A stretch of DNA of 57,845 bases from Cyanobium sp. NIES-981 (lineage in GTDB: Bacteria > Cyanobacteriota > Cyanobacteriia > PCC-6307 > Cyanobiaceae): positions 1-57,845 of the forward strand of contig CAMDLO010000006.1 in the NCBI GenBank assembly GCA_945901765.1, in the 5' to 3' direction. Position 1 is the first letter of the stretch. Every line of letters starts with the position of its first letter. Positions 1-57,845 of this stretch are shown here, piece by piece. A program made the translations under genes and the position numbers. The notes under the pieces are model-generated. The model made no database searches. It was not told the DNA's origin and saw nothing but the letters and a program-made list of their open reading frames with translations.

Positions 1-216
1 CTGCTGGCCGAGTCCCACATCTCCATCCACACCTGGCCCGAATCGGGCTATGCGGCGGTGGACGTGTTCACCTGTGGTGACCACACGATGCCGGAGCGGG
101 CCTGCGCGGTGCTGGCGGCCGAACTGGCGGCCAGCGATCACAAGCTGACCAGCTTCCGGCGCGAGACGCCGGCCGCGGTCGCCAGCGACAGCCGCGAGCC
201 TGTTCTGGTCGGCTAG
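1..216 (+). CDS. speD: S-adenosylmethionine decarboxylase proenzyme, 3' end only
   Basis: This is the C-terminal 71 residues of the pyruvoyl-dependent enzyme that makes decarboxylated AdoMet for spermidine synthesis; the 5' part lies outside the window. The visible part begins [14 protein letters not shown]. In bacterial SpeD the Glu-Ser bond in this motif is where the proenzyme cleaves itself and turns the Ser into the pyruvoyl cofactor. It is followed by [11 protein letters not shown], whose Cys is the family's proton-donor cysteine. The TAG stop at 214-216 shares the tetranucleotide CTAG with the stop of the convergent larE gene. Confidence 0.93.
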
Positions 217-1112
217 GGCAACAGCCGGCCGGGCTGGTCTGGTGACGCCTCGCTCCTGCCGGCAACGCCGGCGATGCGATTGAGCTTGCCGCTCACCAGA
301 CCCTCCAGATCCACGGCCACTGCGGTGAAACCAAGCGTCAGGAAGGCGTCGACCAAGGCCTGGCGCTGTTGCGGGCAACTCCAGGTGTTCAGGGCCCTGG
401 CCAGATCACTGGCCCTCAGTTCAATGCGGGCGGTCTCCCCCTGGCTGCGCACCCGCACCTCCGACCATCCCCCCTGCCGAAGCCAAGCTTCGGCGGCGGC
501 CACCCGCTCCAGCCGGGTCGCACTGATCGATTCGCCGTAGGGGAAGCGCGAGGCCAGGCACGGCTGGGCTGGTTTATCCCACCAGGGCAAGCCCAGCGCC
601 CGGGACAGCTGGCGCACCCCAGCCTTGTCGATGCGCAGCTCCGCCAGCGGGGAGCGCACACCGAACTCCCGTGCGGCCTGGATGCCGGGCCTGTGATCGC
701 CGAGATCATCCAGGTTGACGCCATCGAGCACCTGGGCTGCGCTGGCTGCGGCAGCGATCGGTGCCAGCAGGGTGTGCAGTTCCCGTTTGCAGGCGTAACA
801 GCGTTCCCTCGGATTGCTGAAGTAGGCGGGGTCGGCCAGCTCTGCGGTGGGAATCTCACGGTGGGCGATGGCCAGCCAGCGGGCCTGCTCCGCCGCTTCC
901 CGACGCAGATGGGGCGCCAGGGCCGGCGAGACACCGGTGATGGCGATGGCCTGCTCACCCAGTTGCTCCACGGCGATCGCCGCCACCAGGGAGCTGTCCA
1001 CCCCACCGGAATAGGCGACGACCACCCGGCCCAGGCTGCGCAGCGAGCTGCGCAGCTCACGCAGGGCCCGCTGCAGATCGGTGGGCAGGGAGTCGAGCAG
1101 GGTGTAGGCCAT
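213..1112 (-). CDS. larE: ATP-dependent sacrificial sulfur transferase, LarE family
   Basis: The 299-residue product belongs to the PP-loop (adenine nucleotide alpha hydrolase) superfamily. SGGVDSS at residues 35-41 is the ATP pyrophosphatase loop and GVNLDD at about 131-136 is a second family motif. [11 protein letters not shown] at 184-194 is the LarE signature; its Cys aligns with the cysteine that LarE of Lactobacillus gives up as sulfur donor for the nickel-pincer cofactor. RCYACK at 104-109 adds a cysteine pair. I chose the ATG at 1112 because the alternative start at 1196 adds an unconserved stretch that would run into the 5' region of the divergent CobO-like gene. No other lar genes are visible, so the physiological acceptor is unknown. 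Confidence 0.85.
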
Positions 1113-1203
1113 GGCGCGCGATCCGCGTCGGAATCCTGGCAAGCTGCCGATCTCTGTTGTCGGTGCCAACCTCGGTAGCATTTCGCTGTGCGTCACTCAC
1201 GCC

Positions 1204-2385
1204 ATGACCCCGAGCAGCACTCAGACGCCGCAGCGGGGTTCAGGCCGGGGCATCGGCATCCGCACCGCGGCGGGCAGCGACGAGCGGGCCCACGGCCAGC
1301 TGCACGTCTATGACGGCGACGGCAAGGGCAAGAGTCAGGCCGCTCTGGGCGTGGTGCTGCGCACGATCGGCCTGGGTATCTGTGAGCAGAAACGCACCAG
1401 GGTGCTGCTGCTACGGTTTCTCAAGGGGCCGGGACGGGCCTACGACGAAGACGGAGCCATTGAGGCCCTGCAGCAGGGGTTCCCCCACCTGATCGACCAG
1501 GTGCGCACCGGCCGAGGCGAGTTCTTCACAGCCGAGGAAGCCACCCGCTTCGACCGTCAGGAAGCCCAGCGCGGCTGGGACATTGCCCGGGGCGCCATCG
1601 CCTCCGACCTCTATTCCGTGGTGGTGCTCGACGAGCTCAACCCCGTGCTCGACCTGGGCCTGCTGGACGCCGATGAGGTGTGTCGCACCCTGGCCGCCAA
1701 ACCCCCCAGCATGGAGGTGATCTGCACGGGCCGGGGGGCGCCGCGGCAGCTGGTGCAGCTGGCCGACCTGCACTCCGAGATGCGTCCGCACCAGCGCCAG
1801 AGCCAGACCAGCGATGGTCCGATCCCCGAGGGTCTCGATGGGATCGAGATCTACACCGGCGAGGGCAAAGGCAAGAGCACCAGCGCCCTGGGCAAGGCCC
1901 TGCAGGCGATCGGTCGCGGCATCAGCCAGGACAAGAGCCACCGGGTGCTGATCCTGCAGTGGCTCAAGGGTGGCAGCGGCTACACGGAAGACGCCGCCAT
2001 CGCCGCCCTGCGCGAAAGTTACCCCCACCTGGTCGACCACCTGCGCTCCGGCCGCGACGCGATTGTGTGGCGCGGCCAGCAGCAACCGATCGACTACGTG
2101 GAGGCCGAGCGGGCCTGGGAGATCGCCCGCGCCGCCATCGCCAGCGGCCTCTACAAAACGGTGATCCTCGATGAAATCAACCCCACCGTGGATCTGGAAC
2201 TCCTGCCGGTGGAGCCGATCGTGCAGACCCTGCTGCGCAAACCGGCTGAAACCGAGGTGATCCTCACCGGCCGCTGCAAGAACCGACCGGCCTACTTCGA
2301 CCTGGCCTCCGTGCACTCGGAGATGGTGTGCCACAAGCACTACGCCGAGCGCGGCGTGGACCTGAAGCGGGGCGTGGACTACTGA
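1204..2385 (+). CDS. Tandem CobO/BtuR-like P-loop ATPase (putative corrinoid adenosyltransferase)
   Basis: The 393-residue product is two CobO/BtuR-like domains in a row. Each has a Walker A of the BtuR kind (DGDGKGKSQAAL near residue 38 and TGEGKGKSTSAL near residue 219) and a Walker-B-like strand (VVVLDELNP and TVILDEINP). CobO transfers the 5'-deoxyadenosyl group of ATP to Co(I) corrinoids and is normally about 200 residues with one P-loop. The domains share the order GKGKS, KG, DE, CTGR/LTGR, HSEM. The ATG at 1204 is preferred because the upstream ATG at 1111 would overlap larE. A CbiG-CobJ fusion at 47.4 kb shows that corrinoid synthesis is present, but adenosyltransferase activity of a two-domain protein is inferred. 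Confidence 0.75.
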   Translation: MTPSSTQTPQRGSGRGIGIRTAAGSDERAHGQLHVYDGDGKGKSQAALGVVLRTIGLGICEQKRTRVLLLRFLKGPGRAYDEDGAIEALQQGFPHLIDQVRTGRGEFFTAEEATRFDRQEAQRGWDIARGAIASDLYSVVVLDELNPVLDLGLLDADEVCRTLAAKPPSMEVICTGRGAPRQLVQLADLHSEMRPHQRQSQTSDGPIPEGLDGIEIYTGEGKGKSTSALGKALQAIGRGISQDKSHRVLILQWLKGGSGYTEDAAIAALRESYPHLVDHLRSGRDAIVWRGQQQPIDYVEAERAWEIARAAIASGLYKTVILDEINPTVDLELLPVEPIVQTLLRKPAETEVILTGRCKNRPAYFDLASVHSEMVCHKHYAERGVDLKRGVDY

Positions 2386-2413
2386 GCCATAGCCCCACTG
2401 CGGGCAAGCTCAG
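2382..2413. terminator. Composite hairpin across the cobO-like/moeB convergent stops
   Basis: An outer stem CTGAGC/GCTCAG (2382-2387 with 2408-2413) encloses an inner stem GCCC/GGGC (2392-2395 with 2402-2405). It spans the stop codons of both convergent genes and there is no T-run. It could act as a weak bidirectional end or as a stability hairpin; this is structural inference only. Confidence 0.35.
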
Positions 2414-3582
2414 TAGCGCTGAACGCCGGGATCGACCTCCTGGCTCCAGGCGTCGATGCCGCCGCTCACATTCACGCCCTCGATGCCGTGGCGCCCCAGG
2501 GCGATCAGGGCCTTGGCGCTGCGGCCGCCCAGCTTGCAGTGCACGTAGAGCTTCTTGCCCTCCGCCAGGCGGCGCACATCCTCGATCGCCTCGCCGCTCT
2601 CGATCCGATCCAGCGGCACCAGCACCGAGCCCGGGATCACGGCGATGTCGGCCTCCTGCGGGTTGCGCACATCCAGCAGCAGGATCTCCTCGATCTGGCC
2701 ATCGATCACGGTCTTGAGCTCGGCCACGGTGATGCTCGGCACTGAGCCCGCCTCCTCCTGACCGGGAGCCGTGCCGCCGACGCCGCAGAACTCCTGGTAG
2801 TCGATCAGCTGCTCGATCACCGGCCGCTCCGGGCTGGGCCGCAGCTTGAGCTCGCGGAACTTCATGCCCAGGGCATCGAACAACAGCAGCCGGCCGCCGA
2901 GGGTGGTGCCGATGCCGGTGATGATCTTCACGGCCTCGGTGGCCTGGATCACGCCGATGATTCCGGGCAGCACGCCCACCACACCGCCCTCGGCGCAGGA
3001 GGGCACCAGGCCCGGCGGCGGCGGCTCGGGGAAGAGATCGCGGTAGTTGGGGCTCTCGGCGTCGAGGTTGAACACCGTGGCCTGGCCTTCGAAGCGGAAG
3101 ATCGAGCCGTACACATTCGGCTTGCCCAGCAGCACGCAGGCGTCGTTCACCAGGTAGCGGGTGGGGAAATTATCGGTGCCGTCGCAGACGATGTCGTAGG
3201 GCCGGATGATCTCCAGGGCGTTCTCGCTGGTGAGGGCCGTCTCGTAGAGGTCCACCTGGCAATGCGGGTTGATCTCCAGGATGCGCGCCCTGGCCGATTC
3301 GATCTTGGGCTTGCCCACCCAGCTGGTGCCGTGGATCACCTGCCGCTGCAGGTTGGAGTGATCCACCACGTCGAAGTCGACGATGCCGATCCGGCCCACG
3401 CCGGCCGCCGCCAGATAAAGGAGCAGTGGTGAGCCGAGGCCGCCGGTGCCCACGCACAGCACCGACGCCGCCTTGAGCCGCTTCTGGCCCTCCATGCCCA
3501 CTTCCGGCAGGATCAGGTGGCGCGAGAAGCGGGCCACCTCGTCGGGGCTGAGCTGAACGCCGCTGGTGTCGGGAGGAAGCAT
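2410..3582 (-). CDS. moeB: MoeB/ThiF-family adenylyltransferase with C-terminal rhodanese domain
   Basis: The 390-residue E1-like protein activates the C-terminal glycine of small ubiquitin-like sulfur carriers (MoaD/ThiS/CysO type) and transfers sulfur to them. Residues 45-52 (GTGGLGSP) form the nucleotide-binding loop and DFDVVDHSNLQRQ at 69-81 is the adenylation motif. Cys196 in VPSCAEGG is the E1 family cysteine. The C-terminal rhodanese domain (about 288-390) carries VHCKLGGRS with the persulfide-accepting Cys349. No CxxC zinc pairs are present. The ATG at 3582 starts MLPPDTSG just before the conserved SPDEVARFSRH motif. The next gene upstream, 38 bp away on the same strand, is a JAMM peptidase, which suggests an operon. 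Any of molybdopterin, thiamine or cysteine sulfur transfer could be served. Confidence 0.9.
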   Translation of the reverse strand: MLPPDTSGVQLSPDEVARFSRHLILPEVGMEGQKRLKAASVLCVGTGGLGSPLLLYLAAAGVGRIGIVDFDVVDHSNLQRQVIHGTSWVGKPKIESARARILEINPHCQVDLYETALTSENALEIIRPYDIVCDGTDNFPTRYLVNDACVLLGKPNVYGSIFRFEGQATVFNLDAESPNYRDLFPEPPPPGLVPSCAEGGVVGVLPGIIGVIQATEAVKIITGIGTTLGGRLLLFDALGMKFRELKLRPSPERPVIEQLIDYQEFCGVGGTAPGQEEAGSVPSITVAELKTVIDGQIEEILLLDVRNPQEADIAVIPGSVLVPLDRIESGEAIEDVRRLAEGKKLYVHCKLGGRSAKALIALGRHGIEGVNVSGGIDAWSQEVDPGVQRY

Positions 3583-3620
3583 GACGAAAAAAATCCGGCT
3601 GCCGCTGAACGAGCAGTCCT

Positions 3621-4058
3621 TCAATCTTCCATTCTCCACGGCAAAGGCTGAGGGGCGTCCTCCGCCGACTCCAACCACCAGCCGCGCAGATCGCCGTCGA
3701 TTCCCGCAATCACCAGCAGCGCCGGCGGCACGCACAGCGCACAATCGCGTTCGGAAGGCTCCGCCGCTGCAGCAGGGTGGCTGTGGGCCACGCCCAGCAC
3801 CTGCAGTCCCCGCTGGCGCCCCCAACGCTGGGCCACCAGTTGCTCGCGTGGATCCACGGCGAAACGGCGGTCCCGCGCCCCTGCTTCCGGCCAGACGTTG
3901 CAGCAGGGCCAGATCCGCAGAAGTCGCCAGCCGCCGGCTTCAGCGGTGCCCAGCAGCAGAGCACACCCCTCCGCCGGCGCCGCGCAGGCCAGCAGGCGAC
4001 GAAGAACGATCAGCAGCCCCTGATCAGCGAACAGGGCGATTGGCTTCTGACAGGACAC
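3621..4058 (-). CDS. JAMM/MPN+ metallopeptidase (Mov34/PAD-1 family)
   Basis: The 145-residue protein has the JAMM zinc motif. A Glu lies in EGCALLLG at about residues 30-37, and a His-Ser-His-Pro is followed, ten residues after the second His, by an Asp (HSHPAAAAEPSERD). Bacterial stand-alone JAMM proteins remove cysteine or peptide extensions from ubiquitin-like sulfur carriers, as Mec+ does for CysO in mycobacteria. It sits just upstream of the E1-rhodanese gene in the same direction, so the two probably share a sulfur-carrier pathway. The start is GTG at 4058, giving MSCQKPIALF. No ubiquitin-like partner gene is visible nearby. Confidence 0.82.
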   Translation of the reverse strand: MSCQKPIALFADQGLLIVLRRLLACAAPAEGCALLLGTAEAGGWRLLRIWPCCNVWPEAGARDRRFAVDPREQLVAQRWGRQRGLQVLGVAHSHPAAAAEPSERDCALCVPPALLVIAGIDGDLRGWWLESAEDAPQPLPWRMED

Positions 4059-4106
4059 ACCGATACCTTATGGGCGTTGTCCAGGGCGGTGCCCCATCGC
4101 GGATTC

Positions 4107-4523
4107 ATGATCGATACCAGTGCCACCCCTGCCGATCCGGCCGCCGCGGCGGAAACCGCCATTCCCGGCTCTGAACCAACGCCAACCAGCACCGCTGGCG
4201 ATCAGGAAGCAGGCGGGATCCACTTCGCCGAGCGCTACAGCGAGATACTCGGCAAGGTGAACCACACCCTCGACCAGCTGGACTGGGATCAGATGGGGCG
4301 GATCGGCAAGTCGATCGGCATCCTGCTGGTGGTGATCATCGCCCAAGTGCTGATCAAGGGGGTGCTCGACACCATCAACCTGCTGCCGATCCTGCCTGGC
4401 CTGCTGGAACTGCTGGGACTTGTGGTGGTGGGGCAGTGGAGCTGGAAAAACCTCAGCACCGGTGAAAAGCGTTCGGCCGTCGTCTCCCGGCTGCAGCATC
4501 TCAAGCAGGAGTATCTGGGCTGA
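4107..4523 (+). CDS. CAAD-domain thylakoid/membrane protein
   Basis: The 138-residue protein has an acidic, Pro/Ala/Thr-rich N-terminus (about 1-45), an amphipathic stretch (FAERYSEILGKVNHTLDQLDW) and two hydrophobic segments (about 72-92 and 97-118), ending in a charged tail. This is the layout of the CAAD domain, first described as a membrane-anchoring appendage of some cyanobacterial aminoacyl-tRNA synthetases and also found alone in thylakoid proteins related to plant CURT1. It is divergent from the JAMM gene with only 48 bp between the starts. I chose ATG 4107 because upstream in-frame sequence is the antisense of the JAMM gene. Confidence 0.8.
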   Translation: MIDTSATPADPAAAAETAIPGSEPTPTSTAGDQEAGGIHFAERYSEILGKVNHTLDQLDWDQMGRIGKSIGILLVVIIAQVLIKGVLDTINLLPILPGLLELLGLVVVGQWSWKNLSTGEKRSAVVSRLQHLKQEYLG

Positions 4524-4543
4524 GCAACGGCTTTGCCCAGTCT

Positions 4544-4571
4544 GCCGGCTCTTCAGTGCCGGCTCTTCAGT
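4544..4571. repeat. 14-bp direct duplication
   Basis: The sequence TGCCGGCTCTTCAG occurs twice back to back between the ends of two convergent genes, just beyond or at the stop of the fructosamine kinase. It looks like a recent small tandem duplication and has no obvious terminator character. Confidence 0.6.
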
Positions 4572-5481
4572 GGCGGCTAGCCAGCAGGGTGGTCAGCAGG
4601 GTGGTCAGGCAGTCCTGGGCCTGCTGGAGATACCCGCCGCCAAACAGGTTGGCATGGTTCAGCAGGTGATAGAGGTTGTAGAGCGGCACACGCCTTTCGG
4701 CCCCTGCAGGCAGGGGCCATGCCTGTTCATAGGCCTCGAAGAATCCGGCCGGAAAACCGCCGAACAGCCGGGCCATGGCCAGATCCACCTCCCGATCAGC
4801 CCAGTGACAGGCGGGATCGAACAGGGCCGCCCCGCCGCCCCGCACCAGGGCGGCATTGCCGCGCCAGAGGTCCCCATGCACCAGCACCGGTTCGCTGGGG
4901 TGTTCCAACCAGTCCGGCAGCTGCTCCAGCAACAGCTCAGCGCCCCGGAGCGCCTGCCCCTGGCGAGCAGCTGAAGCAAACTGGGGACCAAGGCGCGCCG
5001 CAGCGAAGAAATCGGGCCAATCGGAGCTCCAGCCGTTGATCTGGGGGCTGGCACCGATGAAGTTGTCGCACTCGAAGCCGTAGCCGCGGCCGCCATTGCC
5101 CGCCCGGCTGGAGCGGTGCAGATCCGCCAGGCCCCGCCCGAGCGCTCTCCAGCCTGTAGGCCCCCCCCCGCTCTCCTCGAGATCCAACCAGGACAGCACC
5201 AGCACCGCGTGCTCCGCCACCGCCGCCAGGGCCAGGGGACGGGGGAGCTGCAGCGGAGCAGCGGCCCAGGGGGCCAGGGCCTCCAGGCCGGCCCGCTCCG
5301 CTGCCAGCACGGGCAGTCGGGCGCGGCTGTCGGTCTTGGCGAACAGCCGGGAGCCATCGGCGAGCTGCAGACACCAGCAGGCGTGACTGCAGCCACCGCC
5401 CACCGGCGTGATGGAGACCAGCCGCACCCCGAGCTCGCTGTCCAGCCAAGGGGCCAGGACTGAGGCGAGGGCTTCCCTCAT
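4567..5481 (-). CDS. Fructosamine kinase family protein
   Basis: The 304-residue product has the fructosamine-3-kinase/aminoglycoside phosphotransferase fold. A Gly-rich loop (VGGGCSHA at about 27-34) and Lys49 (LFAKT) belong to the ATP lobe, HGDLWRGN at 202-209 is the catalytic loop, and DPACHWADREVDLAM at 222-236 carries the Mg-binding Asp and the family signature ending in LFGGF. Such kinases phosphorylate ketoamines formed by glycation and so start their repair. I chose ATG 5481 over 5511; the longer start would leave only 6 bp to the start of the divergent crtD gene. It is convergent with the CAAD gene. Confidence 0.88.
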   Translation of the reverse strand: MREALASVLAPWLDSELGVRLVSITPVGGGCSHACWCLQLADGSRLFAKTDSRARLPVLAAERAGLEALAPWAAAPLQLPRPLALAAVAEHAVLVLSWLDLEESGGGPTGWRALGRGLADLHRSSRAGNGGRGYGFECDNFIGASPQINGWSSDWPDFFAAARLGPQFASAARQGQALRGAELLLEQLPDWLEHPSEPVLVHGDLWRGNAALVRGGGAALFDPACHWADREVDLAMARLFGGFPAGFFEAYEQAWPLPAGAERRVPLYNLYHLLNHANLFGGGYLQQAQDCLTTLLTTLLASRH

Positions 5482-5517
5482 GGCGCGGACCAACGCGGGA
5501 GCTGCCAGCATGCCTGG

Positions 5518-7041
5518 ATGGGAGCGAACGGGGATGCCGGCGGCCAGTCCGTCGTGGTGGTGGGAGCCGGCATCGCCGGTCTGACAGCGGCCGCGTTGCT
5601 GGCCAGGGCGGGGCAGCCAGTGACCCTGCTGGAGGCTCACCATCAGAGCGGTGGCTGCGCCGGCACCTTCCGCCGCGGCCCCTACACCTTTGATGTGGGC
5701 GCCACCCAGGTGGCCGGACTGGAGCCTGGCGGCAGCCATGCTCGCCTGTTCGCCCATCTCGGCATCGCTCTGCCGGCCGCCATCCCCCTTGATCCCGCAT
5801 GCGTGGTGGATCTGGGTGACGGTCAGCCGCCTGTGCGGCTCTGGCGGGATCCGGCCCGCTGGCGCGAGGAGCGCCAGCGGCAGTTCCCCGGCAGCGAACC
5901 CTTCTGGCAGCTCTGCAGTCGGCTGCATCAGGCCAACTGGCGATTCGCGGCCCGGGATCCGGTGCTGCCACCGCGCAATGGCTGGGACCTGGCCCAGCTG
6001 CTGGGCGCAGTCGGAGCCGACACCCTGGCCAGCAGCCTGGTCAGCAGCGCCAGCGTCGCTGATCTGCTGCGGCTCAGCGGTTGCGGCGCTGATCGCCGGC
6101 TGCGCCACTTTCTTGATCTGCAGCTGCGGCTCTACTCCCAGGAGCCTGCTGATCGCACAGCCGCGCTCTACGGCGCCACGGTGCTGGCGATGGCCCAGGC
6201 GCCCCAGGGGCTGTGGCACCTGCAGGGATCAATGCAGACATTGAGCCAGGCTCTCGAAGCGGCCCTGACGGCTGCCGGTGGCCGGCTGCTGCTGCGCCAT
6301 CGGCTCTGCGGGCTGCGCCGGTGTGGTGCCCACAACTGGCACCTCTGGGGTGAGCGGGGGGGGAACGGCCGGTTCCAGCTGGAGGCGGCCGACGTGGTGC
6401 TGGCCATCCCGCCTCAGACGCTGCCGGCCCTGCTGGGCGACGGGCTGCCGGCCGGCTACCGGCGACGCCTGCAGCACCTGCCGGATCCCTCGGGTGCCCT
6501 CGTGTTCTACGGGGCGGTGGAGCGGGCCCGGCTGCCGGCCGCAACCCCCGCCCACCTGCAGACCGCCTGGGATGACCCAGGCTCCCTGTTTCTGTCGGTG
6601 AGCAGCGACGGCGATGGGCGGGCACCGCTGGGAGAGGCCACGGTGATCGCCAGTGTGTTCACAGCGGCGCGCCCCTGGTTCAGCCAGGAACCCCACGCGT
6701 ACGACGCCGCGAAAGCCAAAGTCCGGCAGGGCATCCTGCTGGGGCTGGAGCGGGCCCTCGGCATCGGGGCCGAAGCATGGCGCCACCAGGAGCTGGCCAC
6801 ACCGCGCGGCTTCGCCCGCTGGACCGGCCGCCCCTTCGGCTTCGTCGGTGGCCTGGGACAACGCCCCAGCAGCTTCGGCCCCTTCGGCCTGGCCAGCCGC
6901 ACCCCCCTGGCGGGCCTGTGGCTGTGCGGCGATGCGATCCACCCCGGCGAGGGAACGGCCGGAGTGACCCTTTCGGCCCTGATGGCCTGCCGCCAGCTGC
7001 TGCAGCGGCGCGGCATGGAGCTGAAGCTGGAAGGTGGCTGA
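5518..7041 (+). CDS. crtD: FAD-dependent carotenoid desaturase, CrtD-like
   Basis: The 507-residue flavoprotein belongs to the phytoene desaturase/CrtISO superfamily. VVVGAGIAGLTAAALLARAG at about 13-32 is the FAD-binding Rossmann motif, with GGCAGTF next to it. GDAIHPGEGTAGVT from about residue 471 is the C-terminal FAD motif. The internal stretch TFDVGATQVAGLEPGG and the conserved FPGSEPFWQL resemble the cyanobacterial CrtD group, which introduces the C-3',4' double bond in myxol-type carotenoids. A CrtISO-like role is the main alternative. The ATG at 5518 is the first in-frame start and lies only 36 bp from the divergent fructosamine kinase start. Confidence 0.8.
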   Translation: MGANGDAGGQSVVVVGAGIAGLTAAALLARAGQPVTLLEAHHQSGGCAGTFRRGPYTFDVGATQVAGLEPGGSHARLFAHLGIALPAAIPLDPACVVDLGDGQPPVRLWRDPARWREERQRQFPGSEPFWQLCSRLHQANWRFAARDPVLPPRNGWDLAQLLGAVGADTLASSLVSSASVADLLRLSGCGADRRLRHFLDLQLRLYSQEPADRTAALYGATVLAMAQAPQGLWHLQGSMQTLSQALEAALTAAGGRLLLRHRLCGLRRCGAHNWHLWGERGGNGRFQLEAADVVLAIPPQTLPALLGDGLPAGYRRRLQHLPDPSGALVFYGAVERARLPAATPAHLQTAWDDPGSLFLSVSSDGDGRAPLGEATVIASVFTAARPWFSQEPHAYDAAKAKVRQGILLGLERALGIGAEAWRHQELATPRGFARWTGRPFGFVGGLGQRPSSFGPFGLASRTPLAGLWLCGDAIHPGEGTAGVTLSALMACRQLLQRRGMELKLEGG

Positions 7042-7049
7042 ACAGCGCG

Positions 7050-7985
7050 TCAGAGAAAGTCGGGACGCAACCGCTGACAGTGCTCCAGCGCTGCCTGCAG
7101 GCCCGGCCAGTCCTGGGCGTTGAGCAACGCGTCCAGATCGTCGAGGCTGCGGCGGTAGCCGGCCAGGGCCGCGAGAACCGGCTCCCTGTTGCAGCGAGCC
7201 ATCAGGGTGCCCAGTTCGGGATTGCCGCCGCCCACCCGGGTGGTGTCGGCGAAACCGCTGGAGGCCAGCGCCCGCACCAGCTCGGAGAGCGCCGCACCGC
7301 CGACCGCCGCCGCCTGCCGATCGGCGCTGCTGAGCAGAGCAGCGCTGACAAGCACCGGCAGATGGGAGATCAGGGCCACAGCCTGATCGTGCTCGGAGGC
7401 CGTGCAGGCCAGCCACCGGGCTCCCACCGACTCAGCCAGGGCACGGACGACCGCCAAGGCCTCCCCATCGGCATCGGCTGCAGGCGTGACCACCCAGGGG
7501 CGGCCTCGGAACAAGCCACGCTGCCCGGCATCCACACCCGCCTCTGCGGTGCCGGCCATCGGATGGGAGGGGACGAAGCGGTGGTGGATCGGCTGCCAAC
7601 GGGCCAGCACCGGTTGCTTCACCGAGCCCACATCAGTGATCACAGCCTGGGGCGGCAGTGCTGCCAGCAAGGCCGGATCCGGTTCGAGCAGACGATCGAG
7701 CGGCAGAGCCAGCACGACCAGGCCACAGCCACTGAGGATCGCCGGATCGGTGGAGACCACCTGCACCAGGCCCCGCTCCAGTGCCCGAGCCGCCGTGACC
7801 GGGCGATGCACCAGTCCTCGCACCTCGAAACCGAGAGCCTGGAGATCGAGGCCCAGCGACCCGCCGATCAGTCCCAGGCCGACAATCCCCACCGGCCCTG
7901 AAACGGCAGGGCAGGCAGGTGGAGCGGGACGGGGTGCTGGCACCTCCCCGGGCGGAGTGACGGCAGGGCTCGCGGCTGGGCTCAT
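7050..7985 (-). CDS. tyrA: Prephenate/arogenate dehydrogenase (tyrosine biosynthesis)
   Basis: The product, up to 311 residues, is a TyrA-family dehydrogenase. GLGLIGGSLG at about 36-45 is the NAD(P)-binding loop, HPMAGT at 141-146 includes a conserved active-site His, and SHLPVLVSAALL lies in the dimerisation half. Cyanobacterial members generally oxidise arogenate with NADP, which is family knowledge. The start is uncertain. ATG 7985 gives a Pro/Ala-rich 30-residue leader with no ribosome-binding site, while GTG 7892 would place the start directly before the Rossmann motif as in many homologues. Four 15-bp tandem repeats sit immediately upstream of ATG 7985. It converges on crtD with 8 bp between stops. 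Confidence 0.9.
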   Translation of the reverse strand: MSPAASPAVTPPGEVPAPRPAPPACPAVSGPVGIVGLGLIGGSLGLDLQALGFEVRGLVHRPVTAARALERGLVQVVSTDPAILSGCGLVVLALPLDRLLEPDPALLAALPPQAVITDVGSVKQPVLARWQPIHHRFVPSHPMAGTAEAGVDAGQRGLFRGRPWVVTPAADADGEALAVVRALAESVGARWLACTASEHDQAVALISHLPVLVSAALLSSADRQAAAVGGAALSELVRALASSGFADTTRVGGGNPELGTLMARCNREPVLAALAGYRRSLDDLDALLNAQDWPGLQAALEHCQRLRPDFL

Positions 7986-7989
7986 CGCT

Positions 7990-8049
7990 GCACGAAGTCA
8001 AGCTGCCTGAAGTCAAGCTACACAAAGTCAAGCTGCACAAAGTCAATCG
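7990..8049. repeat. Four 15-bp tandem repeats upstream of tyrA
   Basis: Four consecutive 15-bp units of the form gcacgaagtcaagct with one to four differences each run from 7990 to 8049. Read on the tyrA strand, each unit contains TTGACTT followed by a variable GTGCAGC-like part. The array starts 4 bp before the tyrA ATG at 7985. Confidence 0.8.
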
Positions 8050-8060
8050 GAACTGCTTTG

Positions 8061-8120
8061 GTGATTGCTGTGGTGATTGCTGTTGTGTCTGCTGTGGTGA
8101 TTGCTGTGGTGATTGCGGTT
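8061..8120. repeat. Five 12-bp tandem repeats between tyrA and the DinG-like gene
   Basis: Five consecutive 12-bp units with consensus GTGATTGCTGTG fill 8061-8120; units 1 and 4 are identical and the others differ at one to three positions. The array lies in the divergent intergenic region and contains no convincing gene. Confidence 0.8.
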
Positions 8121-8195
8121 GCCAGGGCTGTGGTGCTGGTTGCTGCAGTGTGATCCCGCCAGCTCCCTACGATTGTGCTCACCGGCTGACAGCGA

Positions 8196-9638
8196 GTGCT
8201 TGAGGCCCGCGCCCATGACCAGCTCAAGGCTCTGCTTCGTCACGAGGGAGCTGGTCGCTGGCCCCATCACCTCAGCCTCACCCGCCTGGTGGGACGGAGC
8301 CTGCGCCGGCAGGATCACACGCTGGTTCGCCTGGTGCCCGGTACAGATCCAAGCTGGCTGATCGGCCTGCTGGTACCCCTCGCCCTCAGCGAAGCGCCAC
8401 TGGCACTGGTGGTGAGCGAACCCCTGCGCCAGCGACTGCTGCGGGTGGAGCTGCCGCGGCTGAAAGCCGCCGATCCCGACCTGGCCTTGCCTTGTTTCGA
8501 AGGAGACGACCCTGGTGACAGCCGGGTGTGGCTTCTGAACCACCAGCAGCTGGTGCAGGCGTGGCAACAGAACCGCCTCGGGGGGCGTCAGCTGGTGATT
8601 CCGGAAGTTGAGCAACTGGATGAGCAGCTGCGGCAGGCCCTGGAGATCCGGCTTGCCCCCGAGCACTGGGAACAGCTGCGCCGCGCCCATCCCCGGATTG
8701 AAGCCGCCCTGCTGGAGATCCACCAGCGCCTCAACCAACGCATCCTCAGCCATCCCCGCACCCCTGATGGCCTGGTGCCGATCGCCGACGATGCCGAGGC
8801 GCCGCTGCGCCATCTGCTCGCCCTACTGGGCAGCCTGCCGGACCCCTGGCAGCGCTGGCGCGAGCAAGCAGGCCAGGGCTGGACCAGCATGGCCCAGCGG
8901 GACGCGCGGCTGCTGCAGTGGACACTGCAGCGGCAACCACTGGAACCGCTTCAGACCTTGAGCGGCCTGCTCCAGCAGCGCGGGGCGGTGCTGATCGGCC
9001 AGCTCGGACCTGACAGCACTGCGCCCGCTCTGCTCGGCCTGGACCCTGACGTGTGCGTCGAGCTTGGCGATCCTCCGCTTGCCGATCCCCTGCCCGTCTA
9101 TGCGCCGCTGCGCCAACCGCTGCCCAACAGCCCTGATTACAGCGAGCATCTGCTGAGCCAGTGCCGACGGCTGGTGCTGGGCCAGGCTGGTCTCTCCGTG
9201 GTGCTGCTCGACGACAACCTTCTGCGCCACCGACTGGCCAGTGGCCTGGCAGCCGAGTTCGGCCGTCGGGTTGTGGAGGAGACCACAGCACCGGACAGCA
9301 ATGGCGTGCTGTGCTGCCGCTGGCGCTGGTGGCTCGAGCATCAGTCGGCACTGCCGCTGCCCGATCAGGTGATCGTCGCCTTGCTGCCGATCGCCAGCCT
9401 GGAGGATCCCCTCACAGCAGCGCAGGTGCAGCGGCTGCGTCAACAGGGGCGCGACTGGTTCCGGGAGCGACTGCTGCCCGATGGTCTGACGCGGCTGCAG
9501 CTGGGTGTTGCCAGCCTCCGCCGCCATGGCGGGCGGTTGGCCATCCTCGATGGCCGGCTGCGCGGACGCAGCTGGGGCAGACAGGTGCTGCAGGCCCTGG
9601 ACCCCTGGCTGCAACTGAGTCGGCTGATGCCCCTGTGA
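8196..9638 (+). CDS. Degenerate DinG/Rad3-like helicase relative
   Basis: The 480-residue protein can be aligned by eye along the DinG/XPD helicase plan, but the catalytic motifs are altered. Where Walker A (GxGKT) is expected it reads GTDPSWLIGLLVPLAL (49-64). A motif-Ia-like LVVSEPLRQRLL follows at 71-82, and WLLNHQQLV (112-120) matches the family's TNH segment. The DEAH box position reads VIPEVEQLDE (134-143). The C-terminal LLPDGLTRLQLGVASLRR (426-443) and ILDGRL (450-455) match the DinG motif VI region, normally LPEA..QGxGRLIR and ILDxR. The four Fe-S cysteines are absent. I infer an ATPase-dead, possibly structural, relative. The start is GTG 8196. Confidence 0.65.
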   Translation: MLEARAHDQLKALLRHEGAGRWPHHLSLTRLVGRSLRRQDHTLVRLVPGTDPSWLIGLLVPLALSEAPLALVVSEPLRQRLLRVELPRLKAADPDLALPCFEGDDPGDSRVWLLNHQQLVQAWQQNRLGGRQLVIPEVEQLDEQLRQALEIRLAPEHWEQLRRAHPRIEAALLEIHQRLNQRILSHPRTPDGLVPIADDAEAPLRHLLALLGSLPDPWQRWREQAGQGWTSMAQRDARLLQWTLQRQPLEPLQTLSGLLQQRGAVLIGQLGPDSTAPALLGLDPDVCVELGDPPLADPLPVYAPLRQPLPNSPDYSEHLLSQCRRLVLGQAGLSVVLLDDNLLRHRLASGLAAEFGRRVVEETTAPDSNGVLCCRWRWWLEHQSALPLPDQVIVALLPIASLEDPLTAAQVQRLRQQGRDWFRERLLPDGLTRLQLGVASLRRHGGRLAILDGRLRGRSWGRQVLQALDPWLQLSRLMPL

Positions 9639-9732
9639 CCCTGCTCTGCCGCCAGCGGGGAGCCGTTGGGCAGGCAGGGAAGGCCAGGCTCTCTAGCCTG
9701 CGTTGCGTCATTGCAACTGACCGGTCCCGACC

Positions 9733-9981
9733 ATGGGAGAAGCCAAGCGCCGCCAGAGCCAGGGCCTACCACCGCGCCACCCGCGGCAGTCCCCCGAACG
9801 CGACGGTGATGCGGGGCCCCGTCTGGCGTCCTGGCTGCCGCTGAACCGCTCCCAGGCCGATCGGTTCGTGGCCATCACCACCAAAGGAGCCTGGATCGGC
9901 ATCGGCGCCCTGGTGGTCTTCTGGCTGACGGTGCGCTTCATCGGGCCGGCCGCCGGCTGGTGGACCCTGGCGGACGGCTGA
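9733..9981 (+). CDS. DUF2839 small membrane protein
   Basis: The 82-residue protein matches the cyanobacterial DUF2839 pattern: an N-terminal MGEAKRRxxxGLPPR, a charged linker, then TTKGAWIGIGALVVFWLTVRF as a single transmembrane helix (about 50-70) and a short WW-containing tail. The function is unknown. It is followed about 100 bp downstream by another cyanobacteria-restricted gene (DUF1815) in the same direction. Confidence 0.85.
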   Translation: MGEAKRRQSQGLPPRHPRQSPERDGDAGPRLASWLPLNRSQADRFVAITTKGAWIGIGALVVFWLTVRFIGPAAGWWTLADG

Positions 9982-10052
9982 AGCGCACAAACAAGCCAGC
10001 GACTCCCACCCGGAGCCAACCGAGCCCCAGCCCCAGATCCTGAAGAAAACAT

Positions 10053-10058
10053 TATGAT
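10053..10058 (+). promoter_or_regulatory. Candidate -10 element for the DUF1815 gene
   Basis: TATGAT, one mismatch from the sigma-70 -10 consensus, lies 25 bp before the ATG at 10083 in a locally AT-rich stretch. I see no good -35 at the right distance. Confidence 0.35.
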
Positions 10059-10082
10059 TGCCGGAACCGAGGCCTTCGAGCC

Positions 10083-10406
10083 ATGTTTCCCCGTCTGGCA
10101 GAGCAATACCGCAGCGTCGTGCAGGACCTGGTGATCAGCCTGCAGGCCCTCTCCCTGAGCCTGCAGGCCAGGGGACTGGCCGCCACCTGCTACACCTGTG
10201 GCGATGGGCGGGATGGCCAGGGTGCCTCGTTTGTCGCCAACCTGGGCGAAAACCACATGGTTCGCTTCCTGGTCTCCGATTTCGGGATCAGCTGGGTGGA
10301 GTCCCGCGACGGCCACGAACTCGTGAAGCTGGAGGGCGCTGAGGCGATCCAGGAACTGCAGCGCGTGAGCGAAGTACTCCAACAACCGGTCGCAGCGGCC
10401 CTCTGA
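10083..10406 (+). CDS. DUF1815 protein
   Basis: The 107-residue soluble protein matches the cyanobacterial DUF1815 family: MFPRLAEQYR at the start, a CYTCGDG motif near residue 38, ASFVANLGENHMVRFLVSDFG (about 50-70) and VKLEGAEAIQELQ near the C-terminus. The two cysteines in CYTC are a visible redox or metal possibility but no function is established. It converges on recA, with a GC-rich hairpin between the two genes. Confidence 0.87.
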   Translation: MFPRLAEQYRSVVQDLVISLQALSLSLQARGLAATCYTCGDGRDGQGASFVANLGENHMVRFLVSDFGISWVESRDGHELVKLEGAEAIQELQRVSEVLQQPVAAAL

Positions 10407-10462
10407 GCCGCGGCCCCAAAGTCGGCTGCTCCGACGACCTCATCGCTTCGCTGACGGGAAGT

Positions 10463-10480
10463 GGGGCCAGCAGAGGCCCC
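10463..10480. terminator. GC-only hairpin between DUF1815 gene and recA
   Basis: GGGGCC (10463-10468) and GGCCCC (10475-10480) form a perfect 6-bp stem with a 6-base loop in the 100-bp convergent gap. There is no T-run on either strand, so factor-independent termination is doubtful. Confidence 0.4.
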
Positions 10481-10506
10481 GCCCCGAAGGATTCAGCGAC
10501 GCCGAC

Positions 10507-11778
10507 TCAACCTGAGACAACTGCGGGCTCCGCCACTGCCGCCTTGGCAGCTGCAGCCAGCGGCTTCATGGAGTTGGCGGTGACCTCCAGACCCTCCATG
10601 AGCTTCTGGCGGGTCTGTTGCTCAATCTGTTGAGCCTGATCTGGATTCTGCTCCAGCCAGGTGATGGTGTTGTCGCGCCCTTGGCCGATGTTGTCCCCGT
10701 CGTAGCTGTACCAAGCTCCCTTGCGTGTCACCACACCGGTTTCTTCAGCCAGATCGAGCAAACAACCGAGGGTGCTGATGCCCCGGCCAAACAAGATGTC
10801 AAATTCAGCAATCCGAAAAGGTGGCGCAACTTTATTCTTGGCTACTTTAACCTTGGCACGGATACCATACTCCTCGGTTCCGCGCTTCAACGTCTGAATT
10901 CGGCGTATATCCAGTCGAACCGACGCATAAAACTTCAGAGCATTGCCGCCAGTGGTTGTCTCAGGGTTGCCATAGGTCACACCAATCTTTTGACGCAACT
11001 GGTTCAGAAAGATCACAGTGCAACCTGATTTGCCGATGTTACCCGTGATCTTGCGCATCGCCTGACTCATCAACCGGGCCTGGCTACCGACCGCGAGATC
11101 GCCCATCTCACCCTCAATCTCTGCACGGGGGGTGAGCGCCGCCACCGAATCGACCACCACGATGTCGACCGCAGCGGAGCGGACCAGCTGATCGACAATC
11201 TCCAGCGCCATCTCGCCGGTATCCGGCTGGGAAACCAACAGATTCTCGATGTCAACGCCCAGGGCAGCCGCATACACCGGGTCGAGCGCATGCTCCGCAT
11301 CCACAAAGGCCGCCACCCCTCCGCGCCGCTGCACCTCCGCGATGGCATGCAGGGTGAGCGTGGTCTTACCGGAGCTTTCCGGTCCGTAGACCTCCACAAC
11401 CCGACCCTTCGGATACCCGCCGCCCAGCGCCAGGTCGAGCGTGAGCGCGCCGGTGGGAACGGTTTCAACCCGCATCCGGGAGGCATCACCCAGGCGCATG
11501 ATCGAACCCTTGCCGAAATTGCGTTCGATCTGATTGAGAACGAGGCCAAGGGCCTTGTCCCGCTCAGCGGCAACCTTGGCCTCGGCGGCAGACAGGGCAG
11601 CAGGAGCGGGGCGGGACCCACTCAGCGAGGTGGCACCCGGCGCCGCACCACCGCCAGCGGCGGAAGCCGCACCACCGCCAGCGGCGGAAGCCGCAGTGGC
11701 CGGGGATCCTGTTGCGGAAGCAGGGGACGGGGCAGAAGGGCCGCCAGCAGAGCCGGTGACCTTGGAATCGGCGGGCAT
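10507..11778 (-). CDS. recA: RecA recombinase with Ala/Gly-rich N-terminal extension
   Basis: The 423-residue product is the strand-exchange ATPase and SOS co-protease. GPESSGKT at 132-139 is Walker [10 protein letters not shown] is the Walker B strand, and [27 protein letters not shown] is the L2 DNA-binding loop region. The conserved core starts near residue 66. Residues 1-65 are a low-complexity Ala/Gly/Pro/Ser extension containing a perfect 24-bp tandem duplication (11642-11689), so the protein is longer than the usual about 350 residues. A LexA-like box lies 138 bp upstream. Residues about 247-346 are encoded by a block much lower in GC than the rest. The start ATG 11778 gives MPADSKV; a longer frame exists but includes the promoter region. 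Confidence 0.96.
11642..11689. repeat. Perfect 24-bp tandem duplication in recA
   Basis: Two identical 24-bp units lie in frame inside the recA N-terminal extension and encode the repeated segment AASAAGGG. In-frame repeat change would lengthen or shorten the linker by eight residues. Confidence 0.85.
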
Positions 11779-11915
11779 GGAATCGGAAGGAGAAAACAAC
11801 GGACCACAGATCTGATCTGGCGCGGCGACCCGTGATGGCCCCTGCTCCGGACAAGCATCCTGCGGCTTCCTGACAGCAAGTGCCACCAGGCGAGGCCAGC
11901 GTCTCAATCGCGCTT

Positions 11916-11929
11916 AGTACAGACGTACC
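11916..11929 (-). promoter_or_regulatory. Candidate LexA (SOS) box upstream of recA
   Basis: On the recA strand the sequence is GGTACGTCTGTACT, an imperfect palindrome that fits the cyanobacterial LexA pattern RGTACNNNDGTWCB as I recall it from published work. It lies 138 bp upstream of the recA ATG and 9 bp beyond the stop of the upstream HAD gene. That places it in the recA promoter region, where damage-inducible control would be expected. Confidence 0.6.
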
Positions 11930-11937
11930 CTAGCGGA

Positions 11938-12687
11938 TCAGGGCCACTGCGCCAGGGGGGTGGCGAACCGTTCCGGCTCGAGCCAGTGAATCGTGGCGGG
12001 CAGGTCCAGCCCATCCCGGGAACCGAGGTAGCCCCAGCTGGCCAGGTAGCAACGCACCGCGGCGAGATCCGGACGGGCGCAGACCAGTTCCAGGGTCGGG
12101 CGCCGGTCCTCCAGGAACCAGACCGGCCTGGACTGCTGCAGCAACCTGGCCAGCACATCGGGTTTACTGCCCTGCTCATGCCCGAAGAGGGCCCAGGGCT
12201 GCAGGCCGGCAGCATCGAGAATCTGGCGGGCAAACGCCTCACCCTTGGTGGTGAGCACCGCCCAGAGCGCGTCTTCGTCCTTCAACTGCCGCAGGCGCTG
12301 GAGCACACCGGGATACAGACGGTGCCGCGCCAACCAGCCGGCGCAGTCAGTGGCGATCGCGGCGGCACGCACCTGCTCAAGGGTCCGCTGCAACTGCGCC
12401 GGGGTCCAGCCCCAACGATCCAGAGCCTCCGCCAGCCATGTCGCGTACCCCGCCAGGGCCGCCTCCACCTGCGCGTCGGCACGCGACAGCTCGGCTGCCA
12501 CGAGAACCATCTCCCAGCCCTGATGAATCAGGGGCCGCAGCCGCACAAAGGCTTCAGGCAGGGTTTCGGGCAGCACAAGATTCGGAGCCAGATCCAGGGC
12601 CGCGCGCCTGGCCGACCACCAATACTCGGGCAGGCCATCAACGAGCACGCCGTCAAAGTCGCAGACCAGCAGCGGAGCAGGAGCCAT
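11938..12687 (-). CDS. HAD-superfamily hydrolase
   Basis: The 249-residue protein carries the HAD motifs: DFDGVLVDG from Asp10 (nucleophile Asp10, acid/base Asp12), VLTTKGE around Thr146 (motif II), Lys175 in GSKPD (motif III) and FLEDRRPTLE at 191-200 (motif IV acidic pair). The helical cap between about 20 and 125 marks a subclass I member. The substrate is not predictable; phosphatase activity is the family default. It reads toward recA, whose LexA-like box begins just after this gene ends. Confidence 0.85.
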   Translation of the reverse strand: MAPAPLLVCDFDGVLVDGLPEYWWSARRAALDLAPNLVLPETLPEAFVRLRPLIHQGWEMVLVAAELSRADAQVEAALAGYATWLAEALDRWGWTPAQLQRTLEQVRAAAIATDCAGWLARHRLYPGVLQRLRQLKDEDALWAVLTTKGEAFARQILDAAGLQPWALFGHEQGSKPDVLARLLQQSRPVWFLEDRRPTLELVCARPDLAAVRCYLASWGYLGSRDGLDLPATIHWLEPERFATPLAQWP

Positions 12688-12785
12688 CGATGGGAACGCG
12701 GAACCGGAAAGGGGAGCAGTACGCGCTCAGGCGCATAAGACGGGTCAGGCGCCAGCCGCTGCCCAGTGCAGGGATGGAAAAAACT

Positions 12786-12856
12786 GGGCCGCTAGGATTC
12801 GAACCTAGGAATGGCGGGACCAAAACCCGCTGCCTTACCGCTTGGCGACGGCCCAA
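12786..12856 (-). tRNA. tRNA-Gln (anticodon TTG)
   Basis: The reverse strand folds as a 71-nt cloverleaf. The acceptor stem is TGGGCCG/CGGCCCA, the D arm includes AAGCGGTAAGGC, the anticodon stem is GCGGG/CCCGC around the loop TTTTGGT (anticodon TTG), and the T arm is CCTAG-GTTCGAAT-CTAGG. CCA is not encoded. A run of six T follows directly, which could end transcription. Confidence 0.95.
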
Positions 12857-13000
12857 CGAAACCTGCCGAGAGGAGATCCCCCAAGGCTGTCTCCGCACCA
12901 GTGATCCAGTGCTTTGCTAGTTACCCACAGCGCCGGGCCCTTCGTCAACGTCCGCAGCAGCAGCGCCCGACTCTGCAACATCCGCAGCGCCACCAGCTCC

Positions 13001-13044
13001 CTGACTGCGACCTGAGGGCGGCCTGACTGCGACCTGAGGGCGGA
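13001..13044. repeat. 22-bp tandem duplication
   Basis: CTGACTGCGACCTGAGGGCG plus two bases is repeated twice at 13001-13022 and 13023-13044, differing only at the last base, with a decayed third copy after it. It lies in the 258-bp stretch between tRNA-Gln and the Ycf45-like gene, where I see no gene. Confidence 0.75.
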
Positions 13045-13114
13045 CTGACGACGGCCTGGCTGCGGCCTGGCGACAGATTGACGAACGGATGCCGCGAAAC
13101 GAGCTGGCGCCGGT

Positions 13115-14803
13115 TCAGGCCGGGAACACCCGCAACCGCCGCTGGGCTCCGAGACCGAATTCTGCCGTCCGCAGGCGGTAGCGCTCGGCCAGCTCCACCT
13201 GCTGCCGGCGCACCCAGTCGCTGCGGGGCAGCAGTTCCACCGGCTGCCCCTGGGCCAGCACCACCCGCTCCACCGCCAGTCTGCACTCCTCGAGCGCCGC
13301 CAGCGCGTCATCACCAGCGGCAGGCGCAGCCGCTAAAGGGGCGACGGCGGTGGCGTCGACCTGGGGCTCCCGCCGCTGCAGCAACCGTTCCAGGCCTCGC
13401 TGAAGCTGGTTCGGCGCAGCGCTCTTGATCACCAGGATCGGCAGCCCCAGCTCCTGCGCCTGTCGGCGCACATGGGGATCCCGGCCGAGCCGCTCCCGCA
13501 CGCTCAGCACCACATCGGCGAGCTCAACGCTGGCCACCAGATCCACCGGCAACTGCCGGGCCCGCACCACCTGCTCAAGTGGAGTACGGCTGATGCCGGC
13601 GGCGTACACCCGCAGAGGCAGGGGTCGCTCCGGCAGGGCAGGCAGGGGCCAAAGCGGTGCCGTCACCGCCGGCTCCTGGAGCTGGGGCTCGCCGATCCCG
13701 GTGCCGGTCGGGGTCGCCAGAGGGCGCGGCAGCGGTCGCAGAGGGGGCGAACGGAGGGGCTCAGCCTCCACCACGGCGCTCTCGGCCAGCCGCAGCCGAC
13801 CGCCACCATCCAGCTCCCGCACCTGGGGCCTGGCCTGCAGGCCCCGCAGCAAGGCATCCACGGTGGCCGCCACATCCGCATGGACAAGCCAGCGCCGGCG
13901 GCTGTGCATCTCCACCGCCATCGGAAACGTCGGTTCCGCCGCGCGCTCCAGAACGGTTTTCTGACTGCGGCGGCGGCGGGCCTCCTCATCCCCGAGAGTG
14001 ACCGACTGAATCCCCCCCACCAGATCGCTGAGAGTGGGATTCTTGATCAGGTTGGCCAGCTCGTTGCCATGGGCCGTGGCCACGAGCATCACCCCCCGCT
14101 CGGCAATCGTGCGCGCCGCCTGCGCCTCCAGTTCCGTGCCGATCTCGTCGATCACGATCACTTCAGGCATGTGGTTTTCCACCGCCTCGATCATCACCTG
14201 GTGCTGCAGCTCAGGCCGAGCCACCTGCATGCGGCGGGCGCGGCCGATGGCCGGGTGGGGGATGTCGCCGTCACCGGCGATCTCGTTGCTGGTGTCGATC
14301 ACCACCACCCGCTTCTCCAACTCATCGGCCAGCACCCGGGCGATCTCGCGCAGGGCCGTGGTCTTGCCCACGCCCGGCCTGCCCATCAACAGCAAGGAGC
14401 GGCCCGAATCCAGCAGATCGCGCACCATCGCCACCGTACCGAACACAGCCCGGCCCACCCGGCAGGTGAGGCCGACGATCTCGCCGCTGCGGTTGCGGAT
14501 GGCGCTGATGCGGTGCAGGGTTCGCTCGATGCCGGCCCGGTTATCGCCGCCGAAGGCCCCGAGCCGCTCCACCACTGCTGCCAGATCGGCCCGTTCCACC
14601 AGGGCCTCAGCCAGTGCCACAGAGCGACCTGGGTAGCGGGCTTCCGGAGCTCGCCCCAGATCCAGCACCACCTCCAGCAACTGGTCGCTGCCGGACTGCC
14701 CCCGCAGGGCGTCAGCCACGGCAACCGGCAACACATCCAGCAGCCGATCCAGGTCGTCGGTGATGCGTTCAGGCGGGGAAAACTGCAGTTCGGAGCCGGG
14801 CAC
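13115..14803 (-). CDS. Ycf45-like AAA ATPase with C-terminal R3H domain
   Basis: The 562-residue protein has a SpoIIIAA/Ycf45-type ATPase core. GRPGVGKTT at 141-149 is Walker A and [13 protein letters not shown] at 215-227 is Walker B, followed by the conserved ATAHGNEL and LIKNPTL segments. A Pro-rich linker follows at about 355-410. The last 60 or so residues (from [13 protein letters not shown], with [14 protein letters not shown]) look like an R3H single-stranded nucleic acid binding domain. Homologues are conserved in cyanobacteria and some plastids; no precise role is known. The GTG start at 14803 leads straight into the conserved ITDDLDRLL. It is 21 bp downstream of ldpA, so the genes are probably cotranscribed. 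Confidence 0.87.
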
Positions 14804-14824
14804 CGACAGCGGCGGACAGGAGGA

Positions 14825-15829
14825 TCAGCACCGTTCTAGCCAGGGGGTCACCAGCTCCCGGGCCTGGGCGAGCGCCAGAGGCCAGAGATCGGCTGCCTGC
14901 AGCAGCGGCACTGCGCGGGCCTGGCTCTGCAGCAGCAACGGCTGCAGCAACCGCCGGGCCACCCCGCCGAAGGCGACACCAGCGCAATGGCCTGCATCGG
15001 CGCCGTGACGCTGCAGCTGCGCCAGGCTGCGCCTGTTGGTACCACCGGCCAGCTGCAGCGGCCCCGGCGGCAGCCTTCGACGCCGCCTCACCAGGAGCGC
15101 CACCGCTGCCCGCGCCGTGCCGTCCCCGACATCACCACTCATCGGCCGGCCATCCAGCTGCCAGAGAGGGCGGAAGCCAAGCCGCCGCAGAGCGCCGAAG
15201 CGCTGCCAGAGCTCGGCGGCACCCAGCTCCGCCGGGGCACTCACCGCCAGGCGACGCAGGGGCACACCACTGGCACGCACCTGCTCCAACCGCTGCCGGA
15301 AAGCCAGCTGGCGGCCGGGCTGGGTGTGCAGTTCAACCGCGTCGGGCTGGAGTTGGCGCAACAGCGGCGCCACTGAATCCGCCGCCAGAGCCTGGCCCCG
15401 TTCCTCGATCAACCCCAAGGGGCAGGCCGGCAGACAGCGACCACAGCCGTAGCAGCGCTCCGCGATCACACCGGTGGAAGCGGTGATGGCCAGGGCCGGG
15501 CACACCCGTTCGCAGGGGCGGGAACAACCGGGCGGGCAGTGGTCCGGCGCGAACCAGGCCTTGCGGAAGTGGGGGTCCTCTCCATCGCTGAGGCTGATCA
15601 TCAACCAGGGACGCGACGCGCCTCTGGCTTCGGCCCAGGCCAGGCCACGCCGCGCCGCCGCCACCACCGCCGCGTCGGCCGCCACATCCACACAGTGCAC
15701 CCCCGCCAGGGCATAGATCCCGGCGAGATCCTCGATCGCGGCCAGATCCTGATTGCTGGCGCCGCCGATCCACTTGACCCACCGGCCGGTGGCCAGCGCC
15801 CTCTCTCCCCGGTCAGCCTCGATCAGCAC
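14825..15829 (-). CDS. ldpA: LdpA, light-dependent period Fe-S protein
   Basis: The 334-residue protein matches LdpA, the redox-sensing Fe-S protein that feeds light and metabolic state into the cyanobacterial clock. It begins ALATGRWVKWIGGASNQDL (11-29) and contains DVAAD. It has two cysteine clusters: C98, C102, C106, C110 and then C126, C129, C132, C136, the latter a classic CxxCxxCxxxCP 4Fe-4S motif. The GTG at 15829 is preferred because the region further upstream does not look conserved. ndhN lies 79 bp upstream on the same strand, so both may be expressed together. Confidence 0.9.
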   Translation of the reverse strand: MLIEADRGERALATGRWVKWIGGASNQDLAAIEDLAGIYALAGVHCVDVAADAAVVAAARRGLAWAEARGASRPWLMISLSDGEDPHFRKAWFAPDHCPPGCSRPCERVCPALAITASTGVIAERCYGCGRCLPACPLGLIEERGQALAADSVAPLLRQLQPDAVELHTQPGRQLAFRQRLEQVRASGVPLRRLAVSAPAELGAAELWQRFGALRRLGFRPLWQLDGRPMSGDVGDGTARAAVALLVRRRRRLPPGPLQLAGGTNRRSLAQLQRHGADAGHCAGVAFGGVARRLLQPLLLQSQARAVPLLQAADLWPLALAQARELVTPWLERC

Positions 15830-15908
15830 GGCACCGGCACCGCCGCCACAACCAGCACCATGTTGAGGGCCTGGGCAGGGGAAGGCCCCACGGTCCCAGG
15901 CGGAGGAT

Positions 15909-16364
15909 TCACACCAGCTCCGCCAGCGGTTGCCAGCGCAGGGCGCGCGCACCACCCATCTCCACCACAAAACGAAGGCCAGGCCGTCGGGCACTCAGGG
16001 CGACCAGGGACCCCAGCTCCGCCCGGGACAGCACCTGCCCTTCCAGCAGCCAGACCACAATCGGCCCGGCAGTCTCCAGCAGAGAGCCAAGCAACGGCAT
16101 CACGCGCTGCACCTCACCGACGGCGGCACCCCGTCCCACACTCTGATGGCCCAGGTGGGGAGGGCGAACACCATGGAGCTGAAGCAGGGTGGCCTCGGGG
16201 TCACCGAGACCTCGCGCCGATGTGATCTGAGCGCGGTAACCGGCCGCCCTCAGGCGTCGCAGCAAACGGGTCTCAGCACCCCCCTCCAGAGGGGCGTAAA
16301 GAGCAAGCGCACCGGCCCGCTCCAGCTCCTGGCGAAAACCGCGGCCTGAGAGCAGGAGGGGCAT
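15909..16364 (-). CDS. ndhN: NAD(P)H-quinone oxidoreductase subunit N
   Basis: The 151-residue product is the oxygenic-photosynthesis-specific NDH-1 subunit N, which helps join the peripheral arm to the membrane arm in cyclic electron flow. Visible family motifs are LLSGRGF at the start, [11 protein letters not shown] (about 18-28), [25 protein letters not shown] and the C-terminal VVEMGG..RWQPL. ATG 16364 is preceded by a good ribosome-binding site (AAAGGAGA) at 13-20 bp, which settles the start. It is divergent from the ribosomal cluster. Confidence 0.95.
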
Positions 16365-16741
16365 CGGGCTGGCGACATTCTCCTTTGAGTCTGCCAGCCC
16401 AGATCCGTCTCGGCGGACTTTGAAGGGGTGGGGGATGTGATGAGGTATGGTTGTCAGCTGTGCTTGGAACCTGTGCCCGTCCGCTAGCCGGGCCTCCAGT
16501 GTCCAAACCACGGATCACCAGTGGTGGTGGTCCCCTCCGGCCCAGGGAAACTGCCCGAACGCGCCGCCCGGCTTCAGAGTCCGCGGTCCGGTTCCCGTAA
16601 GTCCCAGCCAACGCTGATCCGGATTCAGATCCGCTGCGCTAGCGCCTTCACAGGCTTCAGCCAGGTTTCCCACTTCTGCATCAGCAACGTCGGCCCGACG
16701 AACGTCGGGTCGATGGTCCAGCTGGCGTTGTTCCCCTTCCT
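16365..16741. other. 377-bp intergenic leader between ndhN and rplC
   Basis: No gene is visible here. It must hold the divergent promoters of ndhN and of the ribosomal cluster plus a long rplC leader. Visible structure includes a 10-bp palindrome GCGCTAGCGC (16636-16645) and a hairpin CCCGAC-GAAC-GTCGGG (16694-16709) close to the rplC start. Confidence 0.7.
16446..16451 (+). promoter_or_regulatory. Candidate -10 element for the ribosomal protein cluster
   Basis: TATGGT lies in an AT-richer patch about 290 bp upstream of rplC. TTGAAG occurs 20 bp further upstream, a longer spacing than ideal. If used, the rplC leader would be about 280 nt. The assignment is tentative. Confidence 0.25.
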
Positions 16742-17389
16742 ATGTCCATCGGCATTCTTGGGAAGAAACTGGGCATGTCCCAGTTCTTCGACGACGAGGG
16801 CAGGTCCATCCCGGTCACCCTGATCGAGGCGGGTCCCTGCCGCATCACCCAACTCAAATCCACCGGCACCGACGGCTACAACGCCGTTCAGCTGGGTTTC
16901 GGCGACGTGCGCGAGAAGCTCGTGAACAAGCCGGCTCAGGGTCACCTGGCCAAGTCAGGCGATCAGCTCCTGCGTCACCTGAAGGAATATCGGGTCGACA
17001 GCGTCGAGGGGCTCGAACTGGGCGGCTCCGTCACCGTCACCGCCTTTGAGGCGGGCCAGAAGGTCGATGTGAGCGGCGACACCATGGGCCGCGGTTTCGC
17101 CGGTTACCAGAAGCGACATGGCTTCAGCCGCGGTCCCATGACCCACGGCTCCAAGAACCACCGCGAACCCGGTTCCACGGGTGCCGGCACCACTCCCGGC
17201 CGGGTCTACCCCGGCAAGCGCATGGCCGGCCGCTACGGCGGCAAACAGATCACCACCCGCGGGCTGGTGATTCTGAAGGTGGATGCCGAACGCAACCTGC
17301 TTGTGGTGAAGGGTTCAGTGCCTGGAAAGCCGGGTGCTCTGCTCAACATCCGCCCGGCCAACCGGGTGGGCGCCAAGGCCGCCAACTGA
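16742..17389 (+). CDS. rplC: 50S ribosomal protein L3
   Basis: The 215-residue product begins [16 protein letters not shown], the typical bacterial L3 start, and contains the central loop motif [21 protein letters not shown] (about 119-139) that reaches the peptidyl-transferase centre. It ends in [12 protein letters not shown]. This is the first gene of the cluster, as in cyanobacteria where rpsJ sits elsewhere. No Shine-Dalgarno sequence is visible; the ATG follows a pyrimidine tract (TTCCCCTTCCT). Confidence 0.98.
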
Positions 17390-17400
17390 GAAGGAGACCG

Positions 17401-18036
17401 ATGGCTAACTGTGTGATTCGCGACTGGGAAGGAAAGGAAGCCGGCAAGGCAAGCCTTGATCTGAAGGTCGCCAAGGAAAGCTCTGCCACCGATCTGGTGC
17501 ACCGCGCCGTGGTGAGGCAGCTGGCACATGCCCGTCAGGGCACTGCCAGCACCCTCACCAGGGCGGAAGTGGCCGGCGGTGGTCGCAAGCCCTACAAGCA
17601 GAAGGGGACGGGGCGGGCTCGTCAGGGCTCCATCCGCACCCCTCTGCGTCCCGGTGGTGGTGTGGTGTTCGGGCCCAAGCCCCGCTCCTACAACCTGGCG
17701 ATGAACCGCAAGGAACGCCGCCTCGCCCTCCGGACTGCGCTGATGAGCCGCATCGACGATCTGATCGTGGTGCAAGGCTTCGGCAACGGGCTCGACACCC
17801 CGAAAACCCGTGAAATCGTGGCTGGCCTGAGCCGCCTCGGCATCACCGATGGCACGAAGGTGCTGGTCGTGCTCAACAACCCCAGTGAGGTGGTTCGCCG
17901 CTCGGTGCGCAACCTCGAGAAGGTCAAGCTGATCGCCGCTGATCAGCTCAATGTGTTTGATCTGCTCAACTCCAAGAAATTGGTTGTGAGCGATGAGGCA
18001 CTCGCGAAGATTCAGGAGGTCTACGGCGATGGCTGA
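17401..18036 (+). CDS. rplD: 50S ribosomal protein L4
   Basis: The 211-residue L4 has the conserved [19 protein letters not shown] extended loop (about 60-78) that lines the exit tunnel, followed by [13 protein letters not shown]. It starts 11 bp after rplC with a good AAGGAG site. In Escherichia coli L4 autoregulates its operon; nothing here shows whether this applies. The 3' end overlaps the rplW start by 8 bp. Confidence 0.98.
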
Positions 18037-18331
18037 ACGTTTTGCAGGGCGGCTCGCGGATGTGATCCGCCGACCGCTGATCACCGAAAAGGCCACCCGC
18101 GCCCTTGAACTGAACCAGTACACCTTCGAAGTCGACCATCGGGCTGCCAAGCCCGACATCAAGGCGGCCGTGGAATCCCTCTTTGACGTGAAGGTGGTGG
18201 GCATCAGCACGATGAATCCACCCCGGCGTACCCGCCGCGTCGGCCGGTTCGCCGGCAAGCGGGCCCAGGTGAAAAAAGCCGTGGTGCGCCTCGCCGAAGG
18301 CAACGCCATCCAGCTGTTCCCAGAGTCCTGA
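18029..18331 (+). CDS. rplW: 50S ribosomal protein L23
   Basis: The 100-residue L23 sits at the tunnel exit and is the docking site for trigger factor and [17 protein letters not shown] (about 14-27) and the C-terminal basic loop [16 protein letters not shown] are typical. The ATG at 18029 lies inside the rplD tail behind an AGGAGG site, so the two genes are translationally coupled; the longer in-frame reading upstream is rplD sequence in another frame. Confidence 0.97.
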
Positions 18332-18345
18332 GGGGTTAACAACAC

Positions 18346-19209
18346 ATGGCAATCCGTAACTACCGTCCGATCACCCCCGGTACCCGAACCCGCGTCGCTA
18401 CAGACTTCGCTGAAGTCACTGGCCGCGGGCGGGAACGTGGCCTGGTGGTCGCCAAACACCGACGCAAGGGCCGCAACAACCGCGGCGTGATCACCTGCCG
18501 CCACCGTGGCGGTGGTCACAAACGCCTCTACCGCATCGTCGATTTCCGCCGCGACAAGCACGGCGTGTCGGCCAAGGTGGCTGCGATCCACTACGACCCA
18601 CACCGCAACGCCCGTCTGGCGCTGCTCTTCTACGCCGATGGCGAGAAGCGCTACATCCTTGCCCCTGCCGGGATTCAGATCGGCCAGTCGGTTGTTTCAG
18701 GTCCCGACTCTCCGATTGAGACCGGCAACGCCATGCCGCTCTCCGCAATCCCGCTCGGTTCCAACGTCCACAACGTTGAGCTCTATGCCGGCCGCGGCGG
18801 CCAGATGGTGCGCACAGCCGGAGCCAGCGCGCAGGTGATGGCCAAGGAGGGTGACTATGTCGCTCTGAAACTTCCCTCCACCGAAGTGCGGCTGGTGCGT
18901 CGCGAGTGCTACGCCACCCTCGGTGAAGTGGGCAACTCCGAGGTGCGCAACACCAGCCTCGGCAAGGCCGGTCGCAAGCGTTGGCTTGGTCGCCGCCCCG
19001 AGGTGCGCGGCTCGGTGATGAACCCCTGCGACCACCCGCACGGTGGCGGAGAGGGCCGCGCTCCGATCGGCCGGTCAGGGCCTGTCACCCCCTGGGGCAA
19101 ACCTGCCCTGGGCCTGAAAACCCGCAAGCGGAACAAGCCCAGCAATCGGTTTGTGCTCCGGAAACGTCGCCGCACCTCCAAGCGGAGCCGTGGCGGACGC
19201 GATTCCTGA
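18346..19209 (+). CDS. rplB: 50S ribosomal protein L2
   Basis: The 287-residue L2 starts [14 protein letters not shown] and contains [21 protein letters not shown] and the peptidyl-transferase segment [33 protein letters not shown], with the conserved His. The end is the usual basic tail. Its TGA stop overlaps the ATG of a nine-codon reading frame that precedes rpsS. Confidence 0.98.
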
Positions 19210-19244
19210 TGAACCACACCGCTTTGCTCGCCGCTTAAACCGCT

Positions 19245-19520
19245 ATGGGACGCTCACTCAAAAAAGGTCCGTTTGTTGCCGACAGCCTGCTGCGCAAGGT
19301 TGAAAAGCAGAACGCCGACGACGACAAATCCGTGATCAAGACCTGGTCACGCGCATCCACCATCCTGCCGATGATGATCGGTCACACAATTGCCGTTCAC
19401 AACGGCAAATCACACGTTCCGGTCTACGTGACCGAACAGATGGTGGGTCACAAGCTCGGGGAATTCGCCCCGACCCGCACCTTCAAGGGCCACATCAAGG
19501 ATAAGAAAGGAGGCCGCTGA
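19245..19520 (+). CDS. rpsS: 30S ribosomal protein S19
   Basis: The 91-residue S19 of the small-subunit head begins [19 protein letters not shown] and contains [23 protein letters not shown] and [16 protein letters not shown], all family hallmarks. Its 3' end carries the AGGAGG ribosome-binding site for rplV. Confidence 0.98.
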
Positions 19521-19524
19521 AATC

Positions 19525-19878
19525 ATGGCTAACGCATCTGCCAATCAGGCCCTTGCTCACGGGCGCTACATCCGAGGCTCAGCTTCCAAGGTGCGCCGGG
19601 TGCTCGATCAGATCCGCGGCCGCAGCTATCGCGACGCCCTGATCATGCTCGAGTTCATGCCTTACCGGTCCACTGGTCCGATCACCAAGGTGCTGCGCAG
19701 CGCCGTGGCGAACGCCGAGCACAATCTCGGACTGGATCCGGCCACCCTGGTGATCAGCCAGGCCTCGGCCGACATGGGTCCGGTGATGAAGCGCTTCAGG
19801 CCTCGCGCCCAGGGTCGCGCCTACGCGATCCAGAAAAAAACCTGCCACATCAGCATTGCTGTGGCTCCTGCCCCCTGA
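19525..19878 (+). CDS. rplV: 50S ribosomal protein L22
   Basis: The 117-residue L22 contains [18 protein letters not shown] (about 23-40) and the hairpin tip region [19 protein letters not shown] that forms part of the exit-tunnel constriction. It starts 4 bp after rpsS, with the Shine-Dalgarno site inside rpsS. Confidence 0.98.
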
Positions 19879-19897
19879 CCCTCGAGGACACCGACCG

Positions 19898-20626
19898 ATG
19901 GGACACAAGATCCATCCAACCGGACTGCGCCTGGGGATCACCCAGGAGCACCGGTCCCGCTGGTATGCCCCCAGCAAGACCTACCCAACCCTCCTTCAGG
20001 AGGATGAGCGGATCCGCAAGTTCATCCACAAGAAATACGGCGCTGCCGGTATTTCTGATGTGCTGATCGCCCGCAAGGCCGACCAGCTTGAGGTGGAATT
20101 GAAAACCGCCCGCCCTGGCGTCCTCGTCGGCCGCCAAGGGAGCGGCATCGAGGAACTGCGCACCGGAATCCAGACCACCCTCGGCGATGCCAACCGTCAG
20201 GTGCGCATCAACGTGGTGGAAGTGGAGCGGGTTGATGCCGACGCCTTCCTGCTGGCCGAATACATCGCCCAGCAGCTGGAGAAGCGCGTTGCCTTCCGCC
20301 GCGTGATCCGCATGGCCGTGCAGCGGGCCCAGCGGGCCGGCGTGCTCGGACTCAAGATCCAGGTGAGCGGTCGCCTCAATGGCGCCGAGATCGCCCGGAC
20401 TGAGTGGACCCGCGAAGGCCGTGTGCCCCTGCACACCCTCCGGGCTGACATCGACTACGCCACCAAGCTGGCGAGCACCACCTACGGGGTGCTCGGCATC
20501 AAGGTGTGGGTGTTCAAGGGCGAGGTTCTGCCAGGGCAGAAGGAACAGGTGCCCGTAGGTGCCGCGCCCCGCCGCCGGACCAGCCGGCAGCCCCAACAGT
20601 TTGAAGACCGCTCCAACCAGGAGTGA
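19898..20626 (+). CDS. rpsC: 30S ribosomal protein S3
   Basis: The 242-residue S3 starts [14 protein letters not shown], has the KH domain with [12 protein letters not shown] (a GXXG-type loop at about 79-82) and the C-terminal half with [13 protein letters not shown]. The ATG at 19898 is the conserved start; the open frame extending upstream overlaps rplV and is not coding. The C-terminal tail (about 225-242) is a short charged extension. Confidence 0.98.
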
Positions 20627-20642
20627 TCAGGAGGCCTGAACC

Positions 20643-21125
20643 ATGCTGAGTCCAAGACGCGTCAAATTCCGCAAACAGCAACGCGGCCGCATGCGCGGCG
20701 TTGCAACCCGCGGCAACACCATCGCCTTCGGTGAGTTTGCTCTGCAAGCCCAGGAATGCGGCTGGATCACCTCGCGCCAGATCGAGGCCAGTCGTCGCGC
20801 GATGACCCGCTACGTCAAGCGGGGCGGCAAGATCTGGATCCGGATTTTTCCGGATAAGCCTGTCACCATGCGTCCCGCCGAAACCCGGATGGGTTCCGGT
20901 AAGGGCAACCCGGAATTCTGGGTGGCGGTGATCAAGCCTGGCCGGATTCTGTTCGAGATGGGAGGACCCGACATCACTCCCGAGATCGCCAGAGAGGCCA
21001 TGCGCCTGGCGCAGTACAAGCTGCCAGTGAAGACCAAGTTCCTGACCCTTGAGGACCAGGAACCTGCTCCCGCCGCTGAAGCCGAAAGCAATCAGGCCGT
21101 CATGGCCACAACCGTGGAGTCCTGA
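20643..21125 (+). CDS. rplP: 50S ribosomal protein L16
   Basis: The 160-residue L16 begins [17 protein letters not shown] and carries [22 protein letters not shown] and [19 protein letters not shown]. It helps position the A-site tRNA. It is about 24 residues longer than most L16 proteins because of an acidic, Ala/Glu-rich tail ([12 protein letters not shown]). A strong AGGAGG precedes the start. Confidence 0.97.
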
Positions 21126-21127
21126 CC

Positions 21128-21349
21128 ATGGCCCTTCCTTCCATCAGCGATGTGCGCAGTCTCGCCGACAGCGAGATCAGCACCCAGATCGACGCCACCC
21201 GGCGCGAACTGTTCGAGCTCCGCTTCCAGCAGGCGACCCGCCGCCTGGAACAGTCCCATCGTTTCAAGCAGGCCCGCACCAAGCTGGCTCACCTGTTGAC
21301 GGTGCAGAGCGAGCGTGAGCGCGCCTCCACGGCAACCCCAGCCTCCTGA
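21128..21349 (+). CDS. rpmC: 50S ribosomal protein L29
   Basis: The 73-residue L29 shows the two-helix pattern with [25 protein letters not shown], the family signature. It begins 2 bp after the rplP stop, implying coupled translation. Confidence 0.95.
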
Positions 21350-21363
21350 CCCCCCTCAATCCC

Positions 21364-21615
21364 ATGGCAACCAAGGAACGGGTCGGCACCGTCGTCAGCG
21401 ACAAGATGGATAAAACGGTGGTGGTGGCGGTGGAAAACCGCTTCCCCCATCCCATCTACAAGAAGACGGTCAGCCGCACCAAGCGCTACAAGGCGCACGA
21501 CGAAACCAACAGCTGCAAGGTGGGCGACCAAGTTCGCATCACCGAAACCAGGCCCCTGAGCCGTACCAAGCGCTGGACCGTGGCCGAGGTGCTCACCAGC
21601 ACCGTCGCCAACTGA
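21364..21615 (+). CDS. rpsQ: 30S ribosomal protein S17
   Basis: The 83-residue S17, an early 16S rRNA binder, begins [21 protein letters not shown], with [19 protein letters not shown] near the end, as expected for the OB-fold protein. Spacing to rpmC is 14 bp. Confidence 0.97.
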
Positions 21616-21628
21616 GGAGGACAAACCG

Positions 21629-21994
21629 ATGATTCAACAGGAAACCTTCCTCAACGTCGCTGACAACAGTGGCGCCAAGCGCATTCAGTGCATTCGTGTG
21701 CTGGGAACCAACAGGCGTTATGCCCACGTTGGTGATGTGATCGTGGCAGCCGTCAAGGACGCCATGCCCAATATGGGCGTTAAAAAGTCGGACGTCGTCA
21801 AGGCCGTTGTGGTTCGAACCAAAGCCACACTGCGCCGGGAAACCGGGAATGCCATCCGCTTCGACGACAACGCTGCCGTGATTCTCGGCAACGACAACAA
21901 TCCCAAGGGAACGCGGGTGTTTGGTCCTGTTGCCCGCGAGTTGCGGGAGCGCAACTTCACCAAGATCGTGTCCCTCGCTCCGGAGGTGATCTGA
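21629..21994 (+). CDS. rplN: 50S ribosomal protein L14
   Basis: The 121-residue L14 begins [19 protein letters not shown] and includes the NVHP-like family block [37 protein letters not shown] and [18 protein letters not shown] site precedes the ATG. The rplX ATG lies directly after its stop. Confidence 0.98.
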
Positions 21995-21995
21995 A

Positions 21996-22352
21996 ATGGC
22001 CACTGCAACCCCAAAAGCCAAGGTTGCTGTGCGCACCAAGATGCGCATTCGCAAAGGAGACACCGTCCAGGTCATCACCGGCAAGGACCGTGGCAAGACG
22101 GGCGAGGTGCTCCGCACTCTCCCCTATGAGAATCGCGTGATCGTGCAAGGGATCAACCTGCGCACCCGTCACGTGAAACCCACTCAGGAAGGTGAGAGTG
22201 GCCGAATCGTGACCGAAGAGGCTTCCATTCACGCCTCTAACGTGATGATTTACTCCACCACCCAAAAAGTGGCGAGCCGCGTTGAGATTGTCGTCGACAA
22301 AGACGGCACCAAGAAACGGCGCCTCAAGAAGACCGGTGAAGTGCTTGATTGA
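21996..22352 (+). CDS. rplX: 50S ribosomal protein L24
   Basis: The 118-residue L24 has the KOW motif around [21 protein letters not shown] (about 20-40) and the conserved [20 protein letters not shown]. It initiates large-subunit assembly in bacteria. It is followed by an unusually large 168-bp gap before rplE. Confidence 0.97.
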
Positions 22353-22383
22353 TGTTCTGGAACAATCATGTTCCTTCCGAACA
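22353..22383. other. Two consecutive TGTTC/GAACA inverted repeats
   Basis: Directly after the rplX stop there is TGTTC-TG-GAACA (22353-22364) and then TGTTC-CTTCC-GAACA (22369-22383). They could form two short hairpins, or pair alternatively, at the start of the rplX-rplE gap. No T-run follows. Confidence 0.5.
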
Positions 22384-22520
22384 TCCGTCTGAGCCTTCAA
22401 CGCCTGTCTGAGGCAATCCCACTCCACTGAACCACTTCACTGACCGTTCCCCGGCAGTCGACCAACCCTGTTCCTGTCCGCCTTCTGACCCAGACCAGAA
22501 GCGCACTCCCCTCCCCCGTC

Positions 22521-23060
22521 ATGTCACTCAAACAGCGCTACAGGGAGACGATCCAGCCCAAGCTGCTTAAGGATCTGAACCTCTCCAACGTCCACGAAGT
22601 CCCCAAGGTGGTGAAAGTCACCGTCAACAGGGGCCTCGGCGAAGCCGCGCAGAACGCCAAGGCGCTCGAAGCCTCCATCGTGGAGCTGGCCACCATCACC
22701 GGTCAGAAGGTGGTGGTGACCCGCGCCAAGAAGGCCATCGCCGGCTTCAAGATCCGCCAGGGAATGCCGATCGGCGTGGCCGTCACCCTGCGGGGTGAAC
22801 GGATGTATGCCTTCCTGGAGCGCCTGATCCACCTGGCTCTGCCTCGGATCCGCGACTTCCGCGGCGTAAGCCCCAAGAGTTTTGACGGCCGGGGGAACTA
22901 CACCCTGGGGATTCGCGAACAGATCATCTTCCCGGAGATCTCCTTCGACAAGATCGATGCGATCCGTGGCATGGATGTCACGATCGTCACCACCGCCCGT
23001 AACGATGAAGAGGGCCGGGCCCTCCTCCGCGAGATGGGAATGCCGTTCCGCAGCAACTGA
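22521..23060 (+). CDS. rplE: 50S ribosomal protein L5
   Basis: The 179-residue L5 of the 5S rRNA particle contains [39 protein letters not shown] and [21 protein letters not shown], all family hallmarks. The ATG at 22521 is preceded by a pyrimidine-rich tract and no Shine-Dalgarno. rpsN (S14), which follows rplE in many bacteria, is absent here. Confidence 0.98.
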
Positions 23061-23079
23061 GCCCTCTTCGGACCTGACC

Positions 23080-23481
23080 ATGGCTAACCACGACCCGATT
23101 TCCGACATGCTCACCCGCATTCGTAATGCGAGTGAAAAACGTCACGAGAACACCAAAATCCCCGCCTCTCGCCTGCTGCGCAGCATCGCCGATGTTCTGC
23201 AACAGGAAGGCTTCATCGCCGGCATCAGCGAAGAGGGCGACGGCATAACCAAGCAGCTTGTGCTGGAGCTGAAGTACAGCGGCAAACACCGGCTGCCGAC
23301 CATCCGCTCTGTGCAACGGGTCAGCAAGCCCGGTCTGCGCATCTACAAGAACACCCGTCAGCTGCCCAAAGTGCTGGGTGGTCTCGGAGTCGCCATCATT
23401 TCCACCTCCAAAGGTGTGATGAGTGACCGCGACGCCCGCAAGCAGGGTGTCGGCGGCGAAGTGCTCTGCTACGTCTACTGA
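23080..23481 (+). CDS. rpsH: 30S ribosomal protein S8
   Basis: The 133-residue S8 starts [17 protein letters not shown] and ends with the conserved [26 protein letters not shown]. It binds the central domain of 16S rRNA. The ATG at 23080 is preferred; the open frame upstream of it is antisense or shadow sequence over rplE. Confidence 0.98.
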
Positions 23482-23497
23482 ACAGGGAGATCGTTTC

Positions 23498-24037
23498 ATG
23501 TCACGTATCGGTAAGGCCCCCATCCCCGTCCCAGGCGGCGTCACAGTGACCCTTCAGGGTCTGGACGTCACCGTGAAAGGGCCCAAGGGCCAACTCAATC
23601 GCACCCTTCCGGAAGGGGTCGCCATTGCCCAGGAGGGCGGCAACCTGCTGGTCAGTCCCGCTGATGGCAGCCGCCGCTCCCGCGAGCGCCACGGCCTCTG
23701 CCGCACTCTGGTGGCCAACATGGTCGAGGGCGTCAGCCAGGGCTTCACGCGCAAGCTTGAGATCGTCGGGGTGGGTTACCGCGCCGCCGTTCAGGGCAAA
23801 AAACTCGTGGTGAGCGCCGGCTACAGCCATCAGGTCGAGATGCTGCCCCCGGACGGCGTCACGTTCGCCGTGGAGAACAACACCACCGTGCTGGTCTCCG
23901 GCCCCAACAAGGAGCTGGTGGGCAATGAGGCCGCCAAGGTCCGCGCCATTCGCCCGCCTGAGCCCTACAAGGGCAAGGGCATCAAATACGAGGGTGAGCG
24001 CATCCTGCGCAAGGCCGGTAAGACCGGCAAGAAATGA
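23498..24037 (+). CDS. rplF: 50S ribosomal protein L6
   Basis: The 179-residue L6 begins [15 protein letters not shown] and ends near [26 protein letters not shown], the standard C-terminal rRNA-binding block. Two copies of the L6 fold repeat are visible, around [11 protein letters not shown] and [10 protein letters not shown]. The ATG at 23498 lies 16 bp after rpsH. Confidence 0.98.
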
Positions 24038-24069
24038 GGTCTGCTCAAGCGCCGTTACCCTGAATACCC

Positions 24070-24435
24070 ATGTCTTCCATCTCTCGCAAACAGCAGACCC
24101 AGAAGCGCCACCGCCGTCTGCGCCGCCATCTCAGTGGCACCTCGGAACGTCCGCGCCTGGCGGTGTTCCGCTCCAACAACCACATTTACGCCCAGGTGAT
24201 CGACGACGCGGCCCAGAGCACTCTCTGCTCGGCCTCCACCGTCGACAAGGAGCTCCGCTCCACCACGGCCACCGGTGGCACCTGCGATGCCTCTGTGGCC
24301 GTAGGTCAGCTTGTTGCCAAGCGCGCCCTCGCCAAGGGCATTTCCCAGGTGGTCTTCGATCGCGGCGGCAACCTGTACCACGGCCGGGTCAAGGCCCTGG
24401 CTGACGCCGCCCGGGAAGCGGGCCTTCAGTTCTGA
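24070..24435 (+). CDS. rplR: 50S ribosomal protein L18
   Basis: The 121-residue L18 binds 5S rRNA. It has a basic N-terminus ([17 protein letters not shown]), then [20 protein letters not shown] and the C-terminal [24 protein letters not shown], all typical. Confidence 0.97.
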
Positions 24436-24449
24436 TCCCTGCTCTCACC

Positions 24450-25100
24450 ATGACCGAAACCAACGACCAGATCCAGACAAACGACATTCCCGGCGCTGCG
24501 GACGTGCCTGCAGCTGCAGACGGCCAGCAGGATCGCCGCGGTGGCGGCCGGGGTGGCGAACGCCGCGGTGACCGCCGCGGCGGTGGCCGGGGTGATCGCC
24601 GCGGCGGCCAGGAGCGGGACTCCGAATGGCAGGAACGGGTGGTTCAGATCCGCCGCGTCTCCAAAACCGTGAAAGGCGGCAAGAAGATGAGCTTCCGCGC
24701 CATCGTTGTCGTGGGCAACGAAAAAGGCCAGGTGGGCGTGGGTGTCGGCAAGGCCGGCGATGTGATCGGCGCCGTCCGCAAGGGCGTGGCCGATGGCAAG
24801 AAGCACCTGGTGAAGGTGCCCCTGACCCGTCACAACTCCATCCCCACCCTCAGCAATGGCCGCGACGGCGCCGCCAGCGTGCTGATTCGTCCCGCCGCAC
24901 CGGGCACCGGGGTGATTGCCGGCGGATCGATCCGCACGGTGCTTGAGCTGGCAGGCATCAAGAACGTGCTCGCCAAACGACTCGGCTCAAAGACGCCCCT
25001 CAACAACGCCCGGGCCGCCATGGAAGCGCTGGCTGCCCTGCGCACCCACAAGGAGACCGCCAAGGAGCGGGGCATCTCCCTTGAGCAGATCTACTCCTGA
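24450..25100 (+). CDS. rpsE: 30S ribosomal protein S5 with RGG-rich N-terminus
   Basis: The 216-residue S5 has the conserved core from about residue 58 ([20 protein letters not shown]), with [17 protein letters not shown] and [16 protein letters not shown]. Residues 1-57 form an extension: an acidic first part, then a run of RGG-type repeats (about 27-53, with [12 protein letters not shown] and similar). Such Arg/Gly tracts bind RNA in other proteins; the role here is unknown. rpmD (L30), which often follows rpsE elsewhere, is absent. Confidence 0.97.
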
Positions 25101-25109
25101 GGCCTCGCC

Positions 25110-25559
25110 ATGAGCATGAATCTCCAGTCTCTGAAAGCCAACCCCGGCGCCCGCCGCCGCAAACTGCGCAAAGGTCGCGGCATCGCTGCCGGCCAGGGCG
25201 CCAGTTGCGGTTTCGGCATGCGCGGTCAGAAGTCGCGCTCCGGCCGCCCCACCCGGCCCGGGTTTGAGGGCGGCCAGATGCCCCTTTACCGGCGCATCCC
25301 CAAGCTCAAACACTTCGAGTTGGTCAGCCGCCGTGAATTCACGGTGATCAACGTGGCCCGCCTGGCCGACTGCAAGGCAGGCAGCACAGTCAGCCTTGAC
25401 AGCCTGATCAAGGACGGGATCGTCACCAACCAGAAGCACCCTCTCAAGATCCTGGGCAACGGTGAACTGTCGGTGAAGCTCACCGTGCAGGCAGCGGCCT
25501 TCACAGCCTCGGCCCGCGCCAAGATCGAGGCCGCAGGCGGCAGCTGCGAGATCGTCTGA
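25110..25559 (+). CDS. rplO: 50S ribosomal protein L15
   Basis: The 149-residue L15 has [18 protein letters not shown], then [30 protein letters not shown], the conserved extended N-terminal region, followed by the globular domain with a GELSVKLTV-type motif. It ends just before a T-tailed hairpin that separates it from secY. Confidence 0.98.
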
Positions 25560-25594
25560 GTTGCGAACTCCCTCCCTTAGGGTCTGAGTCGTCC

Positions 25595-25622
25595 GTCCGG
25601 CCCACCGGCGGGCGACTTTTTT
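25595..25622 (+). terminator. T-tailed hairpin between rplO and secY
   Basis: GTC-cg-GCCC pairs with GGGC-GAC around the loop ACCGGC, and six T follow. It has the form of an intrinsic terminator or attenuator, 35 bp after rplO and 59 bp before secY, so it probably lowers transcription into secY and adk. Confidence 0.6.
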
Positions 25623-25680
25623 ATCGGTTGCCGGCACGGCCAGTCGCAACCGCCGTCACTCCCCATTCCCTCCAGCCACC

Positions 25681-27000
25681 ATGCTCGTCAGTCGGGGACG
25701 CAATCCCAGTGCAGCCGAAATCCTCGTTCAGCTGGTCCAGTCCAAGAGCCTGCGCGAACGGGTTCTCACCACCCTGGGCCTGCTGCTCCTGGTGCGGCTG
25801 GGGATCTACATCCCGATGCCCGGCATCGACCGGGTCGCCTTCCAGGACTTTCTCAGCCGGGGCGGCCAGCTGATCGGGTTCCTTGACATCTTCACCGGCG
25901 GCGGTCTGTCGACCCTCGGGGTGTTCGCGCTCGGAATCCTGCCGTTCATCAACGCGTCGATCATCATCCAGCTGCTCACCGCGGCCCTGCCCCAGCTGGA
26001 GGAGCTGCAGAAGAATGAAGGCGAAGCCGGGCGGCGCAAACTCGCCCAGATCACCCGCTACGTGGCCCTGGGCTGGGGCGTGCTGCAGAGCGTGGTGTTC
26101 GCTCTGATCCTGCGGCAGTACGCCACTCAGGGCCTGGCTGAACCGGTGTTCGTGATTCAGACCGCCCTCGCCCTGGTGACAGGGTCGATGGTGGTGATGT
26201 GGATCAGCGAAGTCATCACCGAACGGGGCATCGGCCAGGGAGCCTCCCTGGTGATCTTCGTGAACATCGTCGCCACCCTGCCCAAAGCGCTGGGATCAAC
26301 CATTGAGCTGGCCCAGAGCGGTGACCGGGCCACCGTGGGCGGGATCGTCGTGCTGGTGCTGGTGTTCCTGGTGACGATCGTCGGCATCATCTTTGTGCAG
26401 GAAGGCAGCCGCCGCATTCCCATCGTGAGCGCCAAGCGCCAGGTGGGCGGGGGTGGAGTCTTACCCGCCCGGCAGAGCTATCTGCCGCTGAAGCTGAATG
26501 CCGGTGGCGTGATGCCGATCATCTTCGCCTCCGCCGTGGTCTTCCTGCCCCTCACAATTGCCAATCTCACCCGCTCTCCCTGGCTGATCCAGCTGGCCGG
26601 GAGTCTCAATCCCAACAGCAGCACGCCCTGGCTGTATGCCCTGGTCTTCTTCGGGCTGATTGTGGGCTTCTCCTTCTTCTACGCATCACTCACCGTGAAC
26701 CCGGTGGATGTGGCCACCAACCTCAAGCGTGGTGGCGTCGCCGTGCCCGGGGTACGGCCGGGATCGGCCACGGCGGCCTACCTCAGTGGCGTTCAGAATC
26801 GACTCACCCTGCTCGGCGCCCTGTTTCTGGGAGCGGTAGCAATCATCCCCTCTGCCGTGGAGGGGGCCACTCAGGTGCGCACCTTCCAGGGACTGGGCGC
26901 GACCTCCCTGCTGATCTTGGTGGGCGTGGCGATCGACACCGCCAAACAGGTCCAGACCTATGTGATCTCGCAGCGCTACGAAGGCATGGTGCGCCAGTGA
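25681..27000 (+). CDS. secY: Preprotein translocase subunit SecY
   Basis: The 439-residue channel subunit has about ten hydrophobic segments. Hallmarks are LGIYIPMPGID (TM1 end), the plug-region segment RGGQLIGFLDIFTGGGLSTLGVFALGILPFINASIIIQLL, GEAGRRKLAQITRY, and the cytosolic loops with GSRRIPI and the SYLPLKLNAGGVMPIIFASA motif before TM7. It serves both plasma and thylakoid membranes in cyanobacteria. The start ATG 25681 follows a pyrimidine-rich tract. Confidence 0.98.
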   Translation: MLVSRGRNPSAAEILVQLVQSKSLRERVLTTLGLLLLVRLGIYIPMPGIDRVAFQDFLSRGGQLIGFLDIFTGGGLSTLGVFALGILPFINASIIIQLLTAALPQLEELQKNEGEAGRRKLAQITRYVALGWGVLQSVVFALILRQYATQGLAEPVFVIQTALALVTGSMVVMWISEVITERGIGQGASLVIFVNIVATLPKALGSTIELAQSGDRATVGGIVVLVLVFLVTIVGIIFVQEGSRRIPIVSAKRQVGGGGVLPARQSYLPLKLNAGGVMPIIFASAVVFLPLTIANLTRSPWLIQLAGSLNPNSSTPWLYALVFFGLIVGFSFFYASLTVNPVDVATNLKRGGVAVPGVRPGSATAAYLSGVQNRLTLLGALFLGAVAIIPSAVEGATQVRTFQGLGATSLLILVGVAIDTAKQVQTYVISQRYEGMVRQ

Positions 27001-27054
27001 GGCCAGGGCCCGTCTTCTGATTCTCCTCCCCCCGTTCCCTTTCATTCCATCGCC

Positions 27055-27615
27055 ATGAAAAAGCGCCTGCTCTTTCTCGGACCCCCCGGTGCCGGCAAAG
27101 GCACACAGGCCCAGAAACTGGCCGGTGAGCACGGCCTGCTGCACCTCTCCACCGGCGATCTGCTGCGGGCTGAGGTGAGCGCCGGCACGGCGCTCGGCCA
27201 GGAGGCGGAGGCCGTGATGGCCCGAGGCGAGCTGGTCAGCGACGCCCTCGTGCTGGCAATCGTGCGCGGCCGCCTGGAGCAGCAGCAAACCGCCGGCGGC
27301 GGTGGCTGGTTGCTGGACGGCTTTCCCCGCAATGTCTCCCAGGCCGATGCCCTGGCGGCCCTGCTGGAGGAGCTGAACCAGCAGATCGAGCTGGTGGTGC
27401 TGATGGAACTCGACGACGCGGTCCTGATCCAACGGCTGCTGGGCCGGGGCCGGGCCGACGACAACGAGACCGTGATCCGCAACCGGCTGCAGGTGTACCG
27501 CGACCAGACCGCCCCCCTGATCAGCTACTACCGCGCAGCGGGGCTGCTGCAGTCGGTGGAAGCCGATGGCAGCGTCGAGGCCATCGCCGCGCGCATCGAG
27601 GCCCTCCTGGCCTGA
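27055..27615 (+). CDS. adk: Adenylate kinase (short-LID type)
   Basis: The 186-residue kinase interconverts ATP, ADP and [18 protein letters not shown] (about 9-23) is the P-loop, [10 protein letters not shown] and [10 protein letters not shown] are the AMP and Walker-B-type segments, and [15 protein letters not shown] marks the short LID without the zinc-finger insertion. Its place between secY and rpmJ is usual; infA, often found in this interval, is not here. Confidence 0.97.
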
Positions 27616-27680
27616 GCCAGCTTGCCGGCTTGACCGATGTGATAGGTTGGCGGTTTGCAAATTCGGAGAGCACAACGCCC

Positions 27681-27794
27681 ATGAAGGTGCGTGCCTCAGT
27701 CAAGAAAATGTGCGACAAGTGCCGGGTGATTCGTCGCCACGGCCGGGTGATGGTGATCTGCGCCAACCCCAAGCACAAACAGCGTCAGGGCTGA
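27681..27794 (+). CDS. rpmJ: 50S ribosomal protein L36
   Basis: The 37-residue protein [14 protein letters not shown]... carries the zinc-ribbon residues Cys11, Cys14, Cys27 and His32 (CDKC...VICANPKH) of the zinc-binding L36 form. It is translated from ATG 27681, 65 bp after adk, and is followed by two strong hairpins. Confidence 0.95.
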
Positions 27795-27801
27795 TTGCCC
27801 T

Positions 27802-27820
27802 TCCCTCCCCAGAGGAGGGA
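27802..27820. other. Hairpin 1 between rpmJ and rpsM
   Basis: TCCCTCC (27802-27808) and GGAGGGA (27814-27820) form a perfect 7-bp stem with a five-base loop. No T-run follows. Confidence 0.6.
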
Positions 27821-27829
27821 GCTGCTCCT

Positions 27830-27853
27830 GACCCTCCCGCCTGTGGGAGGGTC
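27830..27853. other. Hairpin 2 between rpmJ and rpsM
   Basis: GACCCTCCC (27830-27838) and GGGAGGGTC (27845-27853) form a perfect 9-bp stem with a six-base loop, 26 bp before the GTG start of rpsM. Its 5' arm could also pair with the 3' arm of the first hairpin, allowing alternative folds. It looks like an mRNA regulatory or processing structure. Confidence 0.65.
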
Positions 27854-27879
27854 CCATTGCCCCTCGAATCGTTTCTCAC

Positions 27880-28245
27880 GTGGCTCGGATCGCCGGTGTC
27901 GATATCCCTCGCGACAAGCGGGTTGAGATCGCCCTTACCTACGTGTATGGCATCGGGCTCACCCGTGCCCAGAAAATCATCGCCAAGACCGGTGTCAACC
28001 CCGACACCCGGGTGAAGGATCTCAGTGACGCCGACGTGCAGAAGCTGCGCGGCGCTGCTGAGACCTACACCCTCGAAGGCGACCTGCGCCGCCAGGAGGG
28101 CATGGCCCTCAAGCGTCTGCAGGACATCGGCTGCCTGCGTGGTCGCCGTCACCGCATGGGCCTGCCCGTGCGGGGCCAGCGAACCCGTACCAATGCGCGC
28201 ACCCGCCGGGGTGCCCGCAAGACCGTGGCCGGCAAGAAGAAGTAA
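27880..28245 (+). CDS. rpsM: 30S ribosomal protein S13
   Basis: The 121-residue S13 begins [26 protein letters not shown] and ends with the basic [21 protein letters not shown] tail that contacts P-site tRNA. The start codon is GTG at 27880; no ATG fits the conserved N-terminus. Confidence 0.97.
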
Positions 28246-28422
28246 GGCCAGGCATTCGCCTCGCCCGTCCTCCCGTTACCCAGCACCCTGCCGGCTGCCT
28301 GCGCAGGTCCGCCGACCTGCCATCCGGATTGATCGCTGGCTCTGCCCCAAAGCGGAGTCCTCGCTTCAACCCCAATCAGGCCGCCGTCACCAGGGTCTTC
28401 ATCTGTCACCCGATCACCTCCC

Positions 28423-28436
28423 CTGCCTGACGGCAG
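28423..28436 (+). other. Hairpin just upstream of rpsK
   Basis: CTGCC-TGAC-GGCAG forms a short stem ending 10 bp before the rpsK ATG. It lies in a 201-bp rpsM-rpsK gap in which I see no other gene. It could affect access of ribosomes to the start codon. Confidence 0.4.
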
Positions 28437-28446
28437 GCATCACTCC

Positions 28447-28839
28447 ATGGCCAAACCCGCCAAGAAAACAGGCCCCAAGAAGGCCAAGCGCAACGTCCCC
28501 AATGGCGTTGCCCACATCCAGAGCACCTTCAACAACACGATCGTGTCGATCACCGACACCACTGGTGAAGTGATCTCCTGGAGTTCCGCCGGCGCCAGCG
28601 GTTTCAAGGGAGCTCGCAAAGGCACCCCGTTCGCCGCCCAGACCGCCGCCGAAGCCGCCGCGCGACGGGCGCTCGAGCAGGGGATGCGGCAGATCGAAGT
28701 GCTGGTGAGAGGCCCAGGATCCGGACGGGAGACCGCGATCCGAGCCCTGCAGGTCGCGGGGCTGGAAATCACCCTGATCCGCGACGTCACCCCCCTGCCC
28801 CACAACGGCTGCCGCCGTCCCAAGCGCCGTCGCGTCTGA
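28447..28839 (+). CDS. rpsK: 30S ribosomal protein S11
   Basis: The 130-residue S11 of the platform contains [38 protein letters not shown] and the C-terminal [19 protein letters not shown], the universally conserved block. rpsD, often next in other bacteria, is not present in this cluster, as is usual in cyanobacteria. Confidence 0.98.
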
Positions 28840-28888
28840 TTCCGTCGTTCCCCTACGGGCACCCGCCAACTCTTCGACTCTTCAGACC

Positions 28889-29827
28889 GTGCTGCACTAT
28901 CAAATTGACCGGATTGAGCACCAGGTCGCCGAGGACCGCTCCCAAACCGGAGTCTTCCTGATCGGCCCGCTCGACCGTGGCCAGGCGACCACCCTCGGCA
29001 ACTCCCTGCGTCGCATGCTGATCGGCGCGCTCGAAGGCAGCGCCATCACCGCTGTGCGCATCGCCGGCGTCAACCACGAATACGCCACCATCCCCGGGGT
29101 GCGCGAGGACGTGCTCGACATCCTGCTCAACTGCAAGCAGGTTTCGGTCAACAGCCGCAGCCGTGAGCTGGAGATCGGCCGCCTTGTGGTCAATGGTCCA
29201 GCCACGGTTACCGCGGCTGACCTGCAGTTCTCCTCCCAGGTTCAGGTGATCGATCCCGACCGCCTGATCGCCAATGTGGCCGAGGGCCATAGCCTTGAAC
29301 TGGAAGTGCATGTGGAGCGGGGCGTGGGCTACAGGCCCGTCGACCGTCATGCCGAGGACACCAGCGCCATCGATCTGCTGCAGATCGACGCGGTGTTCAA
29401 GCCGGTGAAGCGGGTCAACTACACCGTCGACGAAACAGCCGTCGGCGAAGGGGGGTCCGCCCGGGAACGGCTGCGGCTCGAGATCGAAACGAACGGCAGC
29501 ATCACTCCCGATGACGCCATGGCACAGGCGGCCAACCAATTGATCGGCCTGTTCCAGCCCCTCGCCAGCCTCACCGCCCTCGAGGAGACCGGCCTGGAGC
29601 CCGAGCCCACCGCTGAGGCGCAGATTCCGCTGGAGGAACTCAACCTCTCGGTTCGGGCCTACAACTGCCTGAAGCGGGCTCAGGTCAATTCCGTGAGTGA
29701 TCTGATGGGCTTCAGCTACGAAGACCTCCTCGAGATCAAGAACTTCGGCTCCAAATCGGCCGACGAAGTGGTCGAGGCGCTTGAGCGCATCGGCATCACG
29801 CTCCCCCAGAGCCGCACCAGCGCCTGA
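28889..29827 (+). CDS. rpoA: DNA-directed RNA polymerase subunit alpha
   Basis: The 312-residue subunit has an assembly domain (about 1-230, with [23 protein letters not shown] and [16 protein letters not shown]) and a C-terminal domain (about 243-312, with [37 protein letters not shown]) that contacts UP elements and activators. The start is GTG 28889, giving [13 protein letters not shown], in agreement with cyanobacterial homologues. Confidence 0.98.
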
Positions 29828-29858
29828 TTCAGACCGGCTATTCCGACATTTCACGACC

Positions 29859-30209
29859 ATGCGACACCAATGCCGAGTCCCCCAGTTGGGACGCCCCGCT
29901 GACCAGCGCAAAGCCATGCTCCGCGGTCTGACCACCCAACTGATCCGCGAGGGTCGGGTGACCACCACCAAAGCTCGCGCCAAGGCGCTGCGGGATGAAG
30001 CCGAGCGCATGATCACGCTCGCCAAGGACGGCTCTCTGGCTTCACGCCGCCGGGCCATCGGCTACATCTACGACAAGCAGCTGGTGCACGCCCTGTTCGA
30101 GAAAGCCCAGGAGCGCTATGGCGATCGCAACGGTGGCTACACCCGCATCATCCGCACGGTGCCCCGTCGGGGTGACAACGCCGAGATGGCGATCATCGAG
30201 CTGGTCTGA
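29859..30209 (+). CDS. rplQ: 50S ribosomal protein L17
   Basis: The 116-residue L17 begins [24 protein letters not shown] and ends in [25 protein letters not shown]. It is the last gene of the classic alpha operon and is followed by a strong terminator-like hairpin. Confidence 0.98.
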
Positions 30210-30234
30210 AGCCGGCCGGTGCTTCAGGGTGCAA

Positions 30235-30266
30235 AGCCGTGGTGGCCCCATCCACCGCGGCTTTTT
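30235..30266 (+). terminator. Intrinsic terminator after rplQ
   Basis: AGCCG-t-GGTGG pairs with CCACC-g-CGGCT around a short loop, followed by a run of five T (the last bases of the stem add to the run). It lies 26 bp after the rplQ stop and separates the alpha operon from truA. Confidence 0.85.
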
Positions 30267-30324
30267 GCTGGGCCGCTGCCGCGGGTGACCTCGGAACCTC
30301 TGAAGCTCGGTACCCCCTGAAGCG

Positions 30325-31194
30325 ATGTCCGCACCCGAACTGCGCCGGATCGCGCTCTGCCTGCAGTACGACGGCAGCGCCTTCAACGGCTGGCAGCGGC
30401 AGACCAATGCCAGCAGCGTGCAGGAAACACTGGAAGCCGTGATCCGCCAGCTCGACCCACACGGGCCAGGACACTGCAGCGCTGCAGGGCGCACCGACAC
30501 CGGTGTGCATGCCGCCGGCCAGGTCGTCCACTTCGACACAGCCAGTCCGATCCCTGCCAGCCGCTGGCCCAAGGCCTTGAACGGTCGGCTGCCGGCCAGC
30601 GTGCGGGTGGTGGCGGCCACGGCCGTGACGCCTGAATGGCATGCCTGCTTTTCGGCAAGTTACCGGCGTTACCGGTACACGATCTACAACGGTCGCCGTC
30701 CCAACCTGTTCCTGTCGCGCTGGAGCTGGCATCGCTACCAGGTGCTGATCGAGGAGGAGCGCATGCGGCAGGCCCTCACCGCGATGCTGGGCCACCACGA
30801 CTTCGGAGCCTTTGAGCGGGCAGGCAGCCGCCGTCGCCATTCGCGCACCTCTCTCCAGGAGGTGGCCGTGGAGCGGCATGGAGACCTCATCAGCGTGGAG
30901 ATGCAGGCCAGTGGCTTCCTCTACGGCATGGTGCGCCTGGTGATGGGCCAGCTGGTGGCGCTGGGGGAAGGGCGGCTCAGCCGTGACGAATTCCAGCGGC
31001 GCTGGCAGCAGCGCCTGCGGGAGTCCGTGCGCGAGGCGGCACCACCGCAGGGACTCTGCCTGCTGCGGGTGGGCTACCCGGAACCTGTCTTCCCAGAGGC
31101 TGCCTGGTATGATTGCCAACCGCGGTTTCAGCTGGGGATCAGTGATCCTCCGGACCCTGCTCCGGAATCCGTTCCCTGCTCGCCGATCCGTTAA
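30325..31194 (+). CDS. truA: tRNA pseudouridine(38-40) synthase
   Basis: The 289-residue TruA contains [14 protein letters not shown] (about 13-26), the catalytic Asp58 in [10 protein letters not shown], and the C-terminal [10 protein letters not shown]-like segment ([14 protein letters not shown]). It isomerises uridines in the anticodon stem-loop. The tail after about residue 250 is not conserved. The association with the L13/S9 genes downstream is common in cyanobacteria. Confidence 0.96.
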
Positions 31195-31247
31195 ACCGCA
31201 GGCCATCAGCAGGTCGAGCGGTAAGGTCAGGAAATCGTCAGTGCCTG

Positions 31248-31265
31248 GGTGGCCCGCATGCCACC
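31248..31265 (+). other. Hairpin in the rplM leader
   Basis: GGTGGC-CCGCAT-GCCACC is a perfect 6-bp stem with a six-base loop in the 135-bp truA-rplM gap, 64 bp before the rplM ATG. There is no T-run, so it is a possible leader structure rather than a terminator. Confidence 0.4.
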
Positions 31266-31329
31266 ACTGCGCCCGATTCCCGACCACCAGCCCAGCCCCC
31301 TACGGCCTGCCGGTGCCTGACCAGGCGAT

Positions 31330-31782
31330 ATGAACAAGACATCCCTGCCTTCCATCGATTCGCTCGACCGCCAGTGGTACCTGGTGGATGCCGAGAATCA
31401 GACCCTCGGCCGCCTGGCCAGCGAGGTGGCTTCCGTGCTGCGCGGCAAGAACAAGCCCAACTTCACCCCCCATCTCGACACCGGTGACTTCGTCATCGTG
31501 ATCAATGCCGACAAGGTGCGGGTGAGCGGCAACAAGGCCACCCAGAAGATCTACCGCCGCCATTCGGGCCGTCCCGGTGGCATGAAGACTGAAACATTCG
31601 AGCACCTGCAGGCCCGTCTGCCGGAGCGGATCGTCGAAAAGGCGATCAAGGGCATGCTGCCCCACAACGCCTTGGGCCGCCAGCTGTTCCGCAAGCTGAA
31701 GGTCTACAAGGGAAGCGAGCATCCGCACGCCGCCCAACAACCCCAGGTTCTCGCCCTCGATCCCGCCGCTGCTGCCCAATGA
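31330..31782 (+). CDS. rplM: 50S ribosomal protein L13
   Basis: The 150-residue L13 contains [27 protein letters not shown] (about 16-42), the conserved HSGRPGGMK and the C-terminal [20 protein letters not shown], followed by a short tail. Its last codon region overlaps the rpsI ATG by four bases (ATGA). Confidence 0.98.
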
Positions 31783-32180
31783 GCTCCACCAACGTCGTTT
31801 ACTGGGGTACCGGTCGTCGCAAGACCGCCGTCGCCCGTGTGCGCCTTGTGCCCGGCACGGGCACCGTCACCATCAATGGCCGTCCCGGCGACAACTATCT
31901 CAACTACAACCCGGTTTATCTGGCCGCGGTGAAGGCTCCCCTGAACACCCTGGGGCTGGCGACTGAGTACGACCTGCTGGTGAACGTGCGCGGTGGTGGT
32001 CTCACCGGTCAGGCCGACGCCATCAAGCAGGGTGCAGCCCGCGCGCTCTGCGAGCTCTCCACCGAGAACCGCAAACCCCTCAAGACCGAAGGCCATCTCA
32101 GCCGTGACCCCCGCGCCAAGGAACGGCGCAAGTACGGCCTCAAGAAAGCCCGCAAGGCTCCTCAGTTCTCCAAGCGCTGA
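31779..32180 (+). CDS. rpsI: 30S ribosomal protein S9
   Basis: The 133-residue S9 has [21 protein letters not shown] (about 8-28), [19 protein letters not shown] and the C-terminal [16 protein letters not shown]; the final Lys-Arg reaches the P-site tRNA. It overlaps rplM by 4 bp, showing coupled translation. Confidence 0.98.
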
Positions 32181-32214
32181 TCGCGTTTCAGTCCTCCTCC
32201 AGCTCCTTCCAGCC

Positions 32215-32478
32215 ATGCCCAAGGCCGAGATTCATCCCACCTGGTATCCCGATGCCAAGGTGATCTGCAACGGAGAGGTGGTGATGACCACCGGCTCCAC
32301 CCACCCGGAACTTCACGTTGACGTGTGGAGCGGCAACCATCCCTTCTATACCGGGACCCAGAAGATCCTCGACACCGAGGGCCGTGTGGATCGTTTCATG
32401 CGCAAGTACGGCATGGCGGCTGCCTCCCCGGCCAAGGAGACTGCCAAGAACGACGTCAAGGCCGACACCCAAGCCTGA
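32215..32478 (+). CDS. rpmE: 50S ribosomal protein L31, zinc-free type
   Basis: The 87-residue L31 shows the family pattern [32 protein letters not shown] and [11 protein letters not shown]. Only one of the zinc-ligand cysteines (Cys18) is present; the others are replaced by non-cysteine residues, so this is the C-minus form that does not need zinc. A C-terminal tail of about 20 charged and Ala residues follows. Confidence 0.95.
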
Positions 32479-32529
32479 GGCGCTGAAGCGTCAGCAGCCG
32501 TCTGACCACAATCACCTCACCATTGCATG

Positions 32530-32558
32530 GCCGGATGCCCATCGGTGTCCGGCTTTTT
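32530..32558 (+). terminator. Intrinsic terminator after rpmE
   Basis: GCCGGA (32530-32535) pairs with TCCGGC (32548-32553), followed by five T. It lies 51 bp after rpmE and 50 bp before prfA and would end the rplM-rpsI-rpmE unit. Confidence 0.75.
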
Positions 32559-32608
32559 CATGGGTGCCGCTGCCCGGCAGCGCCTGGCCCATCTGCCAGC
32601 ATCAGGCC

Positions 32609-33700
32609 ATGGATCCTTCCCTGCTGCACGAACGACTCGAAACAGCCAGCCGCACCTTCAGCAGCCTGGAGCGCCAGCTGGCAGATCCGGCGGTGACCGG
32701 CAACCCCCAGCAGCTGCAGTCCATCGCCCGTGAGCGGGCCCGGCTGGAGCCCCTCGTGCACGACCACCAGCGCCTGTGCAAGCTGGAGCAGGAGCAGCTG
32801 GAGGCCCGCAGCCTGCTGCGCGAGCATCGCGGTGATCCGGCGATGGAGGAGCTGGTCAGCGAGGAGCTGCAGCGGTTGGAGCAGGAGATTTCCGAACTGC
32901 AGCAGCGGCTCACAATCGCCCTGTTACCCCGCGATCCGCGGGACGAGCGCAGCGTGATGCTGGAGATCCGCGCCGGGGCTGGCGGCGATGAGGCGGCGAT
33001 CTGGGCCGGTGATCTGGCACGGATGTACGACCGCTTCGCCCAGACCAGGGGCTGGCGGGTGGAGCCGGTGAGCGCCTCCGAGGCGGAGCTCGGCGGCTAC
33101 AAGGAATTGATCCTTGCCATCAAGGGCGAAGGGGTTTACAGCCAGCTGAAGTTCGAGGCGGGGGTGCACCGGGTGCAGCGGGTGCCGGCCACCGAGAGCC
33201 AGGGGCGGGTGCACACCTCCACGGCCACGGTGGCGGTGATGCCCGAAGCCGATCCTGTGGAAGTGCAGATCGATCCCGGCGATCTCGACATCAGCACGGC
33301 CCGTTCGGGCGGTGCCGGTGGCCAGAACGTGAACAAGGTGGAAACGGCGGTGGACCTGTTGCACAAGCCGACCGGCATCCGCGTGTTCTGCACCCAGGAG
33401 CGCTCCCAGTTGCAGAACCGGGAACGGGCCATGGAGATCCTGCGGGCGAAGCTCTATGAGCGAGAGCTGGCGGCCGCCCAGGCCGAAGAGCGCTCGACGC
33501 GGCTGGCCCAGGTGGGCAGCGGCGACCGCAGCGAGAAGATCCGGACCTACAACGTGAAGGACAACCGGGTGACGGACCACCGGCTTGGCCGAAATTTCAG
33601 CCTGGATCCTGTGCTCAATGGGGAGCTGGCGGACCTGATCGGGGCCTGCATCGCCGCCGACCAGACCCGGATGCTCAACGCTCTGGCGGCGGTCGGCTGA
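32609..33700 (+). CDS. prfA: Peptide chain release factor 1
   Basis: The 363-residue RF1 recognises UAA and UAG. The codon-reading tripeptide PAT is at 193-195 and the peptidyl-hydrolysis GGQ at 237-239, within [27 protein letters not shown] at about 121-136 is the other family hallmark. ATG 32609 gives [10 protein letters not shown]. It converges on the HNH gene with 16 bp between stops. Confidence 0.97.
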
Positions 33701-33716
33701 GCCTGGAGAGGGAGAA

Positions 33717-34259
33717 TCAGGCAGCGCGTTCCAGGGGTGGCGCCTGCTCCGCTTCCAGCTCGAAGCCGATCATGTACTTGGCCCACTCGCGGTTGCGGCC
33801 GGAGCGGATCACGCGTGATGCTTCGAAGCTGAGCCCACTGATCGGGCGATGGGGGCGTCGCACCAGCGGCATGCCCGCTTCACGGGGGGTGCGATTGCCC
33901 TTCCGCACGTTGCACGGCAGGCAGGCGGTGGTGACGTTGTCCCAGCTGTCGCTGCCGCCGCGGCTGCGGGGCAGCACATGATCAATCGACAGCGCCTGGC
34001 CGGAACAGCCGCAGTACTGACAGCGATAGCCATCGCGCTGGAACAGATTGCGACGCGTCAGCGGCATCTCCCGATAGGGAACCCTGACGAACTGACGCAG
34101 GCGGATCACCGTGGGCAGAAATGCATCCGGGCGGAGGGTTCGGCTGCGATCGTGCTCCAGTCCCTCGGCCTTACCTTTCAGCAGCATCACCATGGCGCGG
34201 CGCCAGCTGGTGATGTTCAGGGGTTCGTAGGAGGCATTCAGGACGAGTACCTGACCCAT
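33717..34259 (-). CDS. HNH endonuclease family protein
   Basis: The 180-residue protein carries a cyanobacterial HNH domain. The zinc cysteines are C80, C83, C113 and C116 (CQYCG and CLPCN), the HNH catalytic block is IDHVLPRSRGGSDSWDN (D93-H94 and Asn108), and KGNRTP follows. The N-terminal VLVLNASYEPLNITSWRRAMVMLLKGKAE is conserved in this chromosomal family. The cellular role is not established; it looks like a housekeeping gene rather than a homing enzyme. It is divergent from alr with 66 bp between starts. Confidence 0.9.
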   Translation of the reverse strand: MGQVLVLNASYEPLNITSWRRAMVMLLKGKAEGLEHDRSRTLRPDAFLPTVIRLRQFVRVPYREMPLTRRNLFQRDGYRCQYCGCSGQALSIDHVLPRSRGGSDSWDNVTTACLPCNVRKGNRTPREAGMPLVRRPHRPISGLSFEASRVIRSGRNREWAKYMIGFELEAEQAPPLERAA

Positions 34260-34284
34260 TGGGGTAGCCGGGGGCGCCGGATCC

Positions 34285-34298
34285 TGCCTTACGAGGCA
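34285..34298. promoter_or_regulatory. Inverted repeat between the HNH gene and alr
   Basis: TGCCT-TACG-AGGCA lies midway in the 66-bp divergent gap, where both promoters must overlap. It could be an operator or chance; nothing more is visible. Confidence 0.3.
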
Positions 34299-34325
34299 TG
34301 CTAGGGGCAATTTCGACACGGGTTC

Positions 34326-35537
34326 GTGACTCAGGCCACCAAGCCGCACTGGATTCCAGCCGGGGATGATCCCGAGCAGGGCTGGGAGCAGGGCGGTCTG
34401 GCGCGCCAACGGGCCTGGGTGGAGGTGAATGAGCAGGCGATCAGCACCAACGTCCGCAGCATCTGCAGCCGGATCGGCAGCCGCAGCCGGCTGATGGCCG
34501 TGGTGAAAGCCGATGGCTACGGCCATGGAGCTGTGACCGTCGCCCAGGCGGCCCAGGTGGGAGGTGCCCACTCCTTCGGGGTGGCCACCCTGGCGGAGGG
34601 GATCGAGTTGCGCCGGGCGGGCATCGAGTCCCCCATACTCGTGCTCGGCAGCCTCAGCCAGGCCGAAGAGCTGCGCGCCTGCCTGCGCTGGCAGCTGATG
34701 CCGACGGTGAGCGGCATGCGCGAGGCCCTGCTCTGCCAGAACCTCGCCAGCGGCTCAGGTCGACCGATGCCGCTGCAGCTCAAGCTGGACACCGGCATGG
34801 CTCGTCTGGGGGCGCCCTGGCAGGAGGGTCCGCGGCTGGTGGCCGCCATCCAGGCGCTGGAAGCGGTGGAACTGGCGGGTGTTTACTCGCACCTGGCCAG
34901 TGCCGACCTGCCCAGCGGCGCCGATGACGGTCTCACAGCCCAGCAGCAGCAACGGTTTGAGCAAGTGCTGAGCGGCCTGGCGGACCAGGACCTGGAGGCC
35001 GGCTGCCGCCATCTGGCCAATTCGGCCGGCATGCTGCGCAGCCGCGCCCTCCATTACGACATGGTGCGGGTGGGTCTGGCCCTCTACGGCCACAGGCCAG
35101 CGGCTCACCTCGGTACCGCCCTGAGCATGGAGCCCGCCATGCAGCTCCATGCCCGGGTGAGCCTGCTGCGCGAGGTGGGCAGTGGTGTGGGGGTGAGCTA
35201 CGGACACCGGTTCCGCACCAGCCGCCCCAGCCGCCTGGCTGTGGTGAGCATCGGCTATGCCGATGGCGTGCCGCGCCAGCTCTCCAACCAGATGGAGGTG
35301 CTGTTCGAGGGGCAGCGGCTGCCCCAGGTGGGAGCGATCACGATGGACCAGCTGGTGCTCGATGCCACCGACGCGCCTGGGCTGGACGCGGGCTCGGTGG
35401 TGACCCTGCTGGGCCGAGACGGCGACCAGGAGATCACCCCCAGCGACTGGAGCGACCGCTGCGGCACCATCCCCTGGGAGATCCTCTGCGGCTTCAAGCA
35501 CCGGCTGCCCCGCCTCAGCACGGGCGCCACGCACTGA
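34326..35537 (+). CDS. alr: Alanine racemase
   Basis: The 403-residue PLP enzyme makes D-alanine for peptidoglycan. The PLP lysine is Lys61 in AVVKADGYGHGA, and the second catalytic Tyr is in GVSYGHRF (about 293-300). DTGMARLG and the C-terminal MDQLVLDAT are family motifs. The start is GTG 34326. Residues 1-28 form a non-conserved leader before the conserved AWVEVN. tRNA-Ser follows 18 bp downstream. Confidence 0.96.
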   Translation: MTQATKPHWIPAGDDPEQGWEQGGLARQRAWVEVNEQAISTNVRSICSRIGSRSRLMAVVKADGYGHGAVTVAQAAQVGGAHSFGVATLAEGIELRRAGIESPILVLGSLSQAEELRACLRWQLMPTVSGMREALLCQNLASGSGRPMPLQLKLDTGMARLGAPWQEGPRLVAAIQALEAVELAGVYSHLASADLPSGADDGLTAQQQQRFEQVLSGLADQDLEAGCRHLANSAGMLRSRALHYDMVRVGLALYGHRPAAHLGTALSMEPAMQLHARVSLLREVGSGVGVSYGHRFRTSRPSRLAVVSIGYADGVPRQLSNQMEVLFEGQRLPQVGAITMDQLVLDATDAPGLDAGSVVTLLGRDGDQEITPSDWSDRCGTIPWEILCGFKHRLPRLSTGATH

Positions 35538-35555
35538 TAAGCTCGACAGGCCGCT

Positions 35556-35644
35556 GGAGAGGTGGCTGAGTGGTTGAAAGCGGCTCCCTGCTAAGGAGTT
35601 ACAGGAGGCAACTTCTGTCGAGGGTTCGAATCCCTCCCTCTCCG
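35556..35644 (+). tRNA. tRNA-Ser (anticodon GCT)
   Basis: An 89-nt class II tRNA. The acceptor stem GGAGAGG/CCTCTCC, the anticodon stem CTCC/GGAG around CTGCTAA (anticodon GCT), a long variable arm (ACAGGAGGCAACTTCTGT region) and the T arm GAGGGTTCGAATCCCTC are all visible. CCA is not encoded. Confidence 0.95.
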
Positions 35645-35690
35645 TTTCATTGATGCACGCATCAATTCATAGATCGTTCCGATGAACGTC

Positions 35691-35720
35691 AAAGATGCGA
35701 TCTCCGAGTCGCGTCTTTTA
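35691..35720 (+). terminator. Terminator after tRNA-Ser
   Basis: AAAGA-t-GCGA pairs with TCGC-g-TCTTT around CTCCGAG-type loop bases, ending in TTTTA. It lies about 45 bp after the tRNA and probably ends its transcript. Confidence 0.6.
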
Positions 35721-35890
35721 TACAAGCAATGTCTTGAGCCATCATCATTCAGGATCTGCTGATTCCAGGCACCCAAACTCCCGGGAGCCTTCGCTTCGAA
35801 GAACACCCTGGCCGAGATGCGTGCTGGCACTGCGTTTGCTCGGGGGCAGCTCAAACCAAGCAACCGGCCTGAAGCCCAGGGTTCACCGCC

Positions 35891-35930
35891 GGCGACGGGC
35901 CATCTGTCCCGGCGACAGGCCATCTGTCTG
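35891..35930. repeat. 20-bp imperfect tandem duplication
   Basis: CGGCGACGGGCCATCTGTCC is followed directly by CGGCGACAGGCCATCTGTCT, two units that differ at two positions, in the gene-poor stretch after tRNA-Ser. Confidence 0.7.
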
Positions 35931-36048
35931 AGGGGTATCGGGTCACGCCTGTCACCCCTGCCGCAATGGCACGATCGAGCCCCAGTTGGTGGGGTGTTCC
36001 TGCGGACCCTGGAGCAGGACGAACCGGGGCAAACCGTCCTCAAGACAA

Positions 36049-36080
36049 CAAGACCGCAAGACCGCAAGACCGCAAGACCT
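36049..36080. repeat. 8-bp microsatellite, four units
   Basis: CAAGACCG is repeated three times and followed by CAAGACCT; a partial unit lies at 36041. The array ends 11 bp before the stop codon of the small minus-strand gene. The flanks share AACCGTCCT on both sides. Confidence 0.8.
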
Positions 36081-36091
36081 CAAGAACCGTC

Positions 36092-36253
36092 CTAGCGGCT
36101 GAGCGCTTTCCAGGCCCACCAGGCCACCACCGCCACCACAACCCAGGGGAGCAGCCCCCGGAACAGCAGCAGCACCGCAGCGGAGACGACGGTGCGCCTG
36201 GTGAGCGCCTTGGCCTCGTCGGTCATGTAGCGCCAGCGCGGGATCAGGGGCAT
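36092..36253 (-). CDS. Small membrane protein, 53 aa, unknown function
   Basis: The product has a cytosolic charged start (MPLIPRWRYMTDEAKALTRR) followed by one long hydrophobic segment (about 21-48). I recognise no characterised family; it looks like a small conserved picocyanobacterial membrane protein. It lies 73 bp downstream of the serine hydrolase gene on the same strand, so the two may be cotranscribed. The ATG at 36253 was chosen because the open frame further upstream is low complexity. Confidence 0.6.
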   Translation of the reverse strand: MPLIPRWRYMTDEAKALTRRTVVSAAVLLLFRGLLPWVVVAVVAWWAWKALSR

Positions 36254-36326
36254 CGGATCTGAAAAGGGCAAGCAACCAGCCAAAGGCCGGGCGGCCGAAG
36301 CCGCCATGGGGGATGACCGAAGGGTC

Positions 36327-37274
36327 TCAGCGTGGCGGACCAACCTGTGATGGGGCTGGAGCGGTGCGGCATGCGTCGAACAGGTGGCGGGCGATCTCCG
36401 GCAGCAGCCGGGTGTCGCCGGCGCAGCGCTCCCCTTCGCTGAACACCACCAGCACCATCGGATCGTGCCCCTCGGCCTCGATGTAGGCGGCATCGTGGCG
36501 AGCCTGGCTCATCCAGCCGGCCTTGCTCCAGAGCCTGGCCTCCACCGGCAACCCTTCAGCCAGGAAACCGTCGACCTGGTTCTCCGGATCGGCGGCCCGC
36601 TGATCGGGGTCGAGGCTGCGCGCGAGCACAGCCTGCATGCGCAGACAGGCTGGCGGCGACAGCAGCGTGCCCATGATCACGGCCTGCAACAGACGGGCCG
36701 TCGCCTCCGTGCTCAGCCGGTTGCGGTTCTCGAGCTCCGGACCATAGAACTCGCGCTCCCGGCCGAATGGGCCGTCGCCCCAGGTCTTCTGGCAGGCGTT
36801 CACCCCTTGCAGCTCCGGCCAGCCCAACGCCGCCAGCCAGCCATTCACCAGCTGCCGCTGTTCGATCCAGCCGGCCATCAGTTCGGCGGGCAGGGCTGGA
36901 CCGCTGGTGGTGCCGCTGAGCAGATCAACGATCAAGCCGGTGGCGTCGTTGCTGGAATCGCCGATCATCAGCCGCAGGGCGCGGCGCAGTTCCGGGCCCT
37001 CTTCAATCAGCCCCTGCTGCAGCCAGGCCTCGGCGGCGATCAGATACACCAGCTTCACCACACTGGCCGGATAGCGCTGGCGGTCACCACCCCAGCTGGC
37101 GCCGCGCCCGGCGGTGGTCTGTGCGTCGCCGCCCACCCCCAGCACGGAAAGCGGATAGCGCAGCCAGGTGATCGAGAGCTGCTGGGCCAACCCGTTGCGC
37201 CCCTCCAGCTCCAGGGCGCGCACCAGATCGGCCAGGATCTGTGCCATGGCCGGATCGGGGCTGTAAAAGGCCAT
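36327..37274 (-). CDS. Class A beta-lactamase-like serine hydrolase
   Basis: The 315-residue protein shows the penicillin-recognising enzyme plan: Ser71 and Lys74 in YPASVVKLVYL (SxxK), SSNDATG at 107-113 in the place of SDN, and KAGW near residue 268 in the place of KTG. Length and motif order fit a class A-like serine hydrolase of cyanobacteria. The altered second and third motifs argue against assuming antibiotic hydrolysis; peptidoglycan-related hydrolysis is possible. No signal peptide is obvious. ATG 37274 is preferred over the TTG four codons upstream. It is divergent from the NlpC/P60 gene with 32 bp between starts. Confidence 0.8.
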   Translation of the reverse strand: MAFYSPDPAMAQILADLVRALELEGRNGLAQQLSITWLRYPLSVLGVGGDAQTTAGRGASWGGDRQRYPASVVKLVYLIAAEAWLQQGLIEEGPELRRALRLMIGDSSNDATGLIVDLLSGTTSGPALPAELMAGWIEQRQLVNGWLAALGWPELQGVNACQKTWGDGPFGREREFYGPELENRNRLSTEATARLLQAVIMGTLLSPPACLRMQAVLARSLDPDQRAADPENQVDGFLAEGLPVEARLWSKAGWMSQARHDAAYIEAEGHDPMVLVVFSEGERCAGDTRLLPEIARHLFDACRTAPAPSQVGPPR

Positions 37275-37306
37275 CGTTGCCGGCAACCGTTGCAGCGAGA
37301 TTAGGC

Positions 37307-38023
37307 ATGGCCCTGCCCGGCTTCCCCACGCCCATCCTGCGGCTGCTGCAGCCGCTCAACCTTTACAGCCAGCCCCAGGGCAGCGGCCTGGCCACCCAGG
37401 CGGCCGCCGGACGCTGCCTGCAGCTGCCGAGCGCGCCAGCTCGCCACGATGGCAGGCTGCGGGTGCGACTGCTGGAGGACGGCTATCCCGGCTGGGTGGA
37501 ACCACAGGAGCTGACGGGGCGCTCGGAGCCAGCGGAACGTCCCAGGCCGCTGCTGCTGCAGCGGGCCCAGATCGAGGCCCGCCTGCCTGCGGTGCTCGCC
37601 CTGGCCCTGAACTGGATGGAGCGCCCCAACGTGTATCTCTGGGGTGGCACGCTCGGTCCGGATTTCGACTGCTCCGGACTGGTGCAGAGCGCCTATGCCA
37701 GCGCCGGCATCTGGCTGCCACGGGATGCCTACCTGCAGGAGCGCTTCTGCCGGTCCGTGGCCGTGCGGCCAGGCCAGAGCAGCCTGCTCGCCCCCGGTGA
37801 TCTGATTTTCTTCGGCACACCGCAGCGCTGCACCCATGTGGGTCTGCACCTGGGCGGAGGGCGTTACCTGCACAGCTCAGGCCGGGAGCATGGGCGCAAC
37901 GGCATCGGCATCGACGATCTCAACCCCCGCAACACCCATCCGGTGGCAGACCATTACCGCCGCGAGCTGCGCGGCGCCGGCCGGGTGATGCACAACCACG
38001 ACGGCAGCCCTCTGCCCGCCTAG
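37307..38023 (+). CDS. NlpC/P60 peptidase with N-terminal SH3b domain
   Basis: The 238-residue protein has an SH3b-like N-terminal domain (about 10-75, with LNLYSQP and VRLLEDGYPGWV) and a C-terminal NlpC/P60 domain. The catalytic residues are Cys122 (DFDCSGLVQ), His177 (CTHVGLHL) and His189 (YLHSSGR). This is the layout of cyanobacterial gamma-D-glutamyl-L-diamino acid endopeptidases that cleave peptidoglycan stem peptides. No export signal is seen, suggesting recycling inside the cell. It is followed 24 bp later by the glycosyltransferase gene. Confidence 0.9.
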   Translation: MALPGFPTPILRLLQPLNLYSQPQGSGLATQAAAGRCLQLPSAPARHDGRLRVRLLEDGYPGWVEPQELTGRSEPAERPRPLLLQRAQIEARLPAVLALALNWMERPNVYLWGGTLGPDFDCSGLVQSAYASAGIWLPRDAYLQERFCRSVAVRPGQSSLLAPGDLIFFGTPQRCTHVGLHLGGGRYLHSSGREHGRNGIGIDDLNPRNTHPVADHYRRELRGAGRVMHNHDGSPLPA

Positions 38024-38047
38024 GTTCGCCGGCATTGGGCGCGGATC

Positions 38048-39028
38048 ATGGAGCTCTCTGTTGTTGTGCCCCTCTACAACGAGGAGGCCAGCCTCACCGA
38101 ACTGGTGGAGAAGCTGCTGGCAGCGATCCGTCCGCTCGGCCTGCCCTTTGAGCTGGTGCTGGTGGATGACGGCTCCCGCGACGGCACAGCGCGGGTGCTG
38201 AGCGACCTGCAGACATCGGTGCCCGAACTGGTGGCGGTGCTGCTGCGCCGCAACTACGGCCAGACAGCGGCGATGGCCGCCGGCTTTGATGTCAGCCATG
38301 GGGCCGTGATCATTACCCTCGATGGCGACCTCCAGAACGATCCCGCCGACATCCCCCTGCTGCTTGAAACGCTCGGCGAGGGGTACGACCTGGTGAGTGG
38401 TTGGCGGCATCAGCGCCAGGACGCCGCCCTGAGCCGGCTGCTGCCCAGCCGGCTGGCCAATCAGCTGATCGCGGCCGTAACCGGGGTGCGCCTGCACGAC
38501 TACGGCTGCTCCCTCAAGGCCTATCGCCGTGAAGTGGTAGAAGACCTCAACCTCTACGGCGAGCTGCACCGGTTTCTGCCGGCGCTGGCCTTCATCGAAG
38601 GTGCCCGGATCGGCGAAGTGAAGGTGCGGCACCACGCCCGCCGGCACGGCAGCAGCAACTACGGCATCGATCGCACCTTCCGGGTGCTGATGGATCTGCT
38701 CACGGTCTGGTTCATGAAGCGGTTTCTGACCCGGCCGATGCATGTGTTCGGCCTGGGAGGGCTGCTGGCCATGGCAGCAGGGCTGCTGGTGCTGCTCTGG
38801 CTGGTGGGGGAAAAACTGGTGCTGGGCACCGACATCGGCGATCGTCCGCTGCTGCTGGCAGCCCTGATCGGGCTGCTGGCGGGCGTGCAGCTGTTCTGCT
38901 TCGGGCTGCTGGCTGAGCTGCAGATGCGCACGTATCACGAAAGCCAGGGCCGGCCGATCTATCGGGTGCGGGCCACATTGCGCGGCAAGCCCACGGCCAG
39001 CGGCGGTCGAGACGCCGCCCCAGGCTGA
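38048..39028 (+). CDS. Family 2 glycosyltransferase with C-terminal membrane helices
   Basis: The 326-residue protein has a GT-A catalytic domain with VVVPLYNEE (5-13), the DDGS at 40-43 and the DGDLQNDP at 92-99 that binds metal and nucleotide sugar. Two transmembrane helices follow (about 235-260 and 270-298). This matches the DPM1/GtrB/ArnC-like subgroup that loads sugars on polyprenyl phosphate. The sugar and the downstream pathway are unknown. The 3' end overlaps the convergent HEAT-like gene by 70 bp. Confidence 0.9.
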   Translation: MELSVVVPLYNEEASLTELVEKLLAAIRPLGLPFELVLVDDGSRDGTARVLSDLQTSVPELVAVLLRRNYGQTAAMAAGFDVSHGAVIITLDGDLQNDPADIPLLLETLGEGYDLVSGWRHQRQDAALSRLLPSRLANQLIAAVTGVRLHDYGCSLKAYRREVVEDLNLYGELHRFLPALAFIEGARIGEVKVRHHARRHGSSNYGIDRTFRVLMDLLTVWFMKRFLTRPMHVFGLGGLLAMAAGLLVLLWLVGEKLVLGTDIGDRPLLLAALIGLLAGVQLFCFGLLAELQMRTYHESQGRPIYRVRATLRGKPTASGGRDAAPG

Positions 39029-39444
39029 ACGCCACGGAAGCGGTCGATCGCCAGCACCGCTTCGCGCACGACAGCCGGATCCACATCGCGCAGGCCGCGA
39101 CGCAGCACAGGCAGGGCGGCGACATGGCCCCAGGCGCGGGCTGTGCGGATCGCCGCCAGGCGCGCAGCGCTGCTGCCACTGAAGCTGCTGTGCAGCAAGC
39201 GCAGCAACCGGGCGCGGCCCGCCGCGTCAGCCGGAGCGGGCAGCGCAGCCGCATGACCGGGGGCCGGGTCCGGCGTCGAGGGCGACGGCGAAACGCTGAG
39301 CGGGGCACTCGCAATCTGGGCGCGGTTGAGGGCTGCGATCGCACTGGTATCGGTCGAGCGCAGCAACGGCCGTGGACGGCGGCGGCCAAGCCCGAACCAG
39401 AGGACCAGAAGCAGCGCGGCAACCGCGGCGAAAGGCGTACTCAA
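38959..39444 (-). CDS. Membrane-anchored HEAT-like repeat protein (hypothetical)
   Basis: The 161-residue product has an N-terminal transmembrane segment (about 3-19), a Pro/Ser/Ala linker, and a C-terminal helical region with two HEAT-like units ([28 protein letters not shown] and [16 protein letters not shown]). No function is assigned. The start is TTG 39444, so the extent is less certain. It is divergent from psaI. Confidence 0.6.
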
Positions 39445-39545
39445 GAGCGGAAACGGAATGCGGACAACAGAGGGTGTGCGCCAGGCGGTGGATTGAACTT
39501 TTATGTCGCCGTTTCCAGGCCACCAAGGCTGACCTGGAAGGGCTC

Positions 39546-39551
39546 TATACA
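39546..39551 (+). promoter_or_regulatory. Candidate -10 element for psaI-psaL
   Basis: TATACA lies 28 bp before the psaI ATG, in the 135-bp gap between the divergent HEAT-like gene and psaI. No clear -35 is seen. Confidence 0.3.
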
Positions 39552-39579
39552 GTACCCACGGTTGCTATAGGCCCGCGCC

Positions 39580-39696
39580 ATGACTGGAGATTTTGCCGCC
39601 GCCTGGTTGCCGTCGGTGCTTGTTCCCCTGGTGGGCATCATGGGCCCCGCTGTGGCCATGGCCCTGCTGTTCAACGTGATCGAAGCCCGCGACTGA
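39580..39696 (+). CDS. psaI: Photosystem I reaction centre subunit VIII
   Basis: The 38-residue protein [16 protein letters not shown]... has one transmembrane helix with [20 protein letters not shown], the typical PsaI end. It lies next to PsaL in the trimer-forming domain, and here psaL follows 62 bp downstream. It is too short for most gene finders but the family match and position are clear. Confidence 0.93.
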
Positions 39697-39758
39697 GCTC
39701 CGCCCACCCCTCGCTGAGCCCAGCGAACCGATCCCGCCCAGCCTTTCCACTCCCAACC

Positions 39759-40250
39759 ATGACCGTGACCCCTGTGGCCGACCCCTGCGTCGGCAATCTG
39801 GCCACCCCCGTCAACAGCAGCTACTTCACCCGGGCGTTTCTGAATGCCCTGCCTGCCTACCGCCCGTCACTCTCGCCAAACCGGCGCGGGCTGGAAGTGG
39901 GCATGGCCCATGGCTTTTTTCTGTACGGCCCCTTCGCCATCACCGGCCCGCTGCGACTCACCGAGTACGCCAGCACAGCCGGTCTGCTGGCCACCATCGG
40001 CCTGGTGTCGATCCTCACCGTGTGCCTGTCGATCTACGGCACCGCCGGCCATGGGCCGAATGTGCAACCCGCCGACGCCACCATCAGCAATCCGCCAGCC
40101 GATCTGTTCACCAAGGCCGGCTGGGCTGAGTTTGCCAGCGGCTTCTGGCTTGGCGGTTGCGGTGGCGCCGCCTTCGCCTGGTTCCTGTGCAGCACCGCCC
40201 TCGTCAGCCCACTGGTGAAGATTGCCGGCGGCGTCTGGAGCGTCAGCTGA
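39759..40250 (+). CDS. psaL: Photosystem I reaction centre subunit XI
   Basis: The 163-residue PsaL contains [52 protein letters not shown] in conserved blocks and three hydrophobic segments. It holds the PSI trimer together and binds chlorophylls. ATG 39759 gives [13 protein letters not shown]; the open frame further upstream is psaI in another frame. It is followed by a strong terminator. Confidence 0.97.
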
Positions 40251-40356
40251 GTCAGGTCCAGCCCGGCACCCACCACCCCTTCGACCACCTGCTCCATCTG
40301 ATTCAGAAGCACTGATATGCAGCAGCACTGATGCTGTGAGCTGGTCCCACAACCAC

Positions 40357-40386
40357 AAGCTCCGCCTGTCCGGGCGGGGCTTTTTT
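40357..40386 (+). terminator. Intrinsic terminator after psaL
   Basis: AGC-t-CCGCC pairs with GGCGG-g-GCT around TGTCCG and is followed by six T. It lies about 110 bp after psaL and ends the psaI-psaL unit. Confidence 0.85.
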
Positions 40387-40427
40387 GATGGCGGCCAACG
40401 TGGCACCCCAGGTGGCGGCCGCGCATC

Positions 40428-40778
40428 ATGGAACGCACGACCTCCCTGCCCGTTGGTGTTGTGGCGTTTCGCCTGATCCCCTGGACGATGGCTGCTGGCG
40501 GTAGCCACCCGTTGGGCTCCACCCGCCGACACCTACCGCCCGCAGCAGGGCTTGCCCTGCTGATGAGTGCCCTGCTGGCCCCCACACTGGCGGGCTGCAA
40601 CAGGCTGCGCCAGGGGGCCCTCGAGGCCGTGCTGCGCCAGGGGCACGCCGCTGCAATCGACTGCCTGCAGGGGGAGCGGGCCCGCAGCGATGGCGATGAA
40701 CTCCGCTGTAATGACTGGTCGTTTGTGGAGGCTCATTACCTGAGGGAGAGCAAGGCGATGCCACCAGCGACGCCCTGA
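40428..40778 (+). CDS. Small putative lipoprotein, unknown function
   Basis: The 116-residue frame has a hydrophobic stretch (about 40-56, with AGLALLMSALLAPTLAGC) ending in a lipobox-like LAGC at Cys57, then a polar tail with two further cysteines. Start codons at 40428 (ATG) or 40488 (ATG, shorter) would both yield the lipobox. I do not recognise a family. It is the only gene between psaL and psaB. Confidence 0.5.
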   Translation: MERTTSLPVGVVAFRLIPWTMAAGGSHPLGSTRRHLPPAAGLALLMSALLAPTLAGCNRLRQGALEAVLRQGHAAAIDCLQGERARSDGDELRCNDWSFVEAHYLRESKAMPPATP

Positions 40779-40840
40779 TCAGACAGCCCAGGGCGTCGCC
40801 AGCCCCAAGAGGCCCCTGGAGCAGCCTGCCTACGCGCATC

Positions 40841-40868
40841 AAAAAACCCCCGGCTGATGCCGGGGGTT
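40841..40868 (-). terminator. Intrinsic terminator after psaB
   Basis: On the psaB strand CCCCCGGC-ATCA-GCCGGGGG is a perfect 8-bp stem followed by six T. It lies 32 bp after the psaB stop. Confidence 0.92.
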
Positions 40869-40899
40869 GAACGTCCCTCAAGGGGGGCAGTGTCGGGAA

Positions 40900-43119
40900 T
40901 CAGCCGAACTTGCCGGAGGTGGAAGCGATCAGGAAAGCGGCGTAGGTGAGGAAGTAGCCGATGGTGAAGTGGGCCAGACCCACCACACGGGCTTGCACGA
41001 TCGAGAGAGCCACAGGCTTGTCACGCCAGCCCACCAGGTTGGCGAGCGGGGTGCGCTGGTGCGCCCAGACAATCGTCTCAATCAATTCCTGCCAGTAACC
41101 GCGCCAGGAGATCAGGAACATGAAACCGGTTGCCCAGATCAGGTGCCCGAACAGGAACATCCAGGCCCAGACAGCCAGGTTGTTCGAGCCGGCGGGGTTG
41201 TAACCGTTGATCAGCTGAGAGGAATTGAGCCACAGGTAGTCGCGGAACCAGCCCATCAGATAGGTGCTGGATTCGTTGAACTGGGCCACGTTGCCCTGCC
41301 AGATGGCCAGGTGTTTCCAGTGCCAGTAGAAGGTGAGCCAGCCCACGGTGTTCAGGGCCCAGAAGACGGCCAGATAGAAGGCGTCCCAGGCGCTGATGTC
41401 ACAGGTGCCGCCACGGCCGGGGCCGTCGCAGGGGAAGGAGTAGCCGAAGTCCTTCTTGTCAGGCATCAGCTTCGAACCGCGGGCGTCGAGGGCGCCCTTC
41501 ACCAGGATCAGGGTGGTGGTGTGCAGACCCAGCGCGATGGCGTGGTGCACAAGGAAGTCGCCAGGCCCGATCTGGAGGAACAGGCTGTTGTTGCCGGCAT
41601 TGATGCCATCCAGCCAGCCGGGCAGCCAGACGGCGCCGGGGCCAGGGGCATTGCTCACCAGGCTGTCGGGGTTCGACAGCAGCACATTCATGCCGTACAC
41701 AGCCTTACCGGAGGCAGCCTGCACGAACTGGGCAAACACGGGCTCCACCAGAATCTGCTTCTCGGGGGTACCGAAGGCCACCACCACGTCGTTGTGGACG
41801 TAGAGGCCGAGGGTGTGGAAACCGAGGAACAGGGACACCCAGCTCAGGTGGCTGATGATCGCTTCCTTGTGCTCGAGCATCCGGGCCAACACGTTGTTCT
41901 TGTTGGCTTCGGGGTCGTAGTCACGGATGAAGAAGATCGCACCGTGAGCGAAGGCACCGCACATCAGGAAGATGGCGATGTACTGGTGGTGGGTGTAAAG
42001 AGCAGCCTGTGTCGTGTAGTCCCGGGCGATGAACGCATAGGACGGCATCGCGTACATGTGCTGGGCCACCAGGCTCGTCACCACACCAAGGGAGGCCAGG
42101 GCCAGACCCAGCTGGAAGTGGAGAGAGTTGTTGATGGTGTCGTAGAGGCCCTTGTGGCCAGCGCCGAGGTCACCAGGAGTGCCCTTGGGCGGGTTGTGGG
42201 CTTCAAGGATCTCGCGGATCGAGTGGCCGATACCGAAGTTGGTGCGGTACATGTGGCCAGCGATCACGAAGATCACACCGATCGCCAGGTGGTGATGGGC
42301 GATGTCGGTGAGCCAGAGGGCTTCGGTTTGGGGATGGAAGCCACCCAGGAAGGTGAGGATCGCGGTGCCTGCGCCTTCCGATGTGCCGAACACCTGATAA
42401 GCGGTGTCGGGGTTCTGGGCATACACCCCCCAGTTACCGGTGAAGAAGGGGGCCAGACCGGCGGGATGGGGCAACACCGAAAGGAAGTTGTCCCAGCCGA
42501 CATGCTGACCGCGGGCTTCGGGGATGGCGACGTGAACCAGGTGACCGGTCCAGGCGATGGAACTGAAACCGAACAGCACAGCCAGGTGATGGTTGAGCCG
42601 TGACTCAGCGTTCTTGAACCAGGCCAGGGAAGGCCGGAACTTGGGCTGGAGGTGGAGCCAGCCGGCAAACAGGGCCCAGGCCGACAGGATCATCATGAAG
42701 ATGGAACCCTGGTACAGCTCGGCGTTGGTGCGCATGCCGATCGTGTACCACCAGTGGTACAGGCCGGAATAAGCAATGTTCACCGGGGAGGAGGCACCGG
42801 CCTGGGTGAAGGCGGTGATGGCGCCTTGCCCGAAGTGGGGATCCCAGATCGCGTGAGCGATGGGACGCACGTGCAGAGGATCGGTGACCCACTGCTCAAA
42901 GTTGCCCTGCCAGGCGATATGGAACAGGTTGCCCGAAACCCAGAGGCCAATGATGGCCAGGTGTCCGAAGTGGGTGGAGAACAGCTTCTGGTAAAGCCGC
43001 TCCTCGGTCATGCCGTCGTGGCTCTCGAAGTCGTGAGCCGTGGCGATGCCGTACCAGATCCGGCGGGTTGTCGGGTCCTGTGCCAGACCCTGGCTGAACG
43101 AAGGAAATTTCGTTGCCAT
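40900..43119 (-). CDS. psaB: Photosystem I P700 apoprotein A2
   Basis: The 739-residue reaction-centre subunit begins [24 protein letters not shown] and has the F(X) iron-sulfur loop [18 protein letters not shown] with its two cysteine ligands. Eleven hydrophobic segments are spread along it, with [27 protein letters not shown] and many chlorophyll-binding histidines. It is cotranscribed with psaA, which ends 19 bp upstream. Confidence 0.99.
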
Positions 43120-43138
43120 TGGGAAAGGTCAGGAAAGG

Positions 43139-45442
43139 TCAGCCGACCGCAATGATGCGGGCCAGGAAGAACGACCAGGTGGTCGCGATACCACCCAGGA
43201 GGTAGTGGGCAACGCCCACGGCACGGCCCTGAGTGATGGAGAGCGCACGGGGCTGAATGGCCGGTGCAACCCTCAGCTTGTTGTGAGCCCAGACGATGGA
43301 CTCGATCAGCTCCTGCCAGTAGCCGCGACCGCTGAACAGGAACATCAGGCTGAAGGCCCAGATGAAGTGAGCACCCAGGAACATCAGGCCGTAGGCGCTG
43401 CTGCTGGAGCCGTAGCTGTTGATCACCTGAGCGGCCTGGGCCCACAGGAAATCACGCAGCCAGCCATTGATGGTGATGGCGCTCTGGGCGAAGTTGCCGT
43501 TGGTGATGTGCTGGACGGTGCCATCGGGATTGACGGTTCCCCACACGTCGCTCTGCATCTTCCAGGAGAAGTGGAAGATCACGATCGACAGGGAGTTGTA
43601 CATCCAGAACAGACCGAGGAACACATGGTCCCAAGCCGACACCTGGCAGGTACCGCCGCGGCCGGGGCCGTCGCAGGGGAAGCGGAAACCGAGATTCGCC
43701 TTGTCGGGGACGAGGCGGCTGCTGCGGGAGTACAGGACACCTTTCAGCAGGATCAGCACGGTCACGTGAATCGTGAACGCGTGAATGTGGTGCACCATGA
43801 AGTCTGCGGTGCCGAGGGGAATCGGGGCCGCAGCAACCTTGCCGCCCACGGCCACGACGGCACCGTTGAACACCTCACTCACACCCGCGAGGGCATTGGG
43901 AGCGGTGGTGCCGGCAGCGGCAGCGTGCAGACCCTGGATCCATTGCGCGAAGACAGGCTTCAGGGCAATGGCGGAATCACTGAACATGTCCTGGGGACGA
44001 CCCAGGGCACGCATGGTGTCGTTGTGGATGTAGAGGCCGAAGCTGTGGAAGCCCAGCCAGATGCAGACCCAGTTGAGGTGGCTGATCAGGGCATCGCGTG
44101 CTTTCAGCACCCGGTCAAGCACGTTGTCGATGTGCTTGGCGGGGTCGTAATCGCGCACCATGGCGATAGCAGCATGGGCCCCGGCACCGACGATCAGGAA
44201 GCCGCCGATCCACATGTGGTGGGTGAAAATCGACAGCTGAGTCGGGTAATCAATGCCGATGTACGGATACGGAGGCATCGCGTACATGTGATGGGCCACG
44301 ATGATGGTCAGCGAACCAAGCAGGGCCAGGTTCACGCCAAGCTGGGCATGCCAGCTGGTGGTCATGAACTCGAACAGCCCGTCATGGCCATTGGGAGCAG
44401 GGAACAGCAGGGGATCACCCTTCTGACCCTCGAGGATCTCCTTGATGCTGTGGCCGATGCCCCAGTTGGTGCGATACATGTGGCCAGCCACGATGAACAG
44501 CACCGCAATCGCCAGATGGTGATGGGCAATGTCGGTCATCCAGAGGCTGCCGGTGACAGGATTCAACCCACCTTTGAAGGTCAGGAAATCGCTGTAGGCG
44601 GCCCAGTTGCCTGAGAAGAAGGCACCCACACCTGCACCGAAACCGGGGAACAGCTGCGCGAGCAGATCCTGGTTCAGGAATTCATGGGGCAGGGGGATGT
44701 CGCTGTAGGTGGCGATGGTCTTGCCATTGAGCACCAGCGGCTTGCCGGCGTCGATGGCGTCCATCAGGGCGTTGGTGGGCAGGGACACATGCAGCAGGTG
44801 CCCAGTCCACGACAGCGATCCCAGACCCAGCAGACCTGCCAGGTGGTGGTTGAGCATCGACTCAACGTTCTGGAACCACTCCAGCTTGGGAGCTGCCTTG
44901 TGGTAGTGGAACACACCGGCATTGAGCATCAGGCCAGCCATCACCAGCGCGCCGATGGCAAGAGCCAGCAACTGGGTGGTGTTGGTGATGCCCCAGGCCC
45001 TCCACACGTGGAAGAGACCGGAGGTGATCTGAATGCCGTGGAAGCCGGCACCCACATCGCCATTGAGGATTTCCTGGCCGAACACGGGCCAAACCACCTG
45101 CGCCGAAGGCTTGACGTGCAGGGGATCGGCGAGCCAGCCGGTGTAGTTGGAGAAGCGGGCGCCGTGGAAGAAAGCGCCGCTCAACCAGATGAAGATGACG
45201 GCCAGATGGCCGAAGTGAGCCGAGAAGATCTTGCGAGAAACCTCTTCGAGGTCGCTCGTGTGGCTGTCGAAGTCGTGAGCGTTGGCGTGGAGGTTCCAAA
45301 TCCAGGTGGTGGTTTTGGGACCTTTGGCCAGGCTGCGATCGAAATGTCCGGGCTTTTCGAAAAGCTCGAACGTGGCCGGAACGGGGTTCCGGTCGACCAT
45401 GGCCTTGGCCTTTTCCCCACGCTCTGGTGGGCTGATGGTCAT
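43139..45442 (-). CDS. psaA: Photosystem I P700 apoprotein A1
   Basis: The 767-residue partner of PsaB begins [41 protein letters not shown] and has the F(X) loop [18 protein letters not shown] plus the PsaA-type [21 protein letters not shown]. The ATG at 45442 is the conserved start; the open frame further upstream is the leader. A long 5' region with a candidate promoter precedes it. Confidence 0.99.
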
Positions 45443-45674
45443 CGAGACGTTCCTCGAGGGACGGGGTCGAGGTGGCTGTGGTCCACCCCTTTGACGGCAG
45501 GACCGGACGCGAAGCGACCGGAGCTGGCCATCAGTGGGCCCCATGGCCGATCGGCCATGGGCGCCAGCCGAGCAAATGGTGGGGATTCAGAAGGGCGGAA
45601 ACCGCGACCTCGGAACCCTGAAACCAGTTGCCGCGACTGGGGCTTGGGGCCCCAGATAGGGGACCGCTCGGCGC

Positions 45675-45680
45675 AGTATA
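45675..45680 (-). promoter_or_regulatory. Candidate psaA -10 element
   Basis: On the psaA strand TATACT lies about 233 bp upstream of the ATG. It is one mismatch from TATAAT. The -35 region is not consensus, as is common for regulated photosystem promoters. Confidence 0.4.
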
Positions 45681-45710
45681 GGGGCCGGATTCAAGCCAAT
45701 TCCGGGCTCA

Positions 45711-45718
45711 GTTACAAA
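45711..45718 (+). promoter_or_regulatory. HLR1-like half site near the psaA promoter
   Basis: GTTACAAA fits one half of the RpaB-binding HLR1 direct repeat ((G/T)TTACA(A/T)(A/T) twice with two bases between). The second half (TTCAATCC) is poor. Its place about 35 bp upstream of the candidate -10 suits an activator site. Confidence 0.3.
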
Positions 45719-45837
45719 GGTTCAATCCGGGAGATCCCCAGGCCAGCACAGGCTTCTGGAGGCGAGTTCTTGATATCGACAACCAGCAATCTGCAGGAGA
45801 ATCGCTGCATTCATCCTTCCATTCTCAACGGCAGCGC

Positions 45838-47367
45838 GTGATCAAGCGTGCGCCACCAGCCAGCAGAATGCTGGCTATCCATGCACATCACCGGGTGACG
45901 CTGCGACTTGCGTTGCGATTGCCGTTGCGATTGCCCCTCGGCGGGGCCGCATGGGCCCTGGGTCGTCCTGGCGCCGTGGGCGGCTGGAGCCGAGGTCGCA
46001 GGCGGCTGCAGGCGCTGGTGCTGCCGCTGGTGCTGGTGCTCCTGCTGCTGCCGGGCTGCGATCGGCTCGCTCGCTCGGAGCGCAGCGGCAACGACCGGCT
46101 GGTGCCCGTGGCGCCCCAGGCCCCCGCCGGCAGGCTGCAGGAATCGGCGCCGCCCGGCGCGGTGCAGCAGCTCAGCGCGGCGCTGGCCAGCCGGAATCCG
46201 CGGGTGACCGTGCTCCGCCCGGCCGCTGACACCGTGCTGCCGGCAGGCACCTGGGCCCTGGAGCTGACGCTCAAGGACTGGCCCCTCGCCCGGTCCGAAG
46301 CGCTGGGGCTGGGGCCCCATCTTGTGGTGCAGATCGACGCCGACGAGCCGCTGCGGATCAGCGACTGGGGCAGCGGCGATCCGACGACCGGGCAGCTGGT
46401 TTTGGAGATGCCGCCGCTTTCCCCAGGCAGCCACCGGCTCAGCATCTACGCCGCCCGACCCTGGGGCGAAGCGGTGAAACAACCGGGCGCAAGCACCCAG
46501 CTGGTGGTGCACCGGGTCGCCGCCGATCGTCTGAGTCAGCCACCGCCCCGCAGCCCCCAGCTGATTGCCGTCAGCCCAGCCGGGCTGGCCGAGGCCGAAC
46601 CAGTGCTGATCGACTGGCTGCTGCTGGATGCCCCCCTGCAGGGGCTGCGCCAGGACGACGGTCAGTGGCGACTGCGGATCAGCGTGAATGGGGACAGCTT
46701 CCTGGTGGATCAGAACGTGCCGCTCTGGCTGAGCGGGTTCCACAACGGCAGCAATGCGGTGCTGATGGAGCTGCTCGATGGGCGGGGCGAACCGCTCAAT
46801 CCCCCCTTCAGCAGCGCGGTGCGCGAAGTGCTGCTCGACCGCACCGCTCCGCGGCCCGCCTGGCTGCAGCCCCGGCTCGATGGTCAGGAGCTTGCCGTGC
46901 TGCTGGGCCAGGCGCCCGAGACGGAAACGGCCCAGCAGCCACCGGATTCGGCGGAACCTGCTGAACCCGTTGAACCTGCTGAACCCGTTGAACGTGTTGA
47001 GCCCGTTGAACCCGTTGAACCTGCTGAACCTGTTGAGCCCTCAGAGCCGGCACCCCGGGCGGATCGCAGGGCGGATGAACCCGTTTCGTCCAGCGATCAG
47101 AACGCCTCCCGTGAGGAGCAGAACCCGGCCCTCGAGCCAGGCGCCGCGCCCCTGGATGGGGTGATTGACGCCACGCCGGAACCGTCCGCCCACGCCGCCG
47201 CGCCCCTCGCTGACGGCGCTGGTCAGGCGGATGATCAGGCGGATGGCCGGGAGCAGGCGCCTGCCGCGCCGACCAGCGCCCGCAATCTGGTCCGGGAGGA
47301 CGGTTCGATGATCAAGCCTGCGCCCAGGGGACCGCTCAGCGGCCTGCGCCAGCGCATCGGGTCATGA
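45838..47367 (+). CDS. Putative lipoprotein with Glu-Pro repeat region
   Basis: The product, up to 509 residues, has a hydrophobic segment ending in LLLLPGCDRL, a plausible lipobox, at about residues 60-80. Two all-beta-looking domains follow (about 110-220 and 235-340). Then comes a run of EPV/EPA units (about 376-400, DNA 46963-47040) and a long Asp/Glu/Ala-rich tail. I do not recognise the fold. The GTG at 45838 gives an Arg-rich leader; GTG 45976 (VGGWSRGRRR) would give a standard lipoprotein signal and may be the real start. Its stop overlaps the CbiG-CobJ start (ATGA). Confidence 0.55.
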   Translation: MIKRAPPASRMLAIHAHHRVTLRLALRLPLRLPLGGAAWALGRPGAVGGWSRGRRRLQALVLPLVLVLLLLPGCDRLARSERSGNDRLVPVAPQAPAGRLQESAPPGAVQQLSAALASRNPRVTVLRPAADTVLPAGTWALELTLKDWPLARSEALGLGPHLVVQIDADEPLRISDWGSGDPTTGQLVLEMPPLSPGSHRLSIYAARPWGEAVKQPGASTQLVVHRVAADRLSQPPPRSPQLIAVSPAGLAEAEPVLIDWLLLDAPLQGLRQDDGQWRLRISVNGDSFLVDQNVPLWLSGFHNGSNAVLMELLDGRGEPLNPPFSSAVREVLLDRTAPRPAWLQPRLDGQELAVLLGQAPETETAQQPPDSAEPAEPVEPAEPVERVEPVEPVEPAEPVEPSEPAPRADRRADEPVSSSDQNASREEQNPALEPGAAPLDGVIDATPEPSAHAAAPLADGAGQADDQADGREQAPAAPTSARNLVREDGSMIKPAPRGPLSGLRQRIGS

Positions 47368-49124
47368 GCAGGCAAGGGGTCTGGGGGCTGTCGTTCAGCG
47401 CAGCGGGCGAGGCGCTGCTGGCCCAGCTGATCGTGGCTGGCGCCCTGGACGGGCAGCTGGACGGTTCGAGCCTGGTGTCACGGTGGGGGGACGCCGAAGC
47501 TTTTGTGGTGGTGGGCGCCTGCGGCCTGGTGGTGCGCCAGATCGCCCCTCTGCTGCAGGGAAAGCATCAGGACCCGGCCGTGGTGGTGCTCGATCCCCGC
47601 GGATGCTTCGTCATTCCCCTGCTGGGCGCCCACGGGGCGGGCGCCGATGCCCTCGGCGCACGGGTCGCCGCCGTGCTCGGGGCCCGGGTGGTGGCCACGG
47701 GCCACAGCAGCGGCCAGGGACTGCTGGCGCTCGACAGCTTCGGGAGCGCCTGGGGCTGGCGTCGCAGCCGATCCGGCGACTGGGACGATCTGATGCGCCG
47801 CGGCGCCCGCCCCGATGCGGCGATTCAGGTCTGCCAGGAGGCAGGAACGCCGCGCTGGCGCGAGCTGGAGGCGAGCCGTTCGCTGGGCTCCCACCCGGCA
47901 GCGGCGGCTCCGGATCTGTGGATCAGCGCACGACGGGGGGAGGGATGCCGCTGGCATCCCCCTTGCCTGTGGCTGGGCATCGGCTGTGAACGCGACACCA
48001 GCCTGGCGGTGCTGGAGCAGCTGGTAGACAGCCAGTTGCAGCAGCTGGAGCTGGCCCCGGAAGCGGTGGCCGGGGTGGCCAGCATCGACCGCAAAGCCGA
48101 TGAACCGGCCCTGCTGGCCCTGGCGGAGCGGCGTCAATGGTCCCTGCACTGGTTGACCGCTGCCCAGCTGGCGGCGGTCAAGGTCCCCAACCCATCAGCG
48201 GCGGTGGCCGCGGCCATGGGCACGGCCAGCGTGGCCGAAGCGGCGGCCCTGCTGGCGGGCGGGCCGGACGCGACACTGCTTGCCCCCAAGCGGGTGCTGC
48301 GAAGTCAGCCCCCCGAGCGCGGTGCCGCCACCCTGGCGATCGCCAGATCAGCCGAACAATGGGCCCCTGCCGCCGGCGAACTCCATCTGGTGGGCAGCGG
48401 GCCGGGCCGGCTTGACCTGCTGACGGCCGATGCCCGCCTGGCCCTGGCCCGGGCGACCGTGTGGGTGGGCTATGGCCTCTATCTCGATCTGCTGGAGCCG
48501 CTGCGGCGACCCGATCAACTGCGCTGCGACGGCCAGCTCACCCAGGAGCGGGCCCGCTGTGACCAGGCCCTGACCCTGGCCAGCCAGGGCTTGAACGTGG
48601 CGCTGGTGTCATCCGGCGACAGCGGCATCTATGCGATGGCAGGGCTCGCTCTGGAGCTGTGGCTGCAGCAACCGGCCGGCGCGCGACCCCAGTTCTCCGT
48701 GCATCCCGGCATCTCGGCGCTGCAACTGGCTGCGGCACGGGCCGGCGCGCCGCTGATGCACGACTTCTGCACCATCAGCCTCAGCGACCGGCTCACCCCC
48801 TGGAGCGTGATTGAACGGCGCCTCGAGGCGGCGGCCGCAGGCGACTTCGTGGTGGCGCTCTACAACCCCCGCTCCCGCGATCGCGACTGGCAACTCAGTC
48901 GCGCCTGCGACATCCTGCGCACCCACCGTCCAGACGAGACCCCGGTGGTGCTGGCCCGCCAGCTGGGACGGGCAGAGGAACGGGTGAGCCTCCACACCCT
49001 GGCCAGCCTGCCCCTCGCCCAGGTGGACATGCTCACCCTGGTGCTGGTGGGCAACAGCACCAGCCGCAGCCAGGACGGCTGGATGGTCACCCCGAGGGGC
49101 TACCCCGGCGCGGAACTCGTCTGA
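47364..49124 (+). CDS. cobJ: Fused CbiG - precorrin-3B C17-methyltransferase (CobJ/CbiH)
   Basis: The 586-residue protein joins two steps of corrin-ring synthesis. Residues 1 to about 325 resemble CbiG (lactone-opening hydrolase; note WGDAEAFVVVGACGLVVRQIAPLL and LGIGCERDTS with KADEPALLALAE). From about 339 (GELHLVGSGPGRLDLLT) it is a SAM methyltransferase of the CobJ/CbiH type, with SSGDSGIYAMAGLALEL, HPGISALQLAAARAGAPLMHDFC and VALYNPRSRDR. This fusion supports the anaerobic-type pathway that cyanobacteria use. The ATG overlaps the preceding stop. Confidence 0.92.
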   Translation: MSRQGVWGLSFSAAGEALLAQLIVAGALDGQLDGSSLVSRWGDAEAFVVVGACGLVVRQIAPLLQGKHQDPAVVVLDPRGCFVIPLLGAHGAGADALGARVAAVLGARVVATGHSSGQGLLALDSFGSAWGWRRSRSGDWDDLMRRGARPDAAIQVCQEAGTPRWRELEASRSLGSHPAAAAPDLWISARRGEGCRWHPPCLWLGIGCERDTSLAVLEQLVDSQLQQLELAPEAVAGVASIDRKADEPALLALAERRQWSLHWLTAAQLAAVKVPNPSAAVAAAMGTASVAEAAALLAGGPDATLLAPKRVLRSQPPERGAATLAIARSAEQWAPAAGELHLVGSGPGRLDLLTADARLALARATVWVGYGLYLDLLEPLRRPDQLRCDGQLTQERARCDQALTLASQGLNVALVSSGDSGIYAMAGLALELWLQQPAGARPQFSVHPGISALQLAAARAGAPLMHDFCTISLSDRLTPWSVIERRLEAAAAGDFVVALYNPRSRDRDWQLSRACDILRTHRPDETPVVLARQLGRAEERVSLHTLASLPLAQVDMLTLVLVGNSTSRSQDGWMVTPRGYPGAELV

Positions 49125-49125
49125 A

Positions 49126-49167
49126 TGGCCCGGGAGTGGCCCGGGAGTGGCCCGGGAGTGGCCCGCC
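49126..49167. repeat. 11-bp tandem repeats, 3.8 units
   Basis: TGGCCCGGGAG repeats three times from 49126 to 49158, with a partial fourth unit (TGGCCCGCC). The array starts 2 bp after the CbiG-CobJ stop. Each unit contains the palindrome CCCGGG. Confidence 0.85.
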
Positions 49168-49381
49168 ACGGCAAAGGCCGGAGCTCAAAAGGCCGGACAG
49201 CCAACAGCTGGCAGATCGGATGGGGGGAAGGATCATCGCCCTCCGCCGCCATTTCTTGCGACGCTCGCCCGACCAGACAAGCTCCGGAATCCAGGCCATT
49301 CAGCAGCGTCTGCACTCAGCAGCTTCTGCAGACAGCAGCGTCTGAATCGATTGGAAGCCCAGGGGGGATCTGGCTCAAAAT

Positions 49382-49454
49382 CGGGATGACAGGATTCGAA
49401 CCTGCGGCCCCTTCGTCCCGAACGAAGTGCGCTACCAAGCTGCGCTACATCCCG
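49382..49454 (-). tRNA. tRNA-Pro (anticodon CGG)
   Basis: The reverse strand gives a 73-nt cloverleaf. The acceptor stem is CGGGATG/CATCCCG, the anticodon stem CTTCG/CGAAG flanks the loop TTCGGGA (anticodon CGG), and the T arm is GCAGG-TTCGAAT-CCTGT. CCA is not encoded. Confidence 0.95.
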
Positions 49455-49540
49455 ATGGGCTGAGCTTACGTGATCACCATCAGGCCGGCCCAGCGGCGCG
49501 CGGGGTTTCTAAAGTCGCCAGATCCAGTGCTGCGCTTGCG

Positions 49541-50415
49541 TTGATCACTCCCAGCAAACCGGAGTGGCTCCGGGTCAAAGCACCTCAGCGGGAGCGCATC
49601 GGCGCCGTTGCGGACCTGCTGAGCGACCTCAGGCTGAACACGGTGTGCCAGGAGGCCAGCTGCCCGAACATCGGCGAATGCTTCGCCGGCGGTACGGCCA
49701 CCTTTCTGATCATGGGGCCGGGCTGCACCCGCGCCTGCCCCTACTGCGACATCGACTTCGACAAGAGCGTGCGGGCGCTGGACCCGACCGAGCCGGAACG
49801 GCTGGGGGAAGCCGTCCAGCGGCTGGGGCTGAGCCATGTGGTGATCACCTCGGTCAACCGCGACGACCTTGACGATGGTGGGGCCAGCCAGTTCGTGGCC
49901 TGCATCGAACAGGTGCGCCGGCTCTCACCGCTCACCACGATCGAGCTGCTGATCCCCGATTTCTGCGGTGACTGGAATGCGCTGGCCGCGGTGATGGCGG
50001 CGGCTCCGGATGTGCTCAACCACAACATCGAAACCGTGCCGCGGCTCTATGGACGGGCCCGGCCGCAGGGCATCTACGAACGCTCGCTGGAGCTTCTGGC
50101 TCGCGTGCGCGAAGGATGGCCCCGCGCTTACACCAAATCCGGCCTGATGGTGGGCCTTGGCGAGGACGACGGGGAAGTGCTCGCGGTGATGGCCGATCTC
50201 CGTCGCCATGCCGTCGACATCGTCACCATCGGCCAATACCTGTCACCGGGGCCGAAGCATCTGCCGGTGGATCGGTTTGTCACTCCGGAGCAGTTTGACC
50301 AGTACCGCGAGCATGGCGAAGGGCAGCTGGGCTTCCTGCAGGTGGTGAGCAGCCCGCTCACCCGCAGCAGCTACCACGCCGGTGAGGTGCAGCGGCTGAT
50401 GCGGGAGCATCCGCG

Positions 50416-50419
<4 letters not shown>
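49541..50419 (+). CDS. lipA: Lipoyl synthase
   Basis: The 292-residue radical-SAM enzyme inserts two sulfurs into octanoyl chains on lipoyl domains. The auxiliary cluster motif is [12 protein letters not shown] (about 37-48) and the radical SAM motif is CTRACPYCD (about 63-71); RSSYHAGE near the end is the conserved RSSY. The TTG at 49541 is the likely start, because the open frame reaches back into the tRNA-Pro gene and no ATG fits. Its TAG stop shares CTAG with the stop of the convergent glutamate synthase gene. Confidence 0.95.
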
Positions 50420-54999
<4,580 letters not shown>

Positions 55000-55282
55000 G
55001 ACCAGATGGGTTCCGGCGGAAAATCTGAACGTGAGGGCGGTGAAGGCGGTGCCGCAGGGACAAGGGGGGCGCTAACGCAGAAGCCCCCGCTGACGCCAAG
55101 GGGCGGACAGCCGCTGGAGGCGGTTCCGTCCAGGCTGCGGCCCTGAAACCGCTGTCGCTGTGCACCCGAGAGCAAGGCAACAGGAAATCCTGAATGCGCT
55201 GCAACAGATGAACCTCAGATCCTAGGGACAGGCCTCCCGATTGACGTCGCTAGCGTCAAGCGCGTACCGGCTCCCCCAGGCC
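55000..55282. other. 283-bp divergent gap upstream of glsF
   Basis: No gene is seen. It must carry the glsF promoter and the promoter of the exported hydrolase. An inverted repeat TTGACG-TCGCTAG-CGTCAA (55241-55259) stands out. I see no clear NtcA site (GTAN8TAC). Confidence 0.6.
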
Positions 55283-57082
55283 ATGGCGACCTGCCCGTCC
55301 ACCCGCCGATCGCGGTTGCGGTTCAGCGCGGCTGGCAGCCGGATCGGGGCCGTCGCCGCTGGTATCGCCCTGGGGCTGGCTCCGCTCCAGGCCGGCGGCG
55401 CGCCCCGCAGCCTCCCGGCTGTGACGCCCCCCCCTCCGGTGCGGGCGGCCCCGAGCGCTGATCTGCGCAACGGCACCATCGTGCGAATCAACGGCCGCCG
55501 CCAGCAGGCGCTGTGGCGCTGGATCGGGGGCGACAGCCCGCGGGCGCTCTGGCTGCCCCTGGAAGTGCTGCAGAACCAGCTTGGCGTCAGCAGTCGCAGC
55601 CTGCCCGACGGAAGCCTCGACCTGGAATGGTTTGGTCAGCCCCTGAGGGTGGCTGCCGCCGACCAGCAGGCCCTGGCCGATGAGGTGGCGCTTGATGCCC
55701 TGCCACTGCTGCGGGAGGTGGGCGTGCGGTTCGGGGTCGACGGCGACCAGCTGCGGCTCGATCTCGCCAACGCCAGCCTGCTGCAGCTGCGCAGTGCCGC
55801 GCAGGCCAACGGTCGCCGGATCGTGCTGGATCTCTCCGGCCCGGCCCTGGTGCGCCAGGAGGGCAGCGACCTGCTGCTCGGCCTCAGCGGCAGCGACGCC
55901 CTGCTCGCTCAACTGCGGGAGCTTGGTCTGTCGGCACGGCCGGTCGGCGCCGACCTGGCCCTGCGCAGCCCGGCCGGGCCACCCCTGCGCGTGTTCACCC
56001 TGGGAGGTCCCAACCGGGTGGTGATCGACATCCCCGGCGGCTCCCCCGGGGCGCCGCGCCAGCAGGAGCCGCCAGCACCGATCGACCCGCGTCTGCAGGC
56101 CCTGCTGGGGCGGAGCGTGCGCTGGGACCGCGTCAGCCGCAGCGGCATCCGGATCAACGCCGTTCGGGTGGAGCCGCGCAACGGTCCCCTGCGCCTGACA
56201 CCGCTGATTCCCAGCACCGGCATGCAGGGACTGGTGACCCTGCCGCAGCTGGCCCAGCAGAATCAGGCGCTGGTGGCGATCAACGGTGGCTACTTCAACC
56301 GGGTGCGCCAGCTGCCCCTGGGGGCGCTCAGGCAGAACGGCCGCTGGCTGTCCGGGCCAATCCTCAACCGGGGCGTCGCGGCCTGGAGCGGCCGGGAGCT
56401 GCCCCGCTTCGGGCGTCTCAGCCTGCAGGAGTGGCTGAGCGGACCGAATGGCACGTCCCTGCCCCTGGTCGTGGTGAACAGCGGCTACGTGCAGCGCGGC
56501 ATCAGCCGCTATGACGATGCCTGGGGGCCCACCTACCAGGCCCTGAGCGGCCAGGAGACCGCCCTGCTGCTGCGCCAGGGGGTGGTGCAGGAGCGGCTGG
56601 AAGCCGCCCAGCTGGAACGGGGCGTGCCCCTGCGCCGGGGCGAGATGCTGCTGGTGGGCCGCGGCGGCGCCGCCCTGCCCTGGAACAGGGGCGATCGCCT
56701 CCAGCTCACCAGCCGGCCCAGTTCAGGCCTGGGCGAGGCCGAGCAAGTGATCGGCGGCGGACCGCTGCTGCTGCAGAACGGCCGACTGGCGCTCAATGGG
56801 GGCGCCGAAGCCTTCTCCGCCAGCTTCCTGCGTCAGGGCGCGCCCCGGTCGGTGCTCGCCAGCGACGGACTGGAGGTGTGGCTCCTGACCCTGGAGGGGG
56901 AGAACGGACCAGGACCCACTCTGGAGGAGACCGCCCGGGTCCTCCTCCAGCTCGGCCTGCGCGATGCCCTCAACCTCGACGGCGGCAGCTCCACCGGCCT
57001 GGTGCTCGGAGGCAGCCTGCAGGTGAAGGGGCGGGGGGTGGCCGGCCGCGTGCACAACGGCGTGGGCCTGGTACCGCCATGA
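55283..57082 (+). CDS. Exported phosphodiester glycosidase-family protein
   Basis: The 599-residue protein has a signal-peptide-like start (MATCPSTRRSRLRFSAAGSR, then a hydrophobic stretch up to about 35). The N-terminal half (about 55-240) is rich in short beta segments and may be an AMIN-like or copper-amine-oxidase-like domain. The C-terminal half (about 290-595) matches the NAGPA/DUF2233 phosphodiester glycosidase family, with VAINGGYFNR, LVVVNSGYVQRG and the metal-site motif NLDGGSSTGL near the end. Activity on wall or surface glycans is likely but not proven. ATG 55283 is preferred over TTG 55241. Confidence 0.82.
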   Translation: MATCPSTRRSRLRFSAAGSRIGAVAAGIALGLAPLQAGGAPRSLPAVTPPPPVRAAPSADLRNGTIVRINGRRQQALWRWIGGDSPRALWLPLEVLQNQLGVSSRSLPDGSLDLEWFGQPLRVAAADQQALADEVALDALPLLREVGVRFGVDGDQLRLDLANASLLQLRSAAQANGRRIVLDLSGPALVRQEGSDLLLGLSGSDALLAQLRELGLSARPVGADLALRSPAGPPLRVFTLGGPNRVVIDIPGGSPGAPRQQEPPAPIDPRLQALLGRSVRWDRVSRSGIRINAVRVEPRNGPLRLTPLIPSTGMQGLVTLPQLAQQNQALVAINGGYFNRVRQLPLGALRQNGRWLSGPILNRGVAAWSGRELPRFGRLSLQEWLSGPNGTSLPLVVVNSGYVQRGISRYDDAWGPTYQALSGQETALLLRQGVVQERLEAAQLERGVPLRRGEMLLVGRGGAALPWNRGDRLQLTSRPSSGLGEAEQVIGGGPLLLQNGRLALNGGAEAFSASFLRQGAPRSVLASDGLEVWLLTLEGENGPGPTLEETARVLLQLGLRDALNLDGGSSTGLVLGGSLQVKGRGVAGRVHNGVGLVPP

Positions 57083-57492
57083 ATGTGCCCCTGCGGCTGT
57101 GCCGCTGCGAGGATTCGGGAGTCGATCCCTGCCGCAGCACGCGGCCCCCTGCCATGCCGAAGGGCCACAGCCTGCGCCTGACCGCCGCCGCTGCCGCCGA
57201 ACTGGGTCGCCAGGCAGCCGTGGCCGGCACACCGGGCCTGATGCACCTCGACCTGCAGCCAAACGGTTGCGCCGACTGGACCATCCGGCTGCGCCCCGGC
57301 CACCTGGCGGGCGTGCCCATCGCCCGTGCCGATGGGCTGACGCTCTACGCCCCGGGGGAGCAGGTGGGGCTGCTGGCCGGCCTGAATCTCGATTACCGGG
57401 GTGATCTCAGCGGTGGCGGCTTTCTGGTGCGGGGCCAGGAGGGAGTGACCAGTTGCGCCTGCGGAGCGGCCTTCAGCCGACGCCCTGGCTGA
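57079..57492 (+). CDS. IscA/HesB-like iron-sulfur protein
   Basis: The product, up to 137 residues, has the A-type carrier fold with three expected cysteines: one in PNGCADWTIRL and two in the C-terminal SCACGAAFS (C-x-C-G). It starts with ATG 57079 overlapping the preceding stop, or at ATG 57154, which gives the usual about 112-residue length. The longer form adds a Cys-rich segment (LCRCEDSGVDPC). A-type carriers hand Fe-S clusters to apo-proteins; whether this one does is inferred. Confidence 0.82.
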   Translation: MNVPLRLCRCEDSGVDPCRSTRPPAMPKGHSLRLTAAAAAELGRQAAVAGTPGLMHLDLQPNGCADWTIRLRPGHLAGVPIARADGLTLYAPGEQVGLLAGLNLDYRGDLSGGGFLVRGQEGVTSCACGAAFSRRPG

Positions 57493-57617
57493 GGGGGGAG
57501 GCGACCCAGTAAGGTGGCGGATTGTCGAAATCGTTCGAACGTCAGCCCACAGCGTTCGACCTCTGATCCCGGCTTAAACGAACCCGGCCACACCGGCCCC
57601 CGACCTACCGGCCCTCG

Positions 57618-57845
57618 ATGCCAACCATTCAGCAGCTGATCCGCACAGAGCGGCAGAGTCTCACCCGCAAGACCAAATCGCCGGCCCTGCGGGCTTGCCC
57701 GGAGCGCCGTGGCGTGTGCACGCGCGTGTACACCTCCACCCCCAAAAAGCCGAACTCGGCCCTGCGCAAGGTCGCGCGTGTGCGCCTCACCTCCGGATTC
57801 GAGGTGACCGCCTACATCCCCGGCATCGGCCACAACCTGCAGGAG
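57618..57845 (+). CDS. rpsL: 30S ribosomal protein S12, 5' part
   Basis: The first 76 residues of S12 are present: [58 protein letters not shown] and the start of the PGIGHNLQE block. S12 contacts the decoding centre. The gene runs out of the window; in cyanobacteria rpsG, fusA and tuf usually follow. The preceding 125-bp gap contains a cgttcgaacg palindrome. Confidence 0.97.

Follow-up and report, generated by a model that had tools for sequence, protein, structure and literature searches.

The window analysed here, a stretch of 57,845 nucleotides from Cyanobium sp. NIES-981 (contig CAMDLO010000006.1), contains an open reading frame whose protein follows the plan of the helicase DinG and in which every catalytic motif is altered. 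This raises the question whether the locus codes for a working enzyme that standard motifs fail to recognize, for a decaying remnant, or for a protein that is kept for another job. The relevant features are listed in Table 1. The annotated GTG start of the gene, which we refer to as pseudo-DinG, agrees with the MLEA start of its orthologues.

Table 1. Features of the pseudo-DinG gene and its neighbourhood (coordinates refer to the window; residue numbers refer to the pseudo-DinG protein).
Feature	Coordinates	Strand	Remarks
tyrA (prephenate dehydrogenase)	7050..7985	-	divergent neighbour upstream of pseudo-DinG
pseudo-DinG gene	8196..9638	+	GTG start, 480 aa, complete frame; only copy found in the genome
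WPHHLS at the place of the DinG Q motif	8259..8276	+	W22 and H24 invariant in the 34 members of alignment A2
GTDPSWLIG, Walker A remnant	8340..8366	+	residues 49-57; W54 aligned to the DinG lysine column, gapped region
Point at which the Fe-S domain is absent (approximate)	8490..8531	+	E. coli DinG residues 117-213 have no counterpart
PEVE at the DEAH position (motif II)	8601..8612	+	residues 136-139; alignment of 121 + 15 sequences
HD2-like half (rough boundary)	9096..9635	+	best conserved part of the protein
LLPIASLEDP, counterpart of the DinG P motif region	9381..9410	+	by alignment; P motif as given in the available text of PMC6300356
GRDWFRE	9447..9467	+	F422 aligned with F638 of E. coli DinG
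LGVASLRR at motif VI (DinG QGxGRLIR)	9501..9524	+	residues 436-443; alignment of 121 + 15 sequences
DUF2839 gene	9733..9981	+	directly downstream of pseudo-DinG
DUF1815 gene	10083..10406	+	downstream, co-directional with pseudo-DinG

Single-sequence searches register only its last ~80 residues, the Pfam model Helicase_C_2 is matched with an E-value of 0.0061 (below cut-off), and the NCBIfam models for YoaA and DinG are matched with E-values from 2.6e-10 to 4.8e-4, far below the model cut-offs; none of the Pfam and NCBIfam models tried gave a name above cut-off. Homology was assessed with alignments of family members (A1 with 22 members and the broader A2 with 34) and with an alignment of true DinG proteins (A3, consisting of eight proteins from other classes of the phylum and E. 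coli DinG). Profile-profile comparison of A2 with A3 by hhalign resulted in a probability of 100 and an E-value of 1.4e-43 over 467 columns, from end to end, and all 34 members of A2 match the NCBIfam YoaA and DinG models with E-values of 0.001 or better. The first-pass annotation had placed the protein in the DinG family by eye, and this placement was right. A profile search of the PDB with A2 retrieved E. coli DinG (6fwr, E-value 3.6e-7), covering the C-terminal part only, and the same search with the narrower alignment A1 returned nothing useful.

A scan with one genome per species yielded 38 orthologous loci, all of them cyanobacterial; two are distant (34-35% identity), one of these being from Gloeomargarita. 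Among the matches listed when A1 was searched against 292 genomes of the phylum were 11 genomes from other classes, which, judging from the class structure of GTDB, we take to be non-photosynthetic relatives. The proteins from eight of these were read (G035, G041, and G050 were left out), and all eight are DinG with EAGTGxGKS, DEAH, FWEG, and GRLIR. Motif counts come from an alignment that combines 15 true DinGs and 121 distinct family frames; a family frame was included if it was longer than 350 aa, scored more than 200 bits with A2, and scored higher with A2 than with A3, shorter fragments being excluded.

The catalytic residues are lost throughout this family. In the column of the Walker A lysine, all 15 true DinGs have Lys, in contrast to none of the 121 family members (Trp 57, Tyr 48, His 12, Ser 3, gap 1); because this region is gapped in the alignment, the exact residue that faces the lysine is uncertain. 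The claim of a ruined Walker A motif is thus borne out. A search of the 121 frames for the strict P-loop string [AG]xxxxGK[ST] hit only two of them, and no intact P-loop was found elsewhere in the sequence of the window protein. In L082 the string precedes the aligned start, and in L031 it falls in a variable loop (GSPGPGKT near residue 319). The latter, which has no equivalent downstream of the aligned start in any other member, was taken as a chance occurrence.

At motif II, the reported loss of DEAH holds for Asp, Ala, and His, while the second letter of PEVE still stands in the Glu column. Across the family, Asp is retained in 49, Glu in 55 (including the window protein), and His in 8 of the 121 members; Asp followed by Glu is found in only two, both of which read DEAD (L081, L092) and both of which are devoid of the Walker A lysine. 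A DE[AG]H string is present in a single one of the 121 frames, elsewhere than in the motif II columns. Grouping by identity to the window protein, with three rows placed by hand, gives DGAH in four of eight Gloeobacter-like members (DRAH, DCAH, DQAH, and DQTQ once each), DGAD (11) and DGVD (9) as the commonest forms among 53 members from other cyanobacteria (DEAD 2), and PEAE in 31 of the 60 members near the window protein. The Gloeobacter-like copies thus look less eroded than the rest of the family, as far as can be judged from these motifs.

Motif III (SAT) is not conserved among the 121 members. At motif VI (QxxGRxxR), the first Arg is retained in only one of them and an Arg stands one column off the last position in 119; the motif had been described as ruined, which is correct for the first Arg, but one Arg (R442) is kept, one column off. 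The missing Fe-S cysteines are likewise gone, although not by mutation: the whole Fe-S domain is absent and, with it, parts of the arch. Three of the four cysteine columns were examined, and all 121 members have gaps in each of them, compared to Cys in 10, 14, and 15 of the 15 true DinGs. When the altered motifs were sought in homologues, loss of the catalytic residues proved to be common to the family. The observation of a DinG relative with lost catalytic motifs is thus confirmed, and these sequences make a real loss of ATPase activity very probable.

Pseudo-DinG is widespread. Of 388 genomes of the class, 346 are matched by the A2 profile, mostly once (genomes with two or three matches include those that have DinG as well and those with matches split in pieces); with the A1 profile, 148 of 292 genomes of the phylum were matched. 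Even genomes as small as 1.6-1.7 Mb (genus g2) retain the gene, and no internal stops occur among the matches listed. Among 20 listed of the 42 class genomes that have no match, 19 belong to one family (f26), and the remaining one (G314) is 87% complete. When f26 was searched separately, pseudo-DinG was found in none of its 38 genomes with the query that matches 346 class genomes, so that a whole cyanobacterial family (e.g., G193, G318, and G355) is without it. Large f26 frames that match Helicase_C_2 (839-890 aa) were considered as DinG candidates, but the one examined (L159) did not exceed 20 bits with either profile.

One peptide pattern hit six stretches in viral contigs, with no relative confirmed. 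Residues 391-470 hit seven phage records, all below 60% identity; among five of them that were listed, three are annotated as helicase and two have no annotation. There were 15 matches to plasmid records, none of which covers 80% of the query, and no cyanobacterium was among the organism names counted; among 10 plasmid matches listed, three carry the annotation DNA helicase or yoaA, and for seven no gene is listed.

It had been suggested that the protein might be the partner of an active helicase. For DinG, this is unlikely. A search with the DinG profile in the genome that contains the window (94% complete) gave nothing else better than an E-value of 0.002, and a 704-aa frame on contig 15, considered as a second DinG, reads as UvrB (by eye, from its start). 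Only nine of 388 class genomes have a true DinG (E-value 1e-40 or better), eight in the Gloeobacter-like families f47, f54, and f55 and one in f50 (G302). The dead copy co-occurs in all nine, as read from the sequence in seven and from A2 E-values in two (5.8e-204 in G302, 2.1e-144 in G368).

The DinG of G302 (L152) groups with the Gloeobacter-like DinGs (support 100/98), and may have been either retained or acquired by transfer. Five of the 15 true DinGs (L152, L153, L154, L155, and L157, from f47, f54, f55, and f50) have Ser at the first Fe-S cysteine, and their cluster may, because of this replacement, have three cysteine ligands.

In a tree of 45 rows, all 30 family members chosen are placed behind one branch (100/100) with a stem of 2.06 changes per column, and the dead family thus has a single origin on this tree; the DinG of the other classes comes out as its sister group, without firm support (85/77). 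The bootstrap had yet to converge, and the letter composition of 13 rows is unusual. Since Gloeobacter-like genomes contain both DinG and the dead copy, the simplest history in the light of this tree is that the dead copy arose once, before Gloeobacter split off, and that the working DinG was then lost in most other lineages; the alternative is lateral transfer.

Selection on pseudo-DinG is purifying. Omega values (Nei-Gojobori) range from 0.052 to 0.238 in 14 pairs, all well below 1; some sequences occur in more than one pair, and in some pairs dS has reached saturation (about 1 or more). For tyrA, omega is 0.167-0.348 in eight shared pairs, and pseudo-DinG has the lower value in seven (the exception being L108/L109); recA has lower values than pseudo-DinG, with a finite value in seven of eight pairs. 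A comparison with crt comprises five pairs, two of them on fewer than 50 codons. Because of purifying selection and wide conservation, the frame is not taken as a product of chance. The proposal that selection acts on a non-catalytic role is supported, as purifying selection fits it. Pseudo-DinG almost certainly represents a DinG-derived family without canonical catalytic residues that is under selection.

What is conserved gives some indication of the role. At least 95% conservation among the 121 members is seen at 40 positions, 15 of which are shared with true DinGs (at least 80%) and 25 of which are not, a combination that points to a kept fold together with a putative new role. The clear new residues are E3, H7, W22, H24, W158, G356, R358, V359, and P389; the W22 column has Arg and the P389 column has Leu in all 15 DinGs. 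Weak cases among the new positions are R458 (Lys in 12 of 15 DinGs) and L26, D420, and A449 (shared by 11 of 15), as well as R442, which is probably the last Arg of motif VI aligned one column off. In the HD2 half, P304, P310, P398, W421, F422, P428, D452, R454, and G461, among others, are common to pseudo-DinG and true DinGs.

According to the available text on the DinG-ssDNA structures of Cheng and Wigley (PMC6300356), DNA is contacted by F615, F638, and Y636 in HD2 and by R117 and R211 at the Fe-S domain, F638 stacks on an ssDNA sugar, and the HD2 half contacts seven bases. The F638 position is Phe in all 121 family members, and the F615 position is Ile in 72, Leu in 28, Phe in 17, and Val in 4. 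The base-stacking Y636 is replaced by Asp in 120 of 121, as it is in 11 of the 14 true DinGs other than that of E. coli. The contacts by R117 and R211 are missing along with the Fe-S domain. From the retained HD2 residues, binding of DNA by pseudo-DinG is suggested. The range of pI values (5.8-9.2 across seven members) and the loss of the contacts on the Fe-S side speak against tight binding. It should be kept in mind that F638 may have been kept for folding rather than for DNA binding, as it sits in a DWF-like string that is also kept in true DinGs.

Genes for DUF2839 and DUF1815 trail pseudo-DinG on the same strand in many cyanobacterial families, and DUF2839 is directly 3' of it in 13 of 30 cyanobacterial families listed; in the window, recA is also downstream, beyond these two genes. 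DUF2839 was found in all 18 genomes tested, including all eight tested f26 genomes, which lack pseudo-DinG; it therefore does not depend on pseudo-DinG and was rejected as a functional partner. Adjacency to tyrA is common near the lineage of the window and was seen in a few other families, so that it is not general. Further upstream, the frame at 4567-6219 (minus strand, 550 aa) has a Pfam match to fructosamine kinase that is confined to residues 267-543; its true start is probably further in, because its front overlaps an amine-oxidase-type gene at 5518-7041.

As a helicase homologue that has lost its catalytic motifs and is under purifying selection, pseudo-DinG is most likely a pseudohelicase. 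The sequences establish its kinship with DinG, the missing catalytic residues, its distribution, its single origin on the tree, and the selection on it; beyond this, we propose the following. Before Gloeobacter diverged from the other cyanobacteria, a DinG relative of the XPD family would have given up its Fe-S domain along with the capacity to bind and hydrolyse ATP, and it would have been retained ever since, mostly in one copy per genome. The two-lobed helicase fold would persist, its HD2 face would still hold on to single-stranded nucleic acid but would not translocate, and a partner would be bound by residues that became fixed in this family, namely E3/H7, W22/H24 (in the Q motif region), and G356/R358/V359. 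Pseudo-DinG would thereby serve in DNA or RNA upkeep as a clamp or scaffold that needs no ATP. Among the points that count against this proposal is that a whole family (f26) does without the gene. Taken as a whole, we consider the chances of this clamp or scaffold with a bound partner to be about even.

Its main competitor, somewhat less probable and nevertheless to be taken seriously, is a pure protein-protein adaptor, in which the helicase fold is an interaction surface that binds no nucleic acid, perhaps in a process that is specific to cyanobacteria and outside DNA repair. None of the ssDNA contacts looked up corresponds to E3/H7, W22/H24, or G356/R358/V359, the pI is not uniformly basic, and R117 and R211 on the HD1/Fe-S side are gone, all of which would suit an adaptor; on the other hand, the best conserved part of the protein is the very HD2 half that contacts seven bases in DinG (available text of PMC6300356), and F638 is invariant.

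We regard it as improbable that the protein is a functional enzyme that standard motifs do not reveal, with a remodelled nucleotide site or with an activity that is new. New conserved residues do stand at old motif positions, Glu occupies the second DEAH column in 55 members including the window protein, and L081 and L092 have DEAD at motif II, but the Walker A lysine is absent from all 121 members, including the two that combine Asp with Glu, the first Arg of motif VI survives in one, and the SAT of motif III is not conserved. A decaying pseudogene or chance open frame, which the alteration of every catalytic motif and the absence of the gene from f26 might bring to mind, can practically be dismissed, given that omega is far below 1 in every one of the 14 pairs, that the matches listed are free of internal stops, and that there are residues invariant across 34 diverse A2 members.

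Pseudo-DinG resembles DinG and YoaA (5'-3' Fe-S helicases of the XPD family, superfamily 2) in its end-to-end homology and the order of its motor domains, and differs from them in having neither the Walker A Lys, DEAH, the first Arg of motif VI, the Fe-S domain, nor parts of the arch. Pseudohelicases as such are already known. PriA of D. radiodurans is also a helicase homologue with motifs that are poorly conserved in a whole phylum; as described in the available part of PMC4504706, it has no ATPase or unwinding activity but is still able to bind DNA, and there is evidence that it binds DnaB, which makes it a precedent for the proposal above. PriA is a different helicase, with a known role in replisome reloading. 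Utp25 has a helicase-like fold with dispensable DEAD-box motifs; according to the available part of PMC9539457, it is, unlike pseudo-DinG, a relative of eukaryotic DEAD-box RNA helicases that acts in ribosome assembly. In the literature, as covered by titles and the openings of abstracts (thinly for subscription papers), we found no treatment of a cyanobacterial pseudo-DinG family. What is unusual in the present case is its breadth and the visible gradient of decay.

For annotation, this means that a gene present in most of the sampled cyanobacterial genomes (346 of 388) has no name above cut-off, and that a plain helicase label would contradict its sequence. The family displays graded decay of a helicase under selection, from DEAH in DinG to DGAH-like forms in Gloeobacter-like members, often DGxD in other cyanobacteria, and PEAE-like forms near the window protein. 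Its conservation suggests a protein whose engine parts are gone and which would have been kept for another job, perhaps that of holding single-stranded DNA. Gloeobacter, which has both proteins, and f26, from which the gene is missing, lend themselves to testing what the dead copy does, and the same cases bear on why most oxygenic phototrophs are without the Fe-S enzyme. As a conjecture that is rather unlikely to be correct in full, a copy of DinG in the stem of the oxygen-producing cyanobacteria would have lost both its Fe-S domain and its ATP engine and turned into a near-core, ATP-independent factor of genome upkeep, the working DinG would then have disappeared from nearly all lineages outside the Gloeobacter-like ones, and this swap may reflect the oxygen that these cells make internally.
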